This document shows, piece after piece, positions 1 through 24,760 of a stretch of DNA of 24,760 bases. Numbering within the stretch: the first letter of the stretch is position 1; every line of letters begins with the position of its first letter. The DNA comes from a virus. The translations under genes were made by a program, and so were the position numbers. Below the pieces are notes generated by a model. That model was given only the letters and a program-made list of their open reading frames with translations. It was not told where the DNA came from and made no database searches. The stretch spans positions 1 through 24,760 of IMG/VR virus record IMGVR_UViG_3300025853_000611. One strand, given 5' to 3'.

Positions 1-2
1 AG

Positions 3-137
3 CATCGCCTGACGCATCTGCGTGAGGCTGATCTTCGGGAAATACAAGAAAAGCAACGCGCTGCGACTTACACCAGCAATGGCCAGATTTTACCGAGCAA
101 GCTTCCGCAAGGCTTGGTGATCGACAAGGAGATTTAG
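3..137 (+). CDS. C-terminal end of an upstream late gene (partial)
   Basis: An open frame enters from the left edge and stops with TAG at 135-137, leaving 44 residues that end in GLVIDKEI. The upstream part is missing, so no family can be named. It lies directly before the lysis genes, with one base between its stop and the next ATG. Its last codons also carry the AAGGAG Shine-Dalgarno of that next gene. From this position it should be the last tail or virion gene of the late operon; that is inference from context only. Confidence 0.6.
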   Translation, partial: HRLTHLREADLREIQEKQRAATYTSNGQILPSKLPQGLVIDKEI

Positions 138-138
138 C

Positions 139-354
139 ATGGCAAGCACCATCATTGATGACTACAAGATATTCCCCCGGCTTATGATGCTGGTGGTCAC
201 GATTTTGACCTATCAATCTGTGCATTGGTACATGGGTTTGCCCGACCCGACAAACGGTCAAGCTGGCCTTGTAAGCGTGTGTATGGGCGCTTTGACTGGT
301 TGTTTTGGCATTTGGATGAACAAGGAAGCTAAGACTGATCGGGGCAACAAATGA
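139..354 (+). CDS. small two-TM phage membrane protein, lysis cassette
   Basis: A 71-residue protein. Two hydrophobic stretches are visible, about residues 13-32 (FPRLMMLVVTILTYQSVHWY) and 42-60 (GLVSVCMGALTGCFGIWM), followed by a charged C-terminus (NKEAKTDRGNK). AAGGAG lies 8 nt before the ATG. Its stop overlaps the start of the next gene (ATGA at 351-354), so the two are probably translationally coupled. It resembles short uncharacterised phage membrane proteins found beside holins. It could be a second holin, an antiholin or a pinholin-like protein, but no motif decides between these. Confidence 0.75.
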   Translation: MASTIIDDYKIFPRLMMLVVTILTYQSVHWYMGLPDPTNGQAGLVSVCMGALTGCFGIWMNKEAKTDRGNK

Positions 355-734
355 TACAAGCATTGCTGGGGCAAATCACACAGCTTGCGGGGTCATGGCT
401 GGATGCCAAAACCACCAAGCAAGCAGCAGATGCAAAGCTCAAGCTGACTGAGGCCGAAGCCAAGGCCAAAATCATGCTGAGTGAAAAGACAAGCGTAGCC
501 GATTGGGAACGCATTATGGCTCAGGGTACGCAGTCCAGCATTAAGGACGAAGTGGTGACTTTTGCCGTTCTGGTGCCAGTAATACTTTGCTTTGTGCCGG
601 GCATGGAAGACACGGTGAAAAACGGCTTTGATCGTTTGGCTGAGCTGCCTGAGTGGTACACTTGGCTGGTGTTTACTGTCTGCACGGCTGCTGTTGGCAT
701 TCGTGGCGGCAAGCAATTCTTCGGGAAAAAATAA
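351..734 (+). CDS. holin, GTA-type 3-TM family (probable)
   Basis: 127 residues. An amphipathic, Ala/Lys/Glu-rich N-terminal half (residues 15-50, probably helical) is followed by two clear hydrophobic segments, about 68-83 (VVTFAVLVPVILCFVPG) and 102-116 (WYTWLVFTVCTAAVGI), and the tail GGKQFFGKK. The order (charged N-terminal helix, then KDE, a hydrophobic PVILxFxPG segment, WYxxxV, GxRGGxxFFGKK) matches 3-TM phage and gene-transfer-agent holins as I know them. It would form inner-membrane lesions that release the GH108 muramidase encoded 90 bp downstream. It overlaps both neighbours by 1-4 nt. Confidence 0.75.
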   Translation: MIQALLGQITQLAGSWLDAKTTKQAADAKLKLTEAEAKAKIMLSEKTSVADWERIMAQGTQSSIKDEVVTFAVLVPVILCFVPGMEDTVKNGFDRLAELPEWYTWLVFTVCTAAVGIRGGKQFFGKK

Positions 735-835
735 TGGAACTTTGGCAATGGGTAGCCCTGTTCAGCGCTGTAAGTTTGAACACCATCGTCAACTGTTGGC
801 GTCTTTATGTGGAGATAAAGCGAAATGAAAAATAA
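734..835 (+). CDS. 33-residue single-TM peptide between holin and endolysin
   Basis: The start overlaps the holin stop (TAATG, 732-736) and the gene ends 11 nt inside the endolysin gene. The peptide begins MELWQWVALFSAVSLN and has one hydrophobic segment (residues 4-22) followed by a basic tail (KRNEK). Tight overlap on both sides within the lysis cassette argues that it is translated. A lysis accessory role is plausible (holin regulator, or a remnant of an i-spanin), but no lipobox or spanin feature is visible. The frame could also be read from farther upstream inside the holin gene; the 734 start is preferred because of the stop-start coupling. Confidence 0.6.
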   Translation: MELWQWVALFSAVSLNTIVNCWRLYVEIKRNEK

Positions 836-1334
836 CTTTGATCAAGCCTTAGAATGGCTGCTTGTCCACGAAGGTGGCTTTGTTAATCACCCTCAAGACC
901 CCGGCGGTATGACCAACCTGGGCGTTACCAAAAAGGTTTACGAGCAGTGGCTTGGGCGTGACGTTACAGAAAGCGAAATGCGTGACTTAAAGCCCAGCGA
1001 TGTTGCGCCGCTTTACAAGAAGAAATACTGGAATCGCATTAAGTGTGACCAGCTTCCGCAGGGCGTTGACGTTTTTTGCTTTGACTGGTGCGTAAACTCC
1101 GGGCCAAAACGCCCAGCGCAGGCCTTGCAGCGCATTATTGGTGCAACAGCAGATGGCGTGATTGGCCCCAAGTCTTTGCAGGCTGTGGCTAATTTTGACG
1201 AGCATGAAGTGCTAGAAAAGATGCACGACAGCAGACAGAAGTTTTACGAAAGCTTGGGGCATTTCAAAACGTTTGGCCGAGGCTGGACGCGGCGTAACGA
1301 TGAAATGCTAGAACAGGCGCAAAGCCTTTTGTAA
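825..1334 (+). CDS. endolysin, glycoside hydrolase family 108 muramidase
   Basis: 169 residues. The N-terminal GH108 domain (about 6-92) begins FDQALEWLLVHEGGFVNHP, where Glu16 of the HEGG motif is the expected catalytic acid; DPGGMTNLGVT follows, as is typical of the family. The C-terminal half (about 95-165), with NSGPKRPAQALQRIIG and DGVIGPKSLQAV, matches the PG_binding_3 peptidoglycan-binding domain usually fused to GH108. It cuts the murein glycan strand at lysis. There is no signal peptide or SAR helix, so it needs the upstream holin for export. The length is typical for a full enzyme. The start at 825 sits within the end of the preceding small gene. Confidence 0.93.
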   Translation: MKNNFDQALEWLLVHEGGFVNHPQDPGGMTNLGVTKKVYEQWLGRDVTESEMRDLKPSDVAPLYKKKYWNRIKCDQLPQGVDVFCFDWCVNSGPKRPAQALQRIIGATADGVIGPKSLQAVANFDEHEVLEKMHDSRQKFYESLGHFKTFGRGWTRRNDEMLEQAQSLL

Positions 1335-1338
1335 GGCA

Positions 1339-1734
1339 TTGTCTAACAACACCTGCGCCAAGGGCCGCGCTGGTGAGTTTTTTGTAGCGTTTATTTTATC
1401 CAAGCACTTTCACATTGAGAGCTTTCTGGTGGATAAGACCGAAGATGACCTTTGGGTGCGCCACCCTGATGGAAGTATCAAGCGCGTACAAGTTAAGTCA
1501 GCATTGCCAAAAAAAGCTAGGGGAAATCGTGGTGCTTATACTTATTTGCAGCGCCGTGAGCCTGACTGTGATTATCATGCTTTTGTGGCGCTTGATCTTG
1601 ATTTGGCGATTTTGGAGCCTTCTAGCTTTTTACGCCAGCGAAAGCACCTCACCTTCTACCCGGAAGACTTTACCTTCGAGAACATGATTCTGAGCTTTCA
1701 GCAAACCTTGGATGTGCAAGCTCTTGCTTATTGA
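1339..1734 (+). CDS. putative PD-(D/E)XK nuclease-fold protein
   Basis: 131 residues if started at TTG 1339. The in-frame stop at 1309-1311 leaves no ATG or GTG alternative upstream, and GTAAGG lies just before the TTG. The pattern KGRAGEFFVAFIL (Glu13), then TEDDLWV (Asp37), then RVQVKSA (Gln51-Val-Lys53) is that of small PD-(D/E)XK proteins related to the PDDEXK_5 / Holliday-resolvase-like group, in the Q-x-K variant. It starts 4 nt after the endolysin and is the last gene before attP, a usual place for accessory cargo. Substrate unknown. The fold call is moderately firm; the role is not known. Confidence 0.6.
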   Translation: MSNNTCAKGRAGEFFVAFILSKHFHIESFLVDKTEDDLWVRHPDGSIKRVQVKSALPKKARGNRGAYTYLQRREPDCDYHAFVALDLDLAILEPSSFLRQRKHLTFYPEDFTFENMILSFQQTLDVQALAY

Positions 1735-1766
1735 AATTACACAAACGAAAAATTGTGCAAAACCTG

Positions 1767-1795
1767 TTGACAGGCCCAGCAAGTAAAATTAACGT
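1767..1795 (+). promoter_or_regulatory. possible sigma70 promoter before attP
   Basis: A perfect -35 box, TTGACA (1767-1772), is followed after 17 nt by TAACGT (1790-1795), a weak -10. It would read toward the integrase, but a terminator-like hairpin lies between. The TTGACA may instead belong to an integrase or excisionase binding site in attP. Confidence 0.3.
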
Positions 1796-1802
1796 AGGAC
1801 AC

Positions 1803-1923
1803 TGTTATTACTTGGAAATAATGGTGACCCCGGCAGGATTCGAACCTGCAACCTGCCCCTTAGGAGAATGTTTTATTCTTTTATAGGCATAAAGGCTTCC
1901 CCAAAACTTTCCCAGTAATAACA
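1803..1923. repeat. 9-bp inverted repeat flanking the attP core
   Basis: TGTTATTAC (1803-1811) and its complement GTAATAACA (1915-1923) bracket the tRNA segment. Their placement suggests integrase or accessory-factor binding sites, but no experiment or family consensus supports this. Confidence 0.4.
1822..1866 (-). other. attP core: 3' half of tRNA-Arg(CCU)
   Basis: Read on the minus strand, these 45 nt are the 3' part of a tRNA from the anticodon loop to the encoded CCA. The loop CTCCTAA holds anticodon CCT. It is followed by the anticodon-stem strand GGGGC, variable bases AGGTT, the T stem GCAGG/CCTGC around TTCGAAT, the acceptor strand CGGGGTC, A73 and CCA. The 5' half is absent, so this is not a tRNA gene. 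A tRNA 3' half 350 bp upstream of a tyrosine integrase is the usual attP identity segment, which rebuilds the host tRNA after integration. The inferred host target is a tRNA-Arg(CCU) gene (argW-like). Confidence 0.88.
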
Positions 1924-1930
1924 ACGAGTA

Positions 1931-1953
1931 AGAGGCGTTTTGCGTCTTTTTTT
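1931..1953 (+). terminator. possible intrinsic terminator after the lysis operon
   Basis: An imperfect hairpin (arms within 1931-1936 and 1942-1947, with one G:G mismatch) runs into a tract of eight T (1946-1953). It would end rightward late transcription before the integrase. The stem is short, so confidence is low. Confidence 0.4.
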
Positions 1954-1985
1954 ATGTAAGAAGCCATGCGTGTTTGCATAAAATA

Positions 1986-2035
1986 GTTACACATTGGGTT
2001 ACACAGGTTGACTAAAACAATCTAATTTGACTAAA
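1986..2035 (+). repeat. paired direct repeats upstream of the integrase module
   Basis: GTTACACA occurs at 1986-1993 and 1998-2005 (12-bp period, close to one helical turn). TTGACTAAA occurs at 2008-2016 and 2027-2035 (19-bp period). Short tandem sites beside attP are typical of integrase arm-type or excisionase sites. The first TTGACT could also be a -35 box for the gene at 2059. Nothing else occupies the intergenic stretch 1735-2058 beyond the attP elements listed. Confidence 0.4.
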
Positions 2036-2058
2036 TGTGAATATTGAGGATTGAGAGA

Positions 2059-2265
2059 GTGAAAACTATTAAAATCACAGTACACGGGGAAAACCTCCTA
2101 CAAAAGCTTGCTGATATGCGTAAAAAATTTACCGACAGCGAGCATGTAGAAATACAAGAAGCTTATCTGCAAGCCATGTTTCCCCTTGAGACTGAAATCA
2201 TCGAGGAGATATGCGATGCCAACGATTTTGAAGCTGAGCAACCTGAGACTATACCAGTCCAGTGA
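2059..2265 (+). CDS. small hypothetical protein overlapping the integrase start
   Basis: 68 residues from GTG 2059, which has GAGGA 8 nt upstream; a TTG at 2044 is in frame but has no ribosome site. The protein begins MKTIKITVHGENLLQKLADM and becomes acidic toward the C-terminus. It overlaps the integrase by 50 nt in another frame. Its size and position would suit an excisionase or integrase regulator, but there is no recognisable winged-helix pattern and its Glu-rich makeup is unlike typical Xis proteins. Unknown function. Confidence 0.6.
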   Translation: MKTIKITVHGENLLQKLADMRKKFTDSEHVEIQEAYLQAMFPLETEIIEEICDANDFEAEQPETIPVQ

Positions 2266-3325
2266 TCGCGGCTTTCAGCTAGTCTGGAAAGACAAAAAGA
2301 CCAACAACCTCGTTAGGCGGCAAGTACCGCCTGACATTATCGACCCGCAAGCCTATGCTATAAAGATGAACCCGCTTGTTGGGCGTGGCTTGCTGGACAT
2401 TGATAAGCGAAACTTCACCCTTGCCCGGCTTGCGCCAGAATATCATGCCTTGCTTGATGAACAGGTGCATAACTTTGTGCAAGGCCATAAGTATGCCGAC
2501 AAGATTCGCCCAGCGCGGCGAGATTGCGTTAAGTCGCACATTAAGTTGCACATATTGCCCGCCTTGGGTGATCAGCCTATTGATCGCATAGAGCCAATCG
2601 ACGTAGCCAACCTGCAAGATGATCTTCGGCAAATCATGCTGCCGCAAACCGTCAACCCGGTGATTGGCACTTTGTCTCGCATGATGAAGTTCTTTGTGCG
2701 GCGCGGGTATATCGACAGCAATCCATGCAGAGACATAGACCCGCTTCGGGCTGTAAAGTCTGACCCGCGTTATACTCCCAGCAAAGAGGAAGTAGAGCGT
2801 GTGATTGCGCAATGCTCAGGCTGGAAGAAAACTATGGTTATGCTGGCCGCTGGCACTGGTATGCGGATTAGCGAAATCTTGGCCTTGGAATGGAGCAATA
2901 TATCTGGCGATACGATTAGCATTGAGGCGGGCGTAGTTAAGGGCAACATAGGTGCGCCTAAGACGCGAGAAAGCCGCCGTAAGCTGCGCGTGGATGCTAG
3001 GCTCAAGGTTAGGCTGTCAGAAATGCGATTGCAAAGCACGGGTGCGTTTTTGTTCACCAATAAGAATGGCAGATTGTTTAGCTCAGTGGATGTGCTGAAC
3101 AGGGTGCTATACCCGGCGGTGGACAGGGCTGGTGTGCAGAAGTTTGGCTTTCATGGATTGCGCAGGTTTTACGAGAATGAGCTGGAAGCGCAGGGCGTTA
3201 GGAAAGATCATATACAGCGCTTGATGGGCCATGAGATTGGCAGCAAGGTGACTGACAAGCATTACCGTGTGGTGCGTCAGGAAGATGTGCTGCGGGATGA
3301 CTATGTGATAGAGGTGGGGGGTTAG
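2216..3325 (+). CDS. int: tyrosine site-specific integrase
   Basis: 369 residues from ATG 2216, with GAGGAG 7 nt upstream. The N-terminal region (1-60) resembles arm-type DNA-binding domains. A core-binding SAM-like helical domain (about 75-175) is followed by the catalytic domain. The catalytic set is visible: Arg217 (GTGMRISEIL), Lys in VVKGN, His313 and Arg316 (HGLRR), His339 (LMGHEIG) and nucleophile Tyr350 (KHYRV). It joins phage attP to the bacterial attB; the tRNA-Arg(CCU) segment 350 bp upstream is the likely crossover site. The gene overlaps the upstream small ORF and converges on the repressor gene, with the two stop regions overlapping by 4 nt. Confidence 0.95.
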   Translation: MPTILKLSNLRLYQSSDRGFQLVWKDKKTNNLVRRQVPPDIIDPQAYAIKMNPLVGRGLLDIDKRNFTLARLAPEYHALLDEQVHNFVQGHKYADKIRPARRDCVKSHIKLHILPALGDQPIDRIEPIDVANLQDDLRQIMLPQTVNPVIGTLSRMMKFFVRRGYIDSNPCRDIDPLRAVKSDPRYTPSKEEVERVIAQCSGWKKTMVMLAAGTGMRISEILALEWSNISGDTISIEAGVVKGNIGAPKTRESRRKLRVDARLKVRLSEMRLQSTGAFLFTNKNGRLFSSVDVLNRVLYPAVDRAGVQKFGFHGLRRFYENELEAQGVRKDHIQRLMGHEIGSKVTDKHYRVVRQEDVLRDDYVIEVGG

Positions 3326-3331
3326 CCCCCC
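3316..3331. repeat. G6/C6 hairpin at the convergent int and repressor stop codons
   Basis: GGGGGG (3316-3321), loop TTAG, CCCCCC (3326-3331). The loop encodes the integrase TAG on the plus strand and the repressor TAA on the minus strand. There is no T tract on either side, so it may act as an RNA 3'-end stabiliser or a factor-assisted bidirectional stop, not a classical terminator. Confidence 0.55.
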
Positions 3332-3984
3332 GACCTGCTTCTTTGACTGCCGACAACCACATGCACAGCATATAGATCGGCTTTGTTGAAATGCACAGGC
3401 TTACCGCTGCGCACATCTTGAGCAATAACTTTGTCTTCGGTAAGCTCTACAAGCTCACGAAAAATGCCCACGATTTTATCCTGTTGCTGGAACATTAGCA
3501 CAATGTCATCTTTTGGCTGTGCGTCCAGTGTAGGATCAACGAAGAGTGTATCGCCAGAAAAATACCTTGGTTCCATAACAGAGCCAAAATTCACGGCGGC
3601 ATAGGCTTCGCCTGAGTAATCTAAAAAGGATGGTTTTCTAATCTGCGTTTGTGCAGCATTACCTGCACGTAGAACAAAACCATCGCCTTTATCGAATGTT
3701 TGGCCCATTGATTGTTTCTCATTATAAAGCGGAATAAACACGGCTGTGCCTTGCGCTTGCGTAAATGACCGAAATGCTGGTTGCACTTCTGTAGCTTCAT
3801 CCATTAGTTCAGCTACGTTTACATTTAGCGCTTCTGCTATTCTCATCAGCTTATCGGCAGCGGGCGCTTTTATAATGCCCTTCTCGATTTTGCTAATGTT
3901 AGCTTGGCTAACCTTGCTTAGCTCCGCTAGTTGCTCCTGCGATACATTTAGTTCGCGTCTAATTTTGTACAGCTTTGTGTACAT
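3322..3984 (-). CDS. CI-like phage repressor (HTH plus S24/LexA-fold domain)
   Basis: 220 residues, leftward. An N-terminal HTH_3 domain (about 4-60, with VSQEQLAELSKVSQANISKIE) is followed by an S24-type C-terminal domain (about 100-210) with YAAVNFGSVMEPRYFSGDTL. It should bind operators in 3985-4381 and keep lysogeny, repressing the divergent Cro/early operon. The motif usually written GDSMEP reads GSVMEP here, so the residue before Met is Val136. The position of the catalytic Lys, after DDIVLMFQQQDKIV, appears to be Gly173. Self-cleavage may therefore be lost. The gene converges on int. Confidence 0.88.
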   Translation of the reverse strand: MYTKLYKIRRELNVSQEQLAELSKVSQANISKIEKGIIKAPAADKLMRIAEALNVNVAELMDEATEVQPAFRSFTQAQGTAVFIPLYNEKQSMGQTFDKGDGFVLRAGNAAQTQIRKPSFLDYSGEAYAAVNFGSVMEPRYFSGDTLFVDPTLDAQPKDDIVLMFQQQDKIVGIFRELVELTEDKVIAQDVRSGKPVHFNKADLYAVHVVVGSQRSRSGG

Positions 3985-4083
3985 AAGTGTTCTCCAACTT
4001 TCCCTGGCGATTTATTCCCCGCCCAACTCCAAAAATAACGTGCGAGGCTTATATAACTGGCTTCAATATTTAAAGCGTAGCTT

Positions 4084-4159
4084 GGCCCTCTTGGCGATAC
4101 ACACCAACTGCTCACCCTGCGGCCAAACCAACCATTATTTCTTGCCCCCGGCCCTCTTG
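4084..4159. repeat. GGCCCTCTTG direct repeat, 66-bp period
   Basis: GGCCCTCTTG occurs at 4084-4093 and 4150-4159, each followed by a related CACCA-CT segment. The period is a multiple of three, and a leftward open frame crosses it, giving two similar peptide units (SSWC...ARGP and SSWC...PRGP). No start or family supports a protein, so it is listed as a repeat only. Confidence 0.45.
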
Positions 4160-4321
4160 CTGAATTGCACCAGCTAGAAACCAAAATTCCGAAAAATCCG
4201 ACCGCGAAGCTATGTCTAGTTTGCATAATATTCTCCCTTTTATCAAGCTTAAACTATACGCATCTGAATAGAAGTCAAGGTGATACTTATAACTTTACGC
4301 ATATTTTTATTCTAAATAGTC

Positions 4322-4350
4322 TTGACGCGAATATTTTATTCACATAACCA
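4322..4350 (+). promoter_or_regulatory. candidate early (pR-like) promoter with operator in the spacer
   Basis: TTGACG (4322-4327), a 17-nt spacer and TAACCA (4345-4350) lie 32 nt before the Cro-like start. The spacer holds the inverted repeat GAATA-TTT-TATTC (4329-4341), so a bound repressor would block polymerase. The -10 is weak. Confidence 0.4.
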
Positions 4351-4381
4351 TTATGCAAATCAACATATTGGGGTGTGTAAA

Positions 4382-4603
4382 GTGCAGCTATACGAATACT
4401 TGCATGATGAAAATATAAGCCAAACCGACTTTTCCAATAAGATCGGAGTCTCACAGCCAACATTAAGCAGATATGTGAATGGTGATAATATTCCGTCAGT
4501 CATAATTGGTTATAAAATCGAAAAGGCCACCAAAGGTGCAGTCAAATGTCGAGACTGGGAGATTTTGCAAAAGGCTTTAGCTAGGGCCACTGCCAATGGT
4601 TAA
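4382..4603 (+). CDS. Cro/YdaS-like HTH regulator
   Basis: 73 residues from GTG 4382, with GGGGTG 7 nt upstream; an in-frame GTG at 4373 is the alternative. The sequence has the helix-turn-helix pattern ISQTDFSNKIGVSQPTLSRY, with NGDNIPSVIIGYKIEKATKGAV after it. This is close to YdaS/Cro-like proteins of lambdoid prophages. It is the first gene of the rightward early operon and lies opposite the CI-like repressor, which fits a Cro role of turning down the repressor promoter. It overlaps the next gene by 8 nt. Confidence 0.8.
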   Translation: MQLYEYLHDENISQTDFSNKIGVSQPTLSRYVNGDNIPSVIIGYKIEKATKGAVKCRDWEILQKALARATANG

Positions 4604-5021
4604 TGCCCGCGATAAGGGTCGCAGAGGCGAATACCAAGTCGGCCAGCAATACTTTGAGCATATGGGGATTCGCCTCAAGCGCGACATCGAGCAATACCGC
4701 GCTGCTGATCATGGTGACTTGCTGGCAGATGGCGATTTTGATTGGCCGTTTTGCATCGAAGTAAAAACCTATGGCGGGCTGAATGTAACGCATCAGCCAA
4801 GCTGGTGGGAGCAGGTCAGCAAAGCAGCAGATGCACAAAAGCTCATGCCTGTGCTGTGGTATAAGTATGACCGCCGAGATTGGCGAGTAGTCATGCGGGC
4901 CAACAACGTCAGCTTTGCGCTGGGCGGTACGCTTGGCCACGATGACATGCTGCTCACCATGAACGCTGACACATGCTTTTACCTCAGCAGAGAAATACTG
5001 GCAGCGAGGGCAGGCGTATGA
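4596..5021 (+). CDS. PD-(D/E)XK endonuclease, Holliday-junction-resolvase-like
   Basis: 141 residues. KGRRGEYQVGQQYFEHMGI gives Glu12 in the first helix, HGDLLADGDFDWPFCIEVKTY gives Asp41 and Glu55-Val-Lys57, the complete PD-(D/E)XK catalytic set. The layout resembles the small phage and archaeal Hjc-like resolvases (PDDEXK_15 type). It probably trims or resolves branched recombination intermediates during replication and packaging. It is tightly coupled: it overlaps the Cro-like gene by 8 nt and the methyltransferase by 4 nt (ATGA). A restriction-like or homing function cannot be excluded, but the early-operon position favours resolvase. Confidence 0.72.
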   Translation: MVNARDKGRRGEYQVGQQYFEHMGIRLKRDIEQYRAADHGDLLADGDFDWPFCIEVKTYGGLNVTHQPSWWEQVSKAADAQKLMPVLWYKYDRRDWRVVMRANNVSFALGGTLGHDDMLLTMNADTCFYLSREILAARAGV

Positions 5022-6154
5022 GGTACGGCTCTGTCTGCTCTGGCGTGGAAGCTGCAACTGTCGCCTGGCACTCGCTTGGCTGGGAGCCGAAATGGTTTAG
5101 CGAAATTGAAAAGTTCCCTAGCGCAGTTTTGCAGCATCACTATCCCGACACGCCAAATCACGGCGACATGACGCAATTTAAGGAGTGGCCTGATGAACCA
5201 ATTGACCTTCTCGTGGGGGGAACCCCTTGCCAAAGCTTCTCAGTCGCTGGCCTTCGAAAAGGACTTGCTGACCCGCGCGGAAACCTCATGCTCACCTATC
5301 TTGCCATTTCTGCACGCTATCAGCCCAACTGGCTGGTTTGGGAGAACGTCCCCGGCGTCTTGTCTAGCAACAGAGGACGGGATTTTGGCACCTTCCTTGG
5401 GGCGTTGGCAGAACTCGGGTATGGGTTCGCCTACAGAGTGCTTGACGCTCAGTATTTCGGAGTGGCCCAAAGACGCAGGCGTGTGTTCGTTGTCGGATAC
5501 CTTGGAGATTGGAAACGTGCCGCAGCGGTTCTATTTGAGCGCGAAAGCCTGTCAGGGCATTCTGCGCCGAGCAGACAAACGCGGGAAGAAACTGCCGGAA
5601 CAGTTAAAACACGCTCTGGAAGCGGTGGCGGCGGCGGGCTAGGCACTGACGAAGCTTGCGCAGGCTATTTGCAACCGACTTGGCCCGCTAAGGTCGCTTC
5701 TACGCTAAACGCAGCATTTGCTGAAAAGCAGGGCTTGGAAGATCAGCATATAAATGGTGGCGCACCGCTGTTTGTGCCGCAAAGCACTGGCCCGCTTACT
5801 GCTGGCATGGGCAAAGGCCCGCGCGGTACTGAGGGCGTAGAAAGTAATCATGTCATTGCATTTCCCGCTGAAATGAGTGGAACGCAAGCAGCCTCAGCTA
5901 AAAATATAAGCCCTGCTTTATCAGTAAAGCACACAACTGCATTAGCAAATGACCTTCAAGTACGCCGCCTAACGCCAACCGAGTGCGAGCGTTTGCAAGG
6001 CTTTCCCGACAACTACACGCAAATCCCGTATCGCAACAAGCCAGCGGAAAGCTGTCCAGATGGCCCTCGCTACAAGGCTATGGGCAACTCAATGGCTGTG
6101 CCTGTCATGCGCTGGATTGGCGAGCGGATCAACATGGTGGAGGCATTAGCATGA
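5018..6154 (+). CDS. DNA C5-cytosine methyltransferase
   Basis: 378 residues from ATG 5018. Motif I, YGSVCSGVEAATVAW, binds S-adenosylmethionine. Motif IV, GGTPCQSFS, holds nucleophile Cys71. Motif VI is WENVPG (Glu109), motif VIII is AQRRRRVFVVG, and motifs IX-X are near the C-terminus (RRLTPTECERLQGFPDNY and YKAMGNSM). The variable target-recognition region (about 190-300) contains a Gly-rich linker. It methylates cytosine at carbon 5 in an unknown site. With no restriction enzyme beside it, it is best read as self-protection against host restriction. A second, out-of-frame gene lies inside (5193-5642). It overlaps both neighbours by 4 nt. Confidence 0.95.
   Translation: MRYGSVCSGVEAATVAWHSLGWEPKWFSEIEKFPSAVLQHHYPDTPNHGDMTQFKEWPDEPIDLLVGGTPCQSFSVAGLRKGLADPRGNLMLTYLAISARYQPNWLVWENVPGVLSSNRGRDFGTFLGALAELGYGFAYRVLDAQYFGVAQRRRRVFVVGYLGDWKRAAAVLFERESLSGHSAPSRQTREETAGTVKTRSGSGGGGGLGTDEACAGYLQPTWPAKVASTLNAAFAEKQGLEDQHINGGAPLFVPQSTGPLTAGMGKGPRGTEGVESNHVIAFPAEMSGTQAASAKNISPALSVKHTTALANDLQVRRLTPTECERLQGFPDNYTQIPYRNKPAESCPDGPRYKAMGNSMAVPVMRWIGERINMVEALA
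5193..5642 (+). CDS. overprinted ORF inside the methyltransferase gene
   Basis: 149 residues in the +1 frame relative to the methyltransferase, wholly inside it. It has a perfect AAGGAG (5180-5185) 7 nt before ATG 5193, unusual for a chance internal frame. The protein begins MNQLTFSWGEPLAKASQS and ends with NVPQRFYLSAKACQGILRRA, then KRGKKLPEQL and ALEAVA. I recall ORFs with this C-terminal pattern (PxRFFLSxKACxGILRRAxxRGKxLP) as recurrent hypothetical proteins in phage genomes with such methyltransferases. The overlap covers methyltransferase motifs IV to VIII. Function unknown; candidate accessory to methylation or counter-defence. Confidence 0.65.
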   Translation: MNQLTFSWGEPLAKASQSLAFEKDLLTRAETSCSPILPFLHAISPTGWFGRTSPASCLATEDGILAPSLGRWQNSGMGSPTECLTLSISEWPKDAGVCSLSDTLEIGNVPQRFYLSAKACQGILRRADKRGKKLPEQLKHALEAVAAAG

Positions 6155-6312
6155 GCATTTGTCCTACCTGTGATGGCGAAGGGTATTACGAAAAAGAATA
6201 CGCAGTCGCAGATTATGTAAACGGTGGTTATCTCGCAGCAAAATGGGTGCAATGCGAAGATTGCTTTGGCTCTGGCGATGACTTTGATGTGCTGGACGAT
6301 GGCGATGAGTAA
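6151..6312 (+). CDS. small CxxCxGxG zinc-ribbon protein
   Basis: 53 residues, overlapping the methyltransferase stop (ATGA). It has two DnaJ-type knuckles, CPTCDGEG (residues 4-11) and CEDCFGSG, separated by about 24 residues, then an acidic tail (DDFDVLDDGDE). Four cysteines should bind one zinc. Such mini DnaJ-like zinc-ribbon proteins are common in phage early regions, where their role is unknown. Confidence 0.75.
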   Translation: MSICPTCDGEGYYEKEYAVADYVNGGYLAAKWVQCEDCFGSGDDFDVLDDGDE

Positions 6313-6496
6313 CTCCGTTTTTATAGCCTTTGCTGCATTCACCAGCTTTGACGATTGCGTGGCGTTCAGCCACCAGAATGACCTCTATGACAAGCTGCCT
6401 GAGCAATGCGTCAAGCTGCAAAGTAATGGGTCAAGCTATGCGCCTTACTTCACGCCAAAACCACCACACAAGCCAAACCAAGGGGGAAGCCAATGA
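6305..6496 (+). CDS. small hypothetical protein
   Basis: 63 residues from ATG 6305; another in-frame ATG lies at 6299. It begins MSNSVFIAFAAFTSFDDC and ends in a Pro/Lys-rich tail (PKPPHKPNQGGSQ). It overlaps the zinc-ribbon gene by 8 nt and the next gene by 4 nt, which is the main argument that it is translated. The N-terminus fits a short beta strand followed by a helix; no family is recognised. Confidence 0.6.
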   Translation: MSNSVFIAFAAFTSFDDCVAFSHQNDLYDKLPEQCVKLQSNGSSYAPYFTPKPPHKPNQGGSQ

Positions 6497-6660
6497 GCGA
6501 AGAACGCCCGCAAGTTTATGTCATGAGCATACGCCGCAAAGCCGAAATTATGAAGGAAGACCTGCGCAAAACGCCGCCCCGGTTTACCCAAAGCCAACGC
6601 TGCGAGGAAATCATCACGCTGTGCGAATTGCTGGAAAACAGCTTGGCGAAGCAACTATGA
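6493..6660 (+). CDS. small hypothetical protein
   Basis: 55 residues, begun by an ATGA overlap with the previous gene, GGGGGAAG 7 nt upstream, and ended by an ATGA overlap with the exonuclease. The protein (MSEERPQVYVMSIRRKAEIM..., then QRCEEIITLCELLENSLAKQL) looks helical and charged. It lies directly before a recombination exonuclease, so a partner or modulator role is possible but not shown. No family recognised. Confidence 0.6.
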   Translation: MSEERPQVYVMSIRRKAEIMKEDLRKTPPRFTQSQRCEEIITLCELLENSLAKQL

Positions 6661-7460
6661 GCTACCCATTCGGCATACATCACAGCATTACTAATGAAGA
6701 CTATCACGCTACCAAGCAGATCGAGGGCCATACGGCAGTTAGCAGCAGCTTTGCAAAAGCTTGGCATAGTCTAACGCCAGCTCATGCTGTGGCTGACAAA
6801 CCGTTTCGCACCAGCACAGCTTTTGACATAGGCACAGCCACACATAGCTGGGCGCTGGAAGGTGTGCTGCCAATCAAAGGCCCAGCAACAAGGCGTGGCG
6901 CGGCATGGCAAAACGCTGTGGCCGAAGCTGAGCTATTAGGCAGCACCGCGCTGACCGAAAGCGATTACGAGCGGGTTGAGCAAATGGTGCAAGCCCTGCA
7001 TCGCAACCCGGCAATAGATAAACTGCTCAGCCATAAGCAAGGCATCGTCGAGGCAAGCGTGTTTGCCCTGCATAAAAGCGGCATTTGCATGAAGGCCAGA
7101 CCTGATCTGTATCTCGAAAAGCAGGGCATTATGGTTGACCTTAAAACAACGCAAAGCGCTGAGCCTTACGATTTTGAGCGCAAAGGTATTCACGGGCTGG
7201 GCTACGGGCTGCAAGCCGCCTGGTATTGCAAAACGCTAAGCCTAGCCGGGGTGGATATAAAGCGTTTCCTATTCGCAAATGTAGAAAAAGAACCACCTTT
7301 TGCCACCAGCATAGTTGAGGTGGGCGATGCGCTAATGAAGCACTGCTCAGAGGCAGTCGAGCGCATCCTGCAAGAAATAACAGAGGCCGAACAAACCAAC
7401 ACCTACGCAACGGGGTGGCCCACTGTTCACGTTGCTCAACTGCCAGCTTGGCTGGATTAA
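6657..7460 (+). CDS. RecE/YqaJ-like PD-(D/E)XK exonuclease (DUF3799 type)
   Basis: 267 residues from ATG 6657. The N-terminal part has the typical ITNEDYHATKQIEGHTAVSS start and AFDIGTATHSWALEG helix. The catalytic part has GIVEASVF, KARPDLYL (Asp150) and GIMVDLKTT (Asp161, Lys163), followed by GLGYGLQAAWYCKTL, as in RecE C-terminal-type double-strand exonucleases. It would degrade a 5' strand to make 3' single strands for recombination-dependent replication. It is followed at once by an SSB-like gene. No RecT, Erf or Red-beta annealase is recognisable nearby. Confidence 0.85.
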   Translation: MSYPFGIHHSITNEDYHATKQIEGHTAVSSSFAKAWHSLTPAHAVADKPFRTSTAFDIGTATHSWALEGVLPIKGPATRRGAAWQNAVAEAELLGSTALTESDYERVEQMVQALHRNPAIDKLLSHKQGIVEASVFALHKSGICMKARPDLYLEKQGIMVDLKTTQSAEPYDFERKGIHGLGYGLQAAWYCKTLSLAGVDIKRFLFANVEKEPPFATSIVEVGDALMKHCSEAVERILQEITEAEQTNTYATGWPTVHVAQLPAWLD

Positions 7461-7483
7461 CTAAAAACCACAGGAGAAAACAA

Positions 7484-8095
7484 ATGCAACACAAGTTGTT
7501 AAACGTAGACGCACTTTGGCCCAAACTTGACAGGCCATATAAGTTCGACCCGGCGCAAAACAGATCAATGCCAACAGAGGCCACCGACCCGGATGGTAAA
7601 TATGAGGTAAACCTGATTGTTCAGCCAGAGCAGGCCAAAGAGCTGGCCAAGGTTATGGTGGATGCCTTCAAAAGCAAAGCGCAAGCCGATTGGCCAGCAT
7701 GGTCGCCGAAAGGGCTGGACGATATTTTCAAAAAAGATGAAAGCGGGTGCTACATCGTTAAGCTCACCAAAAAGACATACGGTGAGGCCAATAGCAAACC
7801 AAAGCAGTTTGACGATAAAGGCCAACCTTGTGCTGACGATTTTCAGCTTACAAGCGGATCAAAAGTTCACGCTATGGTTGGCGTCAGGCCTTGGAAATAC
7901 GCAGGCAAGTCAGGCGTAACGCTGCGCCCGGAAGCTATCAAATGGGTAGAGCTAAAAGAGCGCATCATGGCTGACCCGTTTAGCGATGGCAGCGCCCCTG
8001 CCCCAGCAAATGATGATCCATTTGGCTTAACCGCAAGCGAAGCCAAGGCTGCGACAAGTGCGGCTGACAGCTTCGATGATGAAATACCGTTTTAA
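7484..8095 (+). CDS. phage single-stranded DNA-binding protein (DUF2815/Enc34-like)
   Basis: 203 residues from ATG 7484, with CAGGAG 8 nt upstream. Residues 10-155 resemble the phage DUF2815 / Enc34-type OB-fold SSBs (PYKFDPAQNRSMPTEATDPDGKYEVNLIV and a conserved KPKQFDDKGQP region). The last 50 residues are acidic and low-complexity and end in DDEIPF, the classical SSB tip that recruits replication partners. It coats ssDNA made by the exonuclease and the helicase. By analogy with T7 gp2.5 it may also promote strand annealing, which could explain the missing annealase. Confidence 0.85.
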   Translation: MQHKLLNVDALWPKLDRPYKFDPAQNRSMPTEATDPDGKYEVNLIVQPEQAKELAKVMVDAFKSKAQADWPAWSPKGLDDIFKKDESGCYIVKLTKKTYGEANSKPKQFDDKGQPCADDFQLTSGSKVHAMVGVRPWKYAGKSGVTLRPEAIKWVELKERIMADPFSDGSAPAPANDDPFGLTASEAKAATSAADSFDDEIPF

Positions 8096-8098
8096 CGA

Positions 8099-9868
8099 AT
8101 GCCTGACTTTCCAGTCGCATACTGGTCGCAATACGGGCAGGCCATCATTAACCAGCTTGAGCTTAAAAAGCTTGCAGTTGGGGAATGGCATGGTGCCTGC
8201 CCGAATTGCGGCGGCAAGGATCGCTTCTGGATAAGCGAATATCAAAGCGAAGTTAAAGTGCATTGCCGACAGTGCAACGACTTCGCTGAAATACAAAAAG
8301 CACTAACCAGCATGGGTCTATGGCCCAGCAAAGATAATATTGTGCAGCTGAGGGATCGAGAAGTGCCTAATAATCAAGATTGGTTTGAGGATGACGCGCC
8401 CTACCACATAAGAAAAGGTGTAGAGCTGCACGGCGCTGTGCTGGATGGTAATACAGTGGTTGTGCCTCTGTTTAACGCGCAACGCGAAAAAGTAGGCCAC
8501 CAAAGAATAAGCCCGGATGGACAAAAACGCTTTTCCACAGGCCTAGCTAAAGATGGTGCCTTTGGCGTGTGCGGAAAAATAACGCACGGAAAAGCGTACA
8601 TATGCGAGGGTTGGGCCACAGCTTGTAGCGTTTACATGGCGCACCAAGAAGATGAACAATGCGCAGCTATATTTGCACTGGACGCTGGCAACCTGCCAAA
8701 GGTGTGCGAAGCGCTGCAAGAAGCCTTTCCAAAGCTTGAATTGGTTATAGCCGCAGATAATGACGAGCCGGGCATAAAAGCAGCCAAGGCCACAGGTAAA
8801 CCATACGCAGCGCCCGGCACAAAAGGGGCAGACTGGAATGACATACACGCAGCTTTAGGTGCAGCAGCGGTCAGACAAGGGCTGCGCGGGGCTAAAACCC
8901 CGGCAAAGCTGTTTACGCATGTGTCTGACATAGAGATGAAGCCGTCAGCGTGGCTTATCGAGGGTATGCTTGAGCAAGAGGCGCTAACCATGTGCTTTGG
9001 ATCGCCCGGCGCAGGCAAAACATTCGCTGTGCTGGATATGGCCATGTGTATCGCAGCAGGAAAAGCATGGCACGGCAAGGAAGTTGAGCAAGGGCTGGTG
9101 CTGTACATCGCTGGCGAGGGCCATGCAGGCTTTGCAAGACGGGTCGCAGCTTGGTCAAAGGTCAACGATGTAAGATTGGACGAGGTGCCGTTCTATAAGT
9201 CTAACTCAGCAGTCATAATGAATGACGAAACAGACGCCGAAGAATTGCAGCAAGAACTACAAAGTATAGCGGATAGCATCGGCAAGCCAAAGCTCATTGT
9301 GCTGGATACATTAGCAAGAACCATGATTGGCGATGAGAATAGCTCAGAGCGAGTCGGGGAATACATAAAGGCATTAGACAGCATAAAGCAGCAATATAAC
9401 TGCACAGTGCTAATCGTGCATCACACCGGGCATGGCAATCAAAACAGAGCTAGGGGTAGCTCAGTGCTTTACGGTGCGCTGGACGCTGAGTTTAAGGTCG
9501 GCACATGGGGAGACAACAAGGTGCTAATAGAAAGCACCAAAATGAAGGACGCAGAAGAACCCGAAGCAATGGCGTTTATCAAAATGCCAGTCGAGTTAGT
9601 AACACCAAACGGGGATGAAACTAGCTCGCTTGTGCTGGAGTATGTGCCAGACAAACCACGCAATAAGAAAGACCCGGATTACATTCGGCAGGTGATAATT
9701 GACCAGATCAGCACGGTGGATGCGTTCGGGGAAGCACAACGGGCAGACCTAAAAGAAGCTGTTGGGTTGGAGCTGGAATGCTCTCAGAGGACAGCAAATA
9801 GATACATCAAAAAGCTGATTGACGAGGGTGTTTTGGCCCAGCGCGGCGGTGCTGTGGTGGTGGCGTGA
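8099..9868 (+). CDS. bifunctional primase-helicase (zinc, TOPRIM, RecA-like ATPase)
   Basis: 589 residues. Zinc knuckle: Cys34, Cys37 (CPNCGGKDRFW), Cys56, Cys59 (HCRQC). TOPRIM primase domain about 160-250, with ICEGWATA (Glu170) and the DND motif in LVIAADNDEPG. RecA-fold helicase of the RepA/AAA_25 type from about 280, with Walker A GSPGAGKT (301-308), a Walker B-like LIVLDTLART and VLIVHHTGHG. A winged-helix-like end (QRTANRYIKKLIDEGVL) closes the protein. It primes and unwinds phage DNA, with host Pol III presumably doing synthesis because no polymerase is seen. It is followed by the iteron cluster. Confidence 0.93.
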   Translation: MPDFPVAYWSQYGQAIINQLELKKLAVGEWHGACPNCGGKDRFWISEYQSEVKVHCRQCNDFAEIQKALTSMGLWPSKDNIVQLRDREVPNNQDWFEDDAPYHIRKGVELHGAVLDGNTVVVPLFNAQREKVGHQRISPDGQKRFSTGLAKDGAFGVCGKITHGKAYICEGWATACSVYMAHQEDEQCAAIFALDAGNLPKVCEALQEAFPKLELVIAADNDEPGIKAAKATGKPYAAPGTKGADWNDIHAALGAAAVRQGLRGAKTPAKLFTHVSDIEMKPSAWLIEGMLEQEALTMCFGSPGAGKTFAVLDMAMCIAAGKAWHGKEVEQGLVLYIAGEGHAGFARRVAAWSKVNDVRLDEVPFYKSNSAVIMNDETDAEELQQELQSIADSIGKPKLIVLDTLARTMIGDENSSERVGEYIKALDSIKQQYNCTVLIVHHTGHGNQNRARGSSVLYGALDAEFKVGTWGDNKVLIESTKMKDAEEPEAMAFIKMPVELVTPNGDETSSLVLEYVPDKPRNKKDPDYIRQVIIDQISTVDAFGEAQRADLKEAVGLELECSQRTANRYIKKLIDEGVLAQRGGAVVVA

Positions 9869-10311
9869 AAATGGCCTCAGGACACGCTCAGGACAAAATA
9901 AAAAGGGGTTGTCCCGGCTGTCCTGAGGGTTTGTCCTCGTGTCCTGAGTTTTGTCCTGAGAAAGTTAAGCAAAAACAATGGTTTATAAAAGCTCAGGACA
10001 AACTCAGGACAGCGCTGGGACAAACACGGGTCACTATAAGGTCAGTCAGGACAAACCCCCTGTCTCTAGACAGGGGTTGTCCTGTCCTCAAGACCTGCCC
10101 GGAAAGAAGGAAAGATTATTCATTACTTGGTGAAAAAGAATTTCAATCTTTGCTGGAAGAAATCACCTGTCTTGCTGAATTAGAAGGCTTAGCCAATCGC
10201 AGGAAAATTCTTAACGCTCCGCAGCTCACCCGGTGGAATGAAAGCCAGCGCCAAATGCTGATCACCCGAAAGCTTGAATTGCAAAACATAAAGAAAGGGA
10301 AACGCAAATGA
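9865..10311 (+). CDS. hypothetical protein spanning the iteron region
   Basis: 148 codons from GTG 9865, overlapping the primase-helicase stop (GTGA). The first 75 residues are mostly a translation of the repeats (CPGCPEGLSSCPEFCPEK, SVRTNPLSLDRGCP), so this half may be a DNA element that has stayed open. The last 65 residues (DYSLLGEKEFQSLLEEITCLAELEG onward) look like a genuine charged helical domain. The next gene starts by an ATGA overlap, supporting translation at least to the end. A shorter product beginning downstream of the repeats is possible. No family recognised. Confidence 0.5.
   Translation: MKMASGHAQDKIKRGCPGCPEGLSSCPEFCPEKVKQKQWFIKAQDKLRTALGQTRVTIRSVRTNPLSLDRGCPVLKTCPERRKDYSLLGEKEFQSLLEEITCLAELEGLANRRKILNAPQLTRWNESQRQMLITRKLELQNIKKGKRK
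9877..10090. repeat. TCAGGACA iteron cluster, candidate replication origin
   Basis: The 8-mer TCAGGACA occurs on the plus strand at 9877, 9888, 9993, 10004 and 10046, and inverted (TGTCCTGA) at 9919, 9940 and 9952. Near copies lie at 9910, 9932, 10016, 10078 and 10083. Many neighbours are 9-13 bp apart, about one helical turn. The array sits directly after the primase-helicase gene and contains an A-rich segment (9961-9990) between two blocks. This is the layout of an iteron origin or primosome assembly site. Function inferred. Confidence 0.65.
10047..10084. repeat. long inverted repeat (cruciform/hairpin) in the iteron cluster
   Basis: CAGGACAA then ACCCCCTGTC, loop TCTA, then GACAGGGG and TTGTCCTG: an 8-bp inner and an 8-bp outer stem separated by a two-base bulge on the left arm (extra A and C). 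The outer arms are themselves iteron copies. It could extrude as a cruciform or form an ssDNA hairpin for primase loading. Confidence 0.75.
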
Positions 10312-10637
10312 CAGAAGCAGAAATAGGCGAAGCGTGGCTGGCGTGGGAAAGAGCGCAGGTCAAAGCAGGACGCCGCCCAGCGCTGCCTTGCGATATAGAT
10401 TACAGCAATAAAGTGGAAAGCCTAAGCATTGATCAAATAGCAGTGCTAACAAGCTTGCGGGTGCATGGCGCTCAAACCAGCGTAGAGCTTGCCACAAGGC
10501 TAGGCTACTCAAGCCACCAAATCGCAAACTTTCTGGTCAAACCAATCAGGCAGCGCAAAGCTCGAAAGATTGGCATGACAGCGCGAAGCGATACGCGAAG
10601 GGAAAGCTCCCTTTGGGTCTATGAGGCAGTGCAATGA
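10308..10637 (+). CDS. hypothetical protein with winged-helix-like C-terminus
   Basis: 109 residues, overlapping both neighbours by 4 nt. Residues 40-95 (IDQIAVLTSLRVHGAQTSVELATRLGYSSHQIANFLV then QRKARKIGM) fit a MarR/DprA-like helix-turn-helix with a basic wing. The N-terminal 35 residues contain EIGEAWLAWERAQVKAGRRP. It might bind DNA near the origin or regulate the early operon. The HTH reading is from pattern only; no family is firmly recognised. Confidence 0.6.
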   Translation: MTEAEIGEAWLAWERAQVKAGRRPALPCDIDYSNKVESLSIDQIAVLTSLRVHGAQTSVELATRLGYSSHQIANFLVKPIRQRKARKIGMTARSDTRRESSLWVYEAVQ

Positions 10638-10978
10638 AGCGAGAAGAAATCCTAAGCACAGCGGGCAGGCTAATCTCTCAAGACAGAGCTGCGACTTATG
10701 GCGATGCAAAAGAAAGCCACCAACGCATAGCTGATCTATGGGCGACTTACTTAGGCGTAAGCATAACCGCAAAAGATGTCGCCGCGCTTATGGTGCTGCT
10801 GAAAATCAGCCGAAGCAAAGGTGCCAAGCATGTCGATAATTGGATTGATGTTGCAGGCTATGCAGCGCTTGCGGGCGAGATGGAAGATGGCGTTAAAAAG
10901 GATGGTCTGAGAGCCGATATAAGGCCCCACACAGAGCGCGAAAGCGGGGGCGATAGGGTGGCCTGCAATGAAGAATAA
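10634..10978 (+). CDS. DUF6378-type phage protein
   Basis: 114 residues. The segment TAGRLISQDRAATYGDAKESHQRIADLWATYLG, then ITAKDVAALMVLLKISRSKGAKHVDNWIDVAGYAALAGEME, closely matches the family annotated as DUF6378, which is common in phage and prophage early operons. It is all-helical with conserved Tyr-Gly-Asp and Asp-Asn-Trp-Asp positions, reminiscent of helical NTP-pyrophosphohydrolase folds such as MazG, but a catalytic function is not established. It overlaps both neighbours, by 4 and 11 nt. Confidence 0.7.
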   Translation: MKREEILSTAGRLISQDRAATYGDAKESHQRIADLWATYLGVSITAKDVAALMVLLKISRSKGAKHVDNWIDVAGYAALAGEMEDGVKKDGLRADIRPHTERESGGDRVACNEE

Positions 10979-11477
10979 AAAGCCCCTCAATGAGCGCTCC
11001 AGAGAGAGCGATTTTGGCCCGGCTGAAAGGCTGCAACATACGCCCGGCATAGCCTACGAAAGGACAAGCAAAAAGCTAGGCAGCAAGAAGCGCCTCAGAA
11101 TAACACAGCAAACGCCGCTCGACCGAATGTTCAGCCGCCAGCAAATCACCCAGCGGCAATTTGATGCCGGGCAAAGGCTCTACGCGATATGGCGAAAAGC
11201 CGGGCAATCGCAGCGCATCACGGCAAATTATGAAAGCAATGTGGTGGACGGCGGGCCGGGCAGCGGTGAAACCGCAGGCGAAGCTTTTAGCGAATACCTG
11301 GCAGCGCTGCGAAGCGTAGGCAGAGACTTGGCCGGGGTTCTGCAATGGGTGGTCATACAAGGCAGCGCACCTAGCGAATGGGCAGAACAAAACGGCCACG
11401 CTCCAAAGGGGGGAATCGTGGCCGTAAGACTGGCATTGGATGCGCTGGGGGATTACTTTAGGATGGCGCGGGGTTAG
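10968..11477 (+). CDS. DUF6456-like protein, candidate late-gene regulator
   Basis: 169 residues; ATG 10968 lies 11 nt inside the previous gene. The basic N-terminal third is followed by LRITQQTPLDRMFSRQQITQRQFDAGQRLYAIWRKAG, the signature I associate with DUF6456, and then by EYLAALRSVGRDLAGVLQWVVIQG and a short HTH-like end (GIVAVRLALDALGDYF). It is the last gene of the rightward early operon, the slot held by Q-type antiterminators or late activators in lambda-like phages. A promoter-terminator pair that would need such a factor lies 2.2 kb downstream, before terL. The role is inferred from position. Confidence 0.6.
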   Translation: MKNKKPLNERSRESDFGPAERLQHTPGIAYERTSKKLGSKKRLRITQQTPLDRMFSRQQITQRQFDAGQRLYAIWRKAGQSQRITANYESNVVDGGPGSGETAGEAFSEYLAALRSVGRDLAGVLQWVVIQGSAPSEWAEQNGHAPKGGIVAVRLALDALGDYFRMARG

Positions 11478-11485
11478 TCAAGGGG

Positions 11486-11962
11486 TTAGGCGGCTTTGCG
11501 TGGCCTGCCGCGTTTCTTTGGTGGCTCTTGGTTAGCGCGTTCTTCTTCTGCGTTTTTGCGCCAGTGAGGTCTAACCTCGCAATCAAGGAACTCGTCAAGA
11601 CTGTCAAGCGCGGCTTTAAGGTCATCAAGGTCAGACATAAAGAGGAAATTAAAGGCGATCGACTCACGGTTGTTTTGCATGATAGCAGAAGCTCTTGTAA
11701 TGCGTGAATAAACGCTGGCGTCTGTTTTGCTTTCGTCAAGCTCGTCAACGAAATGTGCTAAGTGGTAAGATGCGCTAAGCATTTTGCGAGCGCTTGACAG
11801 CGTTATGTCAAGGTCTGCCTCGTACAGCTCCTCAAAAAACTCGCGTAAAGCATCACGGGCAGCGGTTGCGCGTTGAATAAGCTTTGGGTCAAGCCCGCGC
11901 AATACTTCTGCGCGTTGCTCATATTCTGCGATTAGATCAATAAAGTAAGTGCCTTCTCTCAT
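11486..11962 (-). CDS. hypothetical protein with C-terminal AT-hook, leftward operon
   Basis: 158 residues, leftward, with GGGAG about 9 nt before the start. Residues 1-135 look helical and acidic (YFIDLIAEYEQRAEVLRGLDP, then DLDDLKAALDSLDEFLDCE). The tail PPKKRGRPRKAA carries the GRP core of an AT-hook, which binds the minor groove of AT-rich DNA. It is the last gene of the operon with ardA and converges on the DUF6456 gene 8 nt away. An acidic body with a DNA-binding tail could be a DNA mimic, nucleoid modulator or regulator. No family recognised. Confidence 0.7.
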   Translation of the reverse strand: MREGTYFIDLIAEYEQRAEVLRGLDPKLIQRATAARDALREFFEELYEADLDITLSSARKMLSASYHLAHFVDELDESKTDASVYSRITRASAIMQNNRESIAFNFLFMSDLDDLKAALDSLDEFLDCEVRPHWRKNAEEERANQEPPKKRGRPRKAA

Positions 11963-11966
11963 TTTG

Positions 11967-12080
11967 TTATACTCCCGTAAAGATTAGCGCCGCAAACAGC
12001 GCGGCAAATAGCGCCACACAGCCAAGCAAATCGGCTAGACGTATGGCTTTGATGATTTGGTGAAGCTCGGAAAGGGTCAT
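11967..12080 (-). CDS. 37-residue single-TM protein, leftward operon
   Basis: Begins one base after the ardA stop (TAGCATG on the minus strand) and ends just before the next gene. The peptide starts MTLSELHQIIKAIRLADLLG and continues as one hydrophobic helix, CVALFAALFAALIFTG. The amphipathic N-terminus plus one membrane span could act as an inner-membrane exclusion or lysogenic conversion peptide. There is no strong Shine-Dalgarno, so translation would be coupled to ardA. Function unknown. Confidence 0.5.
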   Translation of the reverse strand: MTLSELHQIIKAIRLADLLGCVALFAALFAALIFTGV

Positions 12081-12081
12081 G

Positions 12082-12597
12082 CTAAAAGTTCGCAATAACG
12101 AGAACGCCGCGCTGGACGTCTAGCACGGTGTAGTCGTGCGCAAGATCGCGGGCGTGGGCTTCATAGTCGAAGTAGCGGCTTGCAAAGCTTTCTTGGTTTT
12201 CACATGCTAACAGTTCGTCAGCGTGTTCGTCGGCATAATCGCGCCAGCTATCCCAAACGCCGTGGGCGCTTTCGAGCGCTTTCTCTGCATCGTCAATGTT
12301 ACCGTTGTAATTATCAACAATGGCGCGAACCTCGTCTTGATTGTAACCGCTTTCTGCTGCGCTTTCTACCAAGCGAGAATAATCAGCTATTGCTTGCAGG
12401 TCTGGATGCTCGCCAAAATTTGGCAGGTCATCGTAGTCATGGATCGCATATTCTTCTGCGCCGGGCGCTGGTGACTTCTCAAGCATTGCGCTGATCTGGT
12501 CGCGTATCTCGTCAACCCATTCGCCAGCAACGTCGATCCATCTGCCGTGTAAAATGCCGCTATTGTAAGAGGCTAAACATGCTGCATAAATTCTCAT
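12082..12597 (-). CDS. ardA: antirestriction protein ArdA
   Basis: 171 residues from the ATG at 12597 (minus strand), with AAGGAGAG 8 nt upstream; open sequence farther upstream is ignored. The N-terminus MRIYAACLASYNSGILHGRW, then IDVAGEWVDEIRDQISAML and AEEYAIHDYDDLPNFGEHPD, matches the ArdA family well in sequence and length. ArdA is an acidic mimic of bent B-form DNA that occupies the DNA site of type I restriction-modification enzymes. The protein here is strongly Asp/Glu-rich throughout. It protects incoming phage DNA. It is transcribed leftward with three small unknown genes. Confidence 0.93.
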   Translation of the reverse strand: MRIYAACLASYNSGILHGRWIDVAGEWVDEIRDQISAMLEKSPAPGAEEYAIHDYDDLPNFGEHPDLQAIADYSRLVESAAESGYNQDEVRAIVDNYNGNIDDAEKALESAHGVWDSWRDYADEHADELLACENQESFASRYFDYEAHARDLAHDYTVLDVQRGVLVIANF

Positions 12598-12648
12598 TAT
12601 CTCACTCTCCTTGTTGGTTTGTTTTTCTGCTGCTTGACGCATGGCAAG

Positions 12649-12669
12649 GCAGCGCCGGGTTGGCGCTGC
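12649..12669. repeat. 8-bp hairpin between the leader gene and ardA
   Basis: GCAGCGCC (12649-12656) and GGCGCTGC (12662-12669) around five bases. It lies in the leftward transcript between the 62-residue gene and ardA, without a following T tract. It may be a processing or stability hairpin separating expression levels. Confidence 0.5.
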
Positions 12670-12680
12670 TAAACGATGGG

Positions 12681-12869
12681 TCAATATCCAAGCCAATTTA
12701 AAACTGACTGTGCGTCATAAGTTTTGCGGTCGCCCTCGTCGCGCAGGAACATTTCAAAATCTTGATCTGTCAGATTATGATTGCGCACGATTTCAGTGTG
12801 AGCGCGTGCTTTTGAAATCATTTCGCCTTTGGCGCTATAGTAGTAGCTCTGGTCAAATTCGGTTTGCAT
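12681..12869 (-). CDS. 62-residue hypothetical protein, first gene of the ardA operon
   Basis: Leftward, with GGAGAA 7 nt before the ATG at 12869. The protein starts MQTEFDQSYYYSAKGEMISK and ends QSVLNWLGY; it is acidic overall and looks like a small helical protein. As the promoter-proximal gene of an operon with ardA, it may be another counter-defence protein (for example anti-CRISPR or anti-RM) or a regulator. No family is recognised and there is no HTH. Confidence 0.6.
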   Translation of the reverse strand: MQTEFDQSYYYSAKGEMISKARAHTEIVRNHNLTDQDFEMFLRDEGDRKTYDAQSVLNWLGY

Positions 12870-13014
12870 TGTCTTATTCTCCTATTTATAACTTTCCATA
12901 CGAATACGCATAACATAGGTATTTTATCCAATCAAGAATAAAATAATATTTTATTCACTTTCTTTAGAAAATATTGCTAATAAAAAATTTAACATAATAC
13001 ATGGGCTTATAATT
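12870..13014. promoter_or_regulatory. divergent control region with a 21-bp palindrome
   Basis: An AT-rich spacer between the leftward ardA operon and the rightward terminase genes. A perfect palindrome, 12936-12956, has arms GAATAAAATA and TATTTTATTC around one A. It shares AATATTTTATTCAC with the early promoter region (from 4330), and ATACGCAT (12904-12911) with 4256-4263. On the minus strand TTGATT (12930-12935) abuts the palindrome as a possible -35; its -10 is poor. A TATAAT (13008-13013) touches the next rightward start. Probably bound by the phage repressor or Cro. Confidence 0.55.
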
Positions 13015-13566
13015 GTGACCAATAGGAACTACGGCAAAGGGGCGGGCCAGCAGGTTGTTGCAAAGCTACGCCAAGAGCTTTACCGGGCGTTTGACAAGCT
13101 CGAAAGCAAAGGCAAGCCCATTCACTCTATTCTTGCTGATCAAATCGAGCAGGACGCCGCAGGAACGCTTAGCAAGCTTTCCCGATTCTTGCCGCAAGAG
13201 GTAAACGTTGGCGGTGGCTCAGAGTTTGCGCTGGCATTGGGTGAGGTTGCTAAGCGGATTGCAGAACAGAATAGCTTGATACAGCTTAAAGAGGGGGCAA
13301 TATCTAATGAAGATACTGCTATTGAGGTGCAAGACGCTGAAATTGTTGAGGAAGTTGATCCGCTAGTTGCACAAATGCGAAACCATGTGCAAAAAATCAA
13401 AGTATTAGCGCCAGAGCCAGAGCCTGAACCTGAGCCTGAGCCAGCACCAGCGCCAAAACCAAAGCCTGAGATTGTGCCGCCTAAGTATAAGCCTGCCAGG
13501 CAGAAGCGCGGCAAGAAAGGCAGGCCGAGCAGAATCGAGCTGCGACTATCAGGCGAGGCTGATTGA
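13015..13566 (+). CDS. putative small terminase subunit
   Basis: 183 residues from GTG 13015, without a clear ribosome site; a TATAAT directly upstream hints at a leaderless or very short leader. The N-terminal half (YGKGAGQQVVAKLRQELYRA, then LADQIEQDAAGTLSKLSRFLP) is helical and basic, and a middle region is acidic. A low-complexity linker of Glu-Pro then Lys-Pro repeats (about residues 132-155) leads to a basic, AT-hook-like tail (KRGKKGRPSRIELRL). Its position just before terL and its DNA-binding look suggest TerS, which selects the packaging site. The family is not firmly recognised. Confidence 0.5.
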   Translation: MTNRNYGKGAGQQVVAKLRQELYRAFDKLESKGKPIHSILADQIEQDAAGTLSKLSRFLPQEVNVGGGSEFALALGEVAKRIAEQNSLIQLKEGAISNEDTAIEVQDAEIVEEVDPLVAQMRNHVQKIKVLAPEPEPEPEPEPAPAPKPKPEIVPPKYKPARQKRGKKGRPSRIELRLSGEAD

Positions 13567-13594
13567 CCCCCCACCGGGTCGAGCGAGCGGGGGC

Positions 13595-13614
13595 GTGTAT
13601 ATATATGTATACAC
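13595..13614. repeat. 20-bp near-palindrome of TA/TG steps
   Basis: GTGTATATAT followed by ATGTATACAC, with arms complementary at nine of ten positions. It sits in the noncoding gap between the putative terS and terL, where a packaging start site (pac or cos) could lie. Confidence 0.45.
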
Positions 13615-13618
13615 ACCA

Positions 13619-13694
13619 CACCATCCCCCACCCCCCCGCCTTCCTTCTGCCGCCCCTTAACGTCCCCCTCGTTTCCCCCTGCCGCCCCCCTCGT
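13619..13694. other. C-rich tract between terminase genes (G-quadruplex potential)
   Basis: An almost pure C/T stretch with runs of 4-7 C. The minus strand carries at least six G-runs of four or more, enough for a G-quadruplex. It is part of a 285-bp stretch (13567-13851) without a gene. Within that stretch lie the near-palindrome before this tract and the promoter and terminator after it. A packaging-recognition role is a guess. Confidence 0.5.
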
Positions 13695-13705
13695 GCAGAT
13701 TTCGT

Positions 13706-13734
13706 TTGACCACAGTCACCGTGAATATTATATT
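13706..13734 (+). promoter_or_regulatory. strong sigma70 promoter, candidate late promoter
   Basis: TTGACC (13706-13711), a 17-nt spacer and TATATT (13729-13734): five of six matches in both boxes at ideal spacing, the best promoter in the window. Transcription would begin near 13741 and meet the intrinsic terminator at 13811, so the late operon would need antitermination. Confidence 0.65.
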
Positions 13735-13740
13735 CGTATT

Positions 13741-13835
13741 ACAATGGCTTTCTCCGTCTGGTTTGGTCACTCTCCTCCCGACACGCCCTCCCTGTGTCAC
13801 CCTCACAACTGGCCCCCTCGTGGGGCCTTTTTTTT
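13741..13835 (+). ncRNA. predicted short leader RNA, about 95 nt
   Basis: Product expected from the promoter at 13706 and the terminator at 13811. It contains an extra hairpin (GACAC 13780-13784 with GTGTC 13794-13798) before the terminator stem. It resembles the short constitutive leader made from lambda pR' to tR'. It could alternatively be an independent regulatory RNA. Confidence 0.4.
13811..13835 (+). terminator. intrinsic terminator upstream of terL
   Basis: GGCCCC (13811-13816), loop CTCGT, GGGGCC (13822-13827), then eight T (13828-13835). A textbook rho-independent terminator, only 17 nt before the terL start. Confidence 0.88.
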
Positions 13836-13851
13836 CTGCCGAGTACACCTG

Positions 13852-15261
13852 ATGCCTCGCCCCAAATCCCCCCCAGCGCCATCTACTGCTGATCTTTTGC
13901 TGGCCCTTCACCATGACCCTGTGCTTTTCGTGCAGTCTGTACTTGGTGCCGAGCCTCAGGCGTGGCAGCGTGAGGCGCTTGAGGCCGTGCGTGACGGCCC
14001 TCGTGTAGCCTGCAAGTCGGGCCACGGTGTAGGCAAGTCTGCCTTGTTGAGTTGGGTTATACTTTGGTACTTGATTACCCGTCCTTGTCGTATTGTTTGC
14101 ACGGCGAACAGCGCCAATCAGTTAAGCCAAGTGTTATGGGCTGAAATACAAAAGTGGGCGCGTCAGATGCCGAAAGGCTTGCAGGGCCAGCTTGAGATCA
14201 CCTCTGATAAGATCAGTGTTAAGGGTGTGGATAGCTCCTGTCATGCGCGGGTGAGCCGCAAGGAGAACCCTGAGGCATTGCAGGGTTTTCACCATGAGAG
14301 GCTTTTGTTTGTCATTGATGAATGCTCTGGTGTTGATGATGTGATTTTTGAGGTTGCGCAGGGTGCATTATCTACTGCTGGGAGTAAAATCCTGATGGTG
14401 GGCAATCCTACGCGAAACTCTGGGTATTTCTATGATGCGTTTCATAAGAATGCCCATCGCTGGCATAAGATGACTGTTAGTTGTGCAGATGCTGAATATG
14501 TAAGCGAAGACTTTATCGAGGACATGGCCCATCAGTATGGCGAGGACAGTGCGATATTTGCTGTCCGGGTACGCGGTGAGTTTGCTGAGACTTCTGAGGA
14601 CAGCCTGATACCGCGCCATTTGGTTGAGTCTGCGGTTGGGCGTGATGTTGAGGCTATGACTGTGGCTCCGATTTGGGGCTTAGACCCAGCTAGGTTTGGC
14701 GGGGATCGCACGGCTTTGGCCAAGCGTCAGGGCAATGTGTTGACTGAGCCTATCAAGGCTTGGCAGGGCAAAGACCTGATGGAGACTGTTGGTTTAATTC
14801 TTGCTGAGTGGGAAACTACGCCGTTTATGGACAGGCCCAGCGAGATTTGCGTTGACAGCATTGGTGTTGGTGCTGGTGTTGTTGATCGTTTGCGTGAGCT
14901 TGGGATGCCTGCTCGTGGTGTGAATGTTGCTGAAAGCCCTGCTTTGGGCAATCGTTATCAGCGCTTGCGTGACGAGCTTTGGTTTAAGTGTCGTGAGTGG
15001 TTTGAGGCTAGGGATTGCCAGATGCCTGACCATGAGGAGCTTTTGCAGGAATTGTGTAGCCTGAGGTTTAAGATTTTGTCGTCTGGCAAGTTTAAGGCTG
15101 AGGGTAAGGACGAGATGAAAAAGCGTGGTTTGCGCTCGCCAGACTTGGCTGATGCTTTTGTGCTGACTTTTGGCACACAGGCGGTTCGTGCTGCTGGTTC
15201 GGTTTCGTCTTACGGGTATAGCGGTGAGTTAGACTATGGGAATAATAGCTGGATAGTGTGA
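13852..15261 (+). CDS. terL: terminase large subunit
   Basis: 469 residues from ATG 13852. The frame is open farther upstream (ATG 13744), but that would run through a terminator stem, and MPRPKSPPAPSTADLLLALHHD looks like a natural start. The ATPase domain has Walker A CKSGHGVGKS (54-63) and Walker B LLFVIDE (Asp156, Glu157), with GNPTRNSG as coupling motif. The RNase H-like nuclease begins at WGLDPARFGGDRTAL, with later acidic residues in EICVDSIGVGAG and RSPDLADAFVL. It cuts concatemers and pumps DNA into proheads through the portal. It overlaps the following gene by one base. Confidence 0.95.
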   Translation: MPRPKSPPAPSTADLLLALHHDPVLFVQSVLGAEPQAWQREALEAVRDGPRVACKSGHGVGKSALLSWVILWYLITRPCRIVCTANSANQLSQVLWAEIQKWARQMPKGLQGQLEITSDKISVKGVDSSCHARVSRKENPEALQGFHHERLLFVIDECSGVDDVIFEVAQGALSTAGSKILMVGNPTRNSGYFYDAFHKNAHRWHKMTVSCADAEYVSEDFIEDMAHQYGEDSAIFAVRVRGEFAETSEDSLIPRHLVESAVGRDVEAMTVAPIWGLDPARFGGDRTALAKRQGNVLTEPIKAWQGKDLMETVGLILAEWETTPFMDRPSEICVDSIGVGAGVVDRLRELGMPARGVNVAESPALGNRYQRLRDELWFKCREWFEARDCQMPDHEELLQELCSLRFKILSSGKFKAEGKDEMKKRGLRSPDLADAFVLTFGTQAVRAAGSVSSYGYSGELDYGNNSWIV

Positions 15262-15446
15262 TGTGGACAGCAGTGATCTTGGTATGCGCTTCGCAGGCCT
15301 GTCACGCTGTGGGTGGGCCTATTATGCCGAGCCGGGAGACTTGCGAGTTTGACCTGCGGCAATACGGCGTTGCTTACATCGCCCAGCGTTTTCCGAATGC
15401 TCATATTGCTGACATGAAATGCGTTGAGTGGGGAGAGCCAACCTAA
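15261..15446 (+). CDS. small probable exported protein
   Basis: 61 residues from ATG 15261, overlapping the terL stop by one base (TGATG). The N-terminus MWTAVILVCASQACHAVGGP looks like a short signal peptide, possibly cleaved after CHA. The rest has conserved-looking Cys, Trp and acidic residues (TCEFDLRQYGVAYIAQRFP, then MKCVEWGEP). Small secreted proteins of this shape occur in phage head-gene clusters; superinfection exclusion is one possibility. It ends on the first base of the next ATG. Confidence 0.6.
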   Translation: MWTAVILVCASQACHAVGGPIMPSRETCEFDLRQYGVAYIAQRFPNAHIADMKCVEWGEPT

Positions 15447-15721
15447 TGGCTATGAGTAGGGCTGAAAAGATAGCTGCTGCTAAGAAGCGGCATGGCTTCA
15501 GCAGGATCAACACGCCTCGCCGTGGTGGCCCTAAGAAGTTTGAGGTTTTGGCTGTTGAGGGCAACGAGGTCAAGAAGATCAACTTTGGTGATCCTAATAT
15601 GCCCATCAAGAAGAACAACCCTGCCAGAAAGAAGAGCTATTGCGCTCGCTCTGGTGGAATTAAGGGCAAATCAAGCAAACTGTCGGCTAATTACTGGTCG
15701 CGCAAAGCGTGGGATTGTTAA
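15446..15721 (+). CDS. basic hypothetical phage protein
   Basis: 91 residues from ATG 15446 (TAATG overlap). The sequence contains GFSRINTPRRGGPKKFEVLA, then INFGDPNMPIKKNNPARKKSYCARS and NYWSRKAWDC. I recognise this pattern as a recurrent hypothetical protein of tailed phages, located near terminase and portal. It is rich in Lys and Arg and may bind DNA or a head component. It is the first of a series of five basic mini-genes before the portal. Confidence 0.72.
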   Translation: MAMSRAEKIAAAKKRHGFSRINTPRRGGPKKFEVLAVEGNEVKKINFGDPNMPIKKNNPARKKSYCARSGGIKGKSSKLSANYWSRKAWDC

Positions 15722-15724
15722 GCT

Positions 15725-15871
15725 ATGATGTATGTGAAGCGATACACTAATCCAAACCCCGGCAAAAAACCTGAGGTTGAGCCTGAGGTAAAGGCGAAAG
15801 CCAAGCCTAAGAAGTCTTACAAGCGCAAGAAAGCTGGCACGGCTACTGGGAAGTATAGCTCTGATGGCTAA
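15725..15871 (+). CDS. Lys/Pro-rich mini-protein
   Basis: 48 residues (MMYVKRYTNPNPGKKPEVEP..., then KAKAKPKKSYKRKKAG). It has no hydrophobic core and is expected to be disordered and strongly basic. It is linked to its neighbours by 3-nt spacing before and an 8-nt overlap after, which supports translation. It may coat DNA or join the capsid interior; function unknown. Confidence 0.55.
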   Translation: MMYVKRYTNPNPGKKPEVEPEVKAKAKPKKSYKRKKAGTATGKYSSDG

Positions 15872-16019
15872 GCGCAAGACTGAGCCTAAGCCGAAAGACC
15901 CCAAGCTTTATTCTCGCGTTAAGAGCGAGGCTAAGAAGAAATTTAAGGTTTACCCTTCGGCGTATGCGAATGCCTGGCTGGTGCGTGAGTATAAGAAGCG
16001 CGGCGGGAAGTATGCGTAA
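15864..16019 (+). CDS. basic mini-protein (PKLYxRVKxEAKxKFxVYPSAYANAW type)
   Basis: 51 residues from ATG 15864. The core DPKLYSRVKSEAKKKFKVYP followed by SAYANAWLVREYKKRGGKY is a pattern found in many viral and bacterial small proteins, in some annotations joined with the domain of the next gene (DUF5872-like). It is highly basic, with aromatic residues at regular places. It overlaps both neighbours (8 nt and 1 nt). Confidence 0.65.
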   Translation: MAKRKTEPKPKDPKLYSRVKSEAKKKFKVYPSAYANAWLVREYKKRGGKYA

Positions 16020-16237
16020 TGTCTTATTCTGGTGGATTGACCAAGTGGTTTGCCGAGGATTGGCGGGATGTAAAGACGGGCAAGAAGTGCGGTCGTAGTG
16101 GCAAGGGCAAGAAGACGCGCCCATATCCCGCTTGCCGCCCTGCGAGCAAAGCAAAGTCAGCATCAGCGAAGAAGACTGCCAAGAAGAAGACAGGCCCAGC
16201 TCGCGTTAGCTGGAAGTCTAAATCAAGGAGAACGTAA
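16019..16237 (+). CDS. basic DUF5872-like protein
   Basis: 72 residues, started by a TAATG overlap. GGLTKWFAEDWRDVKTGKKC, then GRSGKGKKTRPYPACRP, matches the pattern of the DUF5872-like family of viral and bacterial small proteins (a KWF-W-D-KTG-PCGR-YP-CRP signature). The Lys/Ala-rich tail (KSASAKKTAKKKTG) resembles DNA-binding histone-H1-like tails. The paired Cys residues may bind a metal. With the preceding gene it may be a split version of one two-part protein. Confidence 0.65.
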   Translation: MSYSGGLTKWFAEDWRDVKTGKKCGRSGKGKKTRPYPACRPASKAKSASAKKTAKKKTGPARVSWKSKSRRT

Positions 16238-16293
16238 TGCCGGGTTATCACAAGGGCAAAAAGAAGCCCAAGAAGAAGTCTAAAGGTAAGTAG
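16237..16293 (+). CDS. 18-residue Lys-rich peptide before the portal
   Basis: AAGGAG (16226-16231) lies 5 nt before ATG 16237, which also overlaps the previous stop. The peptide MPGYHKGKKKPKKKSKGK ends directly before the portal ATG. Similar tiny Lys-rich ORFs often precede portal genes in related phages, as I recall. It could be a translational coupler for the portal or a DNA-condensing peptide. Confidence 0.55.
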   Translation: MPGYHKGKKKPKKKSKGK

Positions 16294-18297
16294 ATGGCTA
16301 ATATGGATGACATGCGCTTTCGCAGTGTTTTGCAGCATGAGATACAGAGCGCTGTCAATTATTATGACTCAGAGTTCAGCCAAGAGCGCAGCGATATATT
16401 AAGCTATTATCTTGGTGATCCGTTTGGCAATGAGGTTGAAAACCGAAGCCAGGTGGTGGCCACTGAGGTCAGCGATACGATTGAGTACATCATGCCAAGC
16501 TTGATGAAGATGTTTGCGTCTTCGCCTGAGTTTGCGCGTTTTTTACCGCGTGGCCCTGAGGATGTGCAGGCTGCTGAGCAGGCGACTGACTTGGTGAACT
16601 TTGCGATTAACCATGACAACCCCGGCTTTCGGGTCATACATAACTGGTTCAAGGATGCTTTGCTGTTTAAGCAGGGCTGTGTGAAGTTTCATTGGGCTGA
16701 GACTGACACTACTGTTAACGAGAGCTACGAAAGCCTTACCGAAGATGAGCTTACTTTGCTGGTGTCTGACCCTGCGATAGAGATTGTTTCGCAAGAAGTC
16801 ACTGAGATGGGCATGGTTGACCCTGAGGGCAACGAGATGCCTATGGAGCGCAGCTTTTCTGTAGAGGTAAAGCGCACCAAAAAGTCTGGCTCTGTTAAGA
16901 TTGACAACGTACCGCCAGAAGAATTGATCTTCTCTCGCCGCGCAACTGCTCTCGAAGATTGTTCGTTTATAGCTCACAGGACGCAAGTTCGCGCTGGCGA
17001 TTTAATTGAGCAGGGTTATGACCCTGACATTGTGCTGCGATATGCGGGCTATGATGATTTAGACGATGAAGCCGAGCGTCAGGCGCGGTTTGAAGAGCTT
17101 GAATCTGGCGATGACTTTGAGAGTGCAGACCCCACGATGCGCGAGGTGTTGGTCACTGAGGCTTACATTCGTGCGGATTATGATGGGGATAATATACCTG
17201 AGTTGCGCCGTGTGGTGGCTTTGGGTGATGGCGTTGAGGTGCTTGAGAACGAGCCGTTTGACCATGTGCCATTTGCTTTGCTGTCGCCCATCTTAATGCC
17301 GCACCGAATGGTTGGGCGAAGCGTTGCCGAAATGGTGATGGATTTGCAGGTTATTAAGTCGAGCATTATGCGCCAGATGTTAGACAATCTTTACCTGACG
17401 AATAACAGCAGGGTTGGCGCAGTTGAGGGGCAGGTTAATCTTGATGACTTACTTTCGTCGCGTCCGGGTGGCATTGTTAGAATGCGTGCGCCGGGAATGG
17501 TGCAACCTCTTGCTGTCCCGCAAATCGGGAACTCTGCGTTTGCAATGCTGGAGTATGTGGATCAGATTCGTGATCAGCGCACGGGTTTTTCTAAAGCTTC
17601 GATGGGCCTCGATCCGAGTACGCTACAAAGCACGACTGCAAGTGCTGTCAATGCGACTATCCAAGGTGCGCAGCTTAAAATTGAAATGATTGCTAGGGTT
17701 TTTGCTGAAACGGGATGCCGTGATTTGGCAAAAGGTGTTTTGCATTTGCTGCAAAAGCATCAGGATAGCGAGCGTGTTGTGCGTATTCGTGGTGAGTTTG
17801 TTAGCATTGATCCTCGTGCTTGGGCGAATGGCTTTGATTTAAGCATTGAGGTTGGCCTTGGTAATGGCCGCGAAGATGAAAAGATGGCTATGCTTGCGCA
17901 GATTGCAGGTAAGCAAGAGCAGATCATTTCACAGCTTGGCCCGCAAAACCCGGTGGTTAAGCCTAGCCAGTATGTGAATACGCTCAAACGCATTGCTGAA
18001 ATGGCAGGCTTCAAGGACACCGATCAGTTTTTTGCTTCTGGTGATCAGATTGATGCTCAGATTGCGCAGGGCGCTCAGCAGCAGGCTCAGGATAATTCAG
18101 CAGGTATAGAGCAGGCTAAGCTTGAGGCTGAGATAGCGTTGAAGCGTGAGAAGATGCAGGCTGAACTGGCGCTTGAGCGTGAGAAGATGCAGGCTGAGCT
18201 TGAGTTGCGCAGATTTGAGCTTGAGGCTGAATTACAGCTTCGCCAGCAGAAGTTGGCGTTTGGCGGTAATGTTTCGGACAACCTGCCAAGAGCATGA
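16294..18297 (+). CDS. portal protein (P22-like)
   Basis: 667 residues. The N-terminal part (YYLGDPFGNEVENRSQVVAT then EVSDTIEYIMPSLMKMF) and ALLFKQGCVKFHW are typical of podoviral P22-like portals. EELIFSRRATALEDCSFIAH and LDNLYLTNNSRVGAVEGQVN are further family landmarks. The last 80 residues are a coiled coil of KREKMQAELALEREKMQAEL-type repeats, corresponding to a barrel-like C-terminal helix. Twelve copies would form the DNA gate at one capsid vertex, docking TerL and later the SU10-type adaptor. It overlaps the next gene by 4 nt. Confidence 0.92.
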   Translation: MANMDDMRFRSVLQHEIQSAVNYYDSEFSQERSDILSYYLGDPFGNEVENRSQVVATEVSDTIEYIMPSLMKMFASSPEFARFLPRGPEDVQAAEQATDLVNFAINHDNPGFRVIHNWFKDALLFKQGCVKFHWAETDTTVNESYESLTEDELTLLVSDPAIEIVSQEVTEMGMVDPEGNEMPMERSFSVEVKRTKKSGSVKIDNVPPEELIFSRRATALEDCSFIAHRTQVRAGDLIEQGYDPDIVLRYAGYDDLDDEAERQARFEELESGDDFESADPTMREVLVTEAYIRADYDGDNIPELRRVVALGDGVEVLENEPFDHVPFALLSPILMPHRMVGRSVAEMVMDLQVIKSSIMRQMLDNLYLTNNSRVGAVEGQVNLDDLLSSRPGGIVRMRAPGMVQPLAVPQIGNSAFAMLEYVDQIRDQRTGFSKASMGLDPSTLQSTTASAVNATIQGAQLKIEMIARVFAETGCRDLAKGVLHLLQKHQDSERVVRIRGEFVSIDPRAWANGFDLSIEVGLGNGREDEKMAMLAQIAGKQEQIISQLGPQNPVVKPSQYVNTLKRIAEMAGFKDTDQFFASGDQIDAQIAQGAQQQAQDNSAGIEQAKLEAEIALKREKMQAELALEREKMQAELELRRFELEAELQLRQQKLAFGGNVSDNLPRA

Positions 18298-18551
18298 GTG
18301 ATCTTATAGACGAGCAACATCGCGGAGCGAGAGCTGCGGCGATATTGCGTGAGCCTTTGGTGATAGAGGCTTTTGAGGAATTACGAAAAACGTATGTCGA
18401 AGGTTGGTCAGGAAGTGACCCGAGTGACACCGCTTTTCGTGAGCAGTGTTTCCATTTGCTGAAAGCATTGGAAGCTTTCCAGTTACACTTTGAGAGTGTT
18501 GTGCAGACGGGCAAGATGGCCAGTCAGCAAATGGATGCGCTGCGAAAATAG
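18294..18551 (+). CDS. hypothetical protein between portal and scaffold
   Basis: 85 residues, starting in an ATGA overlap with the portal. It looks all-helical (LIDEQHRGARAAAILREPLV, then FEELRKTYVEGW and FREQCFHLLKALEAFQ). Helical proteins of this size are regularly encoded in this position in podovirus-like genomes. It could assist portal or prohead assembly. No motif gives a function. Confidence 0.7.
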   Translation: MSDLIDEQHRGARAAAILREPLVIEAFEELRKTYVEGWSGSDPSDTAFREQCFHLLKALEAFQLHFESVVQTGKMASQQMDALRK

Positions 18552-18576
18552 TCCTTAACAATTTGGAGAATTTAAT

Positions 18577-19527
18577 ATGTCTGGTACTCCACAGGAATCC
18601 AGCCTTTCGCAGCATGATGCTGTAAACTTACTTTTGAACACCCAAGCCCCTCCCGAGGTAAGCGACGAGGTTCAAGAGCAAACCGCCGAAGCGAATGAAG
18701 TAGAGGCACCCGAAACCGAAGAGATAGAAGTTGAGGCCGCTGATGACAGCCAAGCCGAAATGGAAGTCGAAGAGGTTGAGGAAGACAGTGAAGAGGTCGA
18801 GACTATCGACACCTATTCTGTCAAGGTTGATGGCCAAGAAGGTGAGGCTACGATTGATGAACTTATCAAGAGCTATCAGCTAGAAAAAACGGCTCAGAAA
18901 AGACTACAAGATGCGGCTGAGCAGCGTAAAGCTGTTGAGGCTGAGAAAGCGTCTACTGAGCAGGCTCGTCAGCAGTACGAGCAAGCCCTTAACTTAATGG
19001 CTCAACAATTACAGCAAAGCACCCAGCCTAAAGATCAGGCATATTGGGATGGGCTGTATGAGAGCGACCCGCTGGAATATGTTAGGCAGCGAGATCAAGA
19101 GCGTGACGCTCAAGCCAGGCAGCAAGCTGTGCAGGCCGAGCAGTTGCGTATGCGCCAGATAAAACTGGCAGAAGAGCAAAAAAAGCTTTTGGAGCTAATC
19201 CCTGAGTGGAAGGATTCAGAAGTCGAGGCTCGTGAAAAGGCAGCTATTGCCAGCTATGCTCAGACAAAAGGTTGGACAACCGAAGAGCTGAACAACGCTG
19301 TTGATAGCCGTTATGTTGATCTTATGCGCAAAGCCTATCTTTACGACAACTTGCAGTCACAAAGGCCTATCGCTGCAAAGAAGGTAAAGACGGCACCTAA
19401 GATGGTGAAAAGTGGGCAACCTAAAACCAAGGGCGACTCTGCAACAGAGCGAAAGCGCAAAGCTTTTGACAACCTGAGGAAGTCCGGCAGCAAGGATGCT
19501 GCTGTTCAATACCTCTTAACCCGCTAA
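18577..19527 (+). CDS. capsid scaffolding protein
   Basis: 316 residues, with TTTGGAGAA upstream of ATG 18577. The first 80 residues are extremely acidic (repeats of EVE and EEV). A long coiled-coil middle follows (about 95-205, QLEKTAQKRLQDAAEQRKAV onward), and the C-terminus is basic (KKVKTAPKMVKSGQPKTK, then ERKRKAFDNLRKSGS), which in P22-like phages contacts the coat protein. It directs coat assembly and leaves before or during packaging. It sits directly before the coat gene. Length and charge layout fit scaffolds well; sequence identity to a named family is low. Confidence 0.85.
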   Translation: MSGTPQESSLSQHDAVNLLLNTQAPPEVSDEVQEQTAEANEVEAPETEEIEVEAADDSQAEMEVEEVEEDSEEVETIDTYSVKVDGQEGEATIDELIKSYQLEKTAQKRLQDAAEQRKAVEAEKASTEQARQQYEQALNLMAQQLQQSTQPKDQAYWDGLYESDPLEYVRQRDQERDAQARQQAVQAEQLRMRQIKLAEEQKKLLELIPEWKDSEVEAREKAAIASYAQTKGWTTEELNNAVDSRYVDLMRKAYLYDNLQSQRPIAAKKVKTAPKMVKSGQPKTKGDSATERKRKAFDNLRKSGSKDAAVQYLLTR

Positions 19528-19544
19528 CTTTTTAGGAGGCCATT

Positions 19545-20953
19545 ATGGCTACTTACACTAGCTCAACCGCCATTGGCGAGAGAGAAGACCTGAGCGATGT
19601 GATTTACCGCATTAACTAAGATCGGTGCGGTCTAAACTGGGTGAACTGCTGGAACCCTAAGTCAGAGATGATATGGCAATCAGCATCCAAGCTATCCACA
19701 CAGCGATAGAAGGTTCAGAGACTACCTGAGGGGTAAGCCCCCTTAATAACAGGCTAGAGCGCCCAGCGCTGCAAGTACACATTGCCTTGTAGTGATGATA
19801 TAGTCCAATCCTCATCGAAAGGTGAGAGGGAATTGCGATCCCGACGAAACCCCCCTTGTGAGCAACTCGCAAAAGGAAACTACCAAGGGTATTTTCCACG
19901 AGTGGCAAGTGCAAGAATTGGCTGCTGCTGTTGACACAAACTATGTCAACGAAGGCGCTGATTATTCTTATGCAAACCCAAGCCCAACCACACGCCTTGG
20001 TAACTACCACCAGATTAGTGTGCAGGCTGCTTCTGTTTCCAACACTCTTGATGTGGTGGACAAAGCCGGGCGCGACAAGGAAACTGCGTTAACCATACAC
20101 TAGCGTAGTATAAACTGGGTGAATTGCTGGGAAGCCTAAGTCCTTCGGGATAAGGTAATCAGCAGCGAAGCCTCTAACGAGGAACGTTCAACGACTATCC
20201 GCAAGGAGTACACTCAAGCGAGTGGAAGCGCCCAGAACCGTAATGGTTATGATATAGTCTGGTCTGCATAGAAATATGTAGCGGTTCGAAAGAACGGATT
20301 AGGAAGTAGCGCTCCTAATTGAACACAACGATGTTAAGGTACTTAAAGGCCTTGAGCAACGCCGTGACATTGAGAAGTCTTTGTTTAAGAACGAAGCTCG
20401 CTCTGCGTCTGATCCTCGTAAAGCTGCGAAGCTTATCACTTGGATTACCAATGTTGATAAGCCATCTGACATGGCTGCTGCAACTGGTGACGGTTCTGAC
20501 GCTGCTGACCTTACTGGTACGGCTGCTGCATTAACCTTGGCGAAAATCGACGCTGCTATGCTTGCTGCATATACAGATGGCGGCTCGCCAAACATGTTGC
20601 TCATGTCACCAACCAACAAGCAGAACTTCTCAGGTCTGTCTTCTGGCTCAGTGGCAACCAACCAGATCACAATGACAGCGCCTAAGGAGGCGTCAATCAT
20701 TGGCTCAGTTTCACTTTACTTGTCAGACTTTGGCGAGTTGAGCGTGACTGTTGATCGTCAGTGTCCAAACTCAGAAATGTATTTGATCGACACCGATTAT
20801 GTATGTCTTGGCTCACTGCCCGGTCGTATGTTTAGCGTTTCTGACGTTGCATCTACTGGTGACGCAACCAAGTTCGCAATCGTGTCTGAGTGGACATTGA
20901 TCGTGAAGGCTCCAAAGGCTCACGCGGCTGTGATTGGTCTGAACGGCTCATAA
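19545..20953 (+). CDS. major capsid protein (DUF5309/SU10-like), split by two group I introns
   Basis: Exons 19545-19612, 19836-20089 and 20331-20953 join into 945 nt, 314 residues. AGGAGG lies 6 nt before the ATG. The spliced frame has the DUF5309 landmarks: GEREDLSDVIYRI then DPDETPLVSNSQ across junction 1 (codon ATC), FHEWQVQELAAAVDTNYVNE, TTRLGNYHQISVQAASVSNT, VVDKAGRDKETAY across junction 2 (codon TAT), and VKVLKGLEQRRDIEKSLF. The C-terminal domain runs to GLNGS. It forms the icosahedral shell. Unspliced mRNA stops early: TAA at 19617-19619 ends the product after 24 codons, and TAG at 20101-20103 ends exon 2. A UUCG-loop terminator follows. Confidence 0.93.
19613..19835 (+). ncRNA. group I intron 1 (subgroup IA) in the capsid gene
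   Basis: 223 nt, no ORF. P1: exon CCGCAU (19607-19612) pairs with GUGCGG (19625-19630), with the splice-site U opposite G19625. P10: exon 2 CGAUC (19836-19840) pairs with GAUCG (19620-19624), directly adjoining P1. P3: CUGGGUG (19637-19643) with CGCCCAG (19760-19766). P4: UGCUG (19647-19651) with CAGCA (19681-19685). P6: CUAUC with GAUAG. P7: GACUA (19720-19724) with UAGUC (19801-19805). P7.1: GGGG-UAAG-CCCC. P8: CUGCAAG with CUUGUAG. P9: CUCAUC-GAAA-GGUGAG. The last base is G19835. The P7.1/P7.2 insertion defines subgroup IA. Confidence 0.93.
20090..20330 (+). ncRNA. group I intron 2 (subgroup IA) in the capsid gene
   Basis: 241 nt, no ORF. P1: exon ACUGCGU (20083-20089) with GCGUAGU (20103-20109), with U20089 opposite G20103. 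P3: CUGGGUG (20115-20121) with CGCCCAG (20229-20235). P4: UGCUG (20125-20129) with CAGCA (20160-20164). P5 is capped by UCC-UUCG-GGA. P6: CCUC-UAAC-GAGG. P7: GACUA (20193-20197) with UAGUC (20255-20259). P7.1: CC-GCAA-GG. P7.2: CACUC with GAGUG. P8: AACC with GGUU. P9: CUGCAUA-GAAA-UAUGUAG, then GUUC-GAAA-GAAC and UUAGGA with UCCUAA. The 3' end at G20330 is chosen because it restores frame; P10 is weak. Confidence 0.9.
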
Positions 20954-20980
20954 GCCAAAACAACATTAACTAAACCTGCA

Positions 20981-21010
20981 AGGGGCTGCTTCGGCGGCCC
21001 CTTTTTCTTT
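20981..21010 (+). terminator. intrinsic terminator after the capsid gene
   Basis: GGGGCUGC, loop UUCG, GCGGCCCC, then TTTTTCTTT. The eight-pair stem (with one G:U) and the stable UUCG tetraloop make this a strong terminator or attenuator. It would lower expression of the following tail genes relative to the coat. Confidence 0.88.
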
Positions 21011-21019
21011 GAGGCGAGT

Positions 21020-21340
21020 ATGAAAAAACTAATAAACTCCGACCCTCTTACGGGAAAGAAAACTTACTTCCACGGCGAAACTGATGGCAACTATGTCAGC
21101 ACTGAAATGGACGTTACGCCCATTCTTAACACCGCTAAGGAAGAGGCTAACAGTTGGCGCTATGGCTCACTGATTGGCAACACCCAAAAGCATAAGCAAA
21201 AGGTCGCGGATATACCTGCGCCTCTGTATTACTCCTTGGTGAAGAAATTCGGTCAGCCGAAGGAAAACCCAACTGAGTGGCGCAGATGGCTGAATGACCG
21301 CGAAAATCGTTTCTTTAGAACAACTGGCGGCACAGTGTAA
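21020..21340 (+). CDS. hypothetical protein after the major capsid gene
   Basis: 106 residues, with GAGGCGAG before the ATG. It begins MKKLINSDPLTGKKTYFHGE and contains NSWRYGSLIGNTQKHKQKVA and WRRWLNDRENRFFRTTGG. It is basic and rich in aromatic residues. In related phages a protein of this size follows the coat and precedes the adaptor, so a virion or decoration role is possible. It may be needed in catalytic amounts, since it lies after the terminator. Its stop overlaps the next ATG by one base. Confidence 0.7.
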   Translation: MKKLINSDPLTGKKTYFHGETDGNYVSTEMDVTPILNTAKEEANSWRYGSLIGNTQKHKQKVADIPAPLYYSLVKKFGQPKENPTEWRRWLNDRENRFFRTTGGTV

Positions 21341-21963
21341 TGGCAATCTCAACCTATGCAGAGCTACAGACAGCGATAGCCAACTTTTTGGCGCGTTCTG
21401 ACCTAACCTCGCAAATCCCTGACTTTATCACGCTTGCTGAGTCTCGTATGAGCCGTGAGCTTGAAACGCGTTCACAGGAAAAGCGGGCGCAGGCGTCTAC
21501 CTCTGCTAGTGATGAGTTTATCAGCCTGCCGACAGACTTGCGTAAAATTCGTTTGGTAAAGCTAAACACTGATCCGATTGATGTGCTGGAATACGCATCT
21601 CCAAAGGATTACTACGAAACCTACGCTACATCTGGCGGTGGTCGGCCCAAGATTTACACGGTTGTTGGCGCTGAGCTTGCGCTTCGCCCGGTGCCAGACA
21701 GTGTTATGACTGTTGAGATAATCTATTCGGAAGATGTTTCGGCTTTATCTGACAGCAACACCACCAATACTGTGCTTACCCGCCACCCTGATACTTACCT
21801 TTATGGGTCACTTTTTGCTGCTCATATGTTCCTGATGGATGAGGCTAGGGCCAATCAGTATGACGCTTTGTTCACAAGGGCGATGGAAGAAATAAAGAAG
21901 GACAGCGAGAAAGCATTTTACGGTGGGCCTTTGGCAATGAAATCGGATTACTCAGGAGCTTAA
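21340..21963 (+). CDS. head-tail adaptor protein (SU10-adaptor-like)
   Basis: 207 residues. The start YAELQTAIANFLARSDLTSQIPDFITLAESRMSRELETR is a helical region shared by podoviral adaptors. A beta-rich middle follows (FISLPTDLRKIRLVKLNTDP, then PKIYTVVGAELALRPVPDSV), and the C-terminus is helical (YGSLFAAHMFLMDEARANQY). This order matches the SU10_adaptor family. Twelve copies bind under the portal and receive the tail nozzle. It agrees with the SU10-like coat. It lies between the post-coat gene and the tail genes. Confidence 0.82.
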   Translation: MAISTYAELQTAIANFLARSDLTSQIPDFITLAESRMSRELETRSQEKRAQASTSASDEFISLPTDLRKIRLVKLNTDPIDVLEYASPKDYYETYATSGGGRPKIYTVVGAELALRPVPDSVMTVEIIYSEDVSALSDSNTTNTVLTRHPDTYLYGSLFAAHMFLMDEARANQYDALFTRAMEEIKKDSEKAFYGGPLAMKSDYSGA

Positions 21964-21966
21964 CCT

Positions 21967-22353
21967 ATGTCAGCAATGTCCGACTATTTAGAAAACAAGG
22001 TGCTTGATCATGTGTTAGGCACTTCGGCTTATACATTCCCATCGCAGGCCTATCTTGGGCTTAGCACGGGAAGCTTGGGCGATGATGCCTCAGGCACAGA
22101 GCTTAGCGGCAATAACTATTCTCGCGTGGCGATAAACTTTGATGCTGCTTCTGGCGGCACAACCGATAACAGCGCTGCTGTAGAGTTTGCGGCTGCAACT
22201 GGTAGCTGGGGAACCATTAGCCATTTTGGCGTTTACGATGCGTCATCTTCTGGCAACTTGCTAATCCACGGCGCTTTCTCTGCGTCAAAGACCATTGCTA
22301 CTGGCGATATTCTGCGGGTGGCGGCGGGAGACCTAGATATAACGGCAGCATAA
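21967..22353 (+). CDS. tail fibre-associated Gp80-like protein
   Basis: 128 residues. It begins MSAMSDYLENKVLDHVLGTS, then AYTFPSQAYLGLSTGSLGDD, GNNYSRVAINFDAASGG, WGTISHFGVYDASSSGNLLI and HGAFSASKTIATGDILRVA. This matches a common phage protein family (Gp80-like) with a beta-sandwich fold, found beside tail fibre and baseplate genes. A role in fibre attachment or as a small trimeric tail component is likely. The spacing to both neighbours is 1-3 nt. Confidence 0.75.
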   Translation: MSAMSDYLENKVLDHVLGTSAYTFPSQAYLGLSTGSLGDDASGTELSGNNYSRVAINFDAASGGTTDNSAAVEFAAATGSWGTISHFGVYDASSSGNLLIHGAFSASKTIATGDILRVAAGDLDITAA

Positions 22354-22354
22354 C

Positions 22355-23053
22355 ATGGCTGAGATACTTGGCCCTACCCTTGAGCAGCTCGATGCTTGGG
22401 GGTCTATGGATGCGCTTGATGCCTTTGGTACGCTTGAGCAGCTAGACAATCTAAACCTGTTTGAAACAACAGGCACGGCTTCTGTTAGTGCTTCGGCAAC
22501 TTCTGTTGCAACAAAAGTTAGAACCATTAGCGCCACGGCTAGTTTGGCCGTTACGCAAAGCAGTAGCGCAACCTTGGTGCATGGCGTTTCGGCTAGTGTT
22601 ACGGGCGCTGCATCTGTTGCTGCAACGGCTCGCTTTACTGTGTCTATGGCTGGTTCTGCCAGCGTTGCGATTACAGCCACGGGCGCTGCTGAAAGAGTAC
22701 AGCTTGCAAGCGCTGCTGTAGACTTGGCGCTGACCACTGTGGCTGAGCAAAAGGCTGTGCTTAGCACCAGCGCTGCTGAAAGCATTGCTCTTACGGCTGA
22801 GGCTAGTGCTGAGTTTACCATTGGGATGGCGGGCGCTGAAAGCATTGCTATCACGACAAGCTTGATTGCTGAAAAGCTAGGCGAGGCGTGGGGCGATATT
22901 GCTGCTGGTGGTGAGGCTTGGTCTGACATTTCTGTAGGCGGCGAGGCTTGGTCAGATGTGTCGGCTGGCAGTGAAACTTGGTCAGACTTGGCCGCATCTA
23001 ATATTGCATTTGTCCAGCAAAGCGCTGGCTCAGAGAATTGGCTTAATCAATGA
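22355..23053 (+). CDS. Ala/Ser/Thr-rich repetitive tail protein
   Basis: 232 residues. The N-terminal 33 residues contain two LEQLD repeats (GPTLEQLDAWGSMDALDAFG, then TLEQLDNLNLF). Residues 38-175 are low-complexity A/S/T/V with alternating small and hydrophobic residues and a rough period of about 18 (VSASATS, VSASVTG, ASVAITATG, ESIALTAEAS, ESIAITTS). Residues 176-215 are four decapeptides GEAWxDIxxG. This looks like a fibrous beta-structured tail element, anchored by the LEQLD head. It overlaps the next gene by 4 nt. No named family recognised. Confidence 0.7.
   Translation: MAEILGPTLEQLDAWGSMDALDAFGTLEQLDNLNLFETTGTASVSASATSVATKVRTISATASLAVTQSSSATLVHGVSASVTGAASVAATARFTVSMAGSASVAITATGAAERVQLASAAVDLALTTVAEQKAVLSTSAAESIALTAEASAEFTIGMAGAESIAITTSLIAEKLGEAWGDIAAGGEAWSDISVGGEAWSDVSAGSETWSDLAASNIAFVQQSAGSENWLNQ
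22880..22999 (+). repeat. four in-frame 30-bp repeats encoding GEAWSDISxG
   Basis: Units start at 22880, 22910, 22940 and 22970 and encode GEAWGDIAAG, GEAWSDISVG, GEAWSDVSAG and SETWSDLAAS. The nucleotide copies have diverged at third positions, so selection on the peptide is likely. Confidence 0.85.
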
Positions 23054-24507
23054 TACCTTTTGGCGAATGGCTACCTGATCAGTCGGATTTTCAAAACCCC
23101 GGCGCTACGATTGCAACCAATGTTATACCTGCTGCGCGTGGCTATCGCCCGTTTGCCAGCTTAACAGAGGTTTCTGCTGCTGCCACAAACAGGCTGCGCG
23201 GTATATACGCCACGAAGGCAACAGATGGCACAGTGACTACTTTTGCTGGTGATCAGGGTAAGCTTTACAAGCTCGACAACTCTGACTTTAGTCTAGCCAG
23301 TACCAACACTGGTTACACCATGACCAGTGATATGTATTGGGATTTTGTCAGGTTTGGCGATGAAGTTATTGCTGCTGGTTCTGACAGCGATGTTTTGCAG
23401 GGTTTTACCATTGGCACTGACAGCGCCTTTTCGGCCATAAGCGGTGCGCCTGCTGCAAGGCATTTAGCCGTTATTCGTGATTTTGTTGTGACAGCAAATG
23501 TTACCTATAGTTCAGCAACGCATCGCAGTCGGGTGCGCTGGTCTGCTATTAACGACGCTACAAGCTGGACTATCGGCAGCAATCAAGCTGACTTCCAAGA
23601 CATACCTGATGCTGGGCATATCACGGGCTTGGTTGGCGGTGAGTTTGGCGTTGTGCTGATGGAAAAAGCCATTGCCAGAATGCAATATGTTGGTTCTCCT
23701 CTAATCTTTACCTTTGAAAAAGTGGAGACTGGCCACGGGTGTAACTACCCCAATAGTGTTGCCTCACTTGGCCCGACACAGGTGTTTTATCTTGCTGACG
23801 ATGGTTTCTTTATGTTTGACGGTCAGCGAAGCATACCGATTGGCGCTGAGAAGGTTGACCAGTTTTTCTTTGATGACTTGGACTTTGCCAATAGCGATAG
23901 AATAAGCTGCGCGATTGACCCGGAAAACCAGGTGGTTATGTGGGGCTATCCTTCTGTCAGCGGCGTTGGTGATCCTGATAAAATACTGGTGTATAACTAC
24001 GCAGTGCAGCGCTGGTCGATTGTAAAGCTTGACCATGAGCTTATTGCATCATCTTTAACGCCCAGCTTTACCGTTGAAAGCTTAGATGCGCTAAACGCTA
24101 GTCTCGATGGCTTGACCACATCGCTGGACAGCAGGTTTTACGCTGGTGGGTTTTTCCAGCTCAGCGCTGGCAAGGATAAGAAGATACACACGGTTACGGG
24201 TGCGCCGCTTGATGCTGTGCTTGAAACGACTGAGTTTGAGCCTGCAACTATGCGGCAATCGCTGATCCGGGGCGTTACGCCATATGTAACCTCTCGCAGC
24301 ACAACGCCCACCATGACGGTTCAGGTCGGGTCGCGCTCAAGGCAAATCGACAGCCCAAGCTTTAGCACAGCGGTTTCGCTTAACGATGACAACAACTGCC
24401 CAGCGCGTAGCAGTGGCAGGTATCACCGGGTGCGCGTCAACGTGTCTGGCACTTGGCGTTACGCTTTGGGCATTGATGTTGATGCTGTTGGCATGGGCAA
24501 AAGATGA
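23050..24507 (+). CDS. tail nozzle / packaged-DNA stabilisation-like beta-propeller protein
   Basis: 485 residues, starting in an ATGA overlap. It begins MIPFGEWLPDQSDFQNPGAT, then ATNVIPAARGYRPFASL, a start typical of podoviral tail proteins placed after the adaptor. Repeated blades are visible (GKLYKLDNSDFSLAS, DFVRFGDEVIAAG, FYLADDGFFMFDGQRSIPIG, VVMWGYPSV, ILVYNYAVQRWSIV), suggesting a beta-propeller. It probably forms the nozzle that plugs the DNA channel, comparable to P22 gp10 or T7 gp12 in role. It overlaps the next gene by 4 nt. Confidence 0.75.
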   Translation: MIPFGEWLPDQSDFQNPGATIATNVIPAARGYRPFASLTEVSAAATNRLRGIYATKATDGTVTTFAGDQGKLYKLDNSDFSLASTNTGYTMTSDMYWDFVRFGDEVIAAGSDSDVLQGFTIGTDSAFSAISGAPAARHLAVIRDFVVTANVTYSSATHRSRVRWSAINDATSWTIGSNQADFQDIPDAGHITGLVGGEFGVVLMEKAIARMQYVGSPLIFTFEKVETGHGCNYPNSVASLGPTQVFYLADDGFFMFDGQRSIPIGAEKVDQFFFDDLDFANSDRISCAIDPENQVVMWGYPSVSGVGDPDKILVYNYAVQRWSIVKLDHELIASSLTPSFTVESLDALNASLDGLTTSLDSRFYAGGFFQLSAGKDKKIHTVTGAPLDAVLETTEFEPATMRQSLIRGVTPYVTSRSTTPTMTVQVGSRSRQIDSPSFSTAVSLNDDNNCPARSSGRYHRVRVNVSGTWRYALGIDVDAVGMGKR

Positions 24508-24760
24508 CCGACTTTAACTATGTTAAGCTACCAGCAGCGGGTGCTGATCCAAGGCAAACGGCGCAAGCTGTAAACCTGCTGATTGATGGTAAGTTTAACT
24601 CCACGGGAACAGTAACGCTAACTGCAAGCGCAGCTTCTACGGCTGTTACTGACTACCGTGCTGGGCCTGATAGTGTGATTGTTTTCACACCGACAACGGC
24701 CAATGCTGCTGCTGAGCAAGGCGGCGGCACTATGTACCTATCTGCAAGAGCTAAGCAGGG
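24504..24760 (+). CDS. tail protein, 5' part only (runs off the window)
   Basis: Starts with an ATGA overlap at 24504 and remains open to the right edge (85 codons). It begins MTDFNYVKLPAAGADPRQTA, then QAVNLLIDGKFNSTGTVTLT. The DPRQTAQAVN motif resembles the N-terminus of a short tail-fibre or trimeric knob protein found after nozzle genes in related phages. The rest is missing, so the family stays open. Confidence 0.65.
   Translation, partial: MTDFNYVKLPAAGADPRQTAQAVNLLIDGKFNSTGTVTLTASAASTAVTDYRAGPDSVIVFTPTTANAAAEQGGGTMYLSARAKQ

Follow-up and report, generated by a model that had tools for sequence, protein, structure and literature searches.

Evidence for a conserved overlapping gene inside phage C5-cytosine methyltransferase genes, with a tail related to an in-frame methyltransferase segment

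The viral contig analyzed here (the window, 24,760 bases) carries a C5-cytosine DNA methyltransferase gene that almost certainly encloses a second, conserved protein-coding gene in its +1 frame, a reading of the sequences that we favor because coding constraint among relatives and homology of the C-terminal tail both point to it. The wider explanation, in which the tail would come from a segment of M.HhaI-type enzymes, both proteins would be made, and the small one would supply or modulate that segment in trans, is in our judgment evenly balanced between right and wrong. To our knowledge, conservation beyond close relatives has rarely been shown for long same-strand overlaps that run through a catalytic core. 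If the gene is real, each of hundreds of phage methyltransferase genes would encode two proteins, and published experiments on such genes, once cloned, may have included both. The arrangement is preserved from phages of marine bacteria to Streptococcus phages; it would be a clear test case for an enzyme piece relocating to an overlapping frame, and it may help explain phage methyltransferases with unusual recognition regions.

The window probably derives from a temperate phage, given its integrase-like and Cro/CI-type repressor-like genes (Table 1). The 3' end of the PDDEXK_15 nuclease gene shares a few bases with the start of the methyltransferase gene. Adjoining the methyltransferase on its other side, positions 6151-6312 encode a small protein, rich in cysteine, that weakly matches the restriction alleviation protein Lar (E = 0.0007, below the cut-off). 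PADLOC matched methyltransferase models at this locus and no others.

Table 1. Coordinates of features in the window.
Feature	Position	Strand	Basis or remark
Integrase-like gene	2186-3325		
Cro/CI-type repressor-like gene	3322-3984	minus	
PDDEXK_15 phage nuclease	4596-5021		E = 1.1e-15; immediately 5' of methyltransferase
C5-cytosine DNA methyltransferase, 378 aa, enclosing the overlap	5018-6154	+	Pfam PF00145, E = 1.7e-56
Shine-Dalgarno AAGGAG for hidden ORF	5180-5185	+	direct reading; 7 nt before ATG
Putative hidden overlapping gene, +1 frame, ATG start, 149 codons (149 aa)	5193-5642	+	open-frame and four-fold-site tests
Motif IV (PCQ) of methyltransferase	5225	+	
Motif VIII (QRRRR) of methyltransferase	5468-5482	+	
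Hidden-frame element LSDTLEIGNVPQRFYLS, probably homologous to in-frame C5 methyltransferase segment	5490-5540	+	hidden-frame-only HMM, hhalign
Predicted C-terminal two-helix hairpin, hidden residues 117-148	5541-5636	+	AlphaFold2 helices H117-130, H136-148

The hidden reading frame and its coding constraint

Direct reading confirmed the ORF as set out in the preliminary description, with 149 codons, its own ATG and an AAGGAG at a spacing of 7 nt. It lies entirely within the methyltransferase ORF, spanning codons 59-209 of the latter, and overlaps motifs IV through VIII and slightly more. The closest in-frame stop 5' of the hidden ATG is 7 codons away, and the AAGGAG doubles as the methyltransferase codons for the "KE" of FKEW.

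Distinct relative genes (68) were gathered with the methyltransferase protein as the query, and the hidden frame therefore played no part in their selection. The difference at four-fold degenerate sites was 0.58 upstream, 0.197 within the ORF and 0.54 downstream, with a minimum of 0.046 at methyltransferase codons 181-200, near the ORF end; these pairwise rates ignore phylogeny, and three separate clades agree. The +1 frame was open in 63 of the 68 relatives, compared to 0.19 expected when synonymous codons were redrawn with the protein fixed, and the third (+2) frame, used as a control, was open in none. Four of the five relatives without an open +1 frame end within the tested stretch, and the fifth (L011) has an internal stop. 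At codons 181-200, differences at methyltransferase positions 1, 2 and 3 were 0.44, 0.18 and 0.14; position 1, the most variable, is third in the codons of the hidden frame. Identity over codons 181-200 was 0.80 in the hidden frame vs. 0.54 in the methyltransferase frame. Hidden-frame identity was 0.63-0.85, against 0.27-0.36 expected from synonymous redraws with the methyltransferase protein fixed. The reduced synonymous change, and the two constrained frames through the catalytic core that had been claimed, were thus both found in the four-fold drop, the hidden-frame periodicity and the number of open frames.

It is hardly credible that there is no second protein, with the pattern arising from methyltransferase conservation alone or from a constraint on RNA or DNA. 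The internal stop in one relative would suit that reading, but the open frames and a hidden-frame identity of 0.8 vs. 0.27 were both obtained against a fixed methyltransferase protein, codon periodicity following the hidden frame largely refutes it, and between phyla the hidden frame is conserved where the methyltransferase frame is not. An open frame arising as a by-product of methyltransferase conservation was ruled out by the synonymous redraws together with the periodicity.

The start region of the probable gene carries signals of its own. A hidden-frame ATG was present there in 52 of the 68 relatives (null mean 24, maximum 31), and across 54 non-redundant relatives the duplex of the anti-Shine-Dalgarno with the stretch preceding the hidden ATG averaged −7.6 kcal/mol vs. 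−4.6 ± 0.3 kcal/mol for redrawn codons. The Shine-Dalgarno match is thus stronger than the methyltransferase codons demand, and the separate start signal claimed earlier held up at the level of sequence. Many genes of the Streptococcus clade have AAAGGAG as the signal; that of the enterobacterial clade is weak (mean −3.2), yet above the null. Local RNA structure around the hidden start was not notable (z 0.95).

Distribution across phage clades

The four-fold drop over the hidden ORF was repeated in two more clades, one enterobacterial/P1-like (76 sequences) and one from Streptococcus (56 sequences). The position of the hidden ATG in the gene differs between clades; in each, constraint set in close to that ATG and finished near the hidden stop. 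Of nine distant pairs, seven had 48-70% identity in the hidden frame and 20-43% in the methyltransferase frame over the same DNA; in the other two, with the hidden frame at 70%, the methyltransferase frame stood at 51% (window-Vibrio) and 66% (window-Caulobacter). Conservation across distant phages was limited to the C-terminal ~50 hidden residues. The first ~90 residues differ among clades, and their codons are constrained too. The suggestion that the overlap may be conserved was therefore supported, by constraint in three clades and by retention of the hidden frame across distant pairs, and on these comparisons it appears to be a stronger and older case than first claimed.

Searches of phage records gave 149 matches with the whole hidden protein and 399 with a C-terminal query, most of them assigned by the underlying annotated gene alone, which bore out the earlier suggestion of a recurring C-terminal phage-protein pattern. 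Matches in the +1 frame were seen, among the phages checked, in Roseobacter phage CRP-821, Caulobacter phage DMCA, Mycobacterium phage Lucky2013, Enterobacter phage CobraSix, P1-like phage JL22 and Vibrio phage K453, and in Streptococcus, Lactococcus, Clostridioides, Bacillus, Weissella and Oscillospirales phages. The hosts belong to Proteobacteria, Actinobacteria and Firmicutes, and annotated records also include Enterobacteriaceae. As to whether matches are always hidden inside a methyltransferase gene, every frame-resolved match did lie inside one, but in a few other enzymes the conserved C-terminal segment is read in the frame of the methyltransferase itself.

The tail was in the +1 frame at 538 classified loci, starting 5 codons downstream of the motif VIII start in 525, 6 codons in 12 and 7 codons in one; many of these loci are near-duplicates, so the counts do not represent independent events. 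The 80 top-ranked loci in bacterial genomes were +1 to a methyltransferase, as were the loci that the C-terminal queries found in IMG/VR, and no free-standing hidden gene was among them. Seemingly free-standing cases, among those read, came down to contig ends, runs of N or odd motif spelling; in L285 the cause was an intein-like insertion, and in L404 and L287 a frameshift in the methyltransferase.

Several loci depart from the usual layout. In L285 (1368-3950), a big insertion with intein-like features sits at the catalytic PC motif, and the hidden ORF downstream is intact. In L404 (2530-3995), L287 (1852-3599) and L282 (2557-3588), the N- or C-terminal half of the methyltransferase is in the hidden frame or shortened, and these appear to be natural frameshifts, pseudogenes or sequencing errors. 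In Mycobacterium phage Thibault (L600, 20-2150), HNH genes interrupt the methylase pieces gp102 and gp105. The annotated gp104 of the same phage (81 aa) has the hidden-frame tail at its end and a different upstream sequence, the junction being perhaps an intron boundary.

The C-terminal tail and its in-frame relatives

The conserved tail has the pattern LSDxLE..VPQRYFLSxKACxGILRRAxKRGKxLPxxLxxAL. An HMM built from hidden-frame tails alone matched the in-frame segment of nine methyltransferases (E 2.8e-9 to 0.013), the best among 920 shuffled proteins used as a control reaching E 0.18, and profile-profile comparison (hhalign) of the hidden tail with the in-frame segment gave a probability of 97%. 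By these alignments, the hidden tail and the in-frame segment of other C5 methyltransferases are evidently homologous. Weak matches pointed to the element in the methyltransferase's own frame in phages of Bacteroides (BT12, LRDVLQSEVPEKYYLSDK...), Riemerella (CRP5, LKDILEEEVEEKFYLSKK...) and Staphylococcus (EPI14, LVDILEKDVDERYYLSEE...), where it lies 21-33 codons past motif VIII. Scanning with the in-frame enzyme from Bacteroides gave no matches. In M.HhaI, the stretch FELNTFVKDLL directly precedes the target-recognition domain. The alignment identified this stretch as the equivalent of the in-frame element; in M.HhaI-type enzymes (1FJX, 10MH) the segment following motif VIII is thus in cis, whereas the window phage has it in a +1 overlapping gene. 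This homology, which was missing from the preliminary description, provides an origin and a likely partner for the hidden gene.

The overlapping and in-frame forms appear to be mutually exclusive, since none of the 538 overlapping-type enzymes has the element in its own methyltransferase frame and the +1 frame was closed in all five in-frame enzymes checked (3-10 stops over the tested stretch), a small in-frame sample that was found partly via the motif itself.

The in-frame position also bears on programmed +1 ribosomal frameshifting near motif VIII, by which the N-terminal half of the methyltransferase would be joined to the hidden tail in a truncated second isoform. In such a fusion the element would follow motif VIII, the arrangement of M.HhaI-type enzymes, and constraint is indeed strongest from motif VIII onward. 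We nonetheless consider frameshifting improbable, because the open frame and its constraint reach ~90 codons further upstream, to the internal start codon of each clade, and the Shine-Dalgarno is conserved.

For a separately started protein, we infer translation, evolutionary direction and action on the methyltransferase as follows. Translation would begin at the internal ATG and Shine-Dalgarno inside the methyltransferase message and end in the variable region, giving the putative product. Its tail would have descended from the own-frame segment that joins motif VIII to the target-recognition domain in M.HhaI-type enzymes; this segment would have gone from the methyltransferase frame in the overlapping group and survived in the +1 frame. 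A presumed deletion with a frameshift after motif VIII would account for both the change of frame and the drop in spacing from 21-33 to 5 codons. On the 5' side of motif VIII, the hidden frame would be overlaid on the old methyltransferase core; on the 3' side the order of age would be reversed, with the methyltransferase reading (GYLGDW..AAAVLFE or GHLRG..GRxVFPI) newer than the hidden frame. One message would yield both proteins; the small one would bind to the methyltransferase or to its complex with DNA, and would provide in trans, or modulate, the element that the enzyme no longer has in cis. The most specific version, in which an ancestral frameshift moved part of the enzyme to the +1 frame, where it gained a start and acts in trans, so that these are widespread two-frame, two-protein phage methyltransferases, is tentative, and we regard it as rather doubtful.

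Possible action of the hidden protein and comparison with known systems

The confident fold of the hidden protein is limited to its C-terminal ~40 residues, where AlphaFold2 predicted the hairpin with a mean pLDDT of 93-97 over residues 121-149; the model was poor elsewhere. The predicted hairpin is basic. The window protein matched no Pfam family at E ≤ 1, and Pfam applied to 27 hidden-protein relatives returned four unrelated families at chance level, HNH not among them. Foldseek found no PDB structure similar to the hidden model at E ≤ 0.001, and querying solved structures with the hidden protein produced no convincing match.

The predicted methyltransferase model has a core resembling M.HhaI (structural match, Z 21.6), with residues 175-315 unmodelled. 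These residues (5540-5962) are very variable and unlike the usual target-recognition domain. The methyltransferase frame retains motifs I-X, including IX-X (RRLTPTECERLQGFPD... GNSMAVPV) within 5018-6154; since they remain in its frame, the enzyme may be active without the hidden protein.

The small subunit of M.EcoHK31I is likewise encoded in an overlapping alternative frame. M.EcoHK31I and M.AquI are natural two-polypeptide C5 methyltransferases, whose small subunits carry motif IX and motifs IX-X, respectively (PMC3404938), and C5 methyltransferases tolerate splitting in the region after motif VIII (PMC3404938, PMC3439449). Because of this tolerance, and because two natural enzymes use a second polypeptide, the simplest function to propose is action on the enclosing methyltransferase, which we rate a little short of an even chance. 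As in those enzymes, a C5 methyltransferase would be accompanied by a second small polypeptide carrying part of the usual chain. Unlike in them, the large frame keeps motifs I-X and the small protein has the segment from motif VIII to the target-recognition domain; with IX-X retained, the window pair lacks the defining feature of the EcoHK31I and AquI split enzymes, the presence of motif IX (and X) in the small polypeptide and its absence from the large one.

The strongest alternative gives the hidden protein an independent role in regulation or counter-defence: it would be real and act elsewhere, as a small regulator or counter-defence factor in which an ancient piece of methyltransferase serves for binding or mimicry, with host restriction or host methyltransferases, for example, as targets. 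The phage location, the neighboring PDDEXK nuclease and sub-cut-off Lar-like protein, and the basic helical hairpin would all fit such a role, as would Lactococcus phage 4268 (L568, 1014-1596), where the methyltransferase frame ends at 185 aa, just past motif VIII (VFPITRESK*), beside a whole hidden ORF. No free-standing copy was found, however, PADLOC recognized only the methyltransferase, and the strict coupling of the hidden protein to one enzyme type at the loci surveyed suggests that the two are connected. We therefore hold an independent role to be unlikely, although appreciably less so than frameshifting.

An out-of-frame ORF within a phage methylase gene has a precedent in the ShiLan domain, an HNH endonuclease hidden in a mycobacteriophage methylase (PMC11855218). 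That domain is a mobile insertion encoding an HNH nuclease with a patchy spread, whereas the hidden ORF is conserved, lies over the catalytic core and has no HNH match. A ShiLan-type element was ruled out, as the ORF has no HNH match and is not an insertion.

In the literature searched, which included few subscription journals, no account of this overlap was found. The hidden-protein family corresponds to PHROG 16143 ("DNA methyltransferase", 139 aa), which was matched by the window protein (E = 2.1e-10) and by the hidden ORFs of IPP64 (3e-76) and Streptococcus phage 94 (1.7e-86). Its entry is silent on the overlap, and its name is wrong, as the hidden protein is not a methyltransferase. In most of the phage records read, the hidden ORF was unannotated or mislabelled; a few annotate it, and in Streptococcus phage P0093 it appears as CDS P0093_47 under the name DNA methyltransferase.

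Follow-up and report, generated by a model that had tools for sequence, protein, structure and literature searches.

The 24,760 bp of virus DNA analysed here (the window, a linear fragment taken from a virus record) carries genes for an integrase, a CI-like repressor, recombination functions, a primase-helicase, terminase, portal and capsid, and directly downstream of the primase-helicase gene lies a dense array of short repeats in both orientations. What does this array do, and which protein reads it? The original prediction took it for an origin, or for a primase-recognition element, that belongs with the primase-helicase. The analysis supports that view: the array follows the helicase gene in most of its relatives, and the repeated word tracks the helicase's recognition helix. 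Sequence comparison, structural models and analogy with known systems make it highly probable that 9877–10090 is the iteron origin of a temperate phage, where the octamer TCAGGACA would be bound by the C-terminal winged helix of the upstream primase-helicase, which would load itself there.

The array spans 214 bp (9877–10090) immediately 3' of the T7-gp4-like primase-helicase gene; its first iteron begins 9 bp past the helicase stop codon, as in PICI and SaPI elements, whose arrays directly follow the initiator gene, and a 38-nt inverted repeat lies at its end. Exact octamers are found on the plus strand (TCAGGACA) at 9877–9884, 9888–9895, 9993–10000, 10004–10011 and 10046–10053, and on the minus strand (read as TGTCCTGA) at 9919–9926, 9940–9947 and 9952–9959. 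These eight are the only exact copies in the window, every one of them within 9877–10053; the shuffle expectation is 0.58, the maximum in shuffled sequence was three, and eight was reached in none of 100 shuffles. Sequence reading and counting add the partial iterons TGTCC at 9910–9914 and 9932–9936 (minus strand) and GGACA at 10018–10022 (plus strand), and two minus-strand iterons have one mismatch each, TGTCCTGT at 10078–10085 and TGTCCTCA at 10083–10090. The core GGACA/TGTCC accordingly occurs 13 times in the 250 bp from about 9880, and CAGGACA has nine copies in a 400-bp stretch, where no 7-mer of the shuffled window exceeds four. The eight exact copies and five variants first reported for these 214 bp are therefore confirmed against shuffled sequence. 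GC skew, which had been proposed as a check for an origin, makes no turn at the array across the fragment.

Homologues of the helicase were taken from virus contigs and bacterial genomes, and the stretch from –150 to +450 around each helicase stop codon was compared with control stretches of the same contig. In most relatives one short word, present on both strands, dominates this stretch and usually exceeds every control. The word is TCAGGACA in the window's own lineage, CCAAAGACAT in L012 and L013, TTGGACA in L016–L022, AGCGGGACA in L108, L125, L132 and Salipiger L182, TCGGACA in L123, GGTGAAGCGC in L126, CGTATGAA in L138–L158 and GCGAAGAAAT in L192, and enterobacterial elements have AAGTGGGGA, AAGTGAGGA, AAGTGCGGC, AAGTGCGCG and AAGTGGGTA. 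Isolated phages have such words as well: CRP-406 (CTGGAAAT), CRP-823 (CTACAAA), CRP-831 (TGTATAAA), Idiomarinaceae 1N2-2 (CGGTACA), Salicola CGphi29 (GGGGACA), Alteromonas PB15 (GGTTCA) and Rhizobium phage 16-3 (GCGTGACA). Copies inside one array agree and the word differs between lineages, so the whole array changes in concert, which points to a linked factor as its reader. A search beside homologous primase-helicases, set beforehand as a check, thus found an array after most relatives that have this C-terminal domain, with a differing word. A clear array is missing in a minority of the closer relatives (for example L113, L179, L214 and L217), and none follows the more distant AAA_25 helicases of Vibrio 1.210, Caulobacter GB2A, Baka, CRB2 and NBR1, so the rule belongs to a subfamily and not to all AAA_25 proteins.

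The primase-helicase (589 amino acids; 8099–9868, plus strand) has by Pfam a zinc ribbon (Zn_Ribbon_Prim), a Toprim_3 domain, an AAA_25 domain (E 2e-41) and a weak KaiC-ATPase match; Pfam finds no D5 or SF3 family in it, which sets it outside the P4 alpha family. The top Foldseek hits of its AlphaFold model are T7 gp4, Twinkle and RSF1010 RepA, and it is accordingly a RecA-fold, hexameric-type helicase joined to a Toprim primase. Residues 517–589 (9647–9865), modelled alone, are predicted to form a winged helix (mean pLDDT 89.8), with helices 1–3 followed by a two-stranded wing; the predicted recognition helix is residues 563–575 (SQRTANRYIKKLI) and the wing residues 579–588. A fold search of the PDB with this domain gave many winged-helix proteins (Z >8), all of them general matches to the fold with no specific relative among them.

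Co-variation suggests that this winged helix reads the array word sequence-specifically. In the enterobacterial relatives, which are about 35–40% identical to the window protein in the ATPase domain and lie outside its closest lineage, the recognition helix has the pattern [KR]XF.RW, and residue X tracks the base that follows AxTG: His is paired with G in 59 of 61, Asn with A in all 36, Lys with G in 17 of 21, and Gly, Ser or Ala with C in 14 of 15. The exceptions (His with A in L216/L217, Lys with C in L200/L204/L206) are mostly weak or decayed arrays. Across relatives the array word changes when the helicase tail domain does, almost one letter for one letter, so that a recognition rule can be read from the sequence. 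In a tree computed from the ATPase part, with the winged helix left out, there are 12 independent Asn/His contrasts, five of them on well-supported branches and all five concordant; a winged-helix tree built without residue X gives eight, of which three are supported and likewise concordant. Sign tests on five and three pairs cannot reach p 0.05, so the strength of these comparisons is their consistent agreement and not a p-value.

Closely related pairs point the same way. The winged helices of the closest natural pair, L244 and L253, differ by His/Asn and one Gly/Arg, and the L253 array is mixed (five A, three G), as if in transition. We note that L253, L255 and L178 all have mixed arrays, in which some words have A at base 5 and others G, and are possibly caught between specificities. 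The helicase motors of CRP-823 and CRP-831 are nearly identical, with diverged winged helices and different words (CTACAAA versus TGTATAAA), and in L283/L286 and L260/L273 the ATPase region is identical within each pair while winged helix and array both differ, so that these two appear to have been exchanged as a module; joint movement of reader and array would be the behaviour expected of a specificity module. The winged-helix codons adjoin the array, and co-inheritance by recombination is therefore possible and weakens the statistics; the independent contrasts reduce this concern but leave part of it.

The same co-variation bears on a different reading, that the array is an operator for the downstream genes, bound by a repressor, some other DNA-binding protein or an autorepressing helicase, and that replication starts elsewhere. 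Operators can take the form of short inverted words, the array is followed by an open frame and further genes, and the phage encodes a CI-like repressor (3322–3984). The word, however, tracks a residue of the helicase's own winged helix and not a repressor, neither a sigma-70 promoter nor any other promoter-like site was found in the array region, and proven origins are built likewise, with some 10–15 copies spread over 200–350 bp and an AT-rich core among them (PMC6092414). We consider an operator unlikely.

Returning to the iteron origin, the array has the internal order of one. The inverted sets at 9940–9959 and 9993–10011 flank a core of 80% A+T (9961–9990), a candidate melting site, which is the PICI/SaPI layout. 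Sites of the same orientation keep a period of about 10.75 bp (over 17 loci, some of them related, z is 6.4 relative to random placement), and the excess drops at neighbouring periods; such helical phasing is expected if proteins are aligned along one side of the helix. The core contains the IHF-like sequence ACAATGGTTTA (CAANNNNTTR). Among 33 loci the full-consensus IHF site is weak (three against 0.42 expected), CAANNNNTTR is present in 15 (8.2 expected) and AACAATNNNTTA in six (0.11 expected), several of these loci being related. A motif like ACAATnACTTA, which has the form CAANNNNTTR, lies beside the core in the window (9970–9985) and in L012, L125, L138, L149, L192 and L239, divergent phages, and we offer the IHF-like motif at the core as a suggestion. 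A further non-iteron element, approximately TGAAACCCGCGYCATTACTGG, is common to the origin of the E. coli PICI EcCICFT073 (L233, 9180–9215) and many enterobacterial AAA_25 arrays, where it is found about +100 to +240 past the helicase stop (L024, L027, L032, L040–L043, L054 and others). It spans different helicase families, the D5-type initiator of EcCICFT073 and AAA_25, and may serve host factor binding or priming.

The inverted repeat noticed at the end of the array (10047–10084) is real. Its left arm is the exact iteron at 10046–10053 and its right arm the one-mismatch iteron at 10078–10085, with the palindromic spacer CCCCTGTCTCTAGACAGGGG (10057–10076) inside this last inverted pair, and as single-stranded DNA 10040–10095 folds at –16.8 kcal/mol, with 16 bp in the stem and 4 nt in the loop (z –5.0; none of the shuffles was as stable). 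The letters of the spacer change by lineage and its palindromy is kept in most phage relatives (CATCCACATTCCTAAGAATGTGGATG, AAACCCTTTAGGGTTT and ACACCCCTATAGGGGTGT are examples). Pairing kept while sequence changes could mean that the locus serves single-strand initiation or primase recognition, with a functional hairpin and the repeats as decoration. The repeats too, however, are conserved, phased and co-varying with the helicase, and in enterobacterial members the array is present although such a palindrome is lacking, which makes a hairpin-only site quite improbable. Two other candidates were rejected. An RNA element is not indicated by Rfam, which gave only microRNA matches at chance level, well short of the gathering scores; as for an intrinsic terminator, the hairpin is terminator-like on the minus strand only, the overall number of terminator-like sites is close to that in shuffled sequence, and the T tract after the palindrome is missing in most relatives.

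The repeats had also been described as embedded in a gene, with an odd CP-rich peptide encoded across them. In the window the plus-strand frame is indeed open, from GTG 9865 or ATG 9871 to 10311, and the peptide is as described, but conservation does not extend across the array: in many relatives stop codons among the repeats interrupt the frame, which opens only at +31, +58, +63, +64, +90, +115 or later past the helicase stop. The CP-rich peptide is therefore not a conserved protein but a by-product of the repeats. The conserved part of the frame is C-terminal (..LEGLANRRKIL..) and downstream of the array; this small protein (10150–10311), for which Pfam and PHROG gave no match, follows the arrays of most marine relatives. 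That the repeats are simply coding sequence for a repetitive peptide, with no role as DNA, is scarcely credible: the frame is open in some relatives too and is annotated as a gene in CRP-406, but both strands carry copies, many relatives that share the array have a closed frame, and conservation of the peptide inside the array was looked for across the relatives and not seen.

From the architecture of the array and the proven case of EcCICFT073, we infer origin activity for this phage, and the following course of initiation is proposed. The octamer TCAGGACA would be bound by the recognition helix of the primase-helicase's winged helix, and the phased inverted sets on either side of the AT-rich core (about 9961–9990) would assemble helicase rings that face the core. 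The core would melt and the RecA-fold helicase-primase would be loaded there, with neither a separate initiator nor a separate loader. The terminal inverted pair, held by the variable palindrome, may fold as a hairpin or cruciform; on unwound DNA it would then offer an iteron in double-stranded form, where further loading or priming could take place.

Replicative helicases of the DnaB/T7-gp4 (RecA-fold) type usually need a separate initiator or loader; in these marine, rhizobial and enterobacterial phages and prophages the origin reader appears to be fused to the helicase-primase. The chances seem to us evenly balanced that they represent a widespread class with single-protein initiation, in which a self-loading RecA-fold primase-helicase follows a winged-helix residue-to-base rule (His or Lys with G, Asn with A, a small residue with C), winged helix and array evolve jointly and recombine as a specificity module, and a swappable palindrome inside an inverted iteron pair is a hairpin loading site. 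Repeated, matched changes of residue and base amount to a natural recognition code, so that for many phages whose replication start has yet to be located the sequence could serve to predict origins and incompatibility groups. The near-identical pairs CRP-823/CRP-831 and L244/L253 are natural material for specificity switching.

Several known proteins share parts of this design. The alpha protein of satellite P4 unites primase, helicase and a C-terminal DNA-binding domain in one chain and reads octamers in both orientations (ori/crr), but its helicase is of the SF3 type, whereas the window protein is AAA_25 plus Toprim. In T7 gp4 and RSF1010 RepA, by structure search, primase and helicase fold like those of the window protein; there origin recognition lies in other proteins or processes, RNA polymerase transcription in T7 and RepC in RSF1010, whereas here a predicted winged helix is fused to the helicase.

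Precedents in layout come from the SaPIs, SCCmec and the E. coli PICIs. A helicase that uses its C-terminal domain to bind iterons lying just 3' of its own gene is described for SaPIs and for SCCmec Cch2 (PMC7581432), and in EcCICFT073, whose order is pri-rep-ori, both rep and ori are needed for plasmid maintenance, the origin layout having been called peculiar to PICIs (PMC6092414). Read by the same detector, EcCICFT073 has GGTAGA 11 times after its primase gene, and none of 280 control stretches was as high. Given these precedents, a self-loading primase-helicase at an iteron origin is the simplest account of the window. Like PICI and SaPI origins, the array lies immediately 3' of the primase/rep gene, and its inverted iteron sets flank an AT-rich core; the PICI origin layout is evidently broader than the PICIs. 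The initiator of EcCICFT073 is D5_N/DUF5906 (P4-alpha-like) and Cch2 is a D5-type helicase, whereas the window's is a RecA-fold AAA_25 primase-helicase; a PICI, moreover, is a satellite that lacks a full virion gene set, whereas the window has genes of its own for terminase, portal and major head protein and so falls outside that class. We note that the constant half-word AAGTG of the enterobacterial arrays (for example L045, downstream of 3942) equals the published SCCmec Cch2 iteron (PMC7581432), a match that may be coincidental. In the Vibrio cholerae satellite PLE, the origin likewise co-varies with the DNA-binding domain of the initiator RepA, and the two are swapped as one module (PMC8263062); PLE RepA differs in belonging to the RepA_N family, in having three repeats of about 30 bp and in having no helicase fusion. 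An iteron origin read by a helicase domain is a known kind (SaPI/PICI/P4); what is new, in the open-access literature searched, is a RecA-fold helicase of the T7-gp4/RepA type, and not of the D5/SF3 type, that appears to have its own iteron reader, and the occurrence of such a system, with a visible residue-base code, in phages that carry their own virion genes.

Follow-up and report, generated by a model that had tools for sequence, protein, structure and literature searches.

Two group I introns without endonuclease genes in an SU10-type phage capsid gene and their probable movement by site-centred conversion

The major capsid gene in the window (the whole stretch of DNA analysed, a virus contig of 24,760 bases) is interrupted by two group I introns. 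We consider it very probable that these introns are self-splicing, that they are mobile elements rather than regulators, and that they move by conversion centred on their insertion sites, the break most likely being made in trans. Each intron would fold, and guanosine together with the P1 guide would bring about a cut after the last U of the exon, following which the exons would be joined. Early in-frame stops would keep the ribosomes on the upstream exon out of the intron core, and excision of both introns would give a capsid protein of 314 residues. Having no endonuclease themselves, the introns would spread between phages through DNA-level gene conversion around the insertion site, and the break would most likely be made by a nuclease that belongs to the same phage or to a co-infecting one.

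The two introns and the spliced capsid protein

The three exons of the gene, all on the plus strand, lie at 19545-19612 (codons 1-22 and two bases of codon 23), 19836-20089 and 20331-20953 (with the stop codon). The first was placed by the spliced frame, the enumeration of boundaries and alignment with uninterrupted relatives, the second by the spliced frame, the enumeration of boundaries and the mapping of relatives, and the third by the spliced frame and the enumeration. When joined, the exons make a frame of 945 nt that encodes a protein of 314 aa. This product is an SU10-type major capsid protein (PF17236, SU10_MCP; E 2e-73, 247.8 bits against a cut-off of 24.1, residues 5-311). Upstream of the gene is an SU10-type portal and downstream an SU10 adaptor; the window also encodes an integrase, a terminase and a repressor-like HTH protein. 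Since these neighbours fit a temperate tailed phage, the virus is probably one. An ArdA-type antirestriction protein (12082-12696, minus strand) and a C5 cytosine methylase (4973-6154, plus strand) were also observed in the window.

Intron 1 (site A, 223 nt, 19613-19835) and intron 2 (site C, 241 nt, 20090-20330) are on the same strand as the exons. As the earlier note had expected, cmscan gave two matches to the Rfam model RF00028 in the window, with 86.2 bits for intron 2 and 76.4 bits for intron 1 (E 5.4e-21 and 4.8e-18, full model 1-253, gathering cut-off 50). The three other matches, all to microRNA families, were far under their cut-offs. No ORF of at least 50 aa lies wholly within intron 1 or intron 2.

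Splice points were chosen by enumerating pairs of splice sites and scoring each pair for protein alignment and P1 pairing; as both entered the score, their support is not independent of the boundaries. The chosen boundaries agree with uninterrupted relatives (e.g., L003, L004, and L005), and phage C72C1 is split at the site of intron 2. The enumeration and the spliced frame returned the coordinates, the intron lengths and the 945-nt frame that the earlier note had given. An end of intron 2 just before 20306 was rejected, as it broke the frame.

Both introns have a P1 guide with a U-G pair at the 5' splice site and a terminal G, although the P1, the U and the G helped to choose the boundary and are not independent of it. 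In intron 1, the exon strand ACCGCAT (19606-19612) pairs with GTGCGGT (19625-19631), and a putative P10 strand, GATCG (19620-19624), is complementary to CGATC at the start of exon 2 (19836-19840). In intron 2, the exon strand ACTGCGT (20083-20089) pairs with GCGTAGT (20103-20109). The guide at site C was found to vary with the exon: an exon ending in GCCT goes with the guide GGGCAA in L091, and one ending in GCGT with GCGCAA in L083.

When exon 1 was read through into intron 1, an in-frame stop was met at 19617-19619, ahead of the guide and the core. Readthrough from exon 2 met a stop at 20101-20103, the last base of which is the first base of the guide. Hence no capsid protein can form without both splices, just as the earlier note had held. 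The same stops, which both insertions carry in the incoming frame, also rule out an intein. In all 37 different introns (a set without L102 and L208), an early in-frame stop starts at intron nucleotides 2-19. A review (PMC3073962) states that such a stop is present in the majority of group I introns and that splicing is aided by translation upstream.

The core was examined by covariation over 22 related introns. In these, 98.1% of the cells were paired, compared to 77.2% in shuffles, and the covariation score was 0.576 against 0.183. Two-sided changes occurred in 24 of the 35 core pairs, P8 being left out of the count. The helices backed in this way are P3, P4, P5, P6, the P7 pseudoknot, and a P9-like helix. 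Paired cells reached 99.4% for P3 and 100% for both P4 and P7, with compensatory changes, which for P7 fell on two of five pairs. P7 is formed by 19720-19724 with 19801-19805 in intron 1 (19720-19805), where the five pairs are all kept in 22/22 introns, and by 20193-20197 with 20255-20259 in intron 2 (20193-20259). Sliding the partner by 1-3 columns reduced the pairing to 31-39%; the helices were read off the consensus of the alignment itself, which puts slid versions at a disadvantage, the exception being P7, which was entered manually as a pseudoknot.

Single-sequence folding was weakly better than that of shuffles (z -1.5 and -2.4), and predicted P7.1/P7.2-like hairpins between P7 and P3' in both introns. 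Such hairpins are tied to subgroup IA. The predicted structures suggest an IA-like build for both introns, with P2 absent. The earlier note had described a capsid gene with two group I introns that lack ORFs, which is borne out, and had given their cores as full group IA, for which an IA-like build is probable. In a review, elements such as P7.1/P7.2 are said to mark the classes of group I introns.

Intron sites in related genes and exchange around them

The spliced protein was searched against viral contigs, and of the 226 relatives the best 80 were used. Eight of these 80 carry introns, all at site A, and no intron was found by exon mapping among 80 loci related to C72C1; neither figure is a prevalence, because in both lists the ranking followed the match score, to the disadvantage of split genes. 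Exon mapping covered 205 loci. Annotated phages with a relative amounted to 294 records, and among the 40 listed only C72C1 matches in two pieces.

Eight intron sites in this gene, at window residues 23, 48, 55, 88, 102, 108, 115, and 234, were drawn from the mapped loci and from two DNA patterns of the intron core (the sites at 102 and 115, both in L102, and the intron of L208 were placed by hand). The capsid genes of L091 and L105 carry three introns at once. Splicing yields proteins of 314-316 aa for every intron-bearing gene with both ends present (35, counting the window), 33 by enumeration and L102 and L208 by hand; since open frames and good alignment were rewarded, this result is not independent of the model. 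Conservation at residues 23, 48, and 115 exceeds that of 99, 95, and 96% of windows, respectively. The sites at 102 and 108 are fairly conserved (89 and 74% of windows less conserved), and those at 55, 88, and 234 are average (52, 52, and 62%).

In L102 (380-937), introns of 256 and 261 nt, placed by hand, surround an exon of 41 nt, and only the first is over the Rfam cut-off. The sole match in the genome collection was L208, a contig of a MAG labelled Rickettsiales, whose capsid gene is 61% identical and has an intron at the residue-234 site. This contig may hint at the host, or it may be a binned virus; hence no host is claimed.

The introns have spread horizontally between phages. Intron 2 of the window and the site-C intron of L085 are identical at a level of 0.992, compared with 0.797 for their capsid genes and 0.541 for third positions. 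For the site-D introns of L103 and L115, the corresponding values are 0.992, 0.755, and 0.494. Intron identity was above gene identity in 105/105 pairs at site A, 3/3 at site D, and 39/55 at site C, where the other 16 pairs did not show it. Except for those of L091 and L105, the site-A introns are 82-100% identical among themselves, and the two introns of the window are 63% identical to each other. Recent copying between intron 1 and site C was ruled out, as the introns group by site.

Presence and absence were then placed on a capsid tree (FastTree; 174 rows, 159 of them different, converted columns included; L038 with letters N, the partial L117 and L118, and second copies of contigs left out). 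The minimum number of changes was 16 for site A, 12 for site C, and 4 for site D, gains and losses being counted together without direction. We infer that the exchanges ran in the direction of spread.

The main-type site-A introns have the flank TACCGCAT/CGATCCC (the stroke marks the insertion point) in 21/21 cases, against 1/151 alleles without intron A. This sharing is in part that of P1 and P10: the P1 exon strand ACCGCAT is present in 21/21 main-type alleles and 16/151 empty ones, and the P10 target CGATC in 21/21 and 19/151. L091 and L105 have site-A introns of a different type, in a different flank. The one empty allele with the intron-A flank, L033, is either an uninvaded target or a clean loss of the intron. 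At site C, the TGCGT flank is present in three alleles without intron C (L020, L041, and L128).

Sister pairs with at least six differences and at most 10% difference were compared; they are disjoint, yet not fully independent. At site A, the share of differences lying within 15 nt was 0.147 for pairs differing in the intron and 0.025 for pairs with both members empty (13 vs 46 pairs, p 5e-6). At site C, it was 0.143 vs 0.038 (10 vs 47 pairs, p 5e-4). When the P1/P10 core was omitted, the excess stayed at 6-15 nt (p 2e-4 for A, 5e-4 for C). There was no such clustering in sister pairs that both lacked or both had the intron. Without the core, the excess at site C was not significant at 8-30 nt (p 0.064) or 8-45 nt (p 0.096) and was absent at 45-90 nt (p 0.77). 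As it is not significant beyond 15 nt, part of the site-C signal may reflect selection for P1.

A similar result was obtained with the closest alleles. Of the 11 differences between the window and L089, which lacks intron 1, 5 lie no more than 60 nt away from the empty site A (p 4e-6); of the 85 between the window and L003, which lacks both introns, 15 lie in that range of the two sites (p 2e-6). Such piling up of differences at insertion sites is as expected from homing with co-conversion. Introns of phage T4 home with co-conversion of the exon. The hallmarks of homing present in our data are precise empty alleles and co-conversion of the exon flank, the latter reaching to 15 nt at site C without the core.

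The introns could also have been spread or lost by ordinary homologous recombination between co-infecting phages, with no break at the site. This would agree with the outcome of the endonuclease searches, in which four families were covered and none was found, and with the differences between L003 and the window, which are patchy along their length, as in mosaics. However, the centre of exchange lies at the sites, to within about 15 nt, and introns that are 98-99% identical occur in genes that are 75-82% identical, with 38-51% of third positions different. Genes so diverged are poor substrates, which disfavours recombination over long tracts, and we regard this explanation as rather unlikely.

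Related introns stand at different sites: that of L083 at site C and that of L097 at site B' are 87% identical, and those of L090 at sites B and E 79%. This kinship suggests that introns also reach new sites, and movement by reverse splicing followed by copying back would explain how. Reverse splicing, however, would not carry in the exon differences of the donor, whereas the site-A flanks differ beyond P1 and P10; such a route is improbable. Conversion centred on the insertion site would account for the differences in the flanks.

Near-identical phages with both, one or no intron

The best proof of the introns, as far as sequences can provide it, is given by the natural alleles L003, L089, L104, and L107. 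Together with the window, these contigs represent one near-identical phage type and encode the same 314-aa protein. The window, L104, and L107 have both introns, L089 has intron 2 only, and in L003 the protein is encoded by an uninterrupted frame. L117 has intron 1, and its contig ends before site C. The introns of L104 and L107 and intron 1 of L117 are without any difference from those of the window, and the three contigs carry three different IMG/VR metagenome numbers. An error of assembly is excluded, as the same introns are present in all three. Since L003, with neither intron, and L089, without intron 1, encode an identical protein in almost the same phage, the introns are, to judge from these alleles, dispensable.

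The earlier note had proposed that self-splicing serves as a control point for head assembly. It is true that two splices are needed for any capsid protein; in addition, bacterial group I introns depend for their splicing on upstream translation, according to a review (PMC3073962) whose reference list includes a title linking splicing in T4 to the growth state. The alleles L003 and L089, however, speak against this proposal, as does the frequent change in intron presence. Upstream translation and the early stop, as described in the reviews, would bring about a dependence on translation without selected regulation. Splicing as a selected control point for capsid production thus appears very improbable, and we do not retain this part of the earlier note. 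A broken or misassembled capsid pseudogene, which might be suspected because the incoming frame runs into a stop at each insertion, has practically no chance of being the explanation, since the same structure is present in independent contigs, the three exons are conserved as one protein and the core is under selection.

Capsid introns elsewhere, the nuclease and significance

Introns of this kind were also searched for by DNA patterns. The first core pattern was built from a capsid intron with no exon specified, and gave 25 contigs, 16 of them with this capsid gene; because of its origin, the scan is biased toward kin of intron 2. In five contigs, an RF00028 match adjoins an exon of other major head protein families (phrog_283, 3437, 267): L094 (2300-3808), L099 (1671-3482), L092 (9347-9564), L093 (1140-1360), and L095 (6558-6785). 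L094 has three matches, and L099 has two, with an endonuclease VII-like ORF (1798-2391) inside one. In L108 (7897-9680), an HNH ORF is followed by the core pattern and then by a phrog_1357 major head gene, with no RF00028 match over the cut-off. The remaining contigs are L088 (terminase), L096 (a gene of unknown function), and L086, which has no RF00028 match and an HNH-like ORF judged by eye.

The second pattern, which is absent from the window's own introns, occurs at no fewer than 120 loci, of which the 80 listed were used. Among these, the P7 partner was present in 70/83 matches and a downstream ORF in 68 (one ORF being common to two). SU10_MCP was the commonest Pfam family among the 67 scanned downstream ORFs of the matches listed, with 9/67, a rough figure because some of these ORFs are endonucleases and not exons. 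In the pattern scans, capsid genes were frequent carriers of such introns.

Introns in capsid genes and several introns in one virion gene are already known, as PMC3706429 and PMC10448857 indicate. The former describes an intron in the major capsid gene of mycobacteriophage LittleE (Cluster J), the splicing of which was seen by RT-PCR and which is 'most likely' group I. It is a single intron of 819 bp with an endonuclease ORF, whereas the capsid gene of the window, in a phage of another type, holds two short introns without ORFs. The same paper (PMC3706429) cites a capsid intron in lactococcal phage Tuc2009 and reports a tail gene intron in the Cluster J phages BAKA and Optimus, that of BAKA being of 265 bp and without an endonuclease gene. 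Vibrio phage ICP1 (PMC10448857) resembles our case in a tape-measure gene with three introns and in turnover at kept splice junctions; in contrast, its endonuclease genes are in or next to the introns, other genes are involved, and a terminase intron stands beside a T5orf172 endonuclease. The introns of phage T4 (td and others) are likewise group I, a class for most of which an early in-frame stop is stated (PMC3073962), but they lie in genes of nucleotide metabolism, and td carries its own endonuclease, I-TevI.

The nearest annotated case is phage C72C1 (OQ984150.1, our L083), whose capsid gene is related (55%) and has a group I intron at the site of intron 2. It differs in having one intron, of 251 nt, and in being deposited as two CDSs and not as an intron. 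In OQ984150.1 (20001-21202), two 'major head protein' CDSs are recorded, the second starting 230 nt into the second exon, and three small antisense ORFs stand between them. This looks like an annotation error, and it agrees with the expectation of the earlier note that gene callers break such genes. Its description of capsid introns as unusual holds in part. LittleE and Tuc2009 (PMC3706429) are precedents, and capsid genes often carried such introns in the pattern scans. In a literature search that covered few subscription papers, no capsid gene with more than one ORF-less intron was met, nor one with such introns at eight sites. Among the titles listed, capsid introns were not met apart from Cluster J.

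The introns of the window are too short for an endonuclease. The endonuclease searches of the window's group covered four families. HNH, GIY-YIG, HNH_3, and T5orf172 were all absent from the window. In the group, HNH was found in 0/32 records, HNH_3 in 0/21, and T5orf172 in 0/20, most records being fragments and C72C1 being given as complete. GIY-YIG was found in 0/20 virus or phage records; one match, in a 21st record, was elsewhere in a MAG.

A PDDEXK_15 phage endonuclease ORF is present in the window (4596-5021) and is a possible candidate for a nuclease acting in trans. Moreover, HNH ORFs of 215 and 219 residues lie directly upstream of, and overlap, an RF00028 match of 74 bits each in L234 (3302-3949) and L325 (1718-2377). 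In both contigs the match stands ahead of the first capsid exon that was located. These SU10-type capsid genes are distant, with about 39-41% identity to the nearest query, and the HNH ORFs are a possible source of homing activity. By analogy with collaborative homing, which is discussed in PMC10448857, the introns may have lost their endonucleases and would move in trans.

A stronger reading is that the major capsid genes of aquatic phages host a guild of tiny group I introns which have no endonuclease and depend on movement in trans, and which act as immunity marks when phages compete. That phages can compete by means of intron endonucleases is the claim of PMC11620839. If the reading were true, a capsid gene with the intron would be shielded against a nuclease whose target is the empty site of co-infecting rivals; we consider it doubtful.

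The capsid gene is the one most used to recognise phages in metagenomes, and it may be split, and hence missed or recovered as fragments. The set of near-identical phages with both, one or no intron allows the turnover of introns to be watched, and the spread of endonuclease-free introns among phages offers a testable case for homing in trans. It also raises the question of whether two splicing steps come at no cost to a virion gene that is heavily expressed.
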